Below, in pieces: positions 1 to 64,000 of a stretch of 64,000 nt of DNA (the first letter of the stretch is position 1; every line of letters begins with the position of its first letter). Made by a program: the position numbers and the translations under genes. This DNA is from Bacteroidota bacterium (GTDB taxonomy: Bacteria > Bacteroidota > Ignavibacteria > UBA10030 > SZUA-254). Location: assembly GCA_020056225.1 (NCBI GenBank), contig JAGVIE010000030.1, positions 1-64,000 of the forward strand. Reading direction: 5' to 3'. The notes under the pieces are model-generated. The model made no database searches. It was not told the origin of the DNA and saw only the letters and a program-made list of their open reading frames with translations.

Positions 1-201
1 CTTCTTCTTCTGACTTGTTCTGCTTCCATTTCGGACTTCTCCTTTTCTCTAATATACTGGCTTTTCTCTCTGTCCGAAAATTAGGGGGAAGATCAGAGTG
101 TAGCTGGATGGTTATCGGATGAGGGTGAGTTAAGGGATGGCTATGGAAATATTATACAGGATAATATAATTAATTTTACTCCAAATGACCATACTACCAA
201 T

Positions 202-3200
202 TTGCATCCTGTATTTAAAAAACGTTTGGCTTCTTCAAAAAATACTGCGCTCGGATCAAATGGGCAAACAAAACTTGTTACAACGAATCTTGGCTATGGC
301 ACACTAACGTACTTAACATACGAGAGTGGAGATGGAATATTTACAACATATTCATCGGACGACGGCGCAACATGGTTTAAGGAATGGCCCATTGAGGGCT
401 TACCAACTGCAACAACTATCTACCGAAATCCAACAAACGTCATAAATCCGAATAATAATGAAATCAGGCGTATCTATGAACAGGTAAAGTATCAAAATTC
501 AAACTGGATACATAGCATACGATGGGATGGTGCGGTAGCAGATGTTATTAACAATTTTGATATTCATGATCAACTAGGAAATAGTTTTATTGGTCAAAAG
601 GATTATCGTGCTGTACCAGTCGCGACAACCATCAAGGCTCAAGGAGGTGAACCGTCATTACTCCTTGCGGCATGGTTATCGAATGGAACAATCGAATGTG
701 GTATCGGAGCATTTAATGAAAGTTCATTTGGGGTAGGATTTGGATCAATAAATTTCTCTCAGATAGCAACTCTAAATAATCAGATAAACAATCCAACCAA
801 TCTTGCCATAGCTGCAACGAGGGGGTTATCATCAAATCTATTGGCAAATCAGAATACTGATTCATCAGGCAGCAGCACAAACTCAATAACAATTCCATTA
901 ACTTTTTACTGTTATATTGTTTGGGAAGAACCGGGCGGAATAAAACTTGCGATCGGGTCATCATCATCGCTTTCACCAGGTTCAAGTGATCTCAATTGGG
1001 CATCTCCAATAACAATCGCGGCAAATATTGGCAGCGAAACAAATGCTAAACCAACCATAGTTCTTAATGGAGAAAATAATATAATTATCGCTTGGGAATA
1101 TCGAAACGGTACTCAGGGGAATATCAAAGTAGAGAAATTAAATGGGAGTCAATATATTGACGGATGGACGTTTGAGAATTCTTCGGGTGAAAATAATTAC
1201 CCATGGTCGCCCACATTGAGCGATTATCGATATAATCCACTGAAGTCGAATGATTTAACATTATCCTGGCATACTTCCCAGGGTATCGTCGCTGCACAAT
1301 ATGTATCGGGAAATTGGACTTTACCATACATAATCGAGAAAGATGGTCAAAGTGCAAGCATAGAAATGACAATGAGTACATCCTCAAGCGATAGAACGGT
1401 TGTATATCTCAACTCATTACAGGTGCCGTATTATAACTTCAAGACAAAGTTAATTTCTCAACCGACGGAGATCAGCAGTGTTGTTTCTGCAGGCTGGAAT
1501 TTAGTTAGTGTACCAGACATAGTTGGAGATTTCACTAAAACAGCTGTGTATAAAACTGCAAGTTCAGATGCGTTCGCATATGAAGGAAGCTATGTATCAA
1601 AGACCATGCTAACAAATGGACCAGGTTATTGGGTTAAATATGATCAAGATCCAAATCCAAATTTTAGTTATGTCGGTACGGGATTAAACAACCTCCCTAT
1701 AACTGTCCAGAGTGGTTGGAACATTATTGGCTCAATTTCATTACCGGTAGAAACCAATACTATAACACCCGCCGGGAACGTTATTTCAGATTATTTAGAA
1801 TACGATCCAATTACCGGATATACATTAGCAACTACCATTGAACCCGGTCGCGGTTATTGGGTAAAGGTAAATAGCTCGGGAAGTCTAATACTAAACGCAG
1901 CAGCACCACCAATAAATCAATCTCTACCATCAGCACAAGAACCGCCTCTGCCTCCCGGCGCACCTTCAAAGCCGAGATTATTATCACCCGATAGCAACGC
2001 TGTCAATCAACTGATATCATTAACATTTAGCTGGTATCAGGTAGATGGCGCAACAACGTATCGCTTCCAGCTATCTACATCATCTACATTCAGCACATTA
2101 GTCGTACACGACTCAACACTTACGACAAACTCTAAATCGGTTTCATCATTATCATACAACACATCATATTACTGGAGAGTGAAGGCGACAAACGAGAATG
2201 GCTCCAGCTACTGGTCGAATGTATGGAAGATAACTACAACGAGTCCGCCGCAGGTGCCGCCGCCCGCGCCTTTGCTCTCATCACCTGCGAATAATGCAAT
2301 AGATCAAAATAATTCATTATTTCTCAATTGGAACTCATCAACGGGTGCAACGCAGTACAGACTGCAAGTATCGCGTTATTCGACTTTCAGTTCGCTGGTT
2401 ATAGATTATCCAAATCTTCCGGCTATATCGTGTTTGGTTTCTTACCTATCGTACAGCACAAAATATTACTGGCGTGTGAATGCATCCAACAGCAGTGGAA
2501 CAAGTAGCTGGTCAACTATTTGGAACTTCACGACTAAGAGCGCACCGCCGCCCGATCCTTGTCCAACATATACTTCATACGCCATGATGGATGCAATAGT
2601 TGTTTCCGATTCTCTTGGAAACGAGCAGACACTGTACCTGCGCAACAAAGGACTCGCACTTGGGAAAGGAATGAAATCTAACGAGGAAATGCCGCCCGAG
2701 CCGCCGCCCGGTTGGTTTCACGCTAAATTCCATTCAGGGAAATTTTTAGAAACTATAAAATCGGGGAAAGAGAAGACAATCTTTCCGTTAAAAATCAGGG
2801 ATGCCGTATATCCGCTAACGATTCGTTGGGATATCAAGGAAGATAATTTAACGAATCACAGGCTAAAGATACACGACGGACAGAATTCTGAAGAAGTGAA
2901 TATGAATGGAGTTGGGCAAACTAAAGTCGAGAAAAGTAATAACGGCAATAAGACTATTATCATCGAATCGGCTGCAAGTCAACCACCGTGTGATCCGCAG
3001 GATAATAAAACGGCAAGATTGGACGGTGAAGAAATTACAACCTCGCCGACTCCGATGCCGACAGAGTTCAAACTATTACAGAATACTCCTAATCCATTCA
3101 ATCCCATCACGGAAATTCGTTATGAACTTCCGGAAGAATTGTACGTCGTGTTGAAAATCTACGACGTGCTGGGACAGGAGATACAAACACTAGTACACGA

Positions 3201-3345
3201 AACGCAATCCGCCGGATATAAAACTGTAACGTTCGACGGAAGTAATCTTTCATCAGGAGTGTATTATTACCGGATAGATGCCGCGAGTACGTCTAATCCA
3301 AGTAAATCATACTCGGAGATGATGAAGATGATTTTAGTGAAGTAA
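202..3345 (+). CDS. Secreted multidomain protein with two fibronectin-III-like repeats, GWNLVSVP/GYWVK modules and a T9SS type A C-terminal sorting domain; 5' end uncertain
   Basis: C-term FKLLQNTPNPFNPITEIRYELPEELYVVLKIYDVLGQEIQTL...SSGVYYYRI; two tandem 'YYWRVKATN' modules; TTG start is arbitrary because the frame stays open upstream to the stop at 82-84. Confidence 0.7.
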   Translation: MHPVFKKRLASSKNTALGSNGQTKLVTTNLGYGTLTYLTYESGDGIFTTYSSDDGATWFKEWPIEGLPTATTIYRNPTNVINPNNNEIRRIYEQVKYQNSNWIHSIRWDGAVADVINNFDIHDQLGNSFIGQKDYRAVPVATTIKAQGGEPSLLLAAWLSNGTIECGIGAFNESSFGVGFGSINFSQIATLNNQINNPTNLAIAATRGLSSNLLANQNTDSSGSSTNSITIPLTFYCYIVWEEPGGIKLAIGSSSSLSPGSSDLNWASPITIAANIGSETNAKPTIVLNGENNIIIAWEYRNGTQGNIKVEKLNGSQYIDGWTFENSSGENNYPWSPTLSDYRYNPLKSNDLTLSWHTSQGIVAAQYVSGNWTLPYIIEKDGQSASIEMTMSTSSSDRTVVYLNSLQVPYYNFKTKLISQPTEISSVVSAGWNLVSVPDIVGDFTKTAVYKTASSDAFAYEGSYVSKTMLTNGPGYWVKYDQDPNPNFSYVGTGLNNLPITVQSGWNIIGSISLPVETNTITPAGNVISDYLEYDPITGYTLATTIEPGRGYWVKVNSSGSLILNAAAPPINQSLPSAQEPPLPPGAPSKPRLLSPDSNAVNQLISLTFSWYQVDGATTYRFQLSTSSTFSTLVVHDSTLTTNSKSVSSLSYNTSYYWRVKATNENGSSYWSNVWKITTTSPPQVPPPAPLLSSPANNAIDQNNSLFLNWNSSTGATQYRLQVSRYSTFSSLVIDYPNLPAISCLVSYLSYSTKYYWRVNASNSSGTSSWSTIWNFTTKSAPPPDPCPTYTSYAMMDAIVVSDSLGNEQTLYLRNKGLALGKGMKSNEEMPPEPPPGWFHAKFHSGKFLETIKSGKEKTIFPLKIRDAVYPLTIRWDIKEDNLTNHRLKIHDGQNSEEVNMNGVGQTKVEKSNNGNKTIIIESAASQPPCDPQDNKTARLDGEEITTSPTPMPTEFKLLQNTPNPFNPITEIRYELPEELYVVLKIYDVLGQEIQTLVHETQSAGYKTVTFDGSNLSSGVYYYRIDAASTSNPSKSYSEMMKMILVK

Positions 3346-3370
3346 GGAACATCAAATTTATTGAAATAAA

Positions 3371-3403
3371 AAATCCCGATAGGTTTTATTACTATCGGGA
3401 TTT
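3371..3403. terminator. Bidirectional rho-independent terminator between convergent genes
   Basis: AAATCCCGATAG-gttttatta-CTATCGGGATTT, perfect 12-bp stem with A/T flanks. Confidence 0.8.
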
Positions 3404-3426
3404 TGCTTCGTGTATATCGAATTACC

Positions 3427-4599
3427 TCAGGCAGTTAGGGCTTCCTCGGCTACCTTTGACAATTCGGAGGGAGTAAATGGCTTTGGTATGAAGTTAAACG
3501 CGCCGGCTTTTGTCGCTTCAATAGCAGTATCAATAGAGGCAAAACCGGTGACCATTATTACAGGGACTTCGGGATAATTACTCTTAATCGAATCGAGAAC
3601 TTCCAATCCGCTTCTTTTCGGCATCTTCAAATCCAATATTACGAGATCGTATTTGTTCAGCTTCATCTTCTGCATGGCAGAATCGACATCGAATGCTTCT
3701 TCAACCGCACAGCTTTGCTTAGAAAGTATCCGGCGTACGCTGTGGCAAACAATCGGCTCATCATCGATTACGAGAACGTTGTGTTTCGCGGTTGCATCTC
3801 TGCCGTACAGTGCCGCGCGGGGAATGTCTGATCGATCTAAACAGTTGATATAATCGGCGCTTGTGTACCTTTCGACTTCCGATGTGTTAAACGGCATATC
3901 GACATCTATTAGATCCACTGTCGCGCGAAAAACTTTTACAGATTTTGTGCGGACTTTATCTTTCTTCTCAATCGGGCATTCAGTCGTACATTCTCTGCCG
4001 TCCAGCACAACTTTGCGGCAGTCACGTTTTCCGGTGTGGCAATATGCTTTGTCGGCAATTTTCTTAGCAAGCGGTACATCTGAGTGAGTTAGAGCTTCAA
4101 CATATTCTTTCGAAGTGGCGCGCTCGACCTCGATTTCATTAAACGGCATATCGACATCGATGTTGCCTGATATTGTTTCATCCGCTTGCGGTAGCAGGGT
4201 TTGTTGTTTCGCACGTGTTTCAACTTTTACTTTTCTATTGGTGAGAACTTTTTCAGTTATCTCGGTCAGCTCATCGGGCGTGAACGGTTTCGGCAGATAA
4301 CTGGAAGCGCCCAATTTCGTTGCCTTCACCGCTGATTCAATAGATGCGTAACCGGTGATCATTACAACTTCAAGCTCGGGATAATGATCGCGAATTATTT
4401 GAAGCAGCTCCATACCGTTGGTTTTCGGCATCATCAAATCGGTAATAACAAGATCGTACGATGTGTTGCTTATTTTCTGTATCGCACTTTCAACATCGAG
4501 CGCGTTCTCGACAGTGTAGCCTTTGCGTGATAATATTTTCTTTATGCTATGGCATACAATTTCTTCGTCGTCCACTATTAAAATTTTCTCGGTAATCAT
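3427..4599 (-). CDS. Response regulator with two receiver domains and a Cys-containing linker carrying two DVDMPFN motifs
   Basis: Two REC domains (KILIVDDEEIVCHS..., VLVIDDEPIVCHS...) with duplicated 'IDVDMPFN..EVER.TS..Y' segments between; start set at MITEKILIVDDEE. Confidence 0.85.
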   Translation of the reverse strand: MITEKILIVDDEEIVCHSIKKILSRKGYTVENALDVESAIQKISNTSYDLVITDLMMPKTNGMELLQIIRDHYPELEVVMITGYASIESAVKATKLGASSYLPKPFTPDELTEITEKVLTNRKVKVETRAKQQTLLPQADETISGNIDVDMPFNEIEVERATSKEYVEALTHSDVPLAKKIADKAYCHTGKRDCRKVVLDGRECTTECPIEKKDKVRTKSVKVFRATVDLIDVDMPFNTSEVERYTSADYINCLDRSDIPRAALYGRDATAKHNVLVIDDEPIVCHSVRRILSKQSCAVEEAFDVDSAMQKMKLNKYDLVILDLKMPKRSGLEVLDSIKSNYPEVPVIMVTGFASIDTAIEATKAGAFNFIPKPFTPSELSKVAEEALTA

Positions 4600-4661
4600 T
4601 GTTTTTATCCTTATAAAGTATATTGTGATGATTTTCGTTTTCAATACTGGATTATAGACTT

Positions 4662-4676
4662 ACAATGATTGTGCCA
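4662..4676 (-). promoter_or_regulatory. Candidate sigma54 (-24/-12) promoter for the dual-REC gene
   Basis: Minus strand TGGCACAATCATTGT versus consensus TGGCACG-N4-TTGC; about 50 nt of leader to the start codon. Confidence 0.55.
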
Positions 4677-4873
4677 ACAGGATTAGTGGAAAGTAGATTG
4701 GGGTGTAACTTGTTATGAAGCAATGAATTACACCTGAAGACGCGGACAGATTACGGACGTTGACAATAATACATTTATCTTGACAATACTTTCAAAATAA
4801 ATAATATCGTACCTATTTCCCGGAAAATCTATTGCAACAGCCGAATAAGAAAAATATTCATGTGCATGTTTTG

Positions 4874-6274
4874 TTATGCAGGGTGGCTGGGTTTTGAAAT
4901 TCCATATTTTCTCATCAATGCCTGGAAATTTGAACGCTGCATGTTTGCTTCGCGCGACGCTTTAGAAACGTTCCAATCGTTCCGAATGAGAGCCTCGGCA
5001 ATAAATAATTTTTCTATCTCCTGAACAGATGCTTCCCGGATCTGCTTTTTTAAAGTTTTTAACTCTTCGCTGTTTTTAGGAATTAAAGATCGGACGTACG
5101 CGTCGGCTCTGAAAAGTGCAGCAGATACATGAACCGGCTCGATCTCATCACCTTCTACCAATATCAACAGGCGTTCGATAGTATGTTCAAGCTCCCGAAC
5201 ATTTCCGGGCCAGTGATAATTCATTAATGATTCGATTGTTTCAGTTTGAATTTTAGGAATGGGTTTATCGTTTTTCGCGCAATATTTCTTTAGAAAGTAC
5301 ATCGCAAGCTCAGGGATATCATCCTTCCGCTCTCGTAACGATGGAAGCTTGATCGGAAATACGTTAAGTCGATAGTATAAATCTTCCCTGAACTTACCGC
5401 TTCCCACAAGTTTAGTGAGGTTTTGATTGGTAGCAAAAATTAAACGCACATCGGCATGTTTTACTACCGTACTTCCGACAGGCATGAATTCTTTTTCTTG
5501 AAGTATTCTCAGCAATCGCGCCTGAGTTTCAACCGGTAAGTTGCCTATCTCGTCCAGGAAAATCGTTCCACGGTTGGCGGCATCGAAAATTCCCTGCTTA
5601 TCGGCGTGAGCTCCGGTAAAAGACCCTTTAATGTGTCCGAATAATTCACTCTCTAATAATGTGCTTGAAAGGGTCGTTAAATCCAGCGCGAAATATTTTT
5701 CATTTTTTCTTCTACTCAGATTGTGAACGGCTTTAGCTGTTAAATCTTTACCGGTGCCACTTTCACCTATGATCAAAACGGTACTGTCGGTCTGCGCAAC
5801 CTTTTGAATTAACCGGTACGTTTCCTGCATCTTCGAACTTTTGCCTATGATTCCTTCGAAACCTTCTTCAGGAGAATAAGTATAATCTTCTGAGGAAAGC
5901 TGGATAATTTTCCTCTTCTCAAGAGCGCGATTCAATATAGCAAGCAGTTCACTCGGCGTAAACGGTTTGGGAAGGTAATCGAACGCGCCGCTGCGCATCG
6001 TCTCTATAGCGGAAGCGATTGTCGCGTATCCAGTAATTACTACTACAAGCGTTTCGGGATATTTTTGTTTAACGGTTTGTAAAACTTCCATCCCGCCGAC
6101 ATCCATCATTTTAAGATCTGTAAAAATTACGTCAAATTTTTCTTCATCCAATATTCTAAGCGCATCTTTACCGGATGTTGCGTATTTCACAGAGTGCCCG
6201 GCACGAAGGAAAATTTTCTCACAGCTTTTACAGATGACAAGTTCGTCGTCGACTATTAATAAGTTTGCTTCCAT
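4874..6274 (-). CDS. NtrC-family sigma54-dependent response regulator (REC-AAA+-HTH)
   Basis: REC domain; GESGTGKD Walker A; ELFGHIKGSFTGAHADKQG (GAFTGA-like); C-terminal Fis-type HTH. Confidence 0.95.
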   Translation of the reverse strand: MEANLLIVDDELVICKSCEKIFLRAGHSVKYATSGKDALRILDEEKFDVIFTDLKMMDVGGMEVLQTVKQKYPETLVVVITGYATIASAIETMRSGAFDYLPKPFTPSELLAILNRALEKRKIIQLSSEDYTYSPEEGFEGIIGKSSKMQETYRLIQKVAQTDSTVLIIGESGTGKDLTAKAVHNLSRRKNEKYFALDLTTLSSTLLESELFGHIKGSFTGAHADKQGIFDAANRGTIFLDEIGNLPVETQARLLRILQEKEFMPVGSTVVKHADVRLIFATNQNLTKLVGSGKFREDLYYRLNVFPIKLPSLRERKDDIPELAMYFLKKYCAKNDKPIPKIQTETIESLMNYHWPGNVRELEHTIERLLILVEGDEIEPVHVSAALFRADAYVRSLIPKNSEELKTLKKQIREASVQEIEKLFIAEALIRNDWNVSKASREANMQRSNFQALMRKYGISKPSHPA

Positions 6275-6277
6275 TGT

Positions 6278-8260
6278 TTATTCACTTTCTTGCGAATATA
6301 TTGGTAATCGAATTGTGAATTTTGTTCCTTCCCCGGGTTTACTTTCTATGTTGATATCGCCGCCATGCTGTTCTATGATACCGTAACTTATGGAAAGTCC
6401 AAGACCGGTTCCCTGTTCCTTTGTTGTAAAAAAGGGATCGAATATTTTTTCTTTAATATCATCCGATATTCCGGTGCCAGTATCAGTAAAACGTATCAGT
6501 ATTGAATCGCCCAGCTCGGCAAGTTTTGATTCTATGGTGAGAGAGCCGCCTTTTGCCATAGCCTCGGATGCATTAATGATGATATTGACAAAAACCTGTT
6601 GAATCTGGTCTCTGTCTGCCATAACCTCGGGGATGTTTTCCGATAATTCTTTTTGGATTACAATGTTGCGGAATGAAGTCTGATTTCTCACCAAGAGAAT
6701 TATGTTTTCAATGATTGAGTTGATATCGATTAATTGCTTCTGAGGCTTAGTCTGCCTGGCAAAATCGAGCAGTCGTTTTACAATTTCACGGCAGCGAATC
6801 GTTTCCTTGACGATAACTTCCACATCTTCACGACGCGGGTCTGCTTTTTCAAGATCGTCCAGCAGTAAACTGCTGTTCGTAAGAATTCCTGTCAGCGGGT
6901 TATTGATTTCATGAGCAACTCCTGCCGCGAGCTTGCCAAGTGAAGCCAGTTTCTCAGAACGGAAGAGCTGAGAGTGTATTTTTCTAATTTCTTCAGTTCG
7001 TTCCAACACTTTTTTTTCAAGCGTATTGCCCCATTCCTCAATTTCCAGCTTCTCTCGTTCTAATTCTTTTGCCATTTGATTGAGTGAAGCGGCAAGATGT
7101 TCGATTTCACGCGGTGCATGAACGGTTATCGTTTGACTATAGTTTCCTTCCGCAATATTATCGGCAGCATTTTCAATTTTTTTAAGCGGAGTAGAAATTT
7201 TTTTAGCCTGATTGACGGCAACTGTTATAATAAGAACGATCCCGAGCAGCGCGATCCCGAGAAATATTGCTAAAGTGTTTTTAAGTATGTCCTCGAAGGG
7301 TTGCTCAAGTACGCCGACATATAATATGCCGATAATATTATTATCGATGTCGCGGATGGGTTCATATGCGCTTATATACAAAGCGTTTACGACGAAAGCC
7401 TCGCCAACATAACGCCTTCCTCCGGATAAAACCGAATCATAAACTTCTTCGGAGACGAGTGTTGAGATGGCGCGAGTGCCGTCTTCGTTTTTTACGTTGG
7501 TTGAAATACGAAGATCACCCTGGAATATCGTAGCTGTACCGATTTCTCTTCCCTTGTAGACTTCTCCTTCGTGAACGATCTCTTTGATTTTATCGACGAT
7601 CTCAAAATTTCGGTTAATTAAAATACCGCCAAGCAAAATACCAAGAAAATTTCCCTGATCATCAAGGATCGGTACTGCGGTTTTTAACATCAACCCGGAA
7701 GACTCCTGTTTATCTTTATGCGGTTTTGCTTTTGGGGTAGGTATTACATCCATCAGAGCTTGAGCCGCAAGTTCAGGTGACTCACGCATAAGATATTCTC
7801 GCGTAACTATATCGGTTCCACCGGCTAATCTTTTCGTAGCAATTGCACGGGAAATTAATTTGTCCTCCTTCAGATTATCACCGAATGCGAAAGCATTGTG
7901 CCCGCGGCTGATCACTTTCCCATTTTTGTCGACGATAGTTAATATATCGAGCTTTTCACGTTGCAGTGTTCTCTGCAAATCTTTCTGAAGGAATGTTGAG
8001 TTATTCTCAATAACAGCTTTGACTATGAGACTCCTTGCGGTAGTAAGCCGAGCGATGTTTTCTATCTGAGAAATTTTATTTCGATAAATTTCACGCGCGG
8101 AATTTAGATCGGAAATCGTTTTTGTTTCAGCGCGCGTATATATCTGATGTTGAATGATTTTCACACCAACCATACCGGTGATGATCGAAGGGACGAGAAT
8201 GGCGATCGTGAAATACAGAATTAATTGTGATTGTATGCTTTTTGTAGATAGCGTTTTCAT
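6278..8260 (-). CDS. Membrane sensor histidine kinase (Cache-like sensor, HAMP, HisKA, HATPase)
   Basis: Two TM segments flanking a sensor domain; HAMP; GVAHEINNPLTGI H-box; GTGLGLSISYGIIEQHGG. Confidence 0.93.
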   Translation of the reverse strand: MKTLSTKSIQSQLILYFTIAILVPSIITGMVGVKIIQHQIYTRAETKTISDLNSAREIYRNKISQIENIARLTTARSLIVKAVIENNSTFLQKDLQRTLQREKLDILTIVDKNGKVISRGHNAFAFGDNLKEDKLISRAIATKRLAGGTDIVTREYLMRESPELAAQALMDVIPTPKAKPHKDKQESSGLMLKTAVPILDDQGNFLGILLGGILINRNFEIVDKIKEIVHEGEVYKGREIGTATIFQGDLRISTNVKNEDGTRAISTLVSEEVYDSVLSGGRRYVGEAFVVNALYISAYEPIRDIDNNIIGILYVGVLEQPFEDILKNTLAIFLGIALLGIVLIITVAVNQAKKISTPLKKIENAADNIAEGNYSQTITVHAPREIEHLAASLNQMAKELEREKLEIEEWGNTLEKKVLERTEEIRKIHSQLFRSEKLASLGKLAAGVAHEINNPLTGILTNSSLLLDDLEKADPRREDVEVIVKETIRCREIVKRLLDFARQTKPQKQLIDINSIIENIILLVRNQTSFRNIVIQKELSENIPEVMADRDQIQQVFVNIIINASEAMAKGGSLTIESKLAELGDSILIRFTDTGTGISDDIKEKIFDPFFTTKEQGTGLGLSISYGIIEQHGGDINIESKPGEGTKFTIRLPIYSQESE

Positions 8261-8565
8261 AATGGATGGGTAATTGTGAATCAAATTCTAATAAATAAAA
8301 TAGAGAAAAGAAAGACAAAAAAAAATTATTTGCAACGATTATTCGGCAAGGTAATTATACAACAACCATTCATGTATATATATTGCTGTGGAAGAGGGCA
8401 AAGTTCCTAATAAGATTATTTTGTCCTAATTTTTATGTTTGCGTATATATATATTATTGTTATTAAATATGAGAACTGAAAAAAAAGATTTCGCATATCT
8501 GAAAACCAATTTTATGGATACAATCAAATTTTAATAAAAAAAGCTAAGATATCTTTGCTATGCGC

Positions 8566-8580
8566 TGGCACGATAGTTGT
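8566..8580 (+). promoter_or_regulatory. Candidate sigma54 promoter upstream of the hdr/hydrogenase cluster
   Basis: TGGCACGATAGTTGT, preceded by C; matches YTGGCACG-N4-TTGC except the final C. Confidence 0.6.
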
Positions 8581-9110
8581 CCCATACACAATGCTTAGTG
8601 TCCATAAAAATATATTTAATCTGTTAGGATGATTAACAGACTATTTTATCTGAAAATCATTAGAACGTTTTAATCGATATGGGCATACGGTTCACTCTTT
8701 CTACCAAGTTCGTCGTTCTTAACTAATTCAAATAGTTTGCATGTAATGTGCAATACTAATTCTGTTGTAGTTTTTCTGGTAGCTTACGATTATTTGGGTG
8801 AATATGCTCGGCATTAATAATATTACTCTAACAAAACGTTATACTTCTCCGTGGGGTATGTTTGTAAGCATTTCTATAATTGATACCGAAAGAAAAAATA
8901 ATGCGATCCGGGAAAAAAGCTCCATCGCAGCAATCCCCAAGACTTTTCTGAGTCATTTCTATCAGATTCCTCTTAATTTCAATCTTCATACAATCGCTAA
9001 TACTCCCGTTGTTTTACATTCACCAAAAGAAAGCTCTAGTTTTAAATCCAAGATAATACTCCGTTCCAATTTGAAAAGATATCATACATCTATTGTATAA
9101 AGGGCATACT

Positions 9111-9794
9111 ATGGCTGCAACGTCACATATACCATTTTCCATGTCACACACAGAGGCTGAGCTCCGGCAAATATTTCTAGAACAAGTAAAACAAATTCCA
9201 TCGGGTGAACGAATCAAGCGTTGCATTCAATGCGGATCATGCACAGGCTCTTGCCCCGTAAGTTATGCAATGGATATTTCCCCCCGCGAGTTAATAGCCT
9301 TGTTCCGCGCCGGTGAAATGGAAACAATTATGAAAAGCCGTACTATCTGGATATGCGCGTCTTGTTATGTTTGCACAACGCGTTGTCCATCGGGAATCAA
9401 AATTACAGACATAATGTATGCTTTAAAACGGACAGCAATGGAAAAAAAATATGAATCCAAAGCACCGCAAGTACAGATTTTGGCAAACTTGTTTATAGAG
9501 AACCTGATGGCATACGGACGCCTCCACGAGGGAACACTGATCAGAAAATATTATATGAAGATGGATTTAAAAAAATTATTTGGAATGATTCCCCTTGCCA
9601 GGAAGATGTATAAAACAAAGCGAATCGCACTTTTCCCTAAGAAGATCAAAGCACATGAGGCTTTATCGCGTATAATTAAAAAGGCAAACGAAATAGAAGT
9701 GCGGCATTTACCCGAACCGATAGAATATTCGCCTGAATATGTCGGTTATAAGGCAGTAGGAGAATTAGAACTCGAATCAAAGAAAGGGAATTAA
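9111..9794 (+). CDS. hdrC: Heterodisulfide reductase subunit C-like Fe-S protein
   Basis: CIQCGSCTGSCP and CASCYVCTTRCP 4Fe-4S motifs; adjacent to hdrB; start at MAATSH. Confidence 0.88.
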   Translation: MAATSHIPFSMSHTEAELRQIFLEQVKQIPSGERIKRCIQCGSCTGSCPVSYAMDISPRELIALFRAGEMETIMKSRTIWICASCYVCTTRCPSGIKITDIMYALKRTAMEKKYESKAPQVQILANLFIENLMAYGRLHEGTLIRKYYMKMDLKKLFGMIPLARKMYKTKRIALFPKKIKAHEALSRIIKKANEIEVRHLPEPIEYSPEYVGYKAVGELELESKKGN

Positions 9795-9796
9795 CC

Positions 9797-10669
9797 TTGA
9801 AATACGCATACTATCCCGGATGCAGTCTCGAAAAAACTCAACGGGGCTACGATGAATCGGTCAGAGAAGTCTTCAAAGCGCTCAATCAGGAATTAATTGA
9901 AATCGATGATTGGAATTGCTGCGGAGCAACTGTATATATGTCTGTGAAAGAAACTGTATCGCTTGCCGTATCCTCCCGTAATCTCGCGCTGGCACAAAAT
10001 ATGGGATACGATATCGTAGCACCTTGCAGTTCATGTTTTACGGTACTCTCGAAAACAAATCGCATATTAAATCAAATTCCCGAGATGCATCATGATGTGA
10101 ATGAAGCATTGTCGGAAGCTGGGCTAAACTACAGCGGCAATACCAAGGTAAGGCATCCGCTCGACATATTAATGAACGATGTCGGCATCGAAACGATTCA
10201 GAAGAAGATGAAAAAGAACTTAGGCGGTTTGAAGATCGCGCCATATTACGGATGCCAGATAGTGCGTCCCGATAAAACCTTTGATGATCATGAAAACCCC
10301 GTATTGCTGGATAAGATGTTTAAAAAATGCGGCGCCGAGGTAGTTTATTTTCCGATGAAAGTCAGATGCTGCGGCGGTATGTTGATGACGACATTCGAGG
10401 AAACGGCGTTAAAGCTTAACAAAGAATTACTGGCTTGCGCGGAAGCGCATGGCGCCGACGTTATCGTTACTACATGTCCGCTCTGCCACTTCAATTTAGA
10501 AGCGTATCAAAATAAAATTAACAATATCTATAATACAAATTTCAACGTACCAATTCTTTATTTTACACAACTCTTGGGGATCGTTCTAGGTCTCCCTGAA
10601 AAAAATATTGGATTAGATTCGGTGTTTGTGCCTGTGGGGAAAAAAATCTCCTCGCTTATAATGGCATGA
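9797..10669 (+). CDS. hdrB: Heterodisulfide reductase subunit B-like protein with two CCG domains
   Basis: NCCGA...CSSC and RCCGG...CPLC motifs, both complete. Confidence 0.92.
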   Translation: MKYAYYPGCSLEKTQRGYDESVREVFKALNQELIEIDDWNCCGATVYMSVKETVSLAVSSRNLALAQNMGYDIVAPCSSCFTVLSKTNRILNQIPEMHHDVNEALSEAGLNYSGNTKVRHPLDILMNDVGIETIQKKMKKNLGGLKIAPYYGCQIVRPDKTFDDHENPVLLDKMFKKCGAEVVYFPMKVRCCGGMLMTTFEETALKLNKELLACAEAHGADVIVTTCPLCHFNLEAYQNKINNIYNTNFNVPILYFTQLLGIVLGLPEKNIGLDSVFVPVGKKISSLIMA

Positions 10670-10771
10670 TATGATGATGGGGCTATTCAATAGTGCAGTA
10701 TAGGAAGAGATGAAAAAAATCAAATAACATAATCAATAAACATATTATCCAATAATAGTTAAGGAGTTAGT

Positions 10772-12049
10772 ATGGCTTCGTTAAAAGAAAAATTAGCCCA
10801 AATAATTCCCGGGCTTCGCGAGGAAGTAAAAACCCTCGTGAAAGAACAGGGTGCAAAAGTAATATCAGAAGTAACAATTGAACAATTGTACGGAGGACAA
10901 CGCGGAGTAAAATGTTTGGTCTGTGATACTTCCGAGGTTCCGCCCGATAAAGGATTAATCATACGCGAAAAACCTATCGGAGAATTGCGAGATAAATTAC
11001 CCGAAGAAATATTCTATCTTCTTTGCACCGGAGAGCTTCCCGACGCGGCGGCATTGAAATCTCTTCAGGCGGATTTAGAAACAAGACAAGATGTTCCCCA
11101 GTATGTTTGGGACGTAATGAAAGCAATGCCGAAAGATTCACATCCGATGGTAATGTTCAACACTGCAATACTCGTATTGGAAAAAGAGTCGGTATTTCGG
11201 AAAAAATACAACGAAGGAATGAAAAAGGATATCTATTGGGAGCCGATGTTGGAAGACGCTCTCAATCTTATCGCAAAACTTCCGAATATCGCGGCAGGAA
11301 TTTACCGGATGCGGTTTGGCAAAGGTGAACGCATTGTGCCCAAGAAAGGTATCGATTGGTCGGCTAATTATGTCCACATGCTCGGGCTTGCTGATCCGAA
11401 CGGTGAATTTACAAAGTTGATGCAACTCTATTTAACTTTGCACAGCGACCATGAAAGCGGAAACGTAAGCGCAGCAACAACCGCAACGGTTTCTTCCGCT
11501 CTGTCTGATTTATACTATGCAGTCTCTGCAGGTTTGAACGGACTTGCCGGTCCATTGCACGGACTTGCCAATCAAGAATGCCTCGGATGGGTTTTAGAAA
11601 CGAATAAAAAATTCGGCGGCAAACCTACACCTGAACAATTAAGAAGTTATGCTCAGGAAACCTTGAGCGCCGGAAGAGTAGTCCCGGGATACGGACATGC
11701 AGTATTAAGAATAACCGATCCGCGGTTCGACGCTTTCCTCGCTTTCGGCAAAAAGTATTGCTCGAACGATCCGGTATTCCAAACCGTTTCTAACGTATTC
11801 GATGTTGTGCCCGATGTTTTAAAACAGGTACAGAAGATAAAAGATCCGTGGCCCAATGTTGATGCCGGTTCAGGAGCATTATTGTACCATTACGGAATGA
11901 CTGAATTCGATTATTACACGGTATTGTTCAGCGTTTCACGCGCACTCGGCGTTTCGGCGCAAGCCATCATTGCCCGCGCCATGGGGTATCCGATTGTAAG
12001 ACCAAAATCGGTTACGACTAAATGGGTAAAAGCGCAAGCTGTTAAGTAA
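10772..12049 (+). CDS. Citrate synthase, eukaryotic-like type
   Basis: LYGGQRGVKCLVCDTSEVPPDKGLIIR, GLNGLAGPLHGLANQE, VPGYGHAVLR. Confidence 0.92.
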   Translation: MASLKEKLAQIIPGLREEVKTLVKEQGAKVISEVTIEQLYGGQRGVKCLVCDTSEVPPDKGLIIREKPIGELRDKLPEEIFYLLCTGELPDAAALKSLQADLETRQDVPQYVWDVMKAMPKDSHPMVMFNTAILVLEKESVFRKKYNEGMKKDIYWEPMLEDALNLIAKLPNIAAGIYRMRFGKGERIVPKKGIDWSANYVHMLGLADPNGEFTKLMQLYLTLHSDHESGNVSAATTATVSSALSDLYYAVSAGLNGLAGPLHGLANQECLGWVLETNKKFGGKPTPEQLRSYAQETLSAGRVVPGYGHAVLRITDPRFDAFLAFGKKYCSNDPVFQTVSNVFDVVPDVLKQVQKIKDPWPNVDAGSGALLYHYGMTEFDYYTVLFSVSRALGVSAQAIIARAMGYPIVRPKSVTTKWVKAQAVK

Positions 12050-12060
12050 TAGTATTTTTG

Positions 12061-12102
12061 CGATGCGGAGTTTGAAGAATTAAAATCTCTTACTCCGCAT
12101 CG
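12061..12102. terminator. Intercistronic hairpin after citrate synthase (terminator or processing/stability element)
   Basis: CGATGCGGAGT ... ACTCCGCATCG, perfect 11-bp stem, 20-nt loop, weak U-tract. Confidence 0.5.
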
Positions 12103-12138
12103 ATAATTAAATCTGAAAAAAAAGAAAGGAAAATTATC

Positions 12139-13089
12139 ATGAAAATTGCAGTTATAGGCGGTGGTAATATTGGCGGCGTTCTGATACAAGAAATTGTGAG
12201 ACGCCGGTTAGCGCGTTACGTTAGTTTGGTAGATGTGAAAGGACCCGATCTATCCAAAGGTAAATGTCTCGACATCGCAGAAGGCGCACCAATTATTTCA
12301 TCGGATGTGGTGGTTGAAGGAGCGAAAGAGTACGACGTTATCGCGGGTGCGGATTTGGTCATTAACACTGCTGGCGTGCCGCGTGCCGCCCGACCTGATG
12401 GCACTATCCCCACGCGGGAAGAATTGCTGGCAACCAATTTAAAGATCACCGATGCGGTGAGCGAGGGCATATCTAAATTCTGCCCGAAGGCGATTGTCAT
12501 CTCTATCGCCAATCCATTGGATGCTATTGTTTATCGTCTGAATATGAATTTAAAACCGTCGCGTGAAAGACTGATGGGTATGGCAGGCGTACTGGATTCT
12601 TCGCGCTACAGATATTTCGTAGCCAAAGAGGCGGGCGTAAGCCTAGAGAATGTGGAAGCCATAGTCCTTGGCGGCCACGGTGACGATATGCTGCCGATCC
12701 GTTCCGCATGTCGTATTGCCGGAATGCCGGTGGAAAAATTCGTTACTGCTGAAAAGTTAGACGCTATCGAAGCTCGTACGCGGCAGGCTGGCGGCGAGGT
12801 GGTTAAGTTGTTGGGCAGCGGCTCGGCTTTTGTTTCCCCGGCATGGGCGGCTTTGGAAATGGCTGAAGCGATTATTTATGATAAGAAAAAAATCATGCCG
12901 GTTTGCACACAACTAAAAGGTGAGTACGGCGTTGATGGTTTATTTATCGGAGTGCCGGTTGTTTTAGGCGCCAAGGGCATTGAAAAAATCATCGTTATGG
13001 ATTTGACTGAGAAGGAAAAAGAAGCCTTCGCCAAGTCCATCGCGTCGGTAAAGAAATCGAGCGATGAAGTTCTGTCCGTGGCGAAGTAA
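12139..13089 (+). CDS. Malate/lactate dehydrogenase-family protein with extended active-site loop
   Basis: GGGNIGG Rossmann motif; VPRAARPDGTIPTREELL; NPLD; GGHGDDM. Confidence 0.85.
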   Translation: MKIAVIGGGNIGGVLIQEIVRRRLARYVSLVDVKGPDLSKGKCLDIAEGAPIISSDVVVEGAKEYDVIAGADLVINTAGVPRAARPDGTIPTREELLATNLKITDAVSEGISKFCPKAIVISIANPLDAIVYRLNMNLKPSRERLMGMAGVLDSSRYRYFVAKEAGVSLENVEAIVLGGHGDDMLPIRSACRIAGMPVEKFVTAEKLDAIEARTRQAGGEVVKLLGSGSAFVSPAWAALEMAEAIIYDKKKIMPVCTQLKGEYGVDGLFIGVPVVLGAKGIEKIIVMDLTEKEKEAFAKSIASVKKSSDEVLSVAK

Positions 13090-13173
13090 ATCACTCAATC
13101 GCAATGCTAGCGGCGAATATAAAGTAAGAACAAACTGATCAAGAGAATTAATTTGTGTGAGCGGAATTTTTAA

Positions 13174-14106
13174 ATGAAGATATCAGTCATTGGCGGTGGA
13201 AATGTTGGTGCTACTTGCGCTCTTATGATTGTTCAGCAAAAGTTAGGCGACGTTGTTTTAGTCGATATTGTTGAAGGAATGCCTCAGGGTAAAGCCCTGG
13301 ATGTGGCTGAAGCGGCGCCGGTTAATCGGTATGAAAGCCATATACTCGGGACAAATAAATACGAAGATATTGCAGGAGCGGATATTGTAGTGGTAACAGC
13401 CGGACTGCCCCGTAAACCCGGTATGACTCGAATGGACTTGCTTCAGAAGAATGCGGAAATTGTAACGCATGCCGCAGAGCATATAAAAAAACTCGCGCCG
13501 AAGTCGATCATAGTTATGATAACAAATCCACTCGATGTAATGACTTATGTGGCATGGAAAGTTAGCGGATTTCCAAAACAGAGAGTTGTTGGAATGGCTG
13601 GCGTTCTGGATTCAACGCGGTACCGCCATTTCATTTCTCTCGAAATGAAAATCGCTATGGAAGATATCCATGCTATGGTGCTTGGCGGACACGGTGACAC
13701 AATGGTACCGCTTCCGCGTTATTCCACGGTATCGGGAATTCCGCTTACACAGTTATTGTCAACGGAAACTATTGCGCGGCTTGTCGATCGGACGCGAAAA
13801 GGCGGAACTGAGATCGTGAATTTGCTGAAAACCGGCAGTGCTTATTATGCGCCTGCGGCTTCAGCGGTTCAAATGGTAGAAGCAATAGTACGCGATTCCA
13901 GACGATTGCTTCCAGCTTCAGCATACCTTGAAGGTGAATTTGGGCTTAAGGAAGTTTTTGCCGGCGTGCCTGTAATCATAGGTAAGAATGGCGTAGAGAA
14001 AATCGTCGAAATCGAGCTGACCGTAGATGAAAAAGAAGCACTGCGGAAATCAGCCGCCGATGTTTCCGAAGGTATAGCCGATTGGAAGAAGATTACTGGT
14101 AACTAA
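13174..14106 (+). CDS. mdh: Malate dehydrogenase
   Basis: GGGNVGA; LPRKPGMTRMDLL substrate loop; NPLDVMTY; GGHGDTMVP. Confidence 0.93.
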   Translation: MKISVIGGGNVGATCALMIVQQKLGDVVLVDIVEGMPQGKALDVAEAAPVNRYESHILGTNKYEDIAGADIVVVTAGLPRKPGMTRMDLLQKNAEIVTHAAEHIKKLAPKSIIVMITNPLDVMTYVAWKVSGFPKQRVVGMAGVLDSTRYRHFISLEMKIAMEDIHAMVLGGHGDTMVPLPRYSTVSGIPLTQLLSTETIARLVDRTRKGGTEIVNLLKTGSAYYAPAASAVQMVEAIVRDSRRLLPASAYLEGEFGLKEVFAGVPVIIGKNGVEKIVEIELTVDEKEALRKSAADVSEGIADWKKITGN

Positions 14107-14117
14107 ATATTTAAAAG

Positions 14118-14142
14118 CTTCCTTCCTCGCAAGAGGAGGAAG
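14118..14142. terminator. Intercistronic hairpin downstream of mdh (weak terminator or attenuator)
   Basis: CTTCCTTCCTC-GCAA-GAGGAGGAAG, one bulge, short U-rich tail. Confidence 0.4.
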
Positions 14143-14190
14143 TTATTAAGTTGATGACTAACATTCATATAACTTGAGGTTAAAATAAAT

Positions 14191-15048
14191 ATGGAAAAAA
14201 ACGGTCAGGTCCGTATCGGAGTTTACATATGCCATTGCGGCGTCAATATTTCTGCCACAGTGAACGTCGCATCGGTGCGCGACTTCATTGCGAAACAACC
14301 CAATGTCGTGATTGCCCGCGATTATAAATTCATGTGTTCCGACCCGGGACAGAATTTAATTAAGGATGACATAAAAAATCTTGGCGTAAATCGGGTTGTT
14401 GTTGCGGCATGCTCTCCGCTGATGCATGAACTTACATTTCGGTTAGCCGCTGAATCGGGCGGGTTGAACCGCTACCTTGTGCAGATTGCCAATATCCGCG
14501 AGCATTGTTCGTGGATACACGATAATCGTGACGAAGCTACCGGAAAAGCCACTGCTCTTGTTAATGCCGCCGCCAAGCGTGTTGCACTGCACCAACCGTT
14601 AGAGATTACAAAATCGCCGATGAATAAAAACACCCTTATAGTTGGCGGAGGTATCGCCGGCATTCAAGCCGCGCTCGAGATAGCAAATGCTGGATATCAT
14701 GTATATCTCGTAGAGCGCGAGCCAACGATCGGCGGACGAATGGGACAATTTGATAAAACATTTCCGACACTTGACTGCGCCGCCTGTATTTTAACCCCGA
14801 AGATGGTCTCTGTCGGTCATCGCAAAGATATTACGCTTCTTTCTTACTCAGAAGTACAGGATGTTTCAGGTTACCTCGGCAACTTTAAAATAAAAGTGAA
14901 GAAAAAAGCTAGATATGTTGATACGGAGAAGTGCACAGGATGCGGACAATGTTGGAGTAATTGCCCGGGAACACGCATCCCCGCGGGCAGAGCTATCTAT
15001 ATAGATAATAAACTTGTGAATCAGATATCAACAAAACCACAGGAATAA
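14191..15048 (+). CDS. HdrA N-terminal half: CxCG domain, FAD-binding Rossmann and first 4Fe-4S, ends before the HdrA C-terminal region
   Basis: YICHCGVNIS; IVGGGIAGIQAALEIANAGYHVYLVEREPTIGGRM; LDCAACILTPKM; CTGCGQCWSNCP; stop right after RAIYI. Confidence 0.88.
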   Translation: MEKNGQVRIGVYICHCGVNISATVNVASVRDFIAKQPNVVIARDYKFMCSDPGQNLIKDDIKNLGVNRVVVAACSPLMHELTFRLAAESGGLNRYLVQIANIREHCSWIHDNRDEATGKATALVNAAAKRVALHQPLEITKSPMNKNTLIVGGGIAGIQAALEIANAGYHVYLVEREPTIGGRMGQFDKTFPTLDCAACILTPKMVSVGHRKDITLLSYSEVQDVSGYLGNFKIKVKKKARYVDTEKCTGCGQCWSNCPGTRIPAGRAIYIDNKLVNQISTKPQE

Positions 15049-15064
15049 TACAATTTTGATAACT

Positions 15065-15430
15065 ATGACGCTGTCGGAAATAGTAGAATCTCTCTCTTGT
15101 GAAGTGTTTACAGGTAATGATCAATTGCATATGAGAGTTGAGTTTGGATGTGCATCCGATTTGATGAGCGATGTACTGGCATTTTCTCAGGCAGGTGCGC
15201 TTCTTCTGACAGGATTAGTGAATAATCAAACAGTTCAAACTGCCTACATCGCGGAAATAAAAGCTATTGTATTCGTAAGAGGAAAGAAACCGAGTCGGGA
15301 AGTAATTTCTCTGGCACAAGATAAAAAAATTCCACTTCTCGGAACACCGTACTCGATGTATGAGGCATGTGGATTGCTCTATAAAAAAGGTCTCGTTCCA
15401 ACGATGGTATGTGTTCCATTCAAAGCATAA
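15065..15430 (+). CDS. DRTGG-domain protein
   Basis: Similar to the 17191 ORF (GCASDLMSDVLAFS vs GCASDMLSNVIAYS; both with an IVxVxGxxP/I.LL... pattern). Confidence 0.7.
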   Translation: MTLSEIVESLSCEVFTGNDQLHMRVEFGCASDLMSDVLAFSQAGALLLTGLVNNQTVQTAYIAEIKAIVFVRGKKPSREVISLAQDKKIPLLGTPYSMYEACGLLYKKGLVPTMVCVPFKA

Positions 15431-15431
15431 G

Positions 15432-15857
15432 ATGGATAAAGCGTTTTCACAAATATATAAAATACAAGGTGGAAATATTTACAATGCCGGAAAGGCATCA
15501 ACTGAGATAAAATCAATTTTAAAACAACTTGGTATTAATTCATTTATTATCCGTCGAGTTGCAATTGCTGCATATGAAGCAGAAATGAATGTGGTTATGT
15601 ATGCGAAACACGCAACTATGACGTTCGAAGTAACACCGAAGCAAATCAACATAATAGTTGAGGATGAAGGACCTGGTATTGCGGATGTTTCGCTGGCGAT
15701 GCAAGAAGGATATTCAACAGCGACACCGGAGATGCGAGAGATGGGCTTCGGTGCCGGAATGGGTTTGCCGAACATCAAAAGAAATTCAGATTCTTTTAAG
15801 ATAGAATCTGTCGTCGGTAAAGGTATAAAATTGGAAATTAAAATAAACATAAACTAA
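15432..15857 (+). CDS. Anti-sigma-factor-like (RsbW/SpoIIAB-type) HATPase protein
   Basis: AAYEAEMNVVMYA N-box; VEDEGPGIAD; GMGLPNIKR. Confidence 0.8.
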   Translation: MDKAFSQIYKIQGGNIYNAGKASTEIKSILKQLGINSFIIRRVAIAAYEAEMNVVMYAKHATMTFEVTPKQINIIVEDEGPGIADVSLAMQEGYSTATPEMREMGFGAGMGLPNIKRNSDSFKIESVVGKGIKLEIKININ

Positions 15858-15860
15858 CTC

Positions 15861-17177
15861 ATGCGGAATGACTTTCGTTCCATAAGGATTGACACAGAAA
15901 AATGCGAAGGGCGCATGGCATGTATGCGGGTATGCCCAACACAGGCTATTCGCGTTCGGGGCAGTAAAGCAACGCTTCTTAACGACCGCTGCATAGATTG
16001 CGGCGAGTGCGTCCGTGTTTGTCCTAATCATGCCATTATTCCTCAAACAAGTTCATTTAGCGATTTTTCTAAATTCAAATACACTATCGCACTTCCCTCG
16101 CCTGTTTTTTATTCTCAGTTTGGGAAAGATGTTTCTCCCTCAGTTATCCTTAATGCCCTAAAAAAAATTGGTTTCGATGATGCCTATGATGTTGCTTGCG
16201 CCTCAGAATCGGTAAGTATTGCAATTCAAGAGTATCTCGATTCAAACAAAAGCCCGCGGCCACTGATTGCACCGTTCTGTCCTGCTATTGTCCGGCTTGT
16301 TCAAGTACGTTATCCGAATCTATTGGATAATCTGATTCCTATTGAATCGCCAATGGAAATTGCAGCCCGTGAAGCGAAACATCTCAAAATGAAAGAATTA
16401 GGACTGAAAGAAAAAGAAATTGGCTGCATCTATATTACACCTTGTCCGGCGAAAACCATTTCAATTAAATATCCACCCAGGAAGAAACATTCATTCTTGG
16501 ATGGCACAATTTCAATATCTGAAATTTATCCCTCGTTGGTACAGGTTTTATCTAAATCTAACGGTGATACTATAAAAACAGATATTCGTGGGCTTGGCTT
16601 GGGCTGGCCCATAGTTGGCGGACAAGTTGCTTGCCTAAAAGCCGAAGACTGTATCTCTATCGCCGGTTTGAACGACGTTACAAGAATATTTGAAGAAATT
16701 GAAAATGGCAAACTCAAAGACATACAATATATAGAATGCCATTCTTGTCCAACAGCATGTGTTGGCGGACAACTCACGGTTGAAAATCCTTACATTGCTC
16801 GTGGTCGGGTGCTTCGTGTCGTGAAAAAGTTTGGCAGCGTGCCTTGTCAGGACAGGGATAAAATTCGTGAGCTTTATCAGAAGAATTTCTTCTCATTGCT
16901 TGGGAAAATTTCTCCTAGTCCTGTGGCTCCACTCGATGAAGATATCTCCAGGGCAATCCAAAAAATGCGTCAGAAACAGGAAATATACGACCTGCTGCCG
17001 AAAATCGATTGTGGGGCTTGTGGTGCGCCTTCATGTCAGACATTCGCTGAAGATTCTGTGAAAGATGGAACCTCTATGGGTGAGTGTATTTTTATTTCTA
17101 TGAAAAAATTTGAAACATTAACCGGAAATTTACATGATACCGTCTTAAAACATAGTCGTAAAGTTCGAACAACGTGA
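15861..17177 (+). CDS. Sensory-type [FeFe]-hydrogenase-like protein with N-terminal ferredoxin and C-terminal Fe-S domain
   Basis: H-cluster-like Cys motifs APFCPAIV, TPCPAK, ECHSCPTACVGGQ; C-term CGACGAPSCQTFAED...C. Confidence 0.82.
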   Translation: MRNDFRSIRIDTEKCEGRMACMRVCPTQAIRVRGSKATLLNDRCIDCGECVRVCPNHAIIPQTSSFSDFSKFKYTIALPSPVFYSQFGKDVSPSVILNALKKIGFDDAYDVACASESVSIAIQEYLDSNKSPRPLIAPFCPAIVRLVQVRYPNLLDNLIPIESPMEIAAREAKHLKMKELGLKEKEIGCIYITPCPAKTISIKYPPRKKHSFLDGTISISEIYPSLVQVLSKSNGDTIKTDIRGLGLGWPIVGGQVACLKAEDCISIAGLNDVTRIFEEIENGKLKDIQYIECHSCPTACVGGQLTVENPYIARGRVLRVVKKFGSVPCQDRDKIRELYQKNFFSLLGKISPSPVAPLDEDISRAIQKMRQKQEIYDLLPKIDCGACGAPSCQTFAEDSVKDGTSMGECIFISMKKFETLTGNLHDTVLKHSRKVRTT

Positions 17178-17190
17178 GGTAATGTGAATT

Positions 17191-17532
17191 ATGAAATTAA
17201 AAGAAATCGTTAAAAAGTTAAAATTATCGGTACGATGCGGTGAGAACAACTTAGACAGAGATGTAACCGGTGGCTGTGCCAGTGATATGCTTAGTAACGT
17301 AATAGCATACAGTAAGAAAGGTGATGTGTGGACAACAATCCAAATTCATGCGAACATCGTTGCTGTGGCGGTGTTAAAAGAATTAGCCGCAATAATCATC
17401 GTGCAAGGCAGAGAACCGGCTGATGATACGATTCAGAAAGCAAAAGAAGAAAACATTCCACTACTTGTTAGCAAACTTTCTGCCTATGAAGTAGTCGGTA
17501 AAATGTACGAGTTAGGTGTTGGAAGAAATTGA
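17191..17532 (+). CDS. DRTGG-domain protein (second copy)
   Basis: GCASDMLSNVIAYSKKGDVWTTIQIHANIVAVAVLKELAAIIIVQGREP. Confidence 0.7.
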   Translation: MKLKEIVKKLKLSVRCGENNLDRDVTGGCASDMLSNVIAYSKKGDVWTTIQIHANIVAVAVLKELAAIIIVQGREPADDTIQKAKEENIPLLVSKLSAYEVVGKMYELGVGRN

Positions 17533-17568
17533 TTCATTGTAACATTTAACCATCGCCCCATTGAATCA

Positions 17569-18321
17569 ATGTTAAAATCATTTAGGGCAGATTTGCACGT
17601 TCATACGTGCCTCTCTCCCTGCGGCGATCTGAAAATGACGCCGCAAAAGATTGTTCAACAAGCGGTTTATAAAAAACTCGATATCATAGCAATCTGCGAC
17701 CATAATTCTGTCGAGAATATTTCCGCGGTAACAAAAGTTGCAGAAGGAAAAAATATCACAATAATACCCGGAATGGAAATTTGCACTCAAGAAGAAATTC
17801 ATATGCTTGCGCTCTTTGAAAATATTGAAGCCGCTTTTGAGATGCAAGCAAAAGTGTACGATAAACTTCAAGGTAAAAATAACCCTGAAGTTTTTGGAAT
17901 ACAAGTGATTGGAAATGAATTCGACGAAGTACTCGGTTTCAATGAAAGACTGTTAATCGGTGCTGTTGATATGTCGATAGAAGAAGTTGTCAATGGAATC
18001 CACAAACTTAATGGACTTGCAATTGCGTCGCATATTGACAGGGAAAGTTACAGCGTCATTGGGCAATTAGGTTTTATTCCAGAAGCATTGCGATTCGATG
18101 CGTTGGAGATATCACCCAACATAAGTATTGAAGAAGCACAAAAAAGGTTCAGCGAATACCACACATATGCATTTATTCAAAACTCTGATGCACATGTTAT
18201 CGAAGATATCGGAAAGTGCGTTACCGGATATCAAATCGCAGAGCCGACAATCATCGAAATTAAGATGGCACTAAAGAATGAAAATAATCGAGGAATCCAA
18301 AATCTAAAATCTACAATCTAA
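17569..18321 (+). CDS. PHP-domain metal-dependent phosphoesterase
   Basis: ADLHVHTCLSPCGD; ICDHNSVEN; IPGMEI; NSDAH. Confidence 0.9.
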   Translation: MLKSFRADLHVHTCLSPCGDLKMTPQKIVQQAVYKKLDIIAICDHNSVENISAVTKVAEGKNITIIPGMEICTQEEIHMLALFENIEAAFEMQAKVYDKLQGKNNPEVFGIQVIGNEFDEVLGFNERLLIGAVDMSIEEVVNGIHKLNGLAIASHIDRESYSVIGQLGFIPEALRFDALEISPNISIEEAQKRFSEYHTYAFIQNSDAHVIEDIGKCVTGYQIAEPTIIEIKMALKNENNRGIQNLKSTI

Positions 18322-18329
18322 AATCCATT

Positions 18330-18869
18330 TTGGAAGAGTTATCGTTACATATTTTAGATATAGCAGAAAACTCGGTAACCGCTGGTGCGAAAAATATCGA
18401 GATTAAAATTACGGAAAATAAAGAGACAGATTTGTTAAAAATTGAAATTATCGATGATGGAAAAGGAATGAGCGAAGAAGAGGTGAATAAAGCCCTTGAT
18501 CCATTTTTCACAAGCCGGACAACACGAAGAGTAGGTTTGGGATTACCAATACTTCATCAAGCCGCAAAGTTAGCTAATGGCAAAATGGATATTCGATCCA
18601 TTGTTGGTAAAGGAACACATGTGAGCGCAACTTTTCAGCTTAGCCACATCGACTTACAACCATTAGGAAACATGGCTGAAACAATAACCGCACTCATTGC
18701 AAGCAACCCCAATATTGATGTCAAATATGAATATAAAAGAAATAAAAACAAATTCGTCTTTAATACAAGAGAGATAAAAGAAAAATTAGCCGACGTGAAT
18801 ATTAATACAAGCGGTATATTATCATTTGTTAAACAATTTATTACTGAAAACACAGAGAGTTTATCATAA
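18330..18869 (+). CDS. HATPase-domain protein
   Basis: DIAENSVTAGA; IIDDGKGM; TTRRVGLGLPI. Confidence 0.8.
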   Translation: MEELSLHILDIAENSVTAGAKNIEIKITENKETDLLKIEIIDDGKGMSEEEVNKALDPFFTSRTTRRVGLGLPILHQAAKLANGKMDIRSIVGKGTHVSATFQLSHIDLQPLGNMAETITALIASNPNIDVKYEYKRNKNKFVFNTREIKEKLADVNINTSGILSFVKQFITENTESLS

Positions 18870-18888
18870 GCAATTAAGGAGAACGTTC

Positions 18889-19356
18889 ATGGAATATAAT
18901 GTTCAACAAAAATCCGATGAGATTGTCAATCGTTGGGGTGCCCGACCCGAGAATATCATTGAGATGATGCACGATATTCAAAACGAGTTAAATTATTTGC
19001 CCAAAGATCTGTTATATGAGGTTTCGAAAAAGGCAAACGTTCCGATCAGTAAAATATTCAATATTGCAACATTCTACAATGCCTTCAGTTTAAAACCTAA
19101 AGGAAGACATCGAGTTCATGTATGTATGGGAACGCCGTGCCATGCCCTTGGAGCCCCCCGCGTTGTTAGCGCGATAGAGCGGGAACTCGGGATTAAATGT
19201 GGTGACACAACTCCGGATATGAAATTCAGTCTAGACATCTGTGGATGTGTTGGAACTTGCGGTCTTGCACCAGTCGTCATTGTCGGAGACGACCTCTTCG
19301 GTCCGATAAAAGTCAATGGTGTCCCGCGATTACTCAAGAAATACGAATCTAAATAA
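18889..19356 (+). CDS. NuoE/HydC-like thioredoxin-fold 2Fe-2S subunit
   Basis: CMGTPCHALGAPRV...DICGCVGTCGLAPVV; strong RBS upstream. Confidence 0.92.
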   Translation: MEYNVQQKSDEIVNRWGARPENIIEMMHDIQNELNYLPKDLLYEVSKKANVPISKIFNIATFYNAFSLKPKGRHRVHVCMGTPCHALGAPRVVSAIERELGIKCGDTTPDMKFSLDICGCVGTCGLAPVVIVGDDLFGPIKVNGVPRLLKKYESK

Positions 19357-19373
19357 TTTAAAGGAGCATTACT

Positions 19374-19757
19374 ATGCCACGGTTAAAAATTGATGATTTA
19401 GACAAAATCGCCGATCAGCAGCGGAGGAAAATGACCGTCAGAGAAGGCGGAGGTAAAGCAAAAATTACAGTTCACATGGGAACTTGCGGTATAGCAGCAG
19501 GTGCTCGGAATATCATGAGTACATTTTTAAAAGAAATCGAAGCACACAATGCTCATGACGTAATTCTTACCACTTCTGCATGTGCCGGTTTATGCAGCCG
19601 CGAACCTATGGCAACTGTTGAACTTGCTGGACAGGCGCCTGTAAAATATGTAGACCTAACAGAAGAAAAAGCAAAAAAGATTTTCGCAAGTCACGTCCTT
19701 CAGGGGAAATTAGTGCAGGATTATGCACTCTCTATTGGTAGCGAGCGAATACAATAA
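19374..19757 (+). CDS. Thioredoxin-like 2Fe-2S ferredoxin
   Basis: VHMGTCGIAAGAR...TSACAGLCSREPM. Confidence 0.88.
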   Translation: MPRLKIDDLDKIADQQRRKMTVREGGGKAKITVHMGTCGIAAGARNIMSTFLKEIEAHNAHDVILTTSACAGLCSREPMATVELAGQAPVKYVDLTEEKAKKIFASHVLQGKLVQDYALSIGSERIQ

Positions 19758-19778
19758 ATCCTAAGCAGGAGAAATAGA

Positions 19779-21611
19779 ATGAAACAATATAGATTACAAA
19801 TAATGGTTTGCGCAGGGACAGGTTGTGTCTCTAACCATTCATTTGAATTAAAAGAAGCTCTCGATAAAGAGATAATAAAACACAATCTTCAAAATGAGAC
19901 CGAGGTTGTGTACACTGGCTGCAATGGATTTTGTGGCGCAGGACCAATTGTGGTTGTCCAACCGGATGGAATATTTTATCAACTTCTAAAAGTTGCGGAT
20001 ATCCCCCACCTTGTTGAAGAACATCTTCTTAAAGGGAGGCCCGTGAAGAAGTATCTCTACACGCCACCCACTGAGAAAACGCCGATACCAAAAATGGCTG
20101 ATATTCCGTTCTTTTCCGACCAGACACTTATTGCGTTACGCAATAGAGGTATGATTGATCCAGAAAAGATTGATGACTACATCGCCCGAGGTGGATACAA
20201 GGCGCTTGCAAAAGTGCTTACTTCGATGAAACCGGATGAAATTTTGTCGGAAATTAAAGCCTCAGGGTTACGCGGTCGGGGCGGCGGCGGATTTCCGACG
20301 GGCGTGAAATGGGAAACTTGTAAGAAAGCCCACGGTGATACAAAATATGTTATATGTAATGCTGACGAAGGCGACCCGGGCGCGTTCATGGACCGCAGTA
20401 TTATAGAGGGTGATCCACATGCTGTGATCGAAGGAATGATCATTGGTGCGTACGCCATCGAGAAGGTTCATCAAGGGTACATTTACGTGCGCATGGAATA
20501 TCCTCTTGCCATAAAGCGGTTCCAGATTGCCATTCAGCAGGCACGAGAATATGGTTTATTGGGAAAGAATATTTTCGATAAAGGATTTGATTTCGATCTT
20601 GACGTGCGACGTGGAGCGGGTGCGTTCGTTTGTGGTGAATCAACTGCTCTGATGGCTTCGGTCGAAGGCAAACCCGGTGAACCAAGAGCGAAATATATTC
20701 ACACAGTCGAAAAAGGATTATGGGATTGTCCAACGTGCTTGAACAACGTGGAAACCTGGGTAAATGTGCCACAAATTATTCTAAAAGGTTCGAAATGGTT
20801 TTCAAGCATTGGGACCGGTGATGTTTCAATTGATCCTTGGGGTGGGAGCAAGGGGACAAAAGTGTTTTCCTTAGCTGGTAAAGTTAACAATACTGGTCTA
20901 GTAGAAGTTCCAATGGGAATTCCTCTTGGAGATGTCGTCTATAAAATTGGTGGCGGAATTCGCGAAGGGAAAAAATTTAAAGCAGTCCAAACTGGTGGAC
21001 CATCAGGTGGATTTATCCCTGAAAGCATGCTCAATATCCCCGTTGATTATGAAGAACTAACGAAAGTCGGTTCGATGATGGGTTCTGGCGGCATGGTTGT
21101 ATGCGATGAAGAAAACTGCATGGTCGATATGGCAAAATACTTCTTGAAGTATACTCAGGAAGAATCTTGCGGCAAATGTATTCCCTGCCGTGAGGGAACA
21201 AAGAGAATGTTAGACATCCTTGAAAGAATTACCATAGGCAAAGGGACTGAAGAAGATCTATTATTACTCGAAGAACTTTCGAATATGATTGTTGAATCTT
21301 CACTTTGTGCGCTTGGTGGCTCGGCACCCAATCCAGTGCTAACAACTTTAAAGTACTTCCGAGAGGAATACGAGACTCATATAAAGAATAAAAAATGTCC
21401 GGCACGCATATGTCGGCAATTGCTATCATATACAGTGGATGAAAAAATTTGTTTAGAAGTTGGACATGGATGTGACGTTTGCAAGAAAAATTGTGCTGAT
21501 GGTGCAATTATTGGTGAGCGTAAGAAAATCCATTACATCGATCCAATGAAATGTGGCAAATGCGGCGCATGTTATGATGTCTGCAATTTCAATGCAATCA
21601 TTGTTGAATAA
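19779..21611 (+). CDS. NuoF/HydB-like NADH-binding flavoprotein subunit (FMN, 4Fe-4S, C-terminal 2x4Fe-4S)
   Basis: N-term 2Fe-2S; GLRGRGGGGFPTGVKWE; NADEGDPGAFMDR; CGKCIPCREGT; two C-terminal ferredoxin motifs. Confidence 0.95.
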   Translation: MKQYRLQIMVCAGTGCVSNHSFELKEALDKEIIKHNLQNETEVVYTGCNGFCGAGPIVVVQPDGIFYQLLKVADIPHLVEEHLLKGRPVKKYLYTPPTEKTPIPKMADIPFFSDQTLIALRNRGMIDPEKIDDYIARGGYKALAKVLTSMKPDEILSEIKASGLRGRGGGGFPTGVKWETCKKAHGDTKYVICNADEGDPGAFMDRSIIEGDPHAVIEGMIIGAYAIEKVHQGYIYVRMEYPLAIKRFQIAIQQAREYGLLGKNIFDKGFDFDLDVRRGAGAFVCGESTALMASVEGKPGEPRAKYIHTVEKGLWDCPTCLNNVETWVNVPQIILKGSKWFSSIGTGDVSIDPWGGSKGTKVFSLAGKVNNTGLVEVPMGIPLGDVVYKIGGGIREGKKFKAVQTGGPSGGFIPESMLNIPVDYEELTKVGSMMGSGGMVVCDEENCMVDMAKYFLKYTQEESCGKCIPCREGTKRMLDILERITIGKGTEEDLLLLEELSNMIVESSLCALGGSAPNPVLTTLKYFREEYETHIKNKKCPARICRQLLSYTVDEKICLEVGHGCDVCKKNCADGAIIGERKKIHYIDPMKCGKCGACYDVCNFNAIIVE

Positions 21612-21626
21612 GAATCAGGAGTTAGC

Positions 21627-23390
21627 ATGGTCACAGTAAAAATAGATGAAATAGAAGTTCAGGTACAGGAAGACACCCCAATACTTAAGGCAGCAGAAAA
21701 GGCAGGTATCTGGATACCCACAATGTGTCATTCAGAGTTGTTCGAGCCGTACGGTGTTTGCCGTCTTTGCAGCGTGGAAGTTATCCGAGGCAAACGAAGT
21801 CGTATCGTGACAGCGTGTAACTATCCTGTGCGCGAAGGATTAACCATTCAAACTAACTCTGCAAAGATCCAGTGGATCCGAAAAATAATAATGGAGCTGA
21901 TGCTTTCTCGCTGGCCCAATGTCAAAGTGGTCAAAGAAACTGCTGAAAAACTGGGAATAAAAGAATCAAGATTTCCCAGTCTCGAGCGCGATGAAGCAGA
22001 AGATGCTTGCATACTTTGCGGTCGGTGCGTCAATGTTTGCCGCGAAGTAGTACAAGCCGAAATACTCGCATTTGCATATCGCGGAATTAAACGTGAAGTG
22101 GTTTTACCATTCGGTGAGCAGTCAGATAAATGCATCGTTTGTGGCGCCTGTGCATTGGTTTGCCCAACTGGCCACATCAAAATGGTTATCGAAGATTATA
22201 AAGGTAAGAAACCCGAGTTTACGCTTGGACCAAAAACATCGATTTATGTTCCTACGATGCAGGGTATACCACGTGTGCCTGTTATCGATGCTGAGTCATG
22301 TATTCATTTTAAAACAGGTGGCTGTGAAACCTGTGCTAAAGTTTGTGAACCTCATGCCATCAATTACGACATGAAGGAAGAAGTTGTCGAAATCGACGCA
22401 GGTCAGATATTATTAACAACCGGTTATGATATATTCGATGGCTCGAAGATGGCACAGTTCGGTTACGGAATGTTGGATAATGTATACAGTTCACTCGAAT
22501 TTGAATTGATGCTCAACTCAACAGGTCCTACAGGCGGTAAAGTTCAGCTAAAGAACGGAAAAGCGCCTCGTGCAGTCGGCATCCTTCATTGCATCGGCTC
22601 CAGAGATCACGAGCATCATCCGTATTGTTCACGTGTGTGCTGTATGTACGCCCTTAAATTTGCGCACCTTGTACACGACAGAACCGAAGCGGCAATCTAC
22701 CAATTCTACATTGATATGCGGGCGTTTGGTAAAGGATATGAAGAATTCTACAGCCGCCTGCTCGATGAAGGCATAACGATGATTCGCGGTAAAGCCGCCG
22801 AAGTAGTTGAATCGACATGGAGTAAGAATGGAGATGGATCATTGCTGATCAGGTGTGAAGACACACTTATTGGAAAATTCCGCGAGGTACCGGTCGATAT
22901 GGTGATTCTTTGTAATGCAATGGAACCACAAAAAGATGTGGATGCAATCAGAAGAGTCTTCTCCATCAGCAAAAGTCCAGATGGATTTTTCTTAGAGCGG
23001 CATCCCAAGCTCGATCCGACTTCGACGATGAGCGATGGAATCTACATCGCAGGATGTGCGCAAGGACCGAAAGATATTCCCGACACAGTCGCACAGGCAA
23101 GTTCTGCCGCGGCTCATATCCTCTCGTATATATCAAAAGGTGAAGTGGAAATCGATCCTGTTCGTGCCTGGATTGATGAAAAGTATTGTTCTGGTTGTCG
23201 TATTTGCAACAGCTTGTGTCCATATACTGCCATAGACTTCATCGAAGATAAAAAGATTTCAATAGTGAACGACGTTCTCTGTAAGGGATGTGGTACTTGC
23301 GTTGCTGCCTGTCCAGCATCCGCTATCACTGGCAAAGGCTTCTCTGACGCACAAATTCTTGCAGAGCTTGAAGGATTATTGGAAATATAG
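21627..23390 (+). CDS. Chimeric NuoG/HydA-like N-terminus fused to the HdrA C-terminal half
   Basis: N-term 2Fe-2S (CHSELFEPYGVCRLCSVEV) and two 4Fe-4S; then SIYVPTMQGIPRVPVIDAESC...CETCAKVCEPHAI, HCIGSRD..YCSRVCCMYALK, IYIAGCAQGPKDIPDTVAQASSAAA, CSGCRICNSLCP, CKGCGTCVAACP. Confidence 0.9.
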   Translation: MVTVKIDEIEVQVQEDTPILKAAEKAGIWIPTMCHSELFEPYGVCRLCSVEVIRGKRSRIVTACNYPVREGLTIQTNSAKIQWIRKIIMELMLSRWPNVKVVKETAEKLGIKESRFPSLERDEAEDACILCGRCVNVCREVVQAEILAFAYRGIKREVVLPFGEQSDKCIVCGACALVCPTGHIKMVIEDYKGKKPEFTLGPKTSIYVPTMQGIPRVPVIDAESCIHFKTGGCETCAKVCEPHAINYDMKEEVVEIDAGQILLTTGYDIFDGSKMAQFGYGMLDNVYSSLEFELMLNSTGPTGGKVQLKNGKAPRAVGILHCIGSRDHEHHPYCSRVCCMYALKFAHLVHDRTEAAIYQFYIDMRAFGKGYEEFYSRLLDEGITMIRGKAAEVVESTWSKNGDGSLLIRCEDTLIGKFREVPVDMVILCNAMEPQKDVDAIRRVFSISKSPDGFFLERHPKLDPTSTMSDGIYIAGCAQGPKDIPDTVAQASSAAAHILSYISKGEVEIDPVRAWIDEKYCSGCRICNSLCPYTAIDFIEDKKISIVNDVLCKGCGTCVAACPASAITGKGFSDAQILAELEGLLEI

Positions 23391-23435
23391 AAGTCAATAT
23401 CAAATGACTATGAACATAATATTGGAGAAACAACC

Positions 23436-23885
23436 ATGGCATTCGAACCAAGAATAGTAGCTTTTTTCTGCAATTGGTGTACATATACAGGTGCAGATCT
23501 TGCAGGCGTATCACGACTAAAATCGCCCGCAAACATTCGGATAATTCGTACAATGTGCAGCGGCCGAGTAGATCCTTCATTTATAATGAAGGCATTTGAG
23601 CTTGGTGCGGATGGTGTGCTCATTGGAGGTTGTCACCCGGGCGATTGTCACTACGCCGAAGGCAATTATAAAGCCCTTCGCCGTGTCCACTTGTTAAAAA
23701 AGATGATGCGGTCTTTCGGAATCGATGAAAAACGGCTTCGCTTAGAGTGGATTTCTGCTTCGGAAGGAGACGTATATCAACATGTGGCTACTGAATTTAC
23801 ACAAACCATTCGTTCGCTCGGACCTCTTAATTGGAAACAACACGTCGATCAAAAATCTTCAAGCGAACAAGCGGTTGTAGTTTAA
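23436..23885 (+). CDS. mvhD: MvhD-family hydrogenase iron-sulfur subunit
   Basis: FFCNWCTYTGADLAG; RTMCSGRVDPSF; GGCHPGDCHY. Confidence 0.92.
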   Translation: MAFEPRIVAFFCNWCTYTGADLAGVSRLKSPANIRIIRTMCSGRVDPSFIMKAFELGADGVLIGGCHPGDCHYAEGNYKALRRVHLLKKMMRSFGIDEKRLRLEWISASEGDVYQHVATEFTQTIRSLGPLNWKQHVDQKSSSEQAVVV

Positions 23886-23926
23886 ATATTGAATATAATA
23901 TAATCAAGAATATAAGGGAACAAAAC

Positions 23927-24898
23927 ATGGCAAAACCAAAATTAGCATTATACTGGGCAGCAAGCTGCGGCGGATGTGATGTAGCTGTTCTTGATATAGA
24001 AGTAAAAATCTTAGATGTTGCAGCGTTTTTCGATATCGTCTTTTGGCCCTGTGCAACAGACTTTAAATACAAAGATGTTGAAGCAATGCCGGACAAAAGT
24101 ATTACACTTTGTTTGTTTAATGGTTCTATCAGAAATTCTGAAAATGAAAAATTAGCAAAGTTACTTAGAGCCAAATCTGTAGTCCTTGTTGCATTTGGAT
24201 CCTGTGCTCAGGAAGGTTGCATCCCTGCATTGGCAAACCTTACTACAAAAGAAGCAATTTTTAAAACGGTTTATCTTGATACCCCATCAACACATAATCC
24301 TGATAAAATTTTCCCTCAGCCTGTTACAAAAGTTAAAGAAGGTGATTTAGAAATTCCCGTCTTTTGGGAAAAAGTAAAGTCTTTAGATCAAGTAGTTGAT
24401 GTCGATTATTATATTCCGGGATGTCCGCCGCAGTCAACACAAGTTGCAGCAGTCATCGAAGCAGTAATAGACATTTTAAAGAACGGAAAACCCCTTCCAC
24501 CAAAAGGTACAATTTTAGGTGCAGGTGATAAAACGTGTTGTGATGAATGTCCGCGTACAAGGAAAGAAAAAAAAGTAAAGCAATTCTATCGTCTCCACGA
24601 AATATTGATCAATCCAGATGAATGTTTATTGGATCAGGGTATCGTGTGTATGGGACCTGCGACCCGTAGCGGATGCGGTGCCTTATGTGTAAAAGCTAAT
24701 GTTCCGTGTCGCGGCTGCTATGGGGCTCCACCCAATGTTCATGATCAAGGTCTAAAAATGTTGAGTGCAATAAGTTCTGTTATCGATGCCCAAGAGCCTG
24801 ATGAAATTGATAAAATTATCAATACCATTGCAGATCCAACGGGAACATTTTATCGCTTTAGTATGGCACATTCGACCTTAAAGATAGCAGACTTATAA
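23927..24898 (+). CDS. [NiFe]-hydrogenase small subunit (MvhG-like)
   Basis: WAASCGGCDVAVLDI; GSCAQEGC; IPGCPPQ; C-terminal Cys clusters; adjacent to the large subunit. Confidence 0.92.
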   Translation: MAKPKLALYWAASCGGCDVAVLDIEVKILDVAAFFDIVFWPCATDFKYKDVEAMPDKSITLCLFNGSIRNSENEKLAKLLRAKSVVLVAFGSCAQEGCIPALANLTTKEAIFKTVYLDTPSTHNPDKIFPQPVTKVKEGDLEIPVFWEKVKSLDQVVDVDYYIPGCPPQSTQVAAVIEAVIDILKNGKPLPPKGTILGAGDKTCCDECPRTRKEKKVKQFYRLHEILINPDECLLDQGIVCMGPATRSGCGALCVKANVPCRGCYGAPPNVHDQGLKMLSAISSVIDAQEPDEIDKIINTIADPTGTFYRFSMAHSTLKIADL

Positions 24899-24939
24899 GA
24901 AATGATAGATTTTAATTTAATCCTTAAAGGAATTAAACC

Positions 24940-26415
24940 ATGAACGAATCGAATAAAAAGCATATTAGCATCGATCCAATAACTAGACTCGAAGGTCATG
25001 GGAAAATTGATATTTTCCTAAATAATGATGGTGAAGTTGAAAATTGTTATCTTATGATTCCTGAGCTTCGAGGTTTTGAACAATTCTGTGTTGGGCGTCC
25101 CGTTGAAGAGATGCCGAGAATTACAACACGCTTATGTGGTGTTTGTCCTGAAGCTCACCATATAGCTTCAGCCAAAGCGTGCGATGCTGTATATCATATT
25201 GAACCTCCGAGTGCAGGGAGAAAACTTCGTGAACTGCTATATAATGTTTTCTTTTCTGGAGATCACGCTCTTCACTTCTACGCGTTGGGTGGACCAGATT
25301 TCGTTGTAGGTCCTGAAGCACCTGCGGCTGAACGAAATATCCTCGGTGTTATCGCAAAAGTTGGTGTTGAAATTGGAAAAAAGGTTATTCAACATAGAGC
25401 ACATCATTCAGCGATAATGGAATTGCTGGGGGGTAAAAAAATTCACCAAGTTACTTCCTTGCCTGGTGGCGTCTCAAAGGGGCTCACAGAAGAAGAACGT
25501 AAGGGTGTTGAAGCGCGTATTGTTGAAATGGTCGAGTTCGGAAAATTCACTATAAAAGTCTTCGATGATATTGTTCTCAAGAATAAAGCGTACGTAGATC
25601 TTATTCTGAGCGATACGTATGCCATGAAAATTCATTCCATGGGATTAGTTGACGAAAAAAATAGAGTGAATTTCTACGACGGAAAAGTTCGTGTGGTCGA
25701 TTGTAACGGAAAAGAATTTGTGAAGTATTCTCCTAAAGAATATCTTGATAACATTGCTGAACATGTTGAGCCGTGGAGTTACTTAAAATTCCCATTCCTC
25801 AAGAAAATTGGATGGAAAGGATTTATAGAAGGTAACGAAGGCAGTATTTACTGGGCAACACCGCTTTCACGCCTCAACGCTGCTGACGGAATGGCAACTC
25901 CGCTTGCTCAAGCTGAATACGAAAGAATGTATAAAACACTCGGTGGTAAACCTGTCCATGCTACCCTTGCAACCCACTGGGCAAGAGTTATCGAGTTGCT
26001 GTATGCCTCAGAAAGAGCTCTGGAGCTTGTACGCGACCCAGAGATTACAAGTCCAAACATTAGAGCTATCCCGAAAGAAACACCGACAGAAGGTGTTGGT
26101 ATTATTGAGGCACCTCGCGGTACATTGACACACCACTATGTAACCGATGAGCGAGGTATTTTGACGAAAGTAAATCTAATTGTTGGTACAACGAACAACA
26201 ACGCACCGATTGCGATGTCAGTTAAGAAGGCAGCACAGGGTTTGATTAAAAAGGGAACCGTTGTATCCGATGGTATTCTAAATAAGATCGAGATGGCATT
26301 TCGGGCTTACGATCCGTGCTTTGGTTGTGCAACACATACACTTCCGGGACAGATGCCGCTTGTAGTCAACATCCGGAATAAGGACGGGGAAATTATTCAG
26401 GAACTGAAACGATAA
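24940..26415 (+). CDS. [NiFe]-hydrogenase large subunit (MvhA-like, group 3)
   Basis: RLCGVCPEAHHIAS L1 motif and DPCFGCATH L5 motif followed by a short C-terminal tail. Confidence 0.96.
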   Translation: MNESNKKHISIDPITRLEGHGKIDIFLNNDGEVENCYLMIPELRGFEQFCVGRPVEEMPRITTRLCGVCPEAHHIASAKACDAVYHIEPPSAGRKLRELLYNVFFSGDHALHFYALGGPDFVVGPEAPAAERNILGVIAKVGVEIGKKVIQHRAHHSAIMELLGGKKIHQVTSLPGGVSKGLTEEERKGVEARIVEMVEFGKFTIKVFDDIVLKNKAYVDLILSDTYAMKIHSMGLVDEKNRVNFYDGKVRVVDCNGKEFVKYSPKEYLDNIAEHVEPWSYLKFPFLKKIGWKGFIEGNEGSIYWATPLSRLNAADGMATPLAQAEYERMYKTLGGKPVHATLATHWARVIELLYASERALELVRDPEITSPNIRAIPKETPTEGVGIIEAPRGTLTHHYVTDERGILTKVNLIVGTTNNNAPIAMSVKKAAQGLIKKGTVVSDGILNKIEMAFRAYDPCFGCATHTLPGQMPLVVNIRNKDGEIIQELKR

Positions 26416-26444
26416 CAGAAACGATATAGCCATCTTAAAACTTG

Positions 26445-26477
26445 TAGAGCGGCGAACTTCGTCGCTCTATCTTTTTA
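26445..26477 (+). terminator. Rho-independent terminator after the hydrogenase large subunit
   Basis: TAGAGCGGCGA-act-TCGTCGCTCTA then TCTTTTTA. Confidence 0.8.
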
Positions 26478-26499
26478 TTCAAGAAATATTGTGCATAAT

Positions 26500-26973
26500 A
26501 TGTCTGTTCGTCAAAATAAAATTCTAGTTCTTGGTCTTGGCAACGATATTCTTGGCGATGATGCGGTTGGTCTTCACGCTGCCAGAGAACTTCAAAAAGT
26601 AATTCAAGACAATGCAGATGTCGTTGAAGCCGTCATCTCTGGTTTTGAGATTATGGATGTTCTGGAAGGATATGAGAAAGTTCTGTTACTCGATGCAGTA
26701 GTTACCAATCAACATCCTACCGGTACAATACTTGAACTCTCGAAAGAACAATTCAAGAATGTAGTTGCTATCTCACCGCACTACATGGGGCTTCCCGAAG
26801 TATTTCTTCTTGCCGAAGAAATGAAAATCAACTTTCCCAAGGAGATTCGCATATTGGCAATGGAGATAAAGCCGCCGTATGAAGTAAGAGAAGGATTGAG
26901 CGCGGATGTCATGAATGCATTACCGGATTTAATTTCAAAAGGAAAAGAAGTACTTTCTAAATGGTCCTGCTAA
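26500..26973 (+). CDS. Hydrogenase maturation protease (HyaD/HycI family)
   Basis: ILVLGLGNDILGDDAVGLHAARELQ; LLLDAVV. Confidence 0.92.
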   Translation: MSVRQNKILVLGLGNDILGDDAVGLHAARELQKVIQDNADVVEAVISGFEIMDVLEGYEKVLLLDAVVTNQHPTGTILELSKEQFKNVVAISPHYMGLPEVFLLAEEMKINFPKEIRILAMEIKPPYEVREGLSADVMNALPDLISKGKEVLSKWSC

Positions 26974-27219
26974 ATCGAAGATTCTGATAACAAAAAAATT
27001 AGTAATCGTAAAGTAAAAGAACTTTCTTTCATATTATCCGTTCGAGCCGGCGTTTGATAGCTCCTATACGATATGCTATTTTACGCTCTCATGATTGAGA
27101 AACACTTCCCTTTTTCTTAAATTGGATAAATCAACAATCCAACAATCCTTCAATAATAGAAAGAATTCGCCGGATAATATTGATTATCAATGGCTTACTT
27201 ATTGCATTGGAATACTGAT

Positions 27220-27564
27220 ATGCATGAGATGTCGGTGGCACAAAATATTTTGGAAATCGTCCGCGAACATGTTTCCGCTGAAGAGGAATACAAGATAAAA
27301 ACGATCCGTTTGAAAATTGGTGAGCTTGCCGGCATTGTTCCGGATTCTCTCCTATTCTGCTTTGACGCAGTAAAGAATGGCTCATCTTTGCACAATGCGT
27401 CGCTGGATGTAGAATATGTTTCGATAACAGCGCAGTGCAAACATTGCGGGAAAACTTCTCCTCTCGATTATGGCGTGTTCTTCTGTCCGGCATGCAGCAA
27501 CGCCGATATTACACTGCTTACCGGGAACGAACTGAATATTGTTGAAATTGAACTTGACGATTGA
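27220..27564 (+). CDS. hypA: Hydrogenase maturation nickel metallochaperone HypA
   Basis: MHEMSVAQNILEIV; CKHCG...CPAC zinc motif. Confidence 0.95.
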   Translation: MHEMSVAQNILEIVREHVSAEEEYKIKTIRLKIGELAGIVPDSLLFCFDAVKNGSSLHNASLDVEYVSITAQCKHCGKTSPLDYGVFFCPACSNADITLLTGNELNIVEIELDD

Positions 27565-27577
27565 AAAGGATTTTAAG

Positions 27578-28231
27578 ATGAGCGTGATAACTATCGAACG
27601 AAAAGTTTTAGCAAAAAACGATGAGATTGCCGGACTTAACCGTGAGTTATTCAGAAAAAATAATATATTCGCATTTAACCTTGTCAGTTCACCGGGTTCT
27701 GGCAAAACGAGTATACTCGAGAGAACGCTGGAATATTTTAACGGAAAAGTAAAAGTTGCTGTAATCGAGGGCGATGTCCAAACGGATCTCGATGCACAGA
27801 GAATTGCTAAATATAATGTTCCCGCTGTTCAAATCGTTACGAGAGGCGGTTGTCATCTGGATGCACCGCTGATTAATGATGCGCTTAAAAATATAGACCT
27901 TAAAAGCATTCAACTTCTTATTATCGAGAATGTCGGTAACCTTGTATGTCCTGCAAACTATGATTTGGGAGAAACCTTAAAAATCGTTGTTGCGAGCACA
28001 ACCGAAGGCGATGATAAACCGTTGAAATATCCTGAAATGTTTCGTAATGCTTCTGTTCTAATTATTAATAAGATTGATTTACTTCCGTATGTAAATTGCA
28101 ATATCGAGACGCTCAAGCATAATGCACTTAGAATCAATCCTAGGCTGATAATTTTTGAGACGTCATGCGCAACAAATGCGGGTATTACTGATTGGTGCGA
28201 TTGGATAGTTAAACAGATTCCACCCAGATAA
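27578..28231 (+). CDS. hypB: Hydrogenase nickel incorporation GTPase HypB
   Basis: NLVSSPGSGKTSIL; EGDVQTDLDAQRI; ENVGNLVCPA; NKIDLLPY. Confidence 0.96.
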   Translation: MSVITIERKVLAKNDEIAGLNRELFRKNNIFAFNLVSSPGSGKTSILERTLEYFNGKVKVAVIEGDVQTDLDAQRIAKYNVPAVQIVTRGGCHLDAPLINDALKNIDLKSIQLLIIENVGNLVCPANYDLGETLKIVVASTTEGDDKPLKYPEMFRNASVLIINKIDLLPYVNCNIETLKHNALRINPRLIIFETSCATNAGITDWCDWIVKQIPPR

Positions 28232-30612
28232 TGATTGAAAGACTCCACATAGGAATTAAGGGAGCGGTTCAAGGTGTCGGATTCAGACCCTTCATATATC
28301 GACTTGCCGCGGAGATGAATCTGAGCGGTTGGGTGTTGAATTCTGCGCAGGGCGTTTTCATCGAGGTTGAGGGTGACAAATTAAAACTTGATAGATTTTT
28401 ACTCCGCATTGAAAATGAAAAGCCAGACCGGTCTTTTATCCAGAGTCTTGAGGCTTCGTTCCTCGATCCAGTCGGGTTCACGACATTCGAAATACGTCAC
28501 AGCAAAACCGGCGGTGATATTACCACAATTGTTCTTCCCGATATTGCAACTTGCAAAGATTGTCTCAGAGAAATTTTCGATCCTTCGAATCACCGCTATC
28601 ATTATCCTTTTACCAACTGCACAAATTGTGGACCACGATTTTCTATTATTGAATCACTCCCGTACGACCGGCTAAACACAACAATGAAAAATTTTTACAT
28701 GTGCGAAGATTGTCAGCATGAGTATGAAAATCCGCTCGACCGACGGTTTCACGCACAGCCCAACTGCTGTCCTAAGTGCGGACCACATATAGAGTTATTG
28801 GATTCAACCGGCGCACGATTATCTATTTCCATTCAAGCATTGATGCAAACCGCCGCCGCAATTCGTTCAGGAAAAATAGCTGCCATCAAAGGTCTTGGCG
28901 GGTTTTTATTTATGGTAGATGCACGCAACAACGAGGCTGTCATTCGTCTTCGCGAGCGTAAACATCGGGAGGAAAAACCTTTCGCAACAATGTATCCATC
29001 TTTAAATGTCGTTAAAACCGACTGTGAGGTGTCAAGTCTCGAAGAGAGGCTGTTGCTTTCGCCGGAATCTCCGATTGTTCTTCTAAAACGAATATCAAAT
29101 GACTGGCGGTCTCAATCGGGTTTGTCTTATTCGGTTGCTCCAAATAATCCATATCTTGGGGTGATGATGCCGTACACCCCGCTGTATCACATATTGATGC
29201 GAGAGTTGAATTTCCCGGTAGTAGCGACAAGCGGCAATTTATCCGATGAGCCGATTTGTATATGTGAAGAAGAAGCGATAAAACGCCTTGCCGGAATTGC
29301 CGATATTTTTCTCGTTCACAATCGCCCGATTAAACGACACGTAGATGATTCCATTGTTCGCATAATGCTGGGAAGGGAACTTCTCCTCAGGCGTGCGAGA
29401 GGTTATGCGCCACTGCCAATACGTTTTCAGATGAAATCTCGTGAACCGGTTATGTCGCTCGGTGCGCATCTAAAAAATACGATCGCATTAACTTCCGGAG
29501 AAAATGTTTTTATCAGCCAACACATCGGCGATCTTGAGACGAAGGAGGCTTATGATGCATTTCAAAATATTATTGATAGCTTCAAATTATTGTACCAAAC
29601 ACCAACCGTGCAATTTGTTTCCGATTTACATCCCAATTATCTATCTACACAATACGCAAAAGGCAAGGAGACACCGGTCATCCAAATTCAGCACCATTAT
29701 GCACATATTGCTTCGTGTATGGCTGATAATCAGATTGACGGCAGAGTTCTCGGGATATCGTGGGATGGCACGGGCTACGGACCCGACGGTACGATCTGGG
29801 GTAGTGAGTTTCTTCTGACGAACGATAACTCGTTCGAGCATGTTGCATCGTTCCGGCAATTTAAACTTCCCGGTGGCGAGCGGGCAATTAAAGAACCGAG
29901 ACGAACCGCGATCGGAATTTTATTCGAAATCTTCGGGAAGGATTTAGAAAAATTTTTTGATTTGCCTTTCATCCAATCTTTCAGCAACGACGAGTTTAGC
30001 ACAATTATTCAAATGCTGGAGAGAAACCTGAACTCACCGATTACTTCTAGCGCCGGACGTCTCTTCGATGGGGTTGCAGCGTTAGTCGGATTAAATCAGC
30101 GCACATCTTTTGAGGGACAGGCTGCTATGGGGCTTGAATTCGCAATTGGAAACTCATCAACCAACGAACATTACAAGTGGTCAATAGTTAATGGTCGGTT
30201 ACCAATGACGAACATCGAACATCCGACATCGAACAACGTAATCGATCATCATAATTCTCCAAGCCTAAATCTCAAATCCCAAATCATTGTAGATTGGGCG
30301 CCGATGATCCTTGATATTCTTGAAGATGTTAAACGAAACACGGATGTTGGAATCATTTCTGTAAAATTTCATAATACATTGGTGGAAATCATTCTTGAAA
30401 TAGCAAAACGTATCGGCGAGAAACGCGTTGTGATATCGGGCGGCTGTTTTCAGAATAAATATCTTACCGAACACGCCGTGCAAAAACTTCAAGCGGAAGG
30501 ATTTCATCCCTACTGGCATCAAAGGGTTCCGCCGAACGATGGCGGAATATCGCTCGGTCAAATTGTTGCTGCATCAAAGCATATTAATTTGCATGGAAGC
30601 GTAGATAAATAG
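28231..30612 (+). CDS. hypF: Carbamoyltransferase HypF
   Basis: Acylphosphatase domain GAVQGVGFRPF; C-x2-C zinc fingers; YrdC-like KGLGGF; HHYAHIASCMAD; overlaps the hypB stop. Confidence 0.96.
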   Translation: MIERLHIGIKGAVQGVGFRPFIYRLAAEMNLSGWVLNSAQGVFIEVEGDKLKLDRFLLRIENEKPDRSFIQSLEASFLDPVGFTTFEIRHSKTGGDITTIVLPDIATCKDCLREIFDPSNHRYHYPFTNCTNCGPRFSIIESLPYDRLNTTMKNFYMCEDCQHEYENPLDRRFHAQPNCCPKCGPHIELLDSTGARLSISIQALMQTAAAIRSGKIAAIKGLGGFLFMVDARNNEAVIRLRERKHREEKPFATMYPSLNVVKTDCEVSSLEERLLLSPESPIVLLKRISNDWRSQSGLSYSVAPNNPYLGVMMPYTPLYHILMRELNFPVVATSGNLSDEPICICEEEAIKRLAGIADIFLVHNRPIKRHVDDSIVRIMLGRELLLRRARGYAPLPIRFQMKSREPVMSLGAHLKNTIALTSGENVFISQHIGDLETKEAYDAFQNIIDSFKLLYQTPTVQFVSDLHPNYLSTQYAKGKETPVIQIQHHYAHIASCMADNQIDGRVLGISWDGTGYGPDGTIWGSEFLLTNDNSFEHVASFRQFKLPGGERAIKEPRRTAIGILFEIFGKDLEKFFDLPFIQSFSNDEFSTIIQMLERNLNSPITSSAGRLFDGVAALVGLNQRTSFEGQAAMGLEFAIGNSSTNEHYKWSIVNGRLPMTNIEHPTSNNVIDHHNSPSLNLKSQIIVDWAPMILDILEDVKRNTDVGIISVKFHNTLVEIILEIAKRIGEKRVVISGGCFQNKYLTEHAVQKLQAEGFHPYWHQRVPPNDGGISLGQIVAASKHINLHGSVDK

Positions 30613-30690
30613 ATTATAGAACTCGTTATTATTTTTTGTTAAATTGAACATAACATACATCATTCAAATTTTGAAAATTTAGGTTGAACT

Positions 30691-30951
30691 ATGTGTCTCG
30701 CAATACCAGGAAAAATTTTAGATATTGATCGCGCCTCTCAGCCCTTAATGGGTAAAGTCAGTTTTGGCGGAATTCAAAAACAAATATGTCTCGAGTTGAC
30801 ACCGAATGCAGCCATTGGTGAATATGTAATAGTACACGTAGGTTTTGCAATCAGTAAAATGGACGAAACCGAGGCGCTAGAAACGTTGAAGTTAATAAAA
30901 GAAATAGAAAATTTTGGCGATAAACTTGATCCTCCAAATCCGGAAAAGTAA
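30691..30951 (+). CDS. hypC: Hydrogenase assembly chaperone HypC
   Basis: MCLAIPGKILDI. Confidence 0.95.
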   Translation: MCLAIPGKILDIDRASQPLMGKVSFGGIQKQICLELTPNAAIGEYVIVHVGFAISKMDETEALETLKLIKEIENFGDKLDPPNPEK

Positions 30952-30954
30952 AAT

Positions 30955-31431
30955 ATGAAATCATTTCTTGCGTTAATCATTCTTCTTATACCTCTGCGCA
31001 GCTTGTCGCAACAATCAAACAGCCAACTTGCAGAAAAATACAAAGATGAAATATCGAAGACCGATATCGCATTTAATGATCTGTGCCAAAAAGATGGATT
31101 AGCAAAAGCGTTCATCGACTTTGCGGCAGATGAAGTTATTCTAATGCGGCAGAATCAATTGCCCATAATCGGGATAGATGCACTGAAAGAGCGATATAAA
31201 AATTTTCAATCCAGACTAAAACTGACTTGGTATCCGATCAAAGCAGATGTATCTTCTTCCGGCGATCTGGGATATACATTCGGAAACTGGAAGCTTATTG
31301 GAAAGACAGCCGACGGGAAAGACACAACATCATACGGCGTTTATGTATCAATTTGGAAAAAACAGAAAGACGGTAAGTGGAAATATGTCTTTGACGGTGG
31401 AAACGATACTCCACCACCATTAATTAAATAA
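30955..31431 (+). CDS. Secreted DUF4440/SnoaL-like protein
   Basis: Signal peptide, then nuclear-transport-factor-2-like pattern (FAADEVILMRQNQLPIIG...W.....KWKYVFDGGND). Confidence 0.65.
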   Translation: MKSFLALIILLIPLRSLSQQSNSQLAEKYKDEISKTDIAFNDLCQKDGLAKAFIDFAADEVILMRQNQLPIIGIDALKERYKNFQSRLKLTWYPIKADVSSSGDLGYTFGNWKLIGKTADGKDTTSYGVYVSIWKKQKDGKWKYVFDGGNDTPPPLIK

Positions 31432-31449
31432 GATGAATAGTACAAAGCA

Positions 31450-32553
31450 ATGAAATATATCGATGAATATCGGAACGGTGAAATCGCCGGTAAGTATCTT
31501 GAATTGATATCGAGGATAACGACGCGCCCGTGGAGAATTATGGAAATATGCGGTGGGCAAACGCACAATATTATGAAATCCGGACTTGAAGAATTATTAC
31601 CAAAGAACATTACGCTTCTTCATGGACCTGGCTGTCCCGTTTGTGTTACCCCAATCGAGATGATAGATAAAGCGATTGCTATAGCCGCACGGCCTGAAGT
31701 TATTTTTACTTCTTTCGGCGATATGCTGCGTGTACCGGGTTCACAAAAGGATTTGCTTACAGTTAAAGCAAGCGGGGGAGATGTTAGAATCGTTTACTCG
31801 CCGCTCGACGCAGTCAGAATTGCAGTACAGAATCCCAATAAAAATATTGTGTTCTTTGGGGTAGGGTTCGAAACAACCGCGCCGGCAAACGCTATGGCTG
31901 TATGGCAGGCAAAAAAGCTCGGATTGAAAAACTTCTCGATTCTATGTTCGCATGTTCTTGTTCCACCCGCCATCGAAGCTCTGCTTGAGTCATCGTTAAA
32001 TTCAATTCAAGGATTTCTTGCCGCAGGGCATGTTTGTACAGTGATGGGGTACGAAGAATATATTCCGATTGCATCCCGTTACAAATGCCCTATAGTTGTG
32101 ACGGGTTTCGAACCTGTGGATATTCTTCAAGGCATTTATATGGCAGTGAAACAACTTGAAGAAAACCGTTATGAAGTGGAAAATCAATATACCCGTTCGG
32201 TTAAGAAGGAAGGGAATCTTGCCGCAAAAAAAATAATCACCGATGTTTTTGAGGTTGTTGACAGGAAATGGCGTGGCATTGGTGAGATACCTCACAGCGG
32301 TTTTAAGCTAAGGAAGGATTATATTGTATATGATGCAGAAAAAATATATCATAGTATAAATATAAATGTGCAAGAATCACCACTATGTATTGCCGGACGA
32401 GTTCTGCAAGGAATCAACAAACCACATGAATGTACCGCTTATGGTTCGCTGTGTACCCCGGAACATCCGCTTGGCGCGCCGATGGTTTCATCTGAAGGAG
32501 CATGTGCGGCATATTATCGTTATCGCAGTATTTCCTTCAAAGAACAGCCTTAA
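31450..32553 (+). CDS. hypD: Hydrogenase formation protein HypD
   Basis: [61 protein letters not shown]. Confidence 0.96.
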
Positions 32554-32607
32554 TGCTATACCAGCTCGGCTTGAGAATAATCCTTCTATTAATTGTATAA
32601 AGTTCGA

Positions 32608-35600
32608 ATGAAACGATTTCTTTCCATATTAATATTCAATATAGTACTCACAACATTTTTTTCATTAAGGTTGCTGATTGCCCAGACGAACACCCTATCC
32701 GAAACATGGCGGTGGGTAAAGTTTTCCACAGAGTCAGGACTTCCCTCGAATCGTGTTTTTGATGTTATTGAAACACGATCGGGTGACACATGGGCTAGAA
32801 CACAATCCGGGCTGACATGGTTTAACGGATATTATTGGGAACCGGTCGGTAAAGATAAAGGACTGCCCGAAAAAATGTTGGGACAGGTTATTCTCGATGA
32901 TAATGATAGTTTACTCGTGCTTTCGGAAGACCTTGTATACTATGGAGGAAAGCAGGGCTTCCAACAGATGCGAATTACTGAAAACGGAAAAAAGAAACCG
33001 GTTACCCAAATTGCTCCATTCGGTAATGAAGGATATCTCTTTATATGCGATTCCTCTCTATACTTGTATCGGAACGGTCAAGTTAAGCCGTATCTTTTAC
33101 CTGCCGAACTTCAAGGGCAGAAAATCGCTGAGTTATACTTTACGAATGACAGAACTCTTTGGCTCAACACATCGGATGGATTATACCGCTGGGACGGCAG
33201 TACATGGTTTCTGAAATTAAAAAACACAGGTCTTCCATTTGGGATACGCTTATTCGCGGAAGATACGCATGGAAACGGACTGGTGTTCATTGTTTACCCA
33301 AAAAAATATTTTGGACTTTGGGAATGGCACCAACATACATCACTTATTCACAACCCGAAACAGTCATCCGACAACATTCTCGCTCTCGATCTTTCATCGG
33401 ATGATCAGGCACTTGTTGTCAAAGAATCTGACGAAGTAATAATTCGTCATGGATTAAAATGGTCCTCATTGGAATATCCGCCTTACCAATTAAGGAATAT
33501 TTTGTTTATTAGATTCAGAAATAATGGTGATATTTGGGTTGGGACAGAGACAGGACTCTATCTGCATAACACAACGTCGAAGCGATGGACCACCTGGAAA
33601 TATATTTCTCCGGATAACAGAAATAATATTAATGAATTATTGCAAACGAAAGATGGGTCGATCTGGGTTGGCACCGCAAGAGGAATCCAGATTCATAGAC
33701 CCGATGGAAAAATAGAAGATGTTCAAAAACTATTCGGCAGGGAATTGGGAGTTGTTACGGGAATTGCCGAGGATGCCGATAACAATGTATGGATAGGCAG
33801 CGGATCTTCATTCAATGGCAGTTACAGATGGGATGGTTCTAATTGGAAATATTTTGGTATCAACGAGGGTCTCGATATAGGCCATATCCATAAGATTGTA
33901 AGAGATCGTCAGGGTAGACCTTGGTTTCTTGGATTGGAACGCAGCGACTATAACAATCGGAAGGTGGAGAGAGAACCCGGCGCCTACCTGTATTCAAATG
34001 GACGCTTTATCCCCTGGGGAACAAAACAGGGGCTTGCCAACGGTAGAGTATATACTTTCACTGAGGATGCTGACGGCGCATATTGGTTCGGTACCAACAA
34101 TGGCATGAGTAGATGGAAGCCAAACGATGAAGATCGAAGTCGCGGTGTATGGACGCACTGGACTATCGATCATGGGTTGAAGATGAATAAAGTATTCACG
34201 ATTGCTTCCGGTCCTAAGAATGAAATTTGGTTCGGTGATCAAAATAACGGTCTTGGATTTATGGATGGCGAAACACCTCGATATATTACTATTGAAGACG
34301 GTCTTGTAAGTAATGCCGTATGGGATATCCGCGTTGATACGCAGGGAAAAGTATGGATCTCGACCAGGGGAGGCGTTTCTGTCTTTAATAAGGGTACATT
34401 TTCTTCGTTCGATATGGTCAAAGGTTTAGAAAATACACGAATATGGCCCATTCTCCCAACTAAAGATAGGGTTTATATCGGAACGAGCGGCGGTGGTGTG
34501 ATGATTCTAAACTTCCGAGGTTATAATGATACCAACCCTAAATTGATTCTCTCTAGTCCGATCATTGAAGGGAATAATGTCCTTGTCAGCTGGAGAGTGT
34601 TCTCGTGGTGGGGAGAGCAAATTTCCGATGACATCGAAACAAGACATAGGATCGATAATGGTGAATGGTCGAAATGGGAAAGAGACCGGCATATTAACAT
34701 CGGAAATGTTTCAGACGGCGATCATGATTTTCAAATCCAGACAAAAAATGTTTTTGGAAATTATGAATCATCTGGAAAAAGTATTTCATTCACAATTCCA
34801 CCGCCCTTATATCTTCAACCTAAATATTACCTGCCGGTCGGGACTCTATCTCTTGGTATTATCATCCTAGGCTGGATATATTTTATCAAGAAAAAAAGAC
34901 AAGATACAGAACTTAAAAGATCAGAGATCCGGTATAAAAATCTTTTCGATACGGCGAACGATGCAATTATTATTTTCGAGCCGAAAGGGAAAATTATCCT
35001 TGGAGTTAATAATAAAGCCTGCGAGCTTTATGGTTTTACTAAGGATGAATTCGTGGGGATGAATTTAGAATTAATCTCAAAAAGTGTCGGCTATGAAGAG
35101 GAAATGATTCTGCACGTTCAGTGTGACAGTCGTGGAAAAGTTTTCGACGCAGTTCATATCTCAAAATCCGGCGCAGAGATTTATCTACACATTAATGCCT
35201 CCATGATCGATTATGATGGAAAAGAAGCGATATTGAGTTTAAATCGGGATATAACCGATCAGAGGCAAGCCGAAGCCAGGATTCGGCTTCTGGCGCAAAC
35301 AGTTGCATCTGCACAGGATTATGTTTCGATTACCGACCTTAAAGATAATATACTTTTCGTCAACGATGCATTCGCCAAAGCTTATGGATACACTCCGGAC
35401 GAACTATATGGAAAAAATATTTTAGTTGTACGTTCCCCGCTTACACCGCGAGAGATTACATCTCAGATATTGGAAGCAACACTTAAGGAATGCTGGAACG
35501 GAGAACTTTACAATAGACGAAAGGACGGAACAGATTTTGCCATCGAGTTGTGGACTTCTGTGGTTCGGAATGAGCTAAATGAGCCGATAGCTCTTGTTGG

Positions 35601-35880
35601 TGTTGCAAGAAATATAACGGAACGTAAACAATATGAAGAGGAACGTGATCATCTGATTGCAGAATTAAAGCAAGCTCTATCCGATGTCAAATACCTAAGC
35701 GGACTTCTCCCGATTTGTTCTTCCTGTAAAAAAATCCGTGACGATAAAGGATACTGGACTCAAGTGGAAACTTATCTTGAAAAACATTCGGATGCCACTT
35801 TTACGCACGGTTTGTGCCCTGATTGCACTAAACAATATTTTCCTGAGATATATAATAAAGTTAAGGATAAAAATTTCTGA
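32608..35880 (+). CDS. Two-component-propeller (Reg_prop/Y_Y_Y) membrane sensor with two PAS domains and a Cys-rich C-terminal domain; no kinase domain
   Basis: Signal peptide; repeats such as 'GDIWVGTETGLYLH'; TM segment; PAS S-box x2; C-term LLPICSSCKKIRDDKGYWTQVETYLEKHSDATFTHGLCPDC. Confidence 0.85.
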   Translation: MKRFLSILIFNIVLTTFFSLRLLIAQTNTLSETWRWVKFSTESGLPSNRVFDVIETRSGDTWARTQSGLTWFNGYYWEPVGKDKGLPEKMLGQVILDDNDSLLVLSEDLVYYGGKQGFQQMRITENGKKKPVTQIAPFGNEGYLFICDSSLYLYRNGQVKPYLLPAELQGQKIAELYFTNDRTLWLNTSDGLYRWDGSTWFLKLKNTGLPFGIRLFAEDTHGNGLVFIVYPKKYFGLWEWHQHTSLIHNPKQSSDNILALDLSSDDQALVVKESDEVIIRHGLKWSSLEYPPYQLRNILFIRFRNNGDIWVGTETGLYLHNTTSKRWTTWKYISPDNRNNINELLQTKDGSIWVGTARGIQIHRPDGKIEDVQKLFGRELGVVTGIAEDADNNVWIGSGSSFNGSYRWDGSNWKYFGINEGLDIGHIHKIVRDRQGRPWFLGLERSDYNNRKVEREPGAYLYSNGRFIPWGTKQGLANGRVYTFTEDADGAYWFGTNNGMSRWKPNDEDRSRGVWTHWTIDHGLKMNKVFTIASGPKNEIWFGDQNNGLGFMDGETPRYITIEDGLVSNAVWDIRVDTQGKVWISTRGGVSVFNKGTFSSFDMVKGLENTRIWPILPTKDRVYIGTSGGGVMILNFRGYNDTNPKLILSSPIIEGNNVLVSWRVFSWWGEQISDDIETRHRIDNGEWSKWERDRHINIGNVSDGDHDFQIQTKNVFGNYESSGKSISFTIPPPLYLQPKYYLPVGTLSLGIIILGWIYFIKKKRQDTELKRSEIRYKNLFDTANDAIIIFEPKGKIILGVNNKACELYGFTKDEFVGMNLELISKSVGYEEEMILHVQCDSRGKVFDAVHISKSGAEIYLHINASMIDYDGKEAILSLNRDITDQRQAEARIRLLAQTVASAQDYVSITDLKDNILFVNDAFAKAYGYTPDELYGKNILVVRSPLTPREITSQILEATLKECWNGELYNRRKDGTDFAIELWTSVVRNELNEPIALVGVARNITERKQYEEERDHLIAELKQALSDVKYLSGLLPICSSCKKIRDDKGYWTQVETYLEKHSDATFTHGLCPDCTKQYFPEIYNKVKDKNF

Positions 35881-36045
35881 GAGCATTTTCTGAGATGAAA
35901 TTCAACGAAGCAAAAGCTCAAATGCTAAGCATGGGCATTCAAATGTTTTAGATTAAACCATATATTCCGGAAATATTCTATAGAACTCTGCCGATGTTCT
36001 TCATCCTACATCAATACAACACAGTAAATCTGGTGAAACAAATTT

Positions 36046-36991
36046 ATGAAAACAAGAAAGCTTGGGACTTCGGGTCCCGATCTCACTGAAATTGGATTTG
36101 GCAGTTGGGCTATTGGCGGTCCATGGGAATACGGCTGGGGTGCTGTTGATGACGGGCAATCTATCAAAGCTATTCGTCGGGCGTTTGAACTCGGTATAAA
36201 CTGGATAGATACCGCGGCGGTTTACGGCCCTCGGACATTCCGAAGAAGTTGTCGCACGCGCCATTCACGGTAAACGGAAGGATGTTTTTCTAGCAACCAA
36301 GTGCGGAATGGTCTGGGATGAGCGACGAAGAGTGAAAATTCACGCTTCCCCTGAAAGCATACTGAAAGAAATCGATAATAGTTTAAGGCGACTTCAGACT
36401 GATTATATTGACCTGTACCAAATTCATTGGCACGATCCAGAAACAGCGGTTGAAGATTCGTGGGGTACACTTGTTCGATTGAAGGAATCGGGTAAAGTTC
36501 GCCATATCGGTGTATGCAATTACGATGTGCCGCTTCTCGAGAGGTGCCGCGTTATCGCACCGGTTCAGTCTCTTCAGCCGCCGTATAATATGTTAAGAAG
36601 AAAAATCGAGAAGGAAATCCTGCCATATTGCTTGCTGCATAAAATCGGCGTCGTTGCTTACAGTCCGATGCAAGCCGGTCTCTTAACCGGAAAATTTGAT
36701 TTTAATAAACTCGCCCCCGATGATTGGCGTCGAAAGAATCCATACTTTCAGGAACCGTTTCTTTCACAAGCTATGAAGTTTACCGATAACATCATGCCGG
36801 TTGCGGATAAATACAAAAAAACTATCGGACAAATTGCTGTAGCTTGGGTTTTACAGAATCCCGCGATAACATCTGCAATTGTTGGCGCAAGAACGGTTGA
36901 ACAGGTAGAAGTGAATGTTTGTGCTTTCGGGTTCTCGCTCCGGGATGAAGATATTCAATTCATACGGAATGAACTTCAGACGTTTGCGTAG
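36046..36991 (+). pseudogene. Aldo/keto reductase split by a +1 frameshift near 36228-36230
   Basis: 36046..36273 ends ..DTAAVYGPRTFRR; the other frame continues LGHSEEVVARAIHGKRKDVFLATKCGMVWDE... through 36991. Confidence 0.8.
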
Positions 36992-37104
36992 ATACTGGAA
37001 CTGCGAGGCTGATTATTATATTGGCTTTCGGATTTAAAAATCGTTATTTTCCAAAAATGGAAACCAGCTATTAAATTCAAAACTAATTACACCCTTGCAC
37101 GAAT

Positions 37105-38169
37105 ATGGATGACCGAAAAAATATCATTGATGGAAATTTGAACTGTCCGCTGCCTATCACCAATTATGACCGAGTAACAATGGCGCATGGCGGCGGCGGT
37201 AAATTGAGCCAGCAGCTTTTTCAGCAAATGTTTCTTGCACAATTTGGGAACGAGTATCTTGATGCTCAACATGATGGAGCGATGTTCACTCTGGAAGGAA
37301 AGCGGTTCGCGTTTAGTACTGATTCCTACGTAGTCAGCCCGATATTCTTTCCTGGCGGAAATATAGGCGAGCTTGCAATTAACGGTACTGTAAACGATCT
37401 TGCGATGTGTGGCGCGAAACCGATGTATCTTTCGGTTGCGTTTATAATCGAGGAGGGATTATTGATGGAAGATCTGTGGAAGATAATTCTCTCCATGCAA
37501 GCAGCAGCCAAAAACGCAGGGGTATTATTGATTACCGGAGATACCAAAGTGGTCGATAGGGGAAAGGGCGATAAAATTTTCATCAACACTTCAGGTGTAG
37601 GGATAATCGAACCGGGAATCGATATTCATCCGAAGCGCGCTATGGCAGGAGATAAAATTATTATCAGCGGGTCGATTGCCGAACACGGGGTTGCTATCAT
37701 GTCGGTACGAGAGGGATTGGAATTCGATTCACCCATAAAAAGCGATTGTGCAGCTCTCAACGATCTTGTCCGGACGATGTTAGATGTAAGTAAAAATATT
37801 CACGTACTTCGAGATCCTACGCGCGGCGGCGTAGCAAGCGTTCTTAATGAGATTGCAGGACAGGCAAAAGTCGGAATTATAATAGAGGAAACGTCTATAC
37901 CGATAACCGAACCTGTTGAAGGTGCATGTGAAATTTTGGGGCTTGACCCGCTTTATATCGCGAACGAAGGAAAATTGATCGCGTTCGTCGCGCCGGTTGA
38001 TGCTGAAAAAGTTTTGATGAAGATGAAATCGCACCCTCTCGGAAAGGACGCTGTTATCTTCGGTGAAGTAGTTGCCGAACATCCGGGTGTGGTTGTTATG
38101 GAAAGCAGTATTAAAGGCAAGCGAATTGTCGATATGATAACAGGTGAACAACTCCCGAGGATTTGCTGA
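37105..38169 (+). CDS. hypE: Hydrogenase maturation protein HypE
   Basis: MAHGGGGKLSQQL; DPTRGGVASVLNEIA; C-terminal PRIC. Confidence 0.96.
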   Translation: MDDRKNIIDGNLNCPLPITNYDRVTMAHGGGGKLSQQLFQQMFLAQFGNEYLDAQHDGAMFTLEGKRFAFSTDSYVVSPIFFPGGNIGELAINGTVNDLAMCGAKPMYLSVAFIIEEGLLMEDLWKIILSMQAAAKNAGVLLITGDTKVVDRGKGDKIFINTSGVGIIEPGIDIHPKRAMAGDKIIISGSIAEHGVAIMSVREGLEFDSPIKSDCAALNDLVRTMLDVSKNIHVLRDPTRGGVASVLNEIAGQAKVGIIIEETSIPITEPVEGACEILGLDPLYIANEGKLIAFVAPVDAEKVLMKMKSHPLGKDAVIFGEVVAEHPGVVVMESSIKGKRIVDMITGEQLPRIC

Positions 38170-38173
38170 TATC

Positions 38174-38890
38174 ATGATAAATAATCCATGGCTTCATACA
38201 ACAGATCTTTGCCGTTACTACCGTCGCGGGTCCCAGGAAGTACGTGCGCTTGACGGCGTTACGCTCGCAGTAGAGCGCGGTGAATTTCTTGGTGTCGTAG
38301 GTTCATCCGGTTCGGGTAAATCTACGCTCTTAAATCTATTTGCGGGTTTGGATACACCGACTTCCGGTTCGGTAGAGATCCAGGGGGTTCCATTAGCCAG
38401 TATGTCACGCCGCCAGCTTGCTGGGTACCGCGCACAGAAAGTTGGTATCGTGTTTCAATCGTTTAACCTGATCTCTCATTATTCAGCGTTGCAAAATGTA
38501 GAGACCGCATTGTACTTCAATAACACAGCGCCGAAAGACCGGCGTCGGCTTGCTTCGGCTGTGCTGGAGCAAATGGGGCTTGCCGACAGGATGATGCACA
38601 GACCGTCCGACCTTTCTGGTGGAGAACAACAACGTGTGGCAGTTGCACGAGCTTTGGTGAAAAAGCCTGAGGTTCTCTTTGCCGATGAACCTACCGGAAA
38701 TCTCGATTACGATAACTCCCGGCAGATTGCTTCGCTCCTGATGTCGTTGAATCACAGCGGTCTTACTATCCTGATGGTGACGCACAATTTAGAAATGGCG
38801 CAGGAATGCGCTCACCGAACTATCAAAATGCAATACGGAGCTATAATCAGAGATGGGAGCGCCAATCTTAGAGGGAGCGAACCATCATGA
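38174..38890 (+). CDS. LolD/MacB-type ABC transporter ATP-binding protein
   Basis: GSSGSGKSTLLNLFAGLD; LSGGEQQRVAVARAL; ADEPTGNLD. Confidence 0.95.
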   Translation: MINNPWLHTTDLCRYYRRGSQEVRALDGVTLAVERGEFLGVVGSSGSGKSTLLNLFAGLDTPTSGSVEIQGVPLASMSRRQLAGYRAQKVGIVFQSFNLISHYSALQNVETALYFNNTAPKDRRRLASAVLEQMGLADRMMHRPSDLSGGEQQRVAVARALVKKPEVLFADEPTGNLDYDNSRQIASLLMSLNHSGLTILMVTHNLEMAQECAHRTIKMQYGAIIRDGSANLRGSEPS

Positions 38891-40350
38891 CTCTTCGCGA
38901 TCTTATAGTTATCTCTACCGGCAATTTATGGCGGATGAAACTCCGCGCATTTCTGACCATATCAGGAATCGTTATTGCAATTGCCGCCTTCGTTTCGATG
39001 CTTTCTTTCGGCGCAGGGAATCAGGAGTACATTTCCACGCAGTTCAAAGATCTCGGCTTATTTTCAACAATGCAGGTATTTCCTAAAAATAAATCCAACG
39101 GTTCCGACACAGCTTCACCGCCAACACTTGATAATGCCGCACTCGATAAAATATCGTTAGTGCCGGGTGTTAATCTAGTATATCCCTACGATGCATTTAC
39201 CGTTAAGGTGAAATTAGGCGACTCATTAATTGATTCAAAAGCACAGGCGCTTCCAACTGCCGCTATACGTACTAAATTGTTTTCAAGAATGCGTTCCGGC
39301 AGAGCATTTTTTGGCGACAGTTCACGAGAGGTGATAGTTTCAGACGCTCTTTCAAAAAAGTTGGGATTTAATTTACCGGATTCCATCGTCGGAAAATCGC
39401 TTATTATATCGGTTCGGGTTTCAACAATCGATAGTGGACTCGTACACATTCTTGTTGATCGAGGTGAGACAGTATTGGATAGATTGAAACGAATTAAATT
39501 CGATTCTCTATTCAACAGCCGGTACAGATTGTATGTGATCAGGACAGAAATGAACGAGGCAGTTAAACGGTTTCTGAACGGATTTATAAATGCGCAACAA
39601 GTTGTAAGCGATACTCTAACCGTATGCGGAGTGCGCGAGTTATTGCCTTCTGGTCAATTGCGAGTCGAGCCGATTATTATTCCAATAACGACTGCCGCAC
39701 GGTTTAGTACAAGCGGCCTTGGAGGAAGTCCCGTGGAAATATTCACTGCCATGAGTAGTGGTAGTATATTTTTAGCGCCGGAAGATAAGAACAGCAAAAC
39801 TTTCTCGCAGGTTACTATAGATCTCAACCCTCATATTTTGTACAAGTCCGTCAAGGATTCCATCGAGGCTTTGGGTTTCAGAACTTTCAGTTTTGCAGAA
39901 CAATTTGAACAAATCCAAAGAGCATTTTTCTATTTCGATTTAGCGCTTGGGGTCGTCGGTTTGATCGCTCTTATTACCGCTTCGCTCGGAATAGTCAACA
40001 CGATGGTAATGTCGATCACCGAACGTAAACGGGAAATTGGTGTTCTTAAATCGCTTGGTGCTGATGAAATCGAGATACGCGGACTCTTTCTTGTCGAATC
40101 GGGTGTAATCGGGTTCATCGGAACAATAGTCGGCATTTTATTCGGGTGGACTATAACGCGCATAGTTTCAGTGATTGCCCAGATGTACATGCGCAGAGAG
40201 GGAATTCCGGAAATGGAATTATTCGCCCTGCCGATGTGGCTTATCCTGATTGCACTTGGAGTGGGAATTGGAGTAAGTGTTATAGCCGGATTTTATCCGG
40301 CCGCACGTGCGGCACGCGTGGATCCTGTTGAAGCTTTGCGAAATGATTAA
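38887..40350 (+). CDS. MacB/FtsX-family ABC transporter permease
   Basis: N-term TM, large periplasmic domain, C-term GIVNTMVMSITERKREIGVLKSLGA; ATGA overlap with the ATPase gene. Confidence 0.93.
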   Translation: MTLRDLIVISTGNLWRMKLRAFLTISGIVIAIAAFVSMLSFGAGNQEYISTQFKDLGLFSTMQVFPKNKSNGSDTASPPTLDNAALDKISLVPGVNLVYPYDAFTVKVKLGDSLIDSKAQALPTAAIRTKLFSRMRSGRAFFGDSSREVIVSDALSKKLGFNLPDSIVGKSLIISVRVSTIDSGLVHILVDRGETVLDRLKRIKFDSLFNSRYRLYVIRTEMNEAVKRFLNGFINAQQVVSDTLTVCGVRELLPSGQLRVEPIIIPITTAARFSTSGLGGSPVEIFTAMSSGSIFLAPEDKNSKTFSQVTIDLNPHILYKSVKDSIEALGFRTFSFAEQFEQIQRAFFYFDLALGVVGLIALITASLGIVNTMVMSITERKREIGVLKSLGADEIEIRGLFLVESGVIGFIGTIVGILFGWTITRIVSVIAQMYMRREGIPEMELFALPMWLILIALGVGIGVSVIAGFYPAARAARVDPVEALRND

Positions 40351-40358
40351 ACCGAGTA

Positions 40359-41861
40359 TCAATTGTGGGATTCGTGATACCTTGAGACGGATTGCCGGGC
40401 AAGCTTCAACAATTCCCAATATGGAGGAACGTATCCGAATCTTTTTTGAAAAATTTCCGCATTGTTAAAAACTTCCGTTGTGATTTTCGCATGGCAGATA
40501 GTTAAATTTCTGTTCTTAAGTGCGGCGGTCGCATTCATTCCCTCGGGTATCGGACCGATACCGCCGAATAGATTAGCCAGAACGCTATACATTTTTAATA
40601 CTCGGGCGATAGGAAGCATATACCAATCGTAACTTAATTGATCGCCGCGTTCGGCTCCTTCGAGCATCGCTTCGATTACAGCATTATCTATATGGTCTTT
40701 GAACAATGCCTCACGGTCACGCCATTCAGCAACGACACTTAATTGCGGGTCATACTCTAAGTCGGAAGGTTCCTGTGTTTCAAAGTGTTCTACTCCGAAC
40801 GCCGCGAGCCACGAGGCAGTACCTGCGGATGAAATAGTGGAGATTCCCCTCCATAATGTCATACCATAATGTCTGTATGCGTATGATACTACTTCCGAAC
40901 AAAACATTTTAGATGTATCTAGCAGATCCATCGAAAAGTCATAAGGGATATGACGGAATCGCGCATATTCAAGCATTCTGGAAGCCGCTTTATGAGGAAG
41001 CATCGGATCGTTGATCAAAGCCGGTAAATTTGAATGCAGGCGAAGAACCATAACGCGTAGTTTTTTGTCGCGAAGATAATCATCAATCGATGAAACGGTT
41101 ACCCCTTTTTCAATATGCGATTCAATTATATTTATATTTCCGGAATCAACATAAGCAAGCGCAATGTGCGAAAAATTTCCCTGATAGTCGTTCCCCCTAG
41201 CGATTAACGCGGAAGTAGGTGCGCCGCCGCGCGAAACAAGAATGTCGCCGCTGTGAATTCTTACGCCAAGAATATTCGCAGAAGGAGTATGCGATGACTC
41301 ATCCCGGCATAAAACGGTTGAAGGAAAAGTATCCCGGCATGCTTGCAGCATAACTTCTTCGATAGCAGCCCTGCCGCCGTATAATAAACGATATAACCTT
41401 ATCCTTGTTGAAACAGAATCGAAATTCCATCGCTTTGATTGATATTTCACTGCATCACGCATAGACACGACCATTCGAACAAAATCCATCACATAGTCAG
41501 GACACGCGCCAACCATCGGACTAAGCGAAAAAATATTTTCCTCTATTGAGTTGAAGATGCTGTCCGAGATATTGTAACCCCGGAGCGACAATAGTTTGTT
41601 CAGTTGCAAGCCGTATTTTAATCTGAATTGTAGGCTTTTTTCCAGACTATCGCAGCTAATGTTTCTTGCTTCCATAAATCGGGATTCGATTTCTTCCCAT
41701 TTAGCATCTTGATTCCATAAAAAGGGCTTACCGATAAAACCACTCTGTGATTTTACTTCTGAATCCGGGAAAAGGAGACAGAGATATAGAACAATCAAAG
41801 AAGAAAAAGTGACAATGGCGTATTTTCCCCACCGCGAATAATTAAATAGTAAGGAATGCAT
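40359..41861 (-). CDS. YiiX/YebB-like permuted papain-fold (NlpC/P60 superfamily) protein
   Basis: GDILVSRGG...FSHIALAYVDSGNINIIESHIEKGV...KMFCSEVVSYAY. Confidence 0.8.
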   Translation of the reverse strand: MHSLLFNYSRWGKYAIVTFSSLIVLYLCLLFPDSEVKSQSGFIGKPFLWNQDAKWEEIESRFMEARNISCDSLEKSLQFRLKYGLQLNKLLSLRGYNISDSIFNSIEENIFSLSPMVGACPDYVMDFVRMVVSMRDAVKYQSKRWNFDSVSTRIRLYRLLYGGRAAIEEVMLQACRDTFPSTVLCRDESSHTPSANILGVRIHSGDILVSRGGAPTSALIARGNDYQGNFSHIALAYVDSGNINIIESHIEKGVTVSSIDDYLRDKKLRVMVLRLHSNLPALINDPMLPHKAASRMLEYARFRHIPYDFSMDLLDTSKMFCSEVVSYAYRHYGMTLWRGISTISSAGTASWLAAFGVEHFETQEPSDLEYDPQLSVVAEWRDREALFKDHIDNAVIEAMLEGAERGDQLSYDWYMLPIARVLKMYSVLANLFGGIGPIPEGMNATAALKNRNLTICHAKITTEVFNNAEIFQKRFGYVPPYWELLKLARQSVSRYHESHN

Positions 41862-41957
41862 TATTGATGGTAAATTTGTTGTAATTTCACCTGGTATGTA
41901 GAAAGGGGGAAATTCCCCGGTGATTCATAAGAACGAACGACGGCAATATGGTGAGTT

Positions 41958-42794
41958 TTATTGCTGGAATAAAACCTGCTTGATTGTTGTCAGCAAATCG
42001 TCGCGCATAAATGGTTTAGCGATAAAATCGGCGGCTCCAAGTTGTTTAGCTTCGACAGCGAGCTTCATATCGGCGTATGCTGTCAGCATGATCGTTTTAG
42101 TGGATGGTACATTCTCATGAATAAACTTCAATACACCGAAACCTGAAACATTCGGCATTATGATATCAAGTAAAACAAGATCGAAATGCTGATCCTTTAG
42201 AAATTCTATTGCCTCTCCGCCATCGATCGCCTGGGTTATATCGGAATATCCCTCATCGGATAAAGTGTCAGCCAGGACCTTTCTGAAATTATCATCGTCA
42301 TCGACAAGAAGGATCCGTGAAGTTAGACGCGCATCTTCTACCGCGGTGTCTACTATTTGTGGAATAGGTTTAGGAGGTTCAGAGATAGCGCCGGGCGAAG
42401 ATGTAAAAGACGATAATCCGCCGCCCTGATCTTCTGGTGTTATCAAATGATTAATCAAGGTTATCATTTCACTGAAAGGAGCGCCTTTTCTGATAAATCC
42501 ACTGTTCTTCATCATCTGCGCTTTCATTTTAGTTACTTCATCATCGTAGATGGAAACTAATACAAAAGGAATTTCTTTCCCCCCTAAGATTCCGCGTGCT
42601 TGATTACAAAAATCAAAACCGTCCATAATCTTCATGGCATGATCTGCAATAACCAAATCAATTTTTTCTGTTCTAACAGCTCGCATTCCTTCCCTGACAT
42701 CATTAGCAAGCAACACTGTAAAACCTTCATCTGAAAGATACTTCCTGACAAGTAAACGATAAGAAGAATCTTCCGTAACGAGAAGAATATTCAT
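41958..42794 (-). CDS. Response regulator with two receiver domains
   Basis: MNILLVTEDSS...VIADHAMKIMDG and RILLVDDDDNFRKV...VLLDIIMPNVSG...KPF. Confidence 0.9.
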   Translation of the reverse strand: MNILLVTEDSSYRLLVRKYLSDEGFTVLLANDVREGMRAVRTEKIDLVIADHAMKIMDGFDFCNQARGILGGKEIPFVLVSIYDDEVTKMKAQMMKNSGFIRKGAPFSEMITLINHLITPEDQGGGLSSFTSSPGAISEPPKPIPQIVDTAVEDARLTSRILLVDDDDNFRKVLADTLSDEGYSDITQAIDGGEAIEFLKDQHFDLVLLDIIMPNVSGFGVLKFIHENVPSTKTIMLTAYADMKLAVEAKQLGAADFIAKPFMRDDLLTTIKQVLFQQ

Positions 42795-43029
42795 TAAAGA
42801 CCTAGTATTGTGATTTATATTAAGTTCAGCTAAATTTACAACCCATGAAGTTAATCAGATAATAGGAAATTGTCAAGTTCATTTTCTTCGCCCAAATAAT
42901 ACGGGTAAGATGTCAATAATTCGAATATGAAGGGCATAATCTAATTATCAGTAAGAAAGCTTCGGCTAAGTTCAAATTGAGATGGTTTCTTTACCGGCAG
43001 AATATTCTCAGCCATTTCCTCTGCACGCC

Positions 43030-43050
43030 CCCGCCCCAGCGGCGGGCGGG
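43030..43050. repeat. GC-rich inverted repeat downstream of the M14 peptidase
   Basis: CCCGCCC-cagcggc-GGGCGGG in AT-rich intergenic DNA. Confidence 0.5.
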
Positions 43051-43069
43051 AATACTTTTTACCGTGACA

Positions 43070-45973
43070 TTATTTGAGAAGCAATACTTTTTTAACTTGT
43101 GTGAACACTTTGCTTGGATCGGCAATGTTGATCGCCTCCAATTTGATAAAGTAAATGCCGCTCGTTGAACCTGAGGCATTCCATGTAACAGATTTGAACC
43201 CGGCTTCCTGGACTTCTTCTGCTAAAATTTCCGCAACTTGCCCGATGACATTATACACCTTCAATGTGACTCTACTGTCTACAGGCAATTGGTAATTTAT
43301 AACAGTTGATGGATTGAATGGATTAGGGAATGCATTTTCAAGACTGTATTTCGCCGGAATTTCTTTCGCATTGGTATTAATAAATGGAGGAGGAGGAGGG
43401 AACTCGGATGTTGATTTAATTTTTACCTGTGATGAAGCCGATCCTGTTGAATTCAGCGATAAAATGAGTGAGCCGGATTGACTGACTTTTACCCAGTAAC
43501 CCAAGCCCGGATGGATGGAGTCGGCAACCCCGTAGCTGGATGAATATCCGAAAAATGCGCTCGTTATAATATCCGGAGGATCGCTCGTAACATTAGAAAC
43601 TGGAATTGGTTCTGAGATTGAACCGATTAAATTCCATCCCTCCGCAACCCGGAATATTGCACTGAAGTTCGGGATGCCCTTCCATTGCACTTCAGTAGGC
43701 GAATTAAATTTTAACCAATAGCCTGCAAACTTTCGGAGAGTATCTAACGGAATATAAGAACTGCCTGAATAAGCATACGCTGATGATATCGAGGTCGGAA
43801 AGATACTGTCTTTATCTACACTCTCGGTATCAATTGGCACGGAAACCAGGTTCCACTGATCATTGAGTGTTATTGATAGTGTCCTCTGTGTCGTATCTAT
43901 ATAATTGACGAAGAGTCGGATATCATCGATATAGAATCCATCACGAGTAACATATCCATCGCTTCTAAGACGGAATCTTATCTTAAAATTCGATGAAGCA
44001 TATTGAGATACATCCATCTCATCTTCTACCCATCCGCTTTTTATACCATCGTATCCAAATGTTCCTGTAACCTGTACACCGATTCCACTTGCAGGTCTTG
44101 TGTATTGACCGGAAACAGTTGACCAGTTCGCTCCACCATCTGAGGAAGCTTCTACGGTTGCAAAGTCCCAATCTGATTCAATATCCCATCTACACCAAAA
44201 TTTCAGATAAGCTTTATCAACATGATTAAGATTGATCGGGTAGATCGTTGTCATGCTGTTATCAACTAAATCGGGATAATTATCGTCGGGGCTATCGGTG
44301 AATGAATTAACCGGTGAGTGCGATATTGCTGACAAGCCCCATCCGGCATCAGTAGTCCAGGCAGTCATTCCGTTTTCAGCGCTGTCAGAAAATGCCAGAT
44401 GTAATTTTCCGATAAATATTTTAATCGTATCATACATGAATCGACCGGGCTGTTCGGTGATTTTTGTATATAGGTATTGGTCCCCCGCGATGGCGTGTGA
44501 GCCGACAGAGCATGGGAGAGAGATTTCGTAATTCGTTAGCGAAGCCAGGGGAGGGATCGAATATGTACTTGCTGGAATTCGTATCGCTGTGCCCGATGTC
44601 GATACATCAAGAGATAGATTTTGCGCAGTTTCTAAACCTTTATTGCGAATCGAAAGATGAACGGTAAACGGTTCATTGTTTTCCAAAAATCCGTCACCGC
44701 TGCTGTCCTCGACGGAATATTGAAAAAGTCTCTGATAACTGCCGGCTACATTAGCCAAATATAAATTTTGATGCAGATTCTCTTGAGCAATTGGAAGAAT
44801 TCTATCGGATGAGGGCCAAAAGCCATCGGCTGAATTGCCGACTTCGGGTAGAAACGAGAAAATTTTATCTTTTGCAATCTGCTCGCCGTACATCCAGTCT
44901 GTAGCGCCTCCGTTTACAATATATAAACTTTGACCGCTTGGACCCGAGAAATAATGATTGTACTTTGTCATATCCTGACCATACTCTGCAAACTGGGCAG
45001 AATCCGGCGATTCATAAAATGAAGTATGATCCCACGGATAAAGCAATAAATTACCATACGAGTGATAATTAAACGCAGTTTTGAAATTGTGTTCCATACA
45101 AAATAGAGCAACATTAAAAATTTCCGGCTCGCTAAATTCCGATGTTCCGCGATAAGTTTCAGAAGTAGGATACGGGCTTGATCCTGCATCATCCAACCCC
45201 CACGTGTAACCGTAATTCCGATTTAAATCAATGCCATAAGAATCGTTATCGGTAACAACATTCCGCATATTTTTTCTTCGCATACCTCCACCCGTTGGAG
45301 AGATTCTACGGTTCGCTTCATAACCATCAGCATTGATCACAGGAACAAAGTACATATGTCGATTATCAATTAAATAAGTTGCTTCCGGATCGCTTCCATA
45401 ATTTTGCAGCAGGTGCCACATGAAATAAATCAAATTCATCATTCCTTGCGGTTCGCGTGCATGAGTAAGCGCAGTGTATAAAACTTCAGGCTTCGTTGAG
45501 GAGACATCGGCATCTTTTGTAATTCGCACTGCCCAGATATCCCGTCCCTGAAATGTATTTCCAATACTGAATTTTTCTGTAATTAAATTCGGGAATAAAC
45601 TTCTCATCGAATCGAGCAAATGCACAACCTCATCAAAAGTATAATTCCCGCCCATACTGCCGTCTCCAAATCCGAGTGCATTATAAGGTCCCCTAATTAA
45701 ACGTCGCGAAAAATATTTCGTCATGTCTTCAACTAATATCTGAGTTTGAAAACCGAGATTCTTAATATTGTCCAATTCTTCATTTGATATAGTTACTTCT
45801 ACCCATCCGCCTATCTTACCGACCGCTCCTTCCATATCGATCCCGGTCGACAACAATTTCCTAAATAACAATTCATCGGGAATAAATACTTTAACCTTTT
45901 TATACAATTCAGTTGATAGCGTATTGGATATAATTATTATCAACATTGTTAAAAGTATTAGCGCTTTTTTCAT
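43070..45973 (-). CDS. Secreted zinc carboxypeptidase (M14 family) with T9SS C-terminal sorting domain
   Basis: TALTHAREPQGMMN; FNYHSYGNLLLYPW; C-term NAFPNPFNPSTVINYQLP...SGIYFIKLEA; signal peptide MKKALILLTMLIIIIS. Confidence 0.93.
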   Translation of the reverse strand: MKKALILLTMLIIIISNTLSTELYKKVKVFIPDELLFRKLLSTGIDMEGAVGKIGGWVEVTISNEELDNIKNLGFQTQILVEDMTKYFSRRLIRGPYNALGFGDGSMGGNYTFDEVVHLLDSMRSLFPNLITEKFSIGNTFQGRDIWAVRITKDADVSSTKPEVLYTALTHAREPQGMMNLIYFMWHLLQNYGSDPEATYLIDNRHMYFVPVINADGYEANRRISPTGGGMRRKNMRNVVTDNDSYGIDLNRNYGYTWGLDDAGSSPYPTSETYRGTSEFSEPEIFNVALFCMEHNFKTAFNYHSYGNLLLYPWDHTSFYESPDSAQFAEYGQDMTKYNHYFSGPSGQSLYIVNGGATDWMYGEQIAKDKIFSFLPEVGNSADGFWPSSDRILPIAQENLHQNLYLANVAGSYQRLFQYSVEDSSGDGFLENNEPFTVHLSIRNKGLETAQNLSLDVSTSGTAIRIPASTYSIPPLASLTNYEISLPCSVGSHAIAGDQYLYTKITEQPGRFMYDTIKIFIGKLHLAFSDSAENGMTAWTTDAGWGLSAISHSPVNSFTDSPDDNYPDLVDNSMTTIYPINLNHVDKAYLKFWCRWDIESDWDFATVEASSDGGANWSTVSGQYTRPASGIGVQVTGTFGYDGIKSGWVEDEMDVSQYASSNFKIRFRLRSDGYVTRDGFYIDDIRLFVNYIDTTQRTLSITLNDQWNLVSVPIDTESVDKDSIFPTSISSAYAYSGSSYIPLDTLRKFAGYWLKFNSPTEVQWKGIPNFSAIFRVAEGWNLIGSISEPIPVSNVTSDPPDIITSAFFGYSSSYGVADSIHPGLGYWVKVSQSGSLILSLNSTGSASSQVKIKSTSEFPPPPPFINTNAKEIPAKYSLENAFPNPFNPSTVINYQLPVDSRVTLKVYNVIGQVAEILAEEVQEAGFKSVTWNASGSTSGIYFIKLEAINIADPSKVFTQVKKVLLLK

Positions 45974-46241
45974 CTTGATCTCTTTATGTTGGATTCTTAG
46001 AAAGACGATGGATTCTGAATTCATTGAATTTACCAAGAGATTCTATGAATGTCAAACTATACGAAAATCTTTGGATAAGCCCTAAAAAAATGTTAATATT
46101 AAGTAGCTTTGATTGATTTATCACCCTCATTCTTGATTTGATGGTGATTGGATTCAACAAACAATTATCATCAAATAGTCTGTTTCTCTTTTAAAAGAAT
46201 ATCCTAATAAAGAAATAATATCATTAACAAAGAGGTTTCTT

Positions 46242-46988
46242 ATGTCAATAGATTTGGAAAAAATCTTACGCCCTGTAGATATGGTATTGCCAGAGTTTCC
46301 CGCAAAATATATGACGCTTTCAAACGGCCAGGAAATGGTGGTACGGCAGGTCAACCGCGATGAGATTCCAGATATCCTTCCCCATGTGGAAAAGCTTATG
46401 CACGTCGAGCGGGATTATTATCACATAGTTGCGGCAAGAGTATATGCCGAATTGCTTGCTTACTACACGTACAGGGTACAAGATGAATATGTTCTCGCGG
46501 CGCAAGTCAACGGTGAAATTGTCGCCGTTGTAAACGGCAGAATAGTTAATCCGGATATCGGCATGTCGTTTCATACTTTATCAATGCGGCGTGGACTGCG
46601 AGTCGGCGCGCACGCGTTTGCCGCTAAAATGGAATATCACATCGATATACTAAAACAAAAAGAAGTTCTGATAGTTGCTGAATCACCAATCGGTTTTAGA
46701 AGATGGATGATTGAATACAAACTTGAAAAGCGTTTTCATATTCCACATGAATTAGGAGGATGCCCTTCATGGTCGTTAACAAAAGAATTGTTCGATAAAG
46801 CGCGAAACACTTTAGTTGTTGGACGTCGTCCTGTTCCAGAAAAGTTGCTTGCCAAAGCACACGCAGCAATTTTGCCCCCAACCGATCCGCCGAAAGCACC
46901 TGAAGATTTATTAGCCGCAACCCGATCGATGCTCGATAACACCGGCACTTCTCTCATCGATATGAGAAGAAAATTAGGAGGAATATAA
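46242..46988 (+). CDS. Uncharacterised GNAT-like protein, first gene of the thiolase/FdrA operon
   Basis: 248-aa ORF with RBS (aaagaggtttctt); MVVRQVNRDEIPDILPHV...VAVVNGRIVNPDIG..; next gene starts 2 nt after the stop. Confidence 0.55.
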   Translation: MSIDLEKILRPVDMVLPEFPAKYMTLSNGQEMVVRQVNRDEIPDILPHVEKLMHVERDYYHIVAARVYAELLAYYTYRVQDEYVLAAQVNGEIVAVVNGRIVNPDIGMSFHTLSMRRGLRVGAHAFAAKMEYHIDILKQKEVLIVAESPIGFRRWMIEYKLEKRFHIPHELGGCPSWSLTKELFDKARNTLVVGRRPVPEKLLAKAHAAILPPTDPPKAPEDLLAATRSMLDNTGTSLIDMRRKLGGI

Positions 46989-46989
46989 T

Positions 46990-48165
46990 ATGAGAGAAGT
47001 TTATGTTGCTGGAATTGGCATTACAAGTTTCACGCGGCTTGAATATCCGCTCGTTGAAATTGCCGCATATCCGGGATTGATGGCTTTGCGTGATAGCGGA
47101 CTTAAAAAAATCGATCAGCTTTACGTTGCCAATATGGGAAGCGGCAGAGTGAATACACAAACCGGTTTGGCAAGTGCGGTTGTTGATCATTTAAGTCTTA
47201 CACCCGCGGGTGCAGTAACAATCGAAAACGGTCCTGCCTCTGGCGCCTCGGCAATCAAAGAAGGATTTATGGCTGTTGCATCGGGCATGCACGATGTAGT
47301 CATGGTGATCGGTGCTGAGCGAATGAGAGAAGTCAATCAGTTGGAAGCAACAGATTTTGTAGCAACGCTCACTCATCCACTTGCAGAATATATTTACGGC
47401 GTAACACTTCCCTCTCTTGCTGGAATGTTCGCACGCTTGTACATGGAAAAGTATGGTGTTACTTCGCGGCATCTTGCAATGGTTGCGGTTAAAAATCATC
47501 ACAACGCAATGGATAATTTCTATGCGCATCTACACGAAGAAATTACACTCGAAGGCATTCTTGATTCTCCCGAAGCATCTACCAATAATCCGTATGTTGC
47601 GGATCCGCTAAGATTCTACGATATGTGTCCTGTTTCAGACGGCGGCGCCTGTTTGATTCTTGCCAGCGCGGAGGTGATGAAGAAAATCAACAAACCGATG
47701 ATTCGACTTGCAGGTATCGGACAAGCAACTGATACGCATGCCGTACATGAGCGAAAAGATCCGACTGATCTTCTTGCGGTTCGTGAAGCAGCACGGCAAT
47801 CTTTCGAAATGGCGAAAGTTAAACCACAAGATGTTAATGTAGCGGAACTACATGATGCTTTTACAATTCTTGAAATTGCGGAGAGCGAAGAAGTCGGTTT
47901 CTTTAAAAAAGGTGAAGGACATATCGCACTTGAAAAAGGTGAAACTAAAATCGGCGGTAAAATTCCGATTAATCCATCCGGCGGACTTAAAGCAAAAGGG
48001 CATCCCGTTGGCGCCACAGGCGTCGGTCAGGCGCATGAGATTGTTCTTCAGTTGCGCGGCGAAGCTAAGAAGCGGCAAGTGAAAAATGCGAAGATCGGAT
48101 TCACATGCAACTTCGGCGGCTTTGGGAATAATGTTGTCTGTCTTACTTTTATAAAGGAGAACTGA
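46990..48165 (+). CDS. SCP2/Ltp2-like thiolase-fold protein (nucleophilic Cys position is Pro)
   Basis: IENGPASGASAIKEGF; ELHDAFTI; GHPVGATG; CNFGGFGNN. Confidence 0.88.
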   Translation: MREVYVAGIGITSFTRLEYPLVEIAAYPGLMALRDSGLKKIDQLYVANMGSGRVNTQTGLASAVVDHLSLTPAGAVTIENGPASGASAIKEGFMAVASGMHDVVMVIGAERMREVNQLEATDFVATLTHPLAEYIYGVTLPSLAGMFARLYMEKYGVTSRHLAMVAVKNHHNAMDNFYAHLHEEITLEGILDSPEASTNNPYVADPLRFYDMCPVSDGGACLILASAEVMKKINKPMIRLAGIGQATDTHAVHERKDPTDLLAVREAARQSFEMAKVKPQDVNVAELHDAFTILEIAESEEVGFFKKGEGHIALEKGETKIGGKIPINPSGGLKAKGHPVGATGVGQAHEIVLQLRGEAKKRQVKNAKIGFTCNFGGFGNNVVCLTFIKEN

Positions 48166-48167
48166 AA

Positions 48168-48515
48168 ATGGAATTAAATATATATGCATACAAATGCAAA
48201 CGCTGCGGTGAAATTCATTATCCTTATAAAACAATCTGCAAAAAATGCGGAGAGAACGATCATAACGAATTCGATATCGTGCCGCTTCCTAAAAAAGGAA
48301 AGCTATTAACCTTTACCATACTTCATAATCCTCCCTCTGATTATGAAGTTGTTACCTTATCGCTCGGCATTGTTGAATTAGAAGGTGGACAACGAATCAC
48401 CGGGCAATTGAACATCAAGAATCCGAAAATCGGGATGAATGTAGAAGGAAAAATAGAAATAGTCCGCAAAGAGGCATACAACAAACATTTAGGAATGGTG
48501 TTCTATCAGGCATGA
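48168..48515 (+). CDS. DUF35 Zn-ribbon/OB-fold protein
   Basis: YKCKRCGEIHYPYKTICKKCG followed by OB-fold-like strands; adjacent to the thiolase. Confidence 0.9.
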   Translation: MELNIYAYKCKRCGEIHYPYKTICKKCGENDHNEFDIVPLPKKGKLLTFTILHNPPSDYEVVTLSLGIVELEGGQRITGQLNIKNPKIGMNVEGKIEIVRKEAYNKHLGMVFYQA

Positions 48516-49336
48516 TAGAAATCGTCAGTCATGGAAATCAAATCCGCCGGGGTAAATATTATTTACATTCGAAATTTACTTCGGCGGTGAATTTTTGTTC
48601 CGATGATTCTTTTGTTTTCGTTGTCAATAAAGAAGTCGGATCAGGACCGCTTAACATTGTAGTGCAAGGAGTTGCGGTAGATTCAGTCTCGTCTCTGGAT
48701 GTCGGCAGTGATGGTTTCTATCTCAATGGAGATAAGTTTTGTATCGATGAGTTGAAGATATACGATTCTAAATTGCAGATATCCGACTTCAGCGAGAAAA
48801 AGTTTAAGCATAATCTAAGTTTCTTTGAATCAACTCTTATTGAATTCTCTCCACCGAAAAGTTTAGCGTTCCTTCTTGATGAAAGTAGAAAGAATGAATT
48901 CACATCATCGTTCGAGATTGAATACGTAAAGCGGTGTCAGAATGCCGTTCAATTATTTCTATCGGATGATTTTCTCAGTGGGATCAAGATGCTCAAGGGC
49001 TTAGGTCCCGGACTTACACCGAGCGGCGACGATTTTATTTCGGGAGTTCTGATTGCATTGAATCTACAAAGCATGATTAATTCGTTTGATAATTCAAATA
49101 TTATCAAACAGATATATGAAACGGTTGAAAGCAGAAATCATTTTACAACCGCATTTTTGAGATGCGCGGCAAATGGATTTCTGTTTGAAAAGTTTAAACA
49201 ATTGATTGACTCCCTTATGCATGCTGGTGAAGATGAGATTATGCAGAACACGAGATCGTTATTTACAATAGGAGCAACATCCGGGGCAGATCAAGCAGTC
49301 GGTTTTATCATTGGTATTAAAAGGTTTATACAATGA
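48512..49336 (+). CDS. DUF2877 (YlbF/AllH-like) protein
   Basis: KGLGPGLTPSGDDFISGVLIAL; overlaps both neighbours by 4 nt. Confidence 0.85.
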   Translation: MIEIVSHGNQIRRGKYYLHSKFTSAVNFCSDDSFVFVVNKEVGSGPLNIVVQGVAVDSVSSLDVGSDGFYLNGDKFCIDELKIYDSKLQISDFSEKKFKHNLSFFESTLIEFSPPKSLAFLLDESRKNEFTSSFEIEYVKRCQNAVQLFLSDDFLSGIKMLKGLGPGLTPSGDDFISGVLIALNLQSMINSFDNSNIIKQIYETVESRNHFTTAFLRCAANGFLFEKFKQLIDSLMHAGEDEIMQNTRSLFTIGATSGADQAVGFIIGIKRFIQ

Positions 49337-50892
49337 ACATTATTGGAATAATTAAAAAGGGCGAGTACTACGACTCGATTTCCATCATGCTGATCGCAAA
49401 ACATATTTCAGAAATGGAAGGTGTTGTCGATTCTGCCGTCGTGGTGGGAACAAAAGAAAACAAATCCATACTCACTTCTTCCGGTTTGATGACACCCGAT
49501 GTCCAACCGGCTGGAGAGATGGATCTCATCGTTGCACTCAAACTTAAAAATGGCATCGATTCAAAGAATGTTCTTTCAAAGATCGATGAGATTTTTAAAG
49601 CGATGAAAAAATCGGATGACGGTGAGAATTTTACACCGCAAAGCATCAACGGCGCGTTAAATGTTTTACCGGATGCGAATATGGCAATGATTTCCGTTGC
49701 AGGGCGATATGCCGGCGACGTTGCAATGAAATCGCTGCAACATGGATTGCATGTGATGCTCTTTTCCGATAATGTGCCGATTGAAAAAGAAATCGAATTG
49801 AAAAAATTCGCTCGTGAGAAAAATCTGTTTGTCATGGGTCCCGATTGTGGAACAGCGATTATTAACGACATCCCGCTTGCGTTCGCAAATGTCGTTAACC
49901 GGGGGCATATCGGCATTGTTGCCGCTTCCGGGACAGGTTTGCAGGAAGTGAGCTGTTTAATCTCTAATGCGGGCTGTGGAATTTCTCAGGCAATCGGCAC
50001 AGGCGGGCGAGATGTGAAAAAGGAAGTAGGCGGTATTATGTTCATCGAAGGAATGAAAGCTCTGGCAGCAGATCCTAACACGGATGTTATTCTCCTCGTT
50101 TCGAAGCCACCCGCAACGGAAATTGTGGAAAAGATAATTTCAGTCGCACGCGGAATTAAGAAACCAATTGTCGGTGTATTCCTCAGCGCATCACCAAAAC
50201 TTCTCGAGAGAAGCAACATCCGTCAGGCATTAACACTTGAAGAAGCGGCGATGCTTTCAGTTGCATACTCGAAAAAAGAAAATGCTTCTGCCGTTACTGA
50301 TGTGTTGAAAAAACGCGAAGCCGAAATAATAAAGACAGCAAAAAAAGAAGCGGCGAAACTCTCTTCCGCTCAAAAATATCTCCGCGCACTGTACAGCGGC
50401 GGAACATTCTGCGACGAAGCGCAATTGCTTTGTCAAAACATTTTGGACGAAGTGTATTCCAATATTCCGTTTGGCAGCAGTAAAAAATTGAAGAACTCGT
50501 GGAAAAGCGAAAAGCATACGATTTTAGATCTGGGCGACGATGAATTTACAGTCGGGAAGCCACATCCGATGATTGACTACTCGACCCGCAAAAAGCGAAT
50601 CCTTGCTGAAGCAAATAATCCCGAAACCGCTGTTATATTGCTGGATATTGTTCTTGGCTACGGTTCGAATATGAATCCGCTGGCGGAAATAATTCCGGTA
50701 ATAAAAGAGGTTAAGAAAATTACCGCTCAACAAAAACGATATGTACCGATCGTCTGCTCTGTAACCGGCACCGATAAGGACCCGCAGAACCGAGCCGCAG
50801 TTGTCACTGCACTCGAAGCGGAAGGCGTGAAGGTAATGGAATCGAACGCGGCGGCAAGCAGGTTGGCGATGTCAATCATATTCAATCATTAA
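49333..50892 (+). CDS. fdrA: FdrA-family (acyl-CoA synthetase-like) protein
   Basis: CoA-binding-like GPDCGTAIINDIPLAFANVVNRGHIGIVAASGTGLQEV; DDEFTVGKPHPMIDYSTRK; neighbours DUF2877 and DUF1116. Confidence 0.9.
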   Translation: MNIIGIIKKGEYYDSISIMLIAKHISEMEGVVDSAVVVGTKENKSILTSSGLMTPDVQPAGEMDLIVALKLKNGIDSKNVLSKIDEIFKAMKKSDDGENFTPQSINGALNVLPDANMAMISVAGRYAGDVAMKSLQHGLHVMLFSDNVPIEKEIELKKFAREKNLFVMGPDCGTAIINDIPLAFANVVNRGHIGIVAASGTGLQEVSCLISNAGCGISQAIGTGGRDVKKEVGGIMFIEGMKALAADPNTDVILLVSKPPATEIVEKIISVARGIKKPIVGVFLSASPKLLERSNIRQALTLEEAAMLSVAYSKKENASAVTDVLKKREAEIIKTAKKEAAKLSSAQKYLRALYSGGTFCDEAQLLCQNILDEVYSNIPFGSSKKLKNSWKSEKHTILDLGDDEFTVGKPHPMIDYSTRKKRILAEANNPETAVILLDIVLGYGSNMNPLAEIIPVIKEVKKITAQQKRYVPIVCSVTGTDKDPQNRAAVVTALEAEGVKVMESNAAASRLAMSIIFNH

Positions 50893-50911
50893 TCAATTGA
50901 AAGGAAGAAAC

Positions 50912-51667
50912 ATGTTTAATCAAAAGAAATATTTTGAAGTAAATCGAGAAGAAAGACATTTCGGATTTATACTGCTTTCCGAGGTGCTCAACAACGACGA
51001 GTTTCGAAATCGATTGTTTAGTATTATTAATGAAAAGCTCTTTTGCAACTTAAATCCAAATGATTTCGAAATTTATTCCGAGGTAGCTGCACTGCGGGAT
51101 TATTTCTTCGATCTTGGTGATAGCATCATCTATACAAAATCAACCCATCAAAAAAGATTCGAACTTTTATCTAAAATCTTATCTTCAGTTGGATATCCCG
51201 AACTCGATATCAATTCGCACGATGTTTTCTGGACAACAAAAAATCTTGAAACCAGAAAACTTTGGTCTCCTAGTAATTGGAATATAGAAGAGATCAAAAA
51301 ACTTGAGAAACGAGAAAATGATTTAGTATCAATACGATGGTGTTTTAATGCAAAACCTGATTTCATGATAGACTGCCATAATCACGTAGTCTTTCTAGAA
51401 TTGAAGGTAGAATCAGGCGAAGGAGCTAATGAATTTGGATATAGTCAGTTTGAAATTCAAAAGAAAATATCTGATTTTATGAAATTGCTAATACCAGAGT
51501 ACCAAAACTCTACTTTCTTTCACACAACATTGCAACTCAAATCAGAACATGGCAACTTGAGTTGGAAGGAAGTTGTCGATCTCTTAGATTTATGCCGTCG
51601 TGATAGTATTGCATACAAGAATGTTCAGAACTCATTAAAACAACTCTTACGCTATTACAACAAATGA
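50912..51667 (+). CDS. Putative PD-(D/E)XK nuclease-family protein
   Basis: KPDFMIDCHNHVVFLELKVESGEG; C-terminal overlap (ATGA) with the DUF1116 start. Confidence 0.6.
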   Translation: MFNQKKYFEVNREERHFGFILLSEVLNNDEFRNRLFSIINEKLFCNLNPNDFEIYSEVAALRDYFFDLGDSIIYTKSTHQKRFELLSKILSSVGYPELDINSHDVFWTTKNLETRKLWSPSNWNIEEIKKLEKRENDLVSIRWCFNAKPDFMIDCHNHVVFLELKVESGEGANEFGYSQFEIQKKISDFMKLLIPEYQNSTFFHTTLQLKSEHGNLSWKEVVDLLDLCRRDSIAYKNVQNSLKQLLRYYNK

Positions 51668-53070
51668 CCCATCTATTTCAAACCGAACTCAAAGTTGTCA
51701 ACATCGGACTCAAGTCGTTCAAAGAAACACTCGACCAACAAAATGTGAAATCGGTCCACGTCGATTGGCGACCGCCACTCTTCACCGACGATAAAGCGAT
51801 GTCGATAATCAAATCGAATGCCGGTAAAATTGAAGCGGCGAACAAACAAGCGCTTCAAAAAATCCTCAACAGCAAACCGTTCATTGTCGGAATGGGAAAA
51901 GCACTCGACGTTGTTCCCGGGATGAAGAAAAACCTTCTTCTTCACGCAGGTCCGCCGGTTACGTGGGACAAAATGTGTGGTCCGATGCGTGGCGCCGTCA
52001 TAGGCGCACTGATCTACGAAGGTATTGCCGGCACTCCCGAAAAAGCTGAGCAGGTTGCCGCCTCGGGTCAAATCGAATTTTCTTCGTGTCATGAGCATTC
52101 GGCAGTCGGACCGATGGCGGGAATCGTCTCGCCATCGATGCCGGTATTCATTCTACAGAACGAAGAATACGGCAACAAAGCGTACTGCACCATGAACGAA
52201 GGTCTCGGCAAGGTTCTCAGGTATGGCGCATTTTCTCCGGATGTTATTGAGCGATTGAAATGGATGGAGCAGGTTCTTTATCCATCTCTCAAGCGGGCGA
52301 TAGAAAAAATCGGCAAGATTGATTTGAAAAATATCATTGCGCAAGCGCTACAGATGGGAGATGAAGTTCACAATCGGAACAGAGCCGCAACATCTCTCCT
52401 ATATCGAACGCTTGCCCCTGCCGTCATCCAAACGACGGACGATAAAGAAATTGCGGCAAGCGTACTCGAATTCATCAACCGAAACGATCATTTCTTCCTC
52501 AATCTTTCGATGGGCGCATCGAAAATTTCATTGGATGCCGCTAGGAACATCACCCACTCAAGTATTGTTGTAGTAATGGCAAGGAATGGAACTGAGTTCG
52601 GCGTACAACTTTCGGGAACGGGAGATCAGTGGTTTACAGGTCCATCACCAGTTCCGGATGCGCTCTTCTTCACGGGCTTCACAAAAGAAGACGCGAATCC
52701 CGATATTGGCGACAGCTCAATAACCGAAACAAATGGTTTGGGCGGCTTCGCAATCGCGGCTTCACCTGCAATCGTACAGTTTGTCGGTGGCTCAACGAAA
52801 GATGCGATCAATTATACATTAAAAATGTACGAGATAACCGCCGCAGAAAATAACATCTACAAAATCCCGTACCTCAATTTCCGCGGTACACCAACAGGTA
52901 TTGATCTTCTAAAAGTTGTGGAAAAGAATATTCTTCCGTTTATTGATACAGGTGTCGCGCATAAAAATGCCGGCATCGGACAAATTGGTGCAGGTGTGTT
53001 AAGCGCACCTGTTGAACCATTTGTAAAAGCGATTGTTGGATTAGCAAATCAAATTAAGTCGAAGAAATAA
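51664..53070 (+). CDS. DUF1116 (YlbE/AllG-like) protein
   Basis: KSVHVDWRPP; CGPMRGAVIGALIYEG; SCHEHSAVGPMAGIVSPSMPVF; GDEVHNRNRAATSLL. Confidence 0.9.
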   Translation: MTHLFQTELKVVNIGLKSFKETLDQQNVKSVHVDWRPPLFTDDKAMSIIKSNAGKIEAANKQALQKILNSKPFIVGMGKALDVVPGMKKNLLLHAGPPVTWDKMCGPMRGAVIGALIYEGIAGTPEKAEQVAASGQIEFSSCHEHSAVGPMAGIVSPSMPVFILQNEEYGNKAYCTMNEGLGKVLRYGAFSPDVIERLKWMEQVLYPSLKRAIEKIGKIDLKNIIAQALQMGDEVHNRNRAATSLLYRTLAPAVIQTTDDKEIAASVLEFINRNDHFFLNLSMGASKISLDAARNITHSSIVVVMARNGTEFGVQLSGTGDQWFTGPSPVPDALFFTGFTKEDANPDIGDSSITETNGLGGFAIAASPAIVQFVGGSTKDAINYTLKMYEITAAENNIYKIPYLNFRGTPTGIDLLKVVEKNILPFIDTGVAHKNAGIGQIGAGVLSAPVEPFVKAIVGLANQIKSKK

Positions 53071-53073
53071 TAG

Positions 53074-53146
53074 CCCCGACATTCATGTCGGGGACAAGAT
53101 TATGCATTGAAAATCGCGATAGATAGCCCCGATCTTTAGATCGGGG
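53074..53146. repeat. Two REP-like palindromes, left flank of transposase
   Basis: 53074-53093 CCCCGACAT-TC-ATGTCGGGG; 53127-53146 CCCCGATCT-TT-AGATCGGGG; both preceded by TAG. Confidence 0.85.
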
Positions 53147-53198
53147 AATAATTGGTAAGAAGATTGATTGGTTTCAACCAAAATATAAAGGAGGATAA

Positions 53199-53633
53199 AT
53201 GTCATATATCAAGATTATGGTGCATTTAATCTGGTCGACAAAAAACAGAGAAGCGGTAATCCGGAACGAATTAAAAGATGCGTTGTTAGATCATATAAAA
53301 GAAAACAGCATACAAAAAGGAATATTTATCGACACATTTAATTGTGTAGCTGACCATATACACATGCTGGTTTCATTAGGATCCGAACAAACCGTCAGTA
53401 AAATTGTGCAATTAATAAAAGGTGAATCTTCCCACTGGTTAAATGAACAGCATATACTGAAGGGTAGATTCGAATGGCAAGACGATTATTTTGCCACTTC
53501 TGTGAGTGAATCGATGATCGATAAAGTAAGAGAATATATTAGCAATCAAGAAGAGCATCACAGAATAAAATCGTTTGCTGAAGAGTACGATGAGTTTATG
53601 AATAAATATGGATTCAAAACGATTGCTGAGTAA
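53199..53633 (+). mobile_element. IS200/IS605-type Y1 (REP-associated, RAYT-like) transposase
   Basis: VHLIWSTKNR; FNCVADHIHMLVSL (HUH); catalytic Tyr in VREYISNQEEHH. Confidence 0.9.
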
Positions 53634-53635
53634 GT

Positions 53636-53876
53636 TTTGACTAAAGTCAAATACCTTTTATATTCTATACCCCGACCTAAAGGTCGGGGCTAATAAAGGG
53701 TATTCAACCCCAGAGCAAGCTCTGGACTCTTTTTCCGTAGCAAGCTACGGGGTATTGAGCCCAGAAAAGAATAAATGTCGGGGATAAATAAAAAGAGAAA
53801 TAGATAAAATGTTCAAACTAATAGCCCCGATCTTCAGATCGGGGTACAATGAAAAGTTAGAAATTGGCTTTAGCCA
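53636..53876. repeat. Six REP-like palindromes with 2-nt loops, right flank of transposase
   Basis: 53636-53651 TTTGACT-AA-AGTCAAA; 53670-53689 CCCCGACCT-AA-AGGTCGGGG; 53710-53725; 53735-53750; 53825-53844; 53865-53876. Confidence 0.85.
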
Positions 53877-53943
53877 CAACTTCCAAATATTATCGGAAAT
53901 GAAATTTTAGATTTGTCCATCAATCAAATAAAGGATCAATAAA

Positions 53944-54771
53944 ATGAAAACACAAGAATTTTTAAATTTCATGGACAGACTCAAAGTCTACGATCTCACT
54001 CAGCGACTTAGCATTCACACACCACCGTGGCCCAGTTATATGCCGTTCGGTATTCAATATTTCAAACGGATAGCCGGTGCACACATGGGGCAAGGAGCAA
54101 ACGGACAAATCATCACGACGAGTAATCATGTCGGCACACATATGGATGGCGAGATTCATTTTCATGCTTCCGGTCGGTCGATCGGAAATGTTCCGATGAA
54201 CGAATGGATCGGCCAGGGTGTTGTAGTTGATATATCGAAAGAAGTCGGCGACTACGATTTATACACACCTGAGATGCTGATGAAAAAAGTCGAGATAAAA
54301 AAAGGTGACATACTCATCATCAACACCGGCTACAACCGTTACGCGTGGGATCAGAAAGGTTCTGATGAGATTCGATATTTCGTAAAGCACCCCGGACCGG
54401 GACCCGGTTTCCACAAGTGGGCGCTTGAGATGAAAATTAAATGGATTGGCGTCGATTGCGGAAGCGCAGATCATCCGATGAACACCATTATTCGTCAATG
54501 GCATCCCGCCCGATTTACTGAAGCCGAAGCGAAACTGAAGCGAAAGTACGGCGTGGGGTCGTGGGACGAAATGTTTCCGCAGGATGAATATTATCAGGTT
54601 ATGCACCTGAAACTGTTCCCGAAAAAATTGGTGCATGCTGAAAACCTTGGTGGCGATATTAACAAGCTGAGCAACAAACGCTGTTGGATAGGATGCTTCC
54701 CGTTGAGAGGCATCGAGTTAGAATCAGCGATGTGCCGTATTGTTGCATTTTTACCACCGAATGGAAAATAA
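53944..54771 (+). CDS. Cyclase-family (kynurenine formamidase-like) metal-dependent hydrolase
   Basis: SNHVGTHMDGEIHFHASGRSI motif; GVDCGSADHP. Confidence 0.88.
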   Translation: MKTQEFLNFMDRLKVYDLTQRLSIHTPPWPSYMPFGIQYFKRIAGAHMGQGANGQIITTSNHVGTHMDGEIHFHASGRSIGNVPMNEWIGQGVVVDISKEVGDYDLYTPEMLMKKVEIKKGDILIINTGYNRYAWDQKGSDEIRYFVKHPGPGPGFHKWALEMKIKWIGVDCGSADHPMNTIIRQWHPARFTEAEAKLKRKYGVGSWDEMFPQDEYYQVMHLKLFPKKLVHAENLGGDINKLSNKRCWIGCFPLRGIELESAMCRIVAFLPPNGK

Positions 54772-54789
54772 TTTTTTGGAGAATTCAAA

Positions 54790-55677
54790 GTGCCAATAAT
54801 TCATAAATTCGATTATCTAAAACCAAAAAGCTTAAGCGAGGCATTAACGGTTCTTGCACAATCAAAGAACGCGGCAATACTTGCAGGCGGCACCGATCTC
54901 GTTGATATGATAAAAGAAAATGTTGCTCAGCCCGACTTGGTAGTAGATATCAAAGGACTTGACGAGCTCAATCAGATTAAGTTTGAGAATGATACACTTT
55001 TCATCGGGGCAGGTGCCACGTTTTCAGATTTGATCGAATCGAAAATCATTAAAGAAAAATATCCCGTAATCTTTGAGGTAGCCAAAACAGTTGCGTCAGT
55101 CGGAATTCGAAACAGAGCAACGGTTGTCGGCAACATATGCTCGGCAGTACCGTGCATGGATAGTGGCCCGTTACTTATAGCATATGATGCAACCGTGCAA
55201 TTGGCAGGACAAAAAGGTGAAAGAAAGATTCCCGCTGCTGAATGGTTCATTGCACCAAGAAAAACAGCGCTTCAAAAAGGTGAAATTGTTACAGGTGTTT
55301 CGTTACCGTATCCGAAAGTGAAACATGCCGGATGCTGGGTAAAGCTTGGTCGTTATACCGGTGAAGACCTTGCACAGGTGAACTTGCTTATACTCGCGTT
55401 GAGTGATGGTACATTCAGGATTTCGTTCGGGGCGGTTGTACCTATTCCGGTACGCGCGAAAAAGATTGAGAAACTTTTAAACGGACAAACAATTACTCCT
55501 TCCTTGATTGAGAAAGCAAAGCAGTTGATTGAGGAAGAAATCAAACCGATAACCGATGTACGCGCGACAAAAGAGTACCGGATACACATGGCAAAGGTGA
55601 TGTTCGAGAGAGGATTGGATGCCGCGATTAGGAGATTAAACGGCAACGGTCAGGCGTATGGAACGAGTATGATATAA
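54790..55677 (+). CDS. Xanthine dehydrogenase-family FAD-binding subunit
   Basis: AILAGGTDLVDMIKE; SVGIRNRATVVGNICSAVPCMD; GTG start. Confidence 0.92.
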   Translation: MPIIHKFDYLKPKSLSEALTVLAQSKNAAILAGGTDLVDMIKENVAQPDLVVDIKGLDELNQIKFENDTLFIGAGATFSDLIESKIIKEKYPVIFEVAKTVASVGIRNRATVVGNICSAVPCMDSGPLLIAYDATVQLAGQKGERKIPAAEWFIAPRKTALQKGEIVTGVSLPYPKVKHAGCWVKLGRYTGEDLAQVNLLILALSDGTFRISFGAVVPIPVRAKKIEKLLNGQTITPSLIEKAKQLIEEEIKPITDVRATKEYRIHMAKVMFERGLDAAIRRLNGNGQAYGTSMI

Positions 55678-55681
55678 GGAA

Positions 55682-56143
55682 ATGACAATGAGACAAGAAA
55701 TTAAATTCAAATTAAGCGGTGAAGCGATTGCGCTCGAGGTCAATCCGAACGAAGTTCTACTCGAAGTATTGCGTGATCGTCTCGGGGCAAAAAGTCCGAA
55801 GTGCGGCTGCGATAAAGGTGATTGCGGCACATGCACGGTGATGATCAACGGAAAAACGGTCCGCAGTTGTCTTGTGCTTGCCATTGAAGTTGATGGACAG
55901 GAAGTTGTTACACTTGAAGGACTTATGGACAGCGGTTTAACGCCACTCCAGAAATCGTTCATCGAACATAATTCGTTTCAATGCGGCTTCTGCGCACCGG
56001 GGATGATTCTTTCCGCGACAGAGCTTCTCGCGAAGAATCAAAAACCGAACAAGCACGAAATTCAGGAAGCGCTATCCGGCAATTTATGCAGGTGCACGGG
56101 TTATACTCCCATCATCGATGCTATTGAGGCGATTACAAAATGA
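55682..56143 (+). CDS. Xanthine dehydrogenase-family 2Fe-2S subunit
   Basis: CGCDKGDCGTCTVMINGKTVRSC; QCGFCAPGMI; GNLCRCTGY. Confidence 0.95.
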   Translation: MTMRQEIKFKLSGEAIALEVNPNEVLLEVLRDRLGAKSPKCGCDKGDCGTCTVMINGKTVRSCLVLAIEVDGQEVVTLEGLMDSGLTPLQKSFIEHNSFQCGFCAPGMILSATELLAKNQKPNKHEIQEALSGNLCRCTGYTPIIDAIEAITK

Positions 56144-56149
56144 CATTGA

Positions 56150-56223
56150 TGTCATTCCGATCCCGCCGAGGGCGGGAGAGGAATCTGACAATAAAAGATG
56201 CTTCACTTTCGTTCAGCATGACA
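56150..56223. repeat. MITE-like intergenic repeat with TGTCAT/ATGACA ends
   Basis: TGTCATTCCGAT-CCCGCC-GAG-GGCGGG-...TTCAGCATGACA. Confidence 0.55.
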
Positions 56224-56249
56224 AAGAGATATTATAGGATTAAAGGTTT

Positions 56250-58586
56250 ATGGAAGAAAATAAATACATTGGCAAGTCAACAGTCAGGATAGACGGAAAA
56301 GCAAAAGTATCCGGCGCGGCAGAATTCATAGACGATCTTGATTTCGGTCCCGATCTCCTCTACGCCGCAATAGTCGAGAGTAAATTCGCGCACGCCATCA
56401 TCAACAAAATCGATACAAGCGAAGCGGAGAATATACCCGGCGTTGTAAAGATTGTTACAGGAAAAGATTTCCCGTTCCGGTTCGGACTTTACATGCACGA
56501 TCGATTCATCTTTGCTCAGGATAGAGTAAGATTTGTCGGAGAACAGATCGGCGCTGTGATAGCGAGAGATGCGGCAACTGCATTGAAAGCGGCAAAGTTA
56601 GTGAGAGTAGATTACACAGAACTTCCGGCAATTCTCAACGTCGAGCAGGCACTCGCGAAAGATGCGAACCTCATTCACCCTGAACTTCGACATTACAAAC
56701 ACGTTCCGTGGTTCTTCCCCAAAAGCGACACGAATATTGCCCATCTTAGAAAAGTTAGAAAAGGTGATGTCGAGAAAGCTTTTAAGGAATCCGATTTTAT
56801 TTTTGAAGATACATACACTGTTCCCCGTTATGCGCACTGTGCAATCGAAGTCCACGGCGCGGTTGGTTTGTACGATAATTCAGACCGACTGACAGTTTGG
56901 ACGGCATCTCAATCTCCATATACACAAAGAAACCTGTTTGCGGAAGCGCTTGCACCTCTCGGATTGTCACATAAAGATATTCGGGTTATAACGCCGTTCA
57001 TCGGCGGTGGTTTTGGCGGTAAAGCCGGTGTCTCGATGGAAATATTAGGCGCCGCTCTCGCAACAGCAGTAAAAGGCCGCCCAGTCAAAGTTCTCTGGTC
57101 GCGCGCGCAGGAATTTTACAACACATACCAACGGCAAGGTCTGACTGCCCGCATCAAAGTCGGCTTGAAAAAAGACGGTACCATCATCGCGATGGATAAT
57201 ATTTTAAATTGGGACGCAGGCGCGTACGTCGAGTATGGCGCGAACGTCGTCAATGCCGCGGGACTCTCTGCTTCAGGTCCATACAATATTCCAAACGTCA
57301 GCATAGATTCAGTTTGTGTCTATACCAATCTGCCACCGGGCGGGCCATACCGTGGATTCGGGTATTCCGAATTTTTATTCGGACTTGAATCTCATTTAAA
57401 TGAGATTGCAAAGAAAATGAAGATCGATCCGATCCAACTTCGTCGTAAGAATGCAATTCGTGAAGGAGATATTTTAAATTACGGCGGCAAGATGAACGCC
57501 AACGGTCTGATTGAGGCGATTGATAAAGTTGAGAAAGAAATCGAATGGGGAAAGAAGGAAACATCGAGCGATCCGAACAAGGCAATCGGTAAAGGAATTG
57601 CATTATTCTGGAAAGCGCCCGCTATGCCGCCGAACGCTTCATCCTCTGCGTTTTTAAAATTCAATGAAGACGGAAGCATAAACATTCTTATCTCCGGAAT
57701 GGAGATAGGTCAAGGACTATTGACAGTCATGGCACAAATCGCGGCTGAAGTACTAACTGTTCCTCCAGAAAAAATACGTGTTGAAACACCGGACACTGAT
57801 AGAAATCCTTATGAATGGCAAACGGTCGGCTCGCATGTTACGTGGGGATGCGGCAGAGCGGTCGAGAGCGCGGCTATAGATGCTCGTGAGCAGATTTTTG
57901 ATATTGTCGAGCGGGCACTCGGCAAAGACAGAAAATCACTTTATCTTGAAAACGAATCCGTGAAATCGAAAACAGATAATAATTTCTCGTTAAAGCTGTG
58001 CGATTTTATTATTGCTGGGATTCAGAAACCAGATGGCTCATATCGTGGAGGACCGATACTCGGACGCGGAATGTTCATGCCGGAATTCACATCAGCATTG
58101 AGCGACCCTGAAACAAGTCAGGGTGGGCATCCAAATGTTCATTACACAGTCGGCGCAAGCGCAGTTAAGATTGAAGTCGATAAGCAGACAGGCAAAGTGA
58201 AAATTCCCAAAGTGGTTCTTGCTGTCGATGTCGGAAAAGCGCTCAACCCCGATTTAATCAACGGACAAATTACAGGTGGATTGCTACAAGGAATCGCTAC
58301 TGTCCTTTATGAGGATATGCGGTTCAACAACAAAGGTAAACTCATCAATCCAAACTTTACAGATTATAAAATTCCGACATCGATGGATATCCCCGATGAG
58401 ATAGTTCCGATTATCATAGAAGTACCTCAACCCGATGGACCTTCCGGCGCACGCGGAGTTGGCGAACACACGATGATACCATGCGCACCGATGATTGCTA
58501 ACGCTGTTGATGATGCGCTTGGAATCAGGATCAAATCGATGCCGATAACGGCGGAGAAGATTGCGCTCAGCGTAAAACACTCATAA
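56250..58586 (+). CDS. Xanthine dehydrogenase-family molybdopterin-binding subunit
   Basis: FIGGGFGGKAG; PPGGPYRGFGYSE; GARGVGEHTMIPCAP; not CoxL-type (no AYRCSFR). Confidence 0.93.
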   Translation: MEENKYIGKSTVRIDGKAKVSGAAEFIDDLDFGPDLLYAAIVESKFAHAIINKIDTSEAENIPGVVKIVTGKDFPFRFGLYMHDRFIFAQDRVRFVGEQIGAVIARDAATALKAAKLVRVDYTELPAILNVEQALAKDANLIHPELRHYKHVPWFFPKSDTNIAHLRKVRKGDVEKAFKESDFIFEDTYTVPRYAHCAIEVHGAVGLYDNSDRLTVWTASQSPYTQRNLFAEALAPLGLSHKDIRVITPFIGGGFGGKAGVSMEILGAALATAVKGRPVKVLWSRAQEFYNTYQRQGLTARIKVGLKKDGTIIAMDNILNWDAGAYVEYGANVVNAAGLSASGPYNIPNVSIDSVCVYTNLPPGGPYRGFGYSEFLFGLESHLNEIAKKMKIDPIQLRRKNAIREGDILNYGGKMNANGLIEAIDKVEKEIEWGKKETSSDPNKAIGKGIALFWKAPAMPPNASSSAFLKFNEDGSINILISGMEIGQGLLTVMAQIAAEVLTVPPEKIRVETPDTDRNPYEWQTVGSHVTWGCGRAVESAAIDAREQIFDIVERALGKDRKSLYLENESVKSKTDNNFSLKLCDFIIAGIQKPDGSYRGGPILGRGMFMPEFTSALSDPETSQGGHPNVHYTVGASAVKIEVDKQTGKVKIPKVVLAVDVGKALNPDLINGQITGGLLQGIATVLYEDMRFNNKGKLINPNFTDYKIPTSMDIPDEIVPIIIEVPQPDGPSGARGVGEHTMIPCAPMIANAVDDALGIRIKSMPITAEKIALSVKHS

Positions 58587-58618
58587 GAATTAGAAGTGAT
58601 CACGCAAGGCAATTGCTG

Positions 58619-59098
58619 ATGTCAGAAGATAATCGAGCACGGATGATAAAGCTTGCAGAAGAGTTTTTCAACATGAAAAACGATCCGACACAGCTTTCTG
58701 TCGATGAGAATACCATGAAACGCCTCTTAGAAATTCATCCAGCCACACTCACAGAGTGAACCGATGAGAATGGACCAATCGCCTGGATGTTAATCATTCC
58801 AACAACAAAAGAAGTGATGGATGATTTCCTCTTAAAGAAAATCACTGAAAAGGAAATCTTAGACCGCACACCGCATGGTGTAAAATACGATTCAATCTAT
58901 TTGTGCTCAGCGCTTGTATTGCCCGAATATCGTGGTAAGGGATTGGCAAAACAAATGGTGACAGATGCAATTCAATCAATCATGAATCAGCATTCCATCA
59001 AATCTCTATTTGTGTGGTCTTTCAGCATAGAAGGAAAAAAATTGGCTAATGCAGTTGCCAAAGAATTCAACCTGCCGTTATTCGAAAAACCAGTTTAA
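58619..59098 (+). pseudogene. GNAT-like acetyltransferase interrupted by one in-frame TGA (58757-58759)
   Basis: Same frame upstream: MSEDNRARMIKLAEEFFNMKNDPTQLSVDENTMKRLLEIHPATLTE*TDENGPIAWMLIIPTTKEVMDDF...; GNAT motif LPEYRGKGLAKQM. Confidence 0.65.
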
Positions 59099-59099
59099 T

Positions 59100-59825
59100 T
59101 TACTTCAACGCGCGAATCCGAACCTCAATATTCCGGTTTTTTGCCAACAGTGCTTTCAATTTCGAGACATCGCTATCACCATAATGATATGGGTATAAGA
59201 TTTTCGGCTTAATCTTTTTCGAGGCATTTGCAACCTGTTCAGGAAGCATTGTATAGGGTTGGTTCATCGGCAAAAAAGCAATGTCGATGTTTTGTAATGA
59301 TGCCATCCCAGGAATATTTTCTGTATCGCCTGCTATATAAATTCTCTTCTTGCCAATTGTAAGGATGTATCCGTTGTCTCTGCCTTTGGGATGAAATTTA
59401 TCCCGCCCCTCAGTTGTATTGTATGCAGGCACAGCTTCGATTTCAACTTCATCAAAAATCTTTTTGTCTCCGTTTTTCATCACAGTACCTTTCTTCAGCA
59501 TATCAAGGGCGGTGCTTGTAAGAATAATTTGAGTACTGTCCTTGGAAAGCAGCTCAACAGCATTAGTGTCAAGATGATCGGGATGATGATGGGTGATAAG
59601 TATGATGTCAGCCTTTGGTAGCTTCGTATAATCAGCCAACTTATTCCACGGATCGACGTGAATAGTTGTACCTTTATGCTCGAGCATCAGCGTTCCATGA
59701 CCGATAAAAGTAATTGTTAATATTCCCTCTGGCGTTTTGAAAGTATCTCTTTCAAATTTGCTGAGTCCGGCAGACTGTAAAACTGTTGCAAAAACAGCGT
59801 AAAGAATAACGATTAGATTATTCAC
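59100..59825 (-). CDS. MBL-fold metal-dependent hydrolase
   Basis: THHHPDHLD; YIAGDTE; signal peptide. Confidence 0.9.
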   Translation of the reverse strand: MNNLIVILYAVFATVLQSAGLSKFERDTFKTPEGILTITFIGHGTLMLEHKGTTIHVDPWNKLADYTKLPKADIILITHHHPDHLDTNAVELLSKDSTQIILTSTALDMLKKGTVMKNGDKKIFDEVEIEAVPAYNTTEGRDKFHPKGRDNGYILTIGKKRIYIAGDTENIPGMASLQNIDIAFLPMNQPYTMLPEQVANASKKIKPKILYPYHYGDSDVSKLKALLAKNRNIEVRIRALK

Positions 59826-59925
59826 GATGAAATTCTCCTGAATATAATTCTTGTTTGAATGAATTAACGAGATGATGGAAAATGATCAAGTCAAAATATT
59901 ATTCAAAGTCTAAGCGAAATATGAG

Positions 59926-59950
59926 ACCCCGGCTGTCACTAAACCGGGGT
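59926..59950. terminator. Possible terminator hairpin downstream of the M3 peptidase
   Basis: ACCCCGG-ctgtcactaaa-CCGGGGT. Confidence 0.5.
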
Positions 59951-59982
59951 TATTCAAATCTAAACTTACACAAAAAAGATGT

Positions 59983-62091
59983 TTAATTTAGTCCTTTTCT
60001 TTTCAAAAGTGCATCAACCTTAGGTTCCGCACCTCTGAATTTTTTATAGAGAACCATAACGTCCTCACTCCCGCCTCTTTCAAGAACGTTTTTTCTGAAA
60101 GAAGCCGCGGTCGCCTGATCGAACAATCCTTTTTCCTTAAACGCTTCAAATGCATCTGCATCAAGAACCTCCGCCCAAATATAGCTGTAATATCCGGCAG
60201 GGTATCCGCCGGAAAAAATATGGGCAAAATTCGTGCTTTGATACCGGGATTCGATTTGCGAAATCAGTCCGATGTTTGAGAGCGAATTTTTTTCAAATGA
60301 AGGTACATCTTTTTCGGTTGTGTCAGTCAGAGTGTGCCAATCCATATCGAGAACTGATGCGGCAAGATACTCGATTGTCGCAAAACCTTGATTGAAAAGC
60401 TGAGAGTTGCGTATCTTATCTATCAATTCCTGCGGCATCGGTTCGCTGGTTTTGTAATGTTTCGCGTACATGTTAAGAACTTCAGGTTCTAACGCCCAGT
60501 TTTCCATGATTTGGGAAGGAAGTTCTACGAAATCTCTTGGCACCGATTGCGAACTTAAATAAACAGTGTTTGATAATAAACTGTGAAGCCCGTGACCAAG
60601 TTCGTGATAGAGAGTCGAAACTTCGTCCACGCTCATGAGTGAAGGCTTGTCAGCCGTTGGTTTGGAGAAATTACCGACGTTAAATACCAGAGGGGCGATA
60701 TATTTATCTTCCATGTTCGATTGATTCCTGAAATTGCCCGACCAAGCCCCGCTTCGTTTACTATCACGCGGATAATAGTCCGAATAAAATATACCGATAT
60801 GTTTACCATCGGCTTCTTTCACTTCATATACTTTTACATCGGGGTGGTAGACTTGTATATCGTTTCTTTCAATAAATTTTATTCCATACAGTTTAGATGC
60901 GACATCAAACGCGCCCTGGCGTACATTTTCCATCTTAAAATACGGGCGCAGCATTTCTTCATCGAGAGCGTATTTCTCTTTCTTTACTTTTTCAGCGTAG
61001 CACAACCAATCCCATGCTTCTAACTTAAAACTCACCCCTTCCTTGTTAATGATGTTTTGCATATCATTAACTTCAGTGTTTGCGCTTTTAATAGCCGGCT
61101 TCCACAAATCATTTATGAACTTGTATACGTTTTCCGGTTTCTTTGCCATGTTTCTTTCAAGAACAAAATCCGCATAGGTCTTGTACCCTAATAAATTTGC
61201 CCGTTGAACTCGTAAGGCGGCAATCTTAGATAAAATTTTCTTATTGTTATTATCGTTGTCATTATTTCCGCGGTTAATGTATGCTTTGAATACTTTCTCG
61301 CGCAATTCCCGTCTTTCTGAATATTGAAGGAATGGAATGAAGCTCGGTTTCTGAAGTGTGAATACCCATTTACTCTCCTGTTTTTTTGATTTTGCCATCT
61401 CTGCCGCTGAATTTATTACGTCTTCCGGCAAACCTGCAAGATCATTTTTATTATCGACGACTAATCCTATGGCATTTGTTTCCTTCAGAAGGTTTTCTCC
61501 GAACTTCACGGTGATAACGCTCAGCTCTTCGTTAATCTTTCGGAATATTTCCTTCTGCTCGTCGGTTAAATTCGCGCCGCCTCGTACAAAACCCTTGTAA
61601 TAATTTTCGAGAACTGTATTTTGCTCTACTGTCAGTTTGAGATTATCCCTATGATCGTACAATTCTTTCACCTTCGCAAAGAGCTTTGGATTGAGATTGA
61701 TGTCGTCATTATGTTTTGAAAGCATCGGAGCGGTTGTGGTGGCAATCTTTTGCATTTCATCATTCGTATTCGCGTCAATAAGACTCGAAAATACGTAGTC
61801 AATTTTTGTTAAAAGTTCGCCGCTTTTCTCTAACGCTTCGATTGTGTTTATGAATGTTGGCTTCTCGGTGTTGTTGATAATTGCGTCGATCTCTGCCTTA
61901 TGTTGTTTCATGCCCTCTTCATATGCAGGTAAAAAATGTTCGACTTTAATATCATTGAAGGGCGGTGTCGCGAACGGGGTTTTCCATTCTGTAAAAAAAG
62001 GATTTCCCGTATCATTCTGCTCAGAAAGATAATTTAATCCAAACGATAATGTTATTGGAAAAAATAAAGTTAGAAGCATTAAATATTTCAT
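59983..62091 (-). CDS. M3-family metallopeptidase (Dcp/oligopeptidase-like), secreted
   Basis: VSTLYHELGHGLHSLLS (HExxH); signal peptide; FSGGYPAGYYSYIWAEVLDADAFEAF. Confidence 0.93.
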   Translation of the reverse strand: MKYLMLLTLFFPITLSFGLNYLSEQNDTGNPFFTEWKTPFATPPFNDIKVEHFLPAYEEGMKQHKAEIDAIINNTEKPTFINTIEALEKSGELLTKIDYVFSSLIDANTNDEMQKIATTTAPMLSKHNDDINLNPKLFAKVKELYDHRDNLKLTVEQNTVLENYYKGFVRGGANLTDEQKEIFRKINEELSVITVKFGENLLKETNAIGLVVDNKNDLAGLPEDVINSAAEMAKSKKQESKWVFTLQKPSFIPFLQYSERRELREKVFKAYINRGNNDNDNNNKKILSKIAALRVQRANLLGYKTYADFVLERNMAKKPENVYKFINDLWKPAIKSANTEVNDMQNIINKEGVSFKLEAWDWLCYAEKVKKEKYALDEEMLRPYFKMENVRQGAFDVASKLYGIKFIERNDIQVYHPDVKVYEVKEADGKHIGIFYSDYYPRDSKRSGAWSGNFRNQSNMEDKYIAPLVFNVGNFSKPTADKPSLMSVDEVSTLYHELGHGLHSLLSNTVYLSSQSVPRDFVELPSQIMENWALEPEVLNMYAKHYKTSEPMPQELIDKIRNSQLFNQGFATIEYLAASVLDMDWHTLTDTTEKDVPSFEKNSLSNIGLISQIESRYQSTNFAHIFSGGYPAGYYSYIWAEVLDADAFEAFKEKGLFDQATAASFRKNVLERGGSEDVMVLYKKFRGAEPKVDALLKRKGLN

Positions 62092-62427
62092 TGATGTTTC
62101 CTTACGATGTTGTTTGAAATAATGGTTTTAGTATTATTATTGGCATTGAGCGCTGTAAAAGGATACAGTAGAATATTAAGATTAAGAACGAAGATGAATG
62201 TGTTGCCCTGCCTGTATTAATCGAGCAGTCTGAAGTATAGACAGACTATAAATTAAATATCGGCAACGGACGATGATTTAGAAAAGTACAAAGGAATTAC
62301 AAGATTATCAAATTAACTCAAGATAGAAATGAGGAATGCCTTGTTACAAAAAATAGATGATACAAATATATTGGTCAATCTTTGGATAACAGTGGAAAAA
62401 TTCGTAAATTTCCAATGAAAAAGGCAA

Positions 62428-62511
62428 GCCCGGATGGCGGAATTGGCAGACGCGCTAGCTTCAGGAGCTAGTGGCCGCAAGGTCGTACAGGTTCAAGTCC
62501 TGCTCCGGGCA
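62428..62511 (+). tRNA. tRNA-Leu (anticodon CAG)
   Basis: Acceptor GCCCGGA/TCCGGGC; anticodon stem-loop CTAGC-TTCAGGA-GCTAG; long class II variable arm; GTTCAAGTC T-loop; CCA not encoded. Confidence 0.95.
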
Positions 62512-62665
62512 CATGGAAATATTGTGATGTTAGTAATGTTTAGTTTGATGCTGGCGTAGCTCATGCGCGGATATAATTTTTTTAATAGGTAACATTACTT
62601 TTCACCAACCAACTCATACCTCAGGTTGATAGTTATTTTATTCAGTAATAAAAAATAGATAAGAC

Positions 62666-63751
62666 ATGCAGATTGGAATTGTAGGGTTACCGTATTCGGG
62701 TAAATCGACTTTATTTCAGACGATAACTAAAACACATATCGATACATCGGCGTTAGGAAAGAACGAAACTCACCAGGCGGTTATCAAGGTTCCCGACAAG
62801 AAGTTAGATAAACTTATAGAAATCTTTTCGCCAAAGAAAACGAATAGCGCAATAATTGATCTCGTAGATGTTATCGGATTGAAGAAAGGTGATTCGGGGT
62901 CTACACAGTTCACGAGCAATTTTCTTTCGACTGTAAAAACAAACGACGCTCTCGTTCAGGTAGTTCGTCTGTTTGCGGACGATGCCGTTCCGCACCCCGA
63001 TGGTTCCGTCGATATGATAAGAGACATCGCGTCTTTTGAAACCGAATTTATCTTGTCCGATCTCTCGATTCTTGAGAGCCGTATCGAGCGAATTAAAAAA
63101 ACATATCAGAAATCCGGCGGGGATCTTCTACTGCGTGAACTGCCGATATTGGAAAAATCTTATGAAATACTCCACGCTGAAAAACCGTTACGTGAAGCCG
63201 AACTTAGCGATAATGAACTATTCATATTGAAAACATACTCATTGCTCACGCTGAAACCGATGCTGATAGTATTGAATCTCGATGAGAGCCAGCGTAACGA
63301 TACGGAAAAATATTTGGAATCCGCCCGCAAGTTGAAAGCAGGCAGGAACACAAAAATGATGTCGTTATTCGGAAAGATAGAATTAGAAATGTCGGAGCTT
63401 TCCGATGAGGATGCCGCGCTTTTCATGAGTGAGTACGGAATAAAGGAATCCGCTCTTCACATGCTGATACGCGAAGCATACGACTTACTTGGATTGCAAT
63501 CGTTCTATACTGTCGGTGAAGATGAGTGCCGTGCGTGGACTATCAAAAAAGGAATGACAGCGCAGGAAGCGGCAGGCGTTATTCACAGTGATTTTTTCAA
63601 TAAGTTTATACGCGCGGAAGTCGTTGGTTACGATGACTTTATCAAAAATGGCGGCACATTTGCAAAATCAAAAGAGCAGGGCGTTTGGCGGTTAGAGGGT
63701 AAAGAGTACGTAGTCAATGAAGGAGATATAATTTCGATCAGGCATAGCTGA
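62666..63751 (+). CDS. Obg-family GTPase, YchF-like
   Basis: MQIGIVGLPYSGKSTLFQTIT; DLVDVIGLKKG; C-terminal TGS/DUF933-like TVGEDECRAWTIKKGMTAQEAAGVIHSDFFNKFIRAEVV. Confidence 0.92.
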   Translation: MQIGIVGLPYSGKSTLFQTITKTHIDTSALGKNETHQAVIKVPDKKLDKLIEIFSPKKTNSAIIDLVDVIGLKKGDSGSTQFTSNFLSTVKTNDALVQVVRLFADDAVPHPDGSVDMIRDIASFETEFILSDLSILESRIERIKKTYQKSGGDLLLRELPILEKSYEILHAEKPLREAELSDNELFILKTYSLLTLKPMLIVLNLDESQRNDTEKYLESARKLKAGRNTKMMSLFGKIELEMSELSDEDAALFMSEYGIKESALHMLIREAYDLLGLQSFYTVGEDECRAWTIKKGMTAQEAAGVIHSDFFNKFIRAEVVGYDDFIKNGGTFAKSKEQGVWRLEGKEYVVNEGDIISIRHS

Positions 63752-63812
63752 AAGTATCCTAATCAAATTTGTCCGTCTCATCCAATGAGAGTCAATAGGC
63801 TTTTTGATACAT

Positions 63813-64000
63813 TTATTTTTTAGAATAATCCGCGTCTATAACTTCATTCTTCCCATCAGTATAAAGCGAATACTGCAGTCCCTTCCCGTAACTGCAAGCG
63901 CCAACCTCACCGGCTTTGTTCAGTGCTATAAATCCGGCAAGGAAACCGTTATCGTTTTTGTACTTCGGATTTTTATGAATCAAGCGTTCGATGGCGAGCC
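63813..64000 (-). CDS. N4-(beta-N-acetylglucosaminyl)-L-asparaginase-like, C-terminal part (truncated by window end)
   Basis: Minus-strand translation LAIERLIHKNPKYKNDNGFLAGFIALNKAGEVGACSYGKGLQYSLYTDGKNEVIDADYSKK*. Confidence 0.65.
   Translation of the reverse strand, partial: LAIERLIHKNPKYKNDNGFLAGFIALNKAGEVGACSYGKGLQYSLYTDGKNEVIDADYSKK

Follow-up and report, generated by a model that had tools for sequence, protein, structure and literature searches.

A HydS-like protein encoded in a [NiFe]-hydrogenase operon of an Ignavibacteria genome is probably an H-cluster-free iron-sulfur redox switch

Why does a [NiFe]-hydrogenase gene cluster carry a gene for a sensory-type [FeFe]-hydrogenase-like protein, and could this protein respond to hydrogen at all? 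The question is raised by a stretch of 64,000 nucleotides (the window) of an Ignavibacteria genome, in which the product of one such gene had been proposed to sense H2 or redox state and thereby control a [NiFe] enzyme. Our analysis indicates that the protein is probably an Fe-S redox switch made from a hydrogenase, because none of the three enzymes needed to make the H2-binding cofactor was found in the genome or in those of its relatives with an orthologue.

The open reading frame was confirmed (15861..17177, + strand, ATG at 15861, 438 aa), and its product was grouped with [FeFe]-hydrogenases by both phmmer and Foldseek. All best PDB matches of its AlphaFold model (mean pLDDT 92.7) were [FeFe]-hydrogenases. 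Pfam located the H-domain (Fe_hyd_lg_C) at residues 74-303 with 99.8 bits (cut-off 22.1), two 4Fe-4S motifs at the N-terminus and the Fe-S domain PF04060 at the C-terminus (residues 379-411, 38.9 bits), and found no match in the protein to the PAS domain that is a feature of group C (M2f). Two [4Fe-4S] motifs at the N-terminus, then the H-domain and, with no PAS, a C-terminal Cx2Cx4Cx16C make up the arrangement of group D (M2e), to which TamHydS of Thermoanaerobacter mathranii belongs (PMC8163306, PMC10407848, PMC13104023), but the first N-terminal motif is one Cys short. The spacing of the C-terminal motif is that given for M2e (PMC8163306), and the kinship with sensory HydS proteins that had been predicted is supported by this plan. 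The features of the protein and of its surroundings are collected in Table 1.

Table 1. Features of the HydS-like protein gene and its neighbourhood in the window
Feature	Position	Strand	Details and basis
HdrC-like and HdrB-like genes	9093..10669	+	PF13534/PF13183, PF02754
N-terminal part of split HdrA	14191..15048	+	Pfam; position kept in relatives
DRTGG-domain protein 1 (cassette)	15065..15430	+	PF07085, 34 bits; beside HydS in both clades
RsbW/SpoIIAB-like ATPase, kinase fold (cassette)	15432..15857	+	PF13581; spIIAB 48 bits, under its cut-off
HydS-like protein, related to group D/M2e [FeFe]-hydrogenase, probably without an H-cluster	15861..17177	+	438 aa; Pfam, phmmer, alignment, model
N-terminal double Fe-S motif	15903..16022	+	motif 1 C15-x2-R18-x2-C21-x3-C25; motif 2 intact, C44, C47, C50, C54
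L1: F139 (CpI C299 position), C140 (CpI C300 cubane ligand)	16275..16280	+	alignment
L2: C195 (CpI C355 ligand), K198 (CpI K358)	16443..16454	+	alignment
Proton-path positions of group D with the residue lost: V252 (TamHydS S249), Q255 (E252), A268 (D265)	16614..16664	+	mapped by spacing
L3: C296-P-T-A-C300 (CpI C499, C503 ligands)	16746..16760	+	Thr-Ala replaces Gly-Gly; alignment
C-terminal [4Fe-4S] motif C384-x2-C387-x4-C392-x16-C409	17010..17087	+	PF04060; M2e spacing
DRTGG-domain protein 2	17191..17532	+	PF07085, 28.9 bits
PHP-domain phosphoesterase-like protein	17569..18321	+	PF02811, 41.7 bits
Protein with histidine-kinase-like ATPase domain, without a HisKA match	18330..18869	+	PF02518, 62.5 bits
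NuoE/HydC-like subunit	18886..19356	+	profile match
2Fe-2S ferredoxin-like protein	19374..19757	+	profile match
NuoF/HydB-like subunit	19779..21611	+	TIGR01959, 476.7 bits
HydA-like N-domain fused to HdrA C-terminal part	21627..23390	+	A6 HydA residues 2-185, HdrA2 166-585
[NiFe]-hydrogenase genes (group 3c type), MvhD-, MvhG- and MvhA-like	23436..26415	+	profile matches; NiFe CxxC motifs
Terminator-like hairpin after mvhA	26444..26470	+	12 pairs

A genome with a functional [FeFe]-hydrogenase is expected to encode HydE, HydF and HydG. The window's assembly (3.5 Mb, 100% complete) encodes none of them at the cut-offs used, and the positive control, T. maritima, scored above the cut-off in each search. 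HydG gave no match in the whole genome. For HydF only GTPase-domain matches were obtained, the best of which scored 88 bits (cut-off 325) and none of which reached 1e-30, and the best match for HydE reached 42.7 bits against a cut-off of 254.6. An orthologue of the HydS-like protein was present in 8 of 60 relatives, seven times at full length (68-76% identity) and once as an 87% fragment. HydG was above the cut-off in 0/60 relatives, including the eight with an orthologue, and the seven with a full-length orthologue (96-100% complete) also had no HydF and no HydE above the cut-off. Only one of these seven, G030, encodes a HydE-like protein just under the cut-off, an orphan radical SAM protein (G030:C74:41555-42418) of 246 bits (cut-off 254.6); this genome has neither HydF nor HydG. 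The original prediction had called for this search and had held that a complete genome free of HydEFG, together with a protein free of the H-cluster, would make the protein an H-cluster-free relative; the genome half of that outcome is what was obtained, in the window's genome and in the seven near-complete relatives carrying an orthologue. By the known route, then, the [2Fe] subsite is unavailable to the protein.

Relatives of the same order that have no HydS of the window type encode an A3-type HydABC similar to HydA1 of A. woodii, whose L1 motif TSCSPGW it shares (loci L022-L031 and L123-L125; genomes G017, G018, G022, G024, G031, G039, G044, G046, G051 and G052), and these genomes likewise had no HydG and no HydE above the cut-off. 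The A3-type HydA of these Ignavibacteria-order relatives was considered as a ligand-less protein and rejected. Since HydA1 in PDB 7q4v, the electron-bifurcating HydABC of A. woodii, has the same motif, TSCSPGW was not used as evidence for a lost ligand.

A scan of genome contigs for HydS loci yielded 80 loci; the search for HydG covered every one of the 80 genomes, and that for HydF covered 50 of them. The tree of 86 proteins was divided into clade I and clade II, 43 rows each, with a split support of 100/100. Clade I, which holds the window protein, comprises Ignavibacteria, Aminicenantes, Acidobacteria, Myxococcota and others, and 38 of its 43 rows are without HydG, while clade II consists mostly of Clostridia (the Clostridial group D), with HydG in 33/43. 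Within the window subclade of 14 proteins HydG was found in 0/14 genomes. In the five of 43 clade I rows that come from genomes with HydG, this enzyme may serve other hydrogenases. Fisher's exact test for clade against HydG gave a p of about 1e-9 on rows that are related by descent, and an independent-pairs test of HydG against the proton-path residues was without power, as the changes in these residues fall on a small number of deep branches. The link between clade and HydG is therefore to be read as an association along one deep split. In this tree, built without TamHydS, the window protein falls outside the HydG-bearing Clostridial clade, across the 100/100 branch, so that its clade appears to be sister to the Clostridial group D clade and not nested within it.

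What became of the active site was assessed in the alignment. C140, C195, C296 and C300 align with the CpI cubane ligands C300, C355, C499 and C503 and are invariant in 86/86 aligned proteins, as is characteristic of group D; the H-cluster Cys regions had thus been recognised correctly. The same applies to the Phe noticed beside the L1 ligand, as the proton-transfer Cys at the CpI C299 position is replaced by F139. It is F in 14/14 proteins of the window subclade, and clade II has A in 31 and S in 9 of 43. T193 stands at the CpI M353 position, giving the group D combination of Ser/Thr there and no Cys at C299, and the position of K198 is K in every clade I row. The Gly-Gly of L3 is Thr-Ala in 14/14 of the window subclade; in clade II the two positions are G in 40/43 and 43/43. 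The larger residues F139, T298 and A299 may fill the [2Fe] pocket, as judged from the alignment.

The group D proton path runs through E252-E289-S249-D265 of TamHydS, and E252 variants of that enzyme show <0.01% H2 oxidation and little or no FTIR response to H2 (PMC10407848). TamHydS was absent from the alignment and the tree, and its residues, mapped by spacing, correspond to Q255, E292, V252 and A268, which means that three of four are lost and only E289 is kept. Position 255 is Q in 14/14 of the window subclade and E in 34/43 of clade II, and position 292 is E in 14/14 and 43/43, respectively. Position 252 is V/L/F in 14/14 and mostly S/A/T in clade II. Position 268 is A/G in 14/14, D in 40/43 of clade II and D in 0/43 of clade I. 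Retained cubane ligands in lost catalytic surroundings would be expected if only the [4Fe-4S] half of the H-cluster were bound by the protein. Outside the H-domain, position 18 of N-terminal motif 1 is C in 43/43 clade II proteins, R/H/Q in 13/14 of the window subclade and C in one. This change of the second Cys to Arg (15912-15914; His/Gln in others) resembles ferredoxins with a [3Fe-4S] cluster.

These data bear directly on whether the protein could be a true H2 sensor with a complete H-cluster. The four cubane ligands and K198 are conserved, TamHydS, the closest characterised relative, binds an H-cluster (PMC8163306), and the gene neighbourhood is regulatory. However, with no HydE, HydF or HydG in the window's genome or in the seven relatives with a full-length orthologue, with the proton path lost and with bulky residues at the C299 position and in the L3 loop, we regard such a sensor as very unlikely. 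Of the proposed "H2 or redox" sensing, the part concerning H2 at an H-cluster is not supported, and redox is the better half of the guess. That the gene is a decaying remnant without function would fit the loss of catalytic residues, but the open frame, the 68-76% identity among orthologues in several families, the invariant Fe-S ligands and the conserved C-terminal motif make this extremely unlikely.

The gene lies in a + strand run that leads from the HdrC/HdrB-like genes and the HdrA N-terminal part through DRTGG, RsbW-like, HydS-like, DRTGG, PHP and HATPase genes to NuoE and on to MvhDGA, behind which lies the terminator-like hairpin. The MvhD/G/A-like matches and the CxxC motifs RLCGVC and DPCFGC confirm the location within a [NiFe]-hydrogenase cluster, and a regulatory neighbourhood tied to the [NiFe] enzyme, as had been suspected, is seen in the kinase/DRTGG/PHP cassette upstream of NuoEF-HydA/HdrA-MvhDGA. 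No match to the H-domain (Fe_hyd_lg_C, Pfam) was found in the HydA-like fusion protein; instead of a group D-type [FeFe] output module, the [NiFe] MvhDGA with HydA::HdrA lies downstream. The HdrA is split, its N-part encoded separately and its C-part fused to the HydA-like N-domain, and this arrangement is kept in relatives. From their translations, a citrate synthase and two malate/lactate dehydrogenase-like genes (10772-14106) belong to the same + strand run. A scan for sigma-70-like promoters found no excess over shuffles (47 found vs 46.9 expected).

The order DRTGG-RsbW-HydS-DRTGG-PHP-HATPase is common to clade I and clade II. At most clade I hydrogenase loci with enough flank, NuoE-Fd-NuoF-HydA_N::HdrA_C follows, and none of these loci has a HydA H-domain; MvhDGA comes after HdrA_C in 7/7 relatives (19-kb regions). 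Those clade II loci that reach a HydA have the full H-domain and in no case HdrA_C, that is, a HydABC output. As the cassette is largely constant and the downstream genes differ, an [FeFe] output appears to have been exchanged for a [NiFe] output, in either direction. Some genomes have clade I cassettes without an adjoining hydrogenase, near two-component genes. HydS cassettes with no hydrogenase nearby were seen at loci L060, L062, L063, L064 and L067, of which L060, L062 and L063 adjoin response-regulator or histidine-kinase genes. L060 also encodes a protein with a glycine cleavage H domain, with similar-looking proteins in L063 and L064. Close to a HydS cassette of a KSB1 genome, a histidine kinase (L069 2-958) carries an N-terminal PF04060 domain like that of the HydS C-terminus. 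In one genome, G043 (L126 4950-6560), DRTGG1, the RsbW-like gene, DRTGG2 and PHP are gone and HydS is directly followed by the histidine-kinase-like ATPase gene, which hints that HydS and HATPase are the core of the cassette.

The retention of HydS in G043 despite the loss of DRTGG1, RsbW, DRTGG2 and PHP could also be expected if the protein were no regulator but carried electrons, as a subunit or side arm of the NuoEF-HdrA-Mvh complex; the protein shares an operon with this complex and has up to four Fe-S sites. Against such a role, the gene sits in the kinase/DRTGG/PHP cassette in both clades, and some clade I cassettes stand without an adjoining hydrogenase near two-component genes, so we consider it unlikely.

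We favor, as the probable explanation, an H-cluster-free HydS whose remaining clusters are used to report the redox state. These clusters are most likely cubane-type clusters, namely the [4Fe-4S] that formerly anchored the [2Fe] unit, two at the N-terminus (the first one Cys short) and one at the C-terminus. Electrons from the ferredoxin/NADH pool, or from the adjoining bifurcating complex, would set the state of the clusters, which would be passed to the ATPase/kinase-like, DRTGG and PHP partners, through which the NuoEF-HdrA-Mvh [NiFe] operon would be tuned. That the protein senses redox, which way the signal runs and what the cassette acts on are our suppositions; support for such a redox reporter comes from the conservation of the cassette, the hydrogenase-free cassettes by two-component genes and the PF04060 histidine kinase of L069. 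Alternatively, the old [2Fe] cavity might be re-used in the window clade for another cofactor or ligand, e.g., a [2Fe-2S] or diiron unit built without HydEFG. A [2Fe-2S] has been proposed for Nar1, and re-use would turn the hydrogenase fold into a gas or redox sensor of a new kind, but we give this only a slim chance.

Nar1 also suggests another role. It is the known [FeFe]-hydrogenase relative without an H-cluster, has two [4Fe-4S] sites and has been proposed to act in trafficking (PMC12621388). The window protein could similarly serve the Fe-S-rich hydrogenase complex in Fe-S trafficking or assembly, as the adjoining operon needs many Fe-S clusters. This would leave the regulatory cassette unexplained, and it sits poorly with clade II family members in HydEFG-bearing genomes and a characterised group D enzyme that binds an H-cluster; we hold it to be quite improbable. 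By description, Nar1/IOP1/CIAO3 of eukaryotes is an H-domain relative with cubane sites kept and no [2Fe] subsite (PMC12621388). The window protein likewise keeps the cubane ligands and would probably lack the [2Fe] subsite, but it is bacterial, has an extra C-terminal Fe-S domain and is encoded in a hydrogenase operon with a putative signalling cassette.

Returning to the redox switch, its likeness to TamHydS covers the 2x[4Fe-4S], H-domain and C-terminal Cx2Cx4Cx16C, the lack of C299 with Ser/Thr at the M353 position, the conserved R and E-D residues of the N- and C-domains (R31, R33, E397 and D398 here, by spacing) and a gene upstream of a bifurcating hydrogenase. In contrast to TamHydS, the window protein comes from a genome without HydEFG, has lost E252, S249 and D265, has Phe and not a small residue at C299, Thr-Ala for Gly-Gly in L3 and one Cys less in motif 1, is tied to a [NiFe] enzyme and belongs to the sister of the Clostridial clade. 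As the proton path is largely lost and the maturases are absent, we leave it outside group D. The group C (M2f) protein TmHydS of Thermotoga maritima shares the sensory-type H-domain and a C-terminal four-Cys motif, but the window protein has no PAS domain and its genome no maturases. The NiFe-HydABCSL of Acetomicrobium mobile (PMC8880783, PMC9304861) likewise has a HydABC-type bifurcating core in which [NiFe] replaces the H-cluster output. It differs in that the HydA-like N-domain of the window is fused to the HdrA part, with MvhD and HdrBC genes alongside, and its HydS is a [NiFe] subunit, unlike the HydS-like protein studied here.

In the open-access papers searched we found no description of a HydEFG-free HydS or of a DRTGG/PHP cassette with HydS. 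Among H-cluster-free members, eukaryotic Nar1 (PMC12621388) comes closest as a precedent; for a HydABC core with a [NiFe] output, NiFe-HydABCSL (PMC9304861) does. Metagenome surveys could count such proteins as [FeFe]-hydrogenases although the genomes cannot build the H-cluster by the known route. The swap of [FeFe] and [NiFe] outputs under a constant cassette also hints at the part that acts as the control unit. The evidence for calling group C and D [FeFe]-hydrogenases H2 sensors is indirect, and recent work found the C-terminal cluster of TamHydS to be unresponsive to H2 (PMC13104023). A clade in which the HydS protein and its cassette are kept and the H-cluster machinery is lost amounts to a natural deletion of the H-cluster and makes the need of HydS for H2 testable. 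If the cassette still works in the window clade, its signalling would be independent of H2 binding at an H-cluster.
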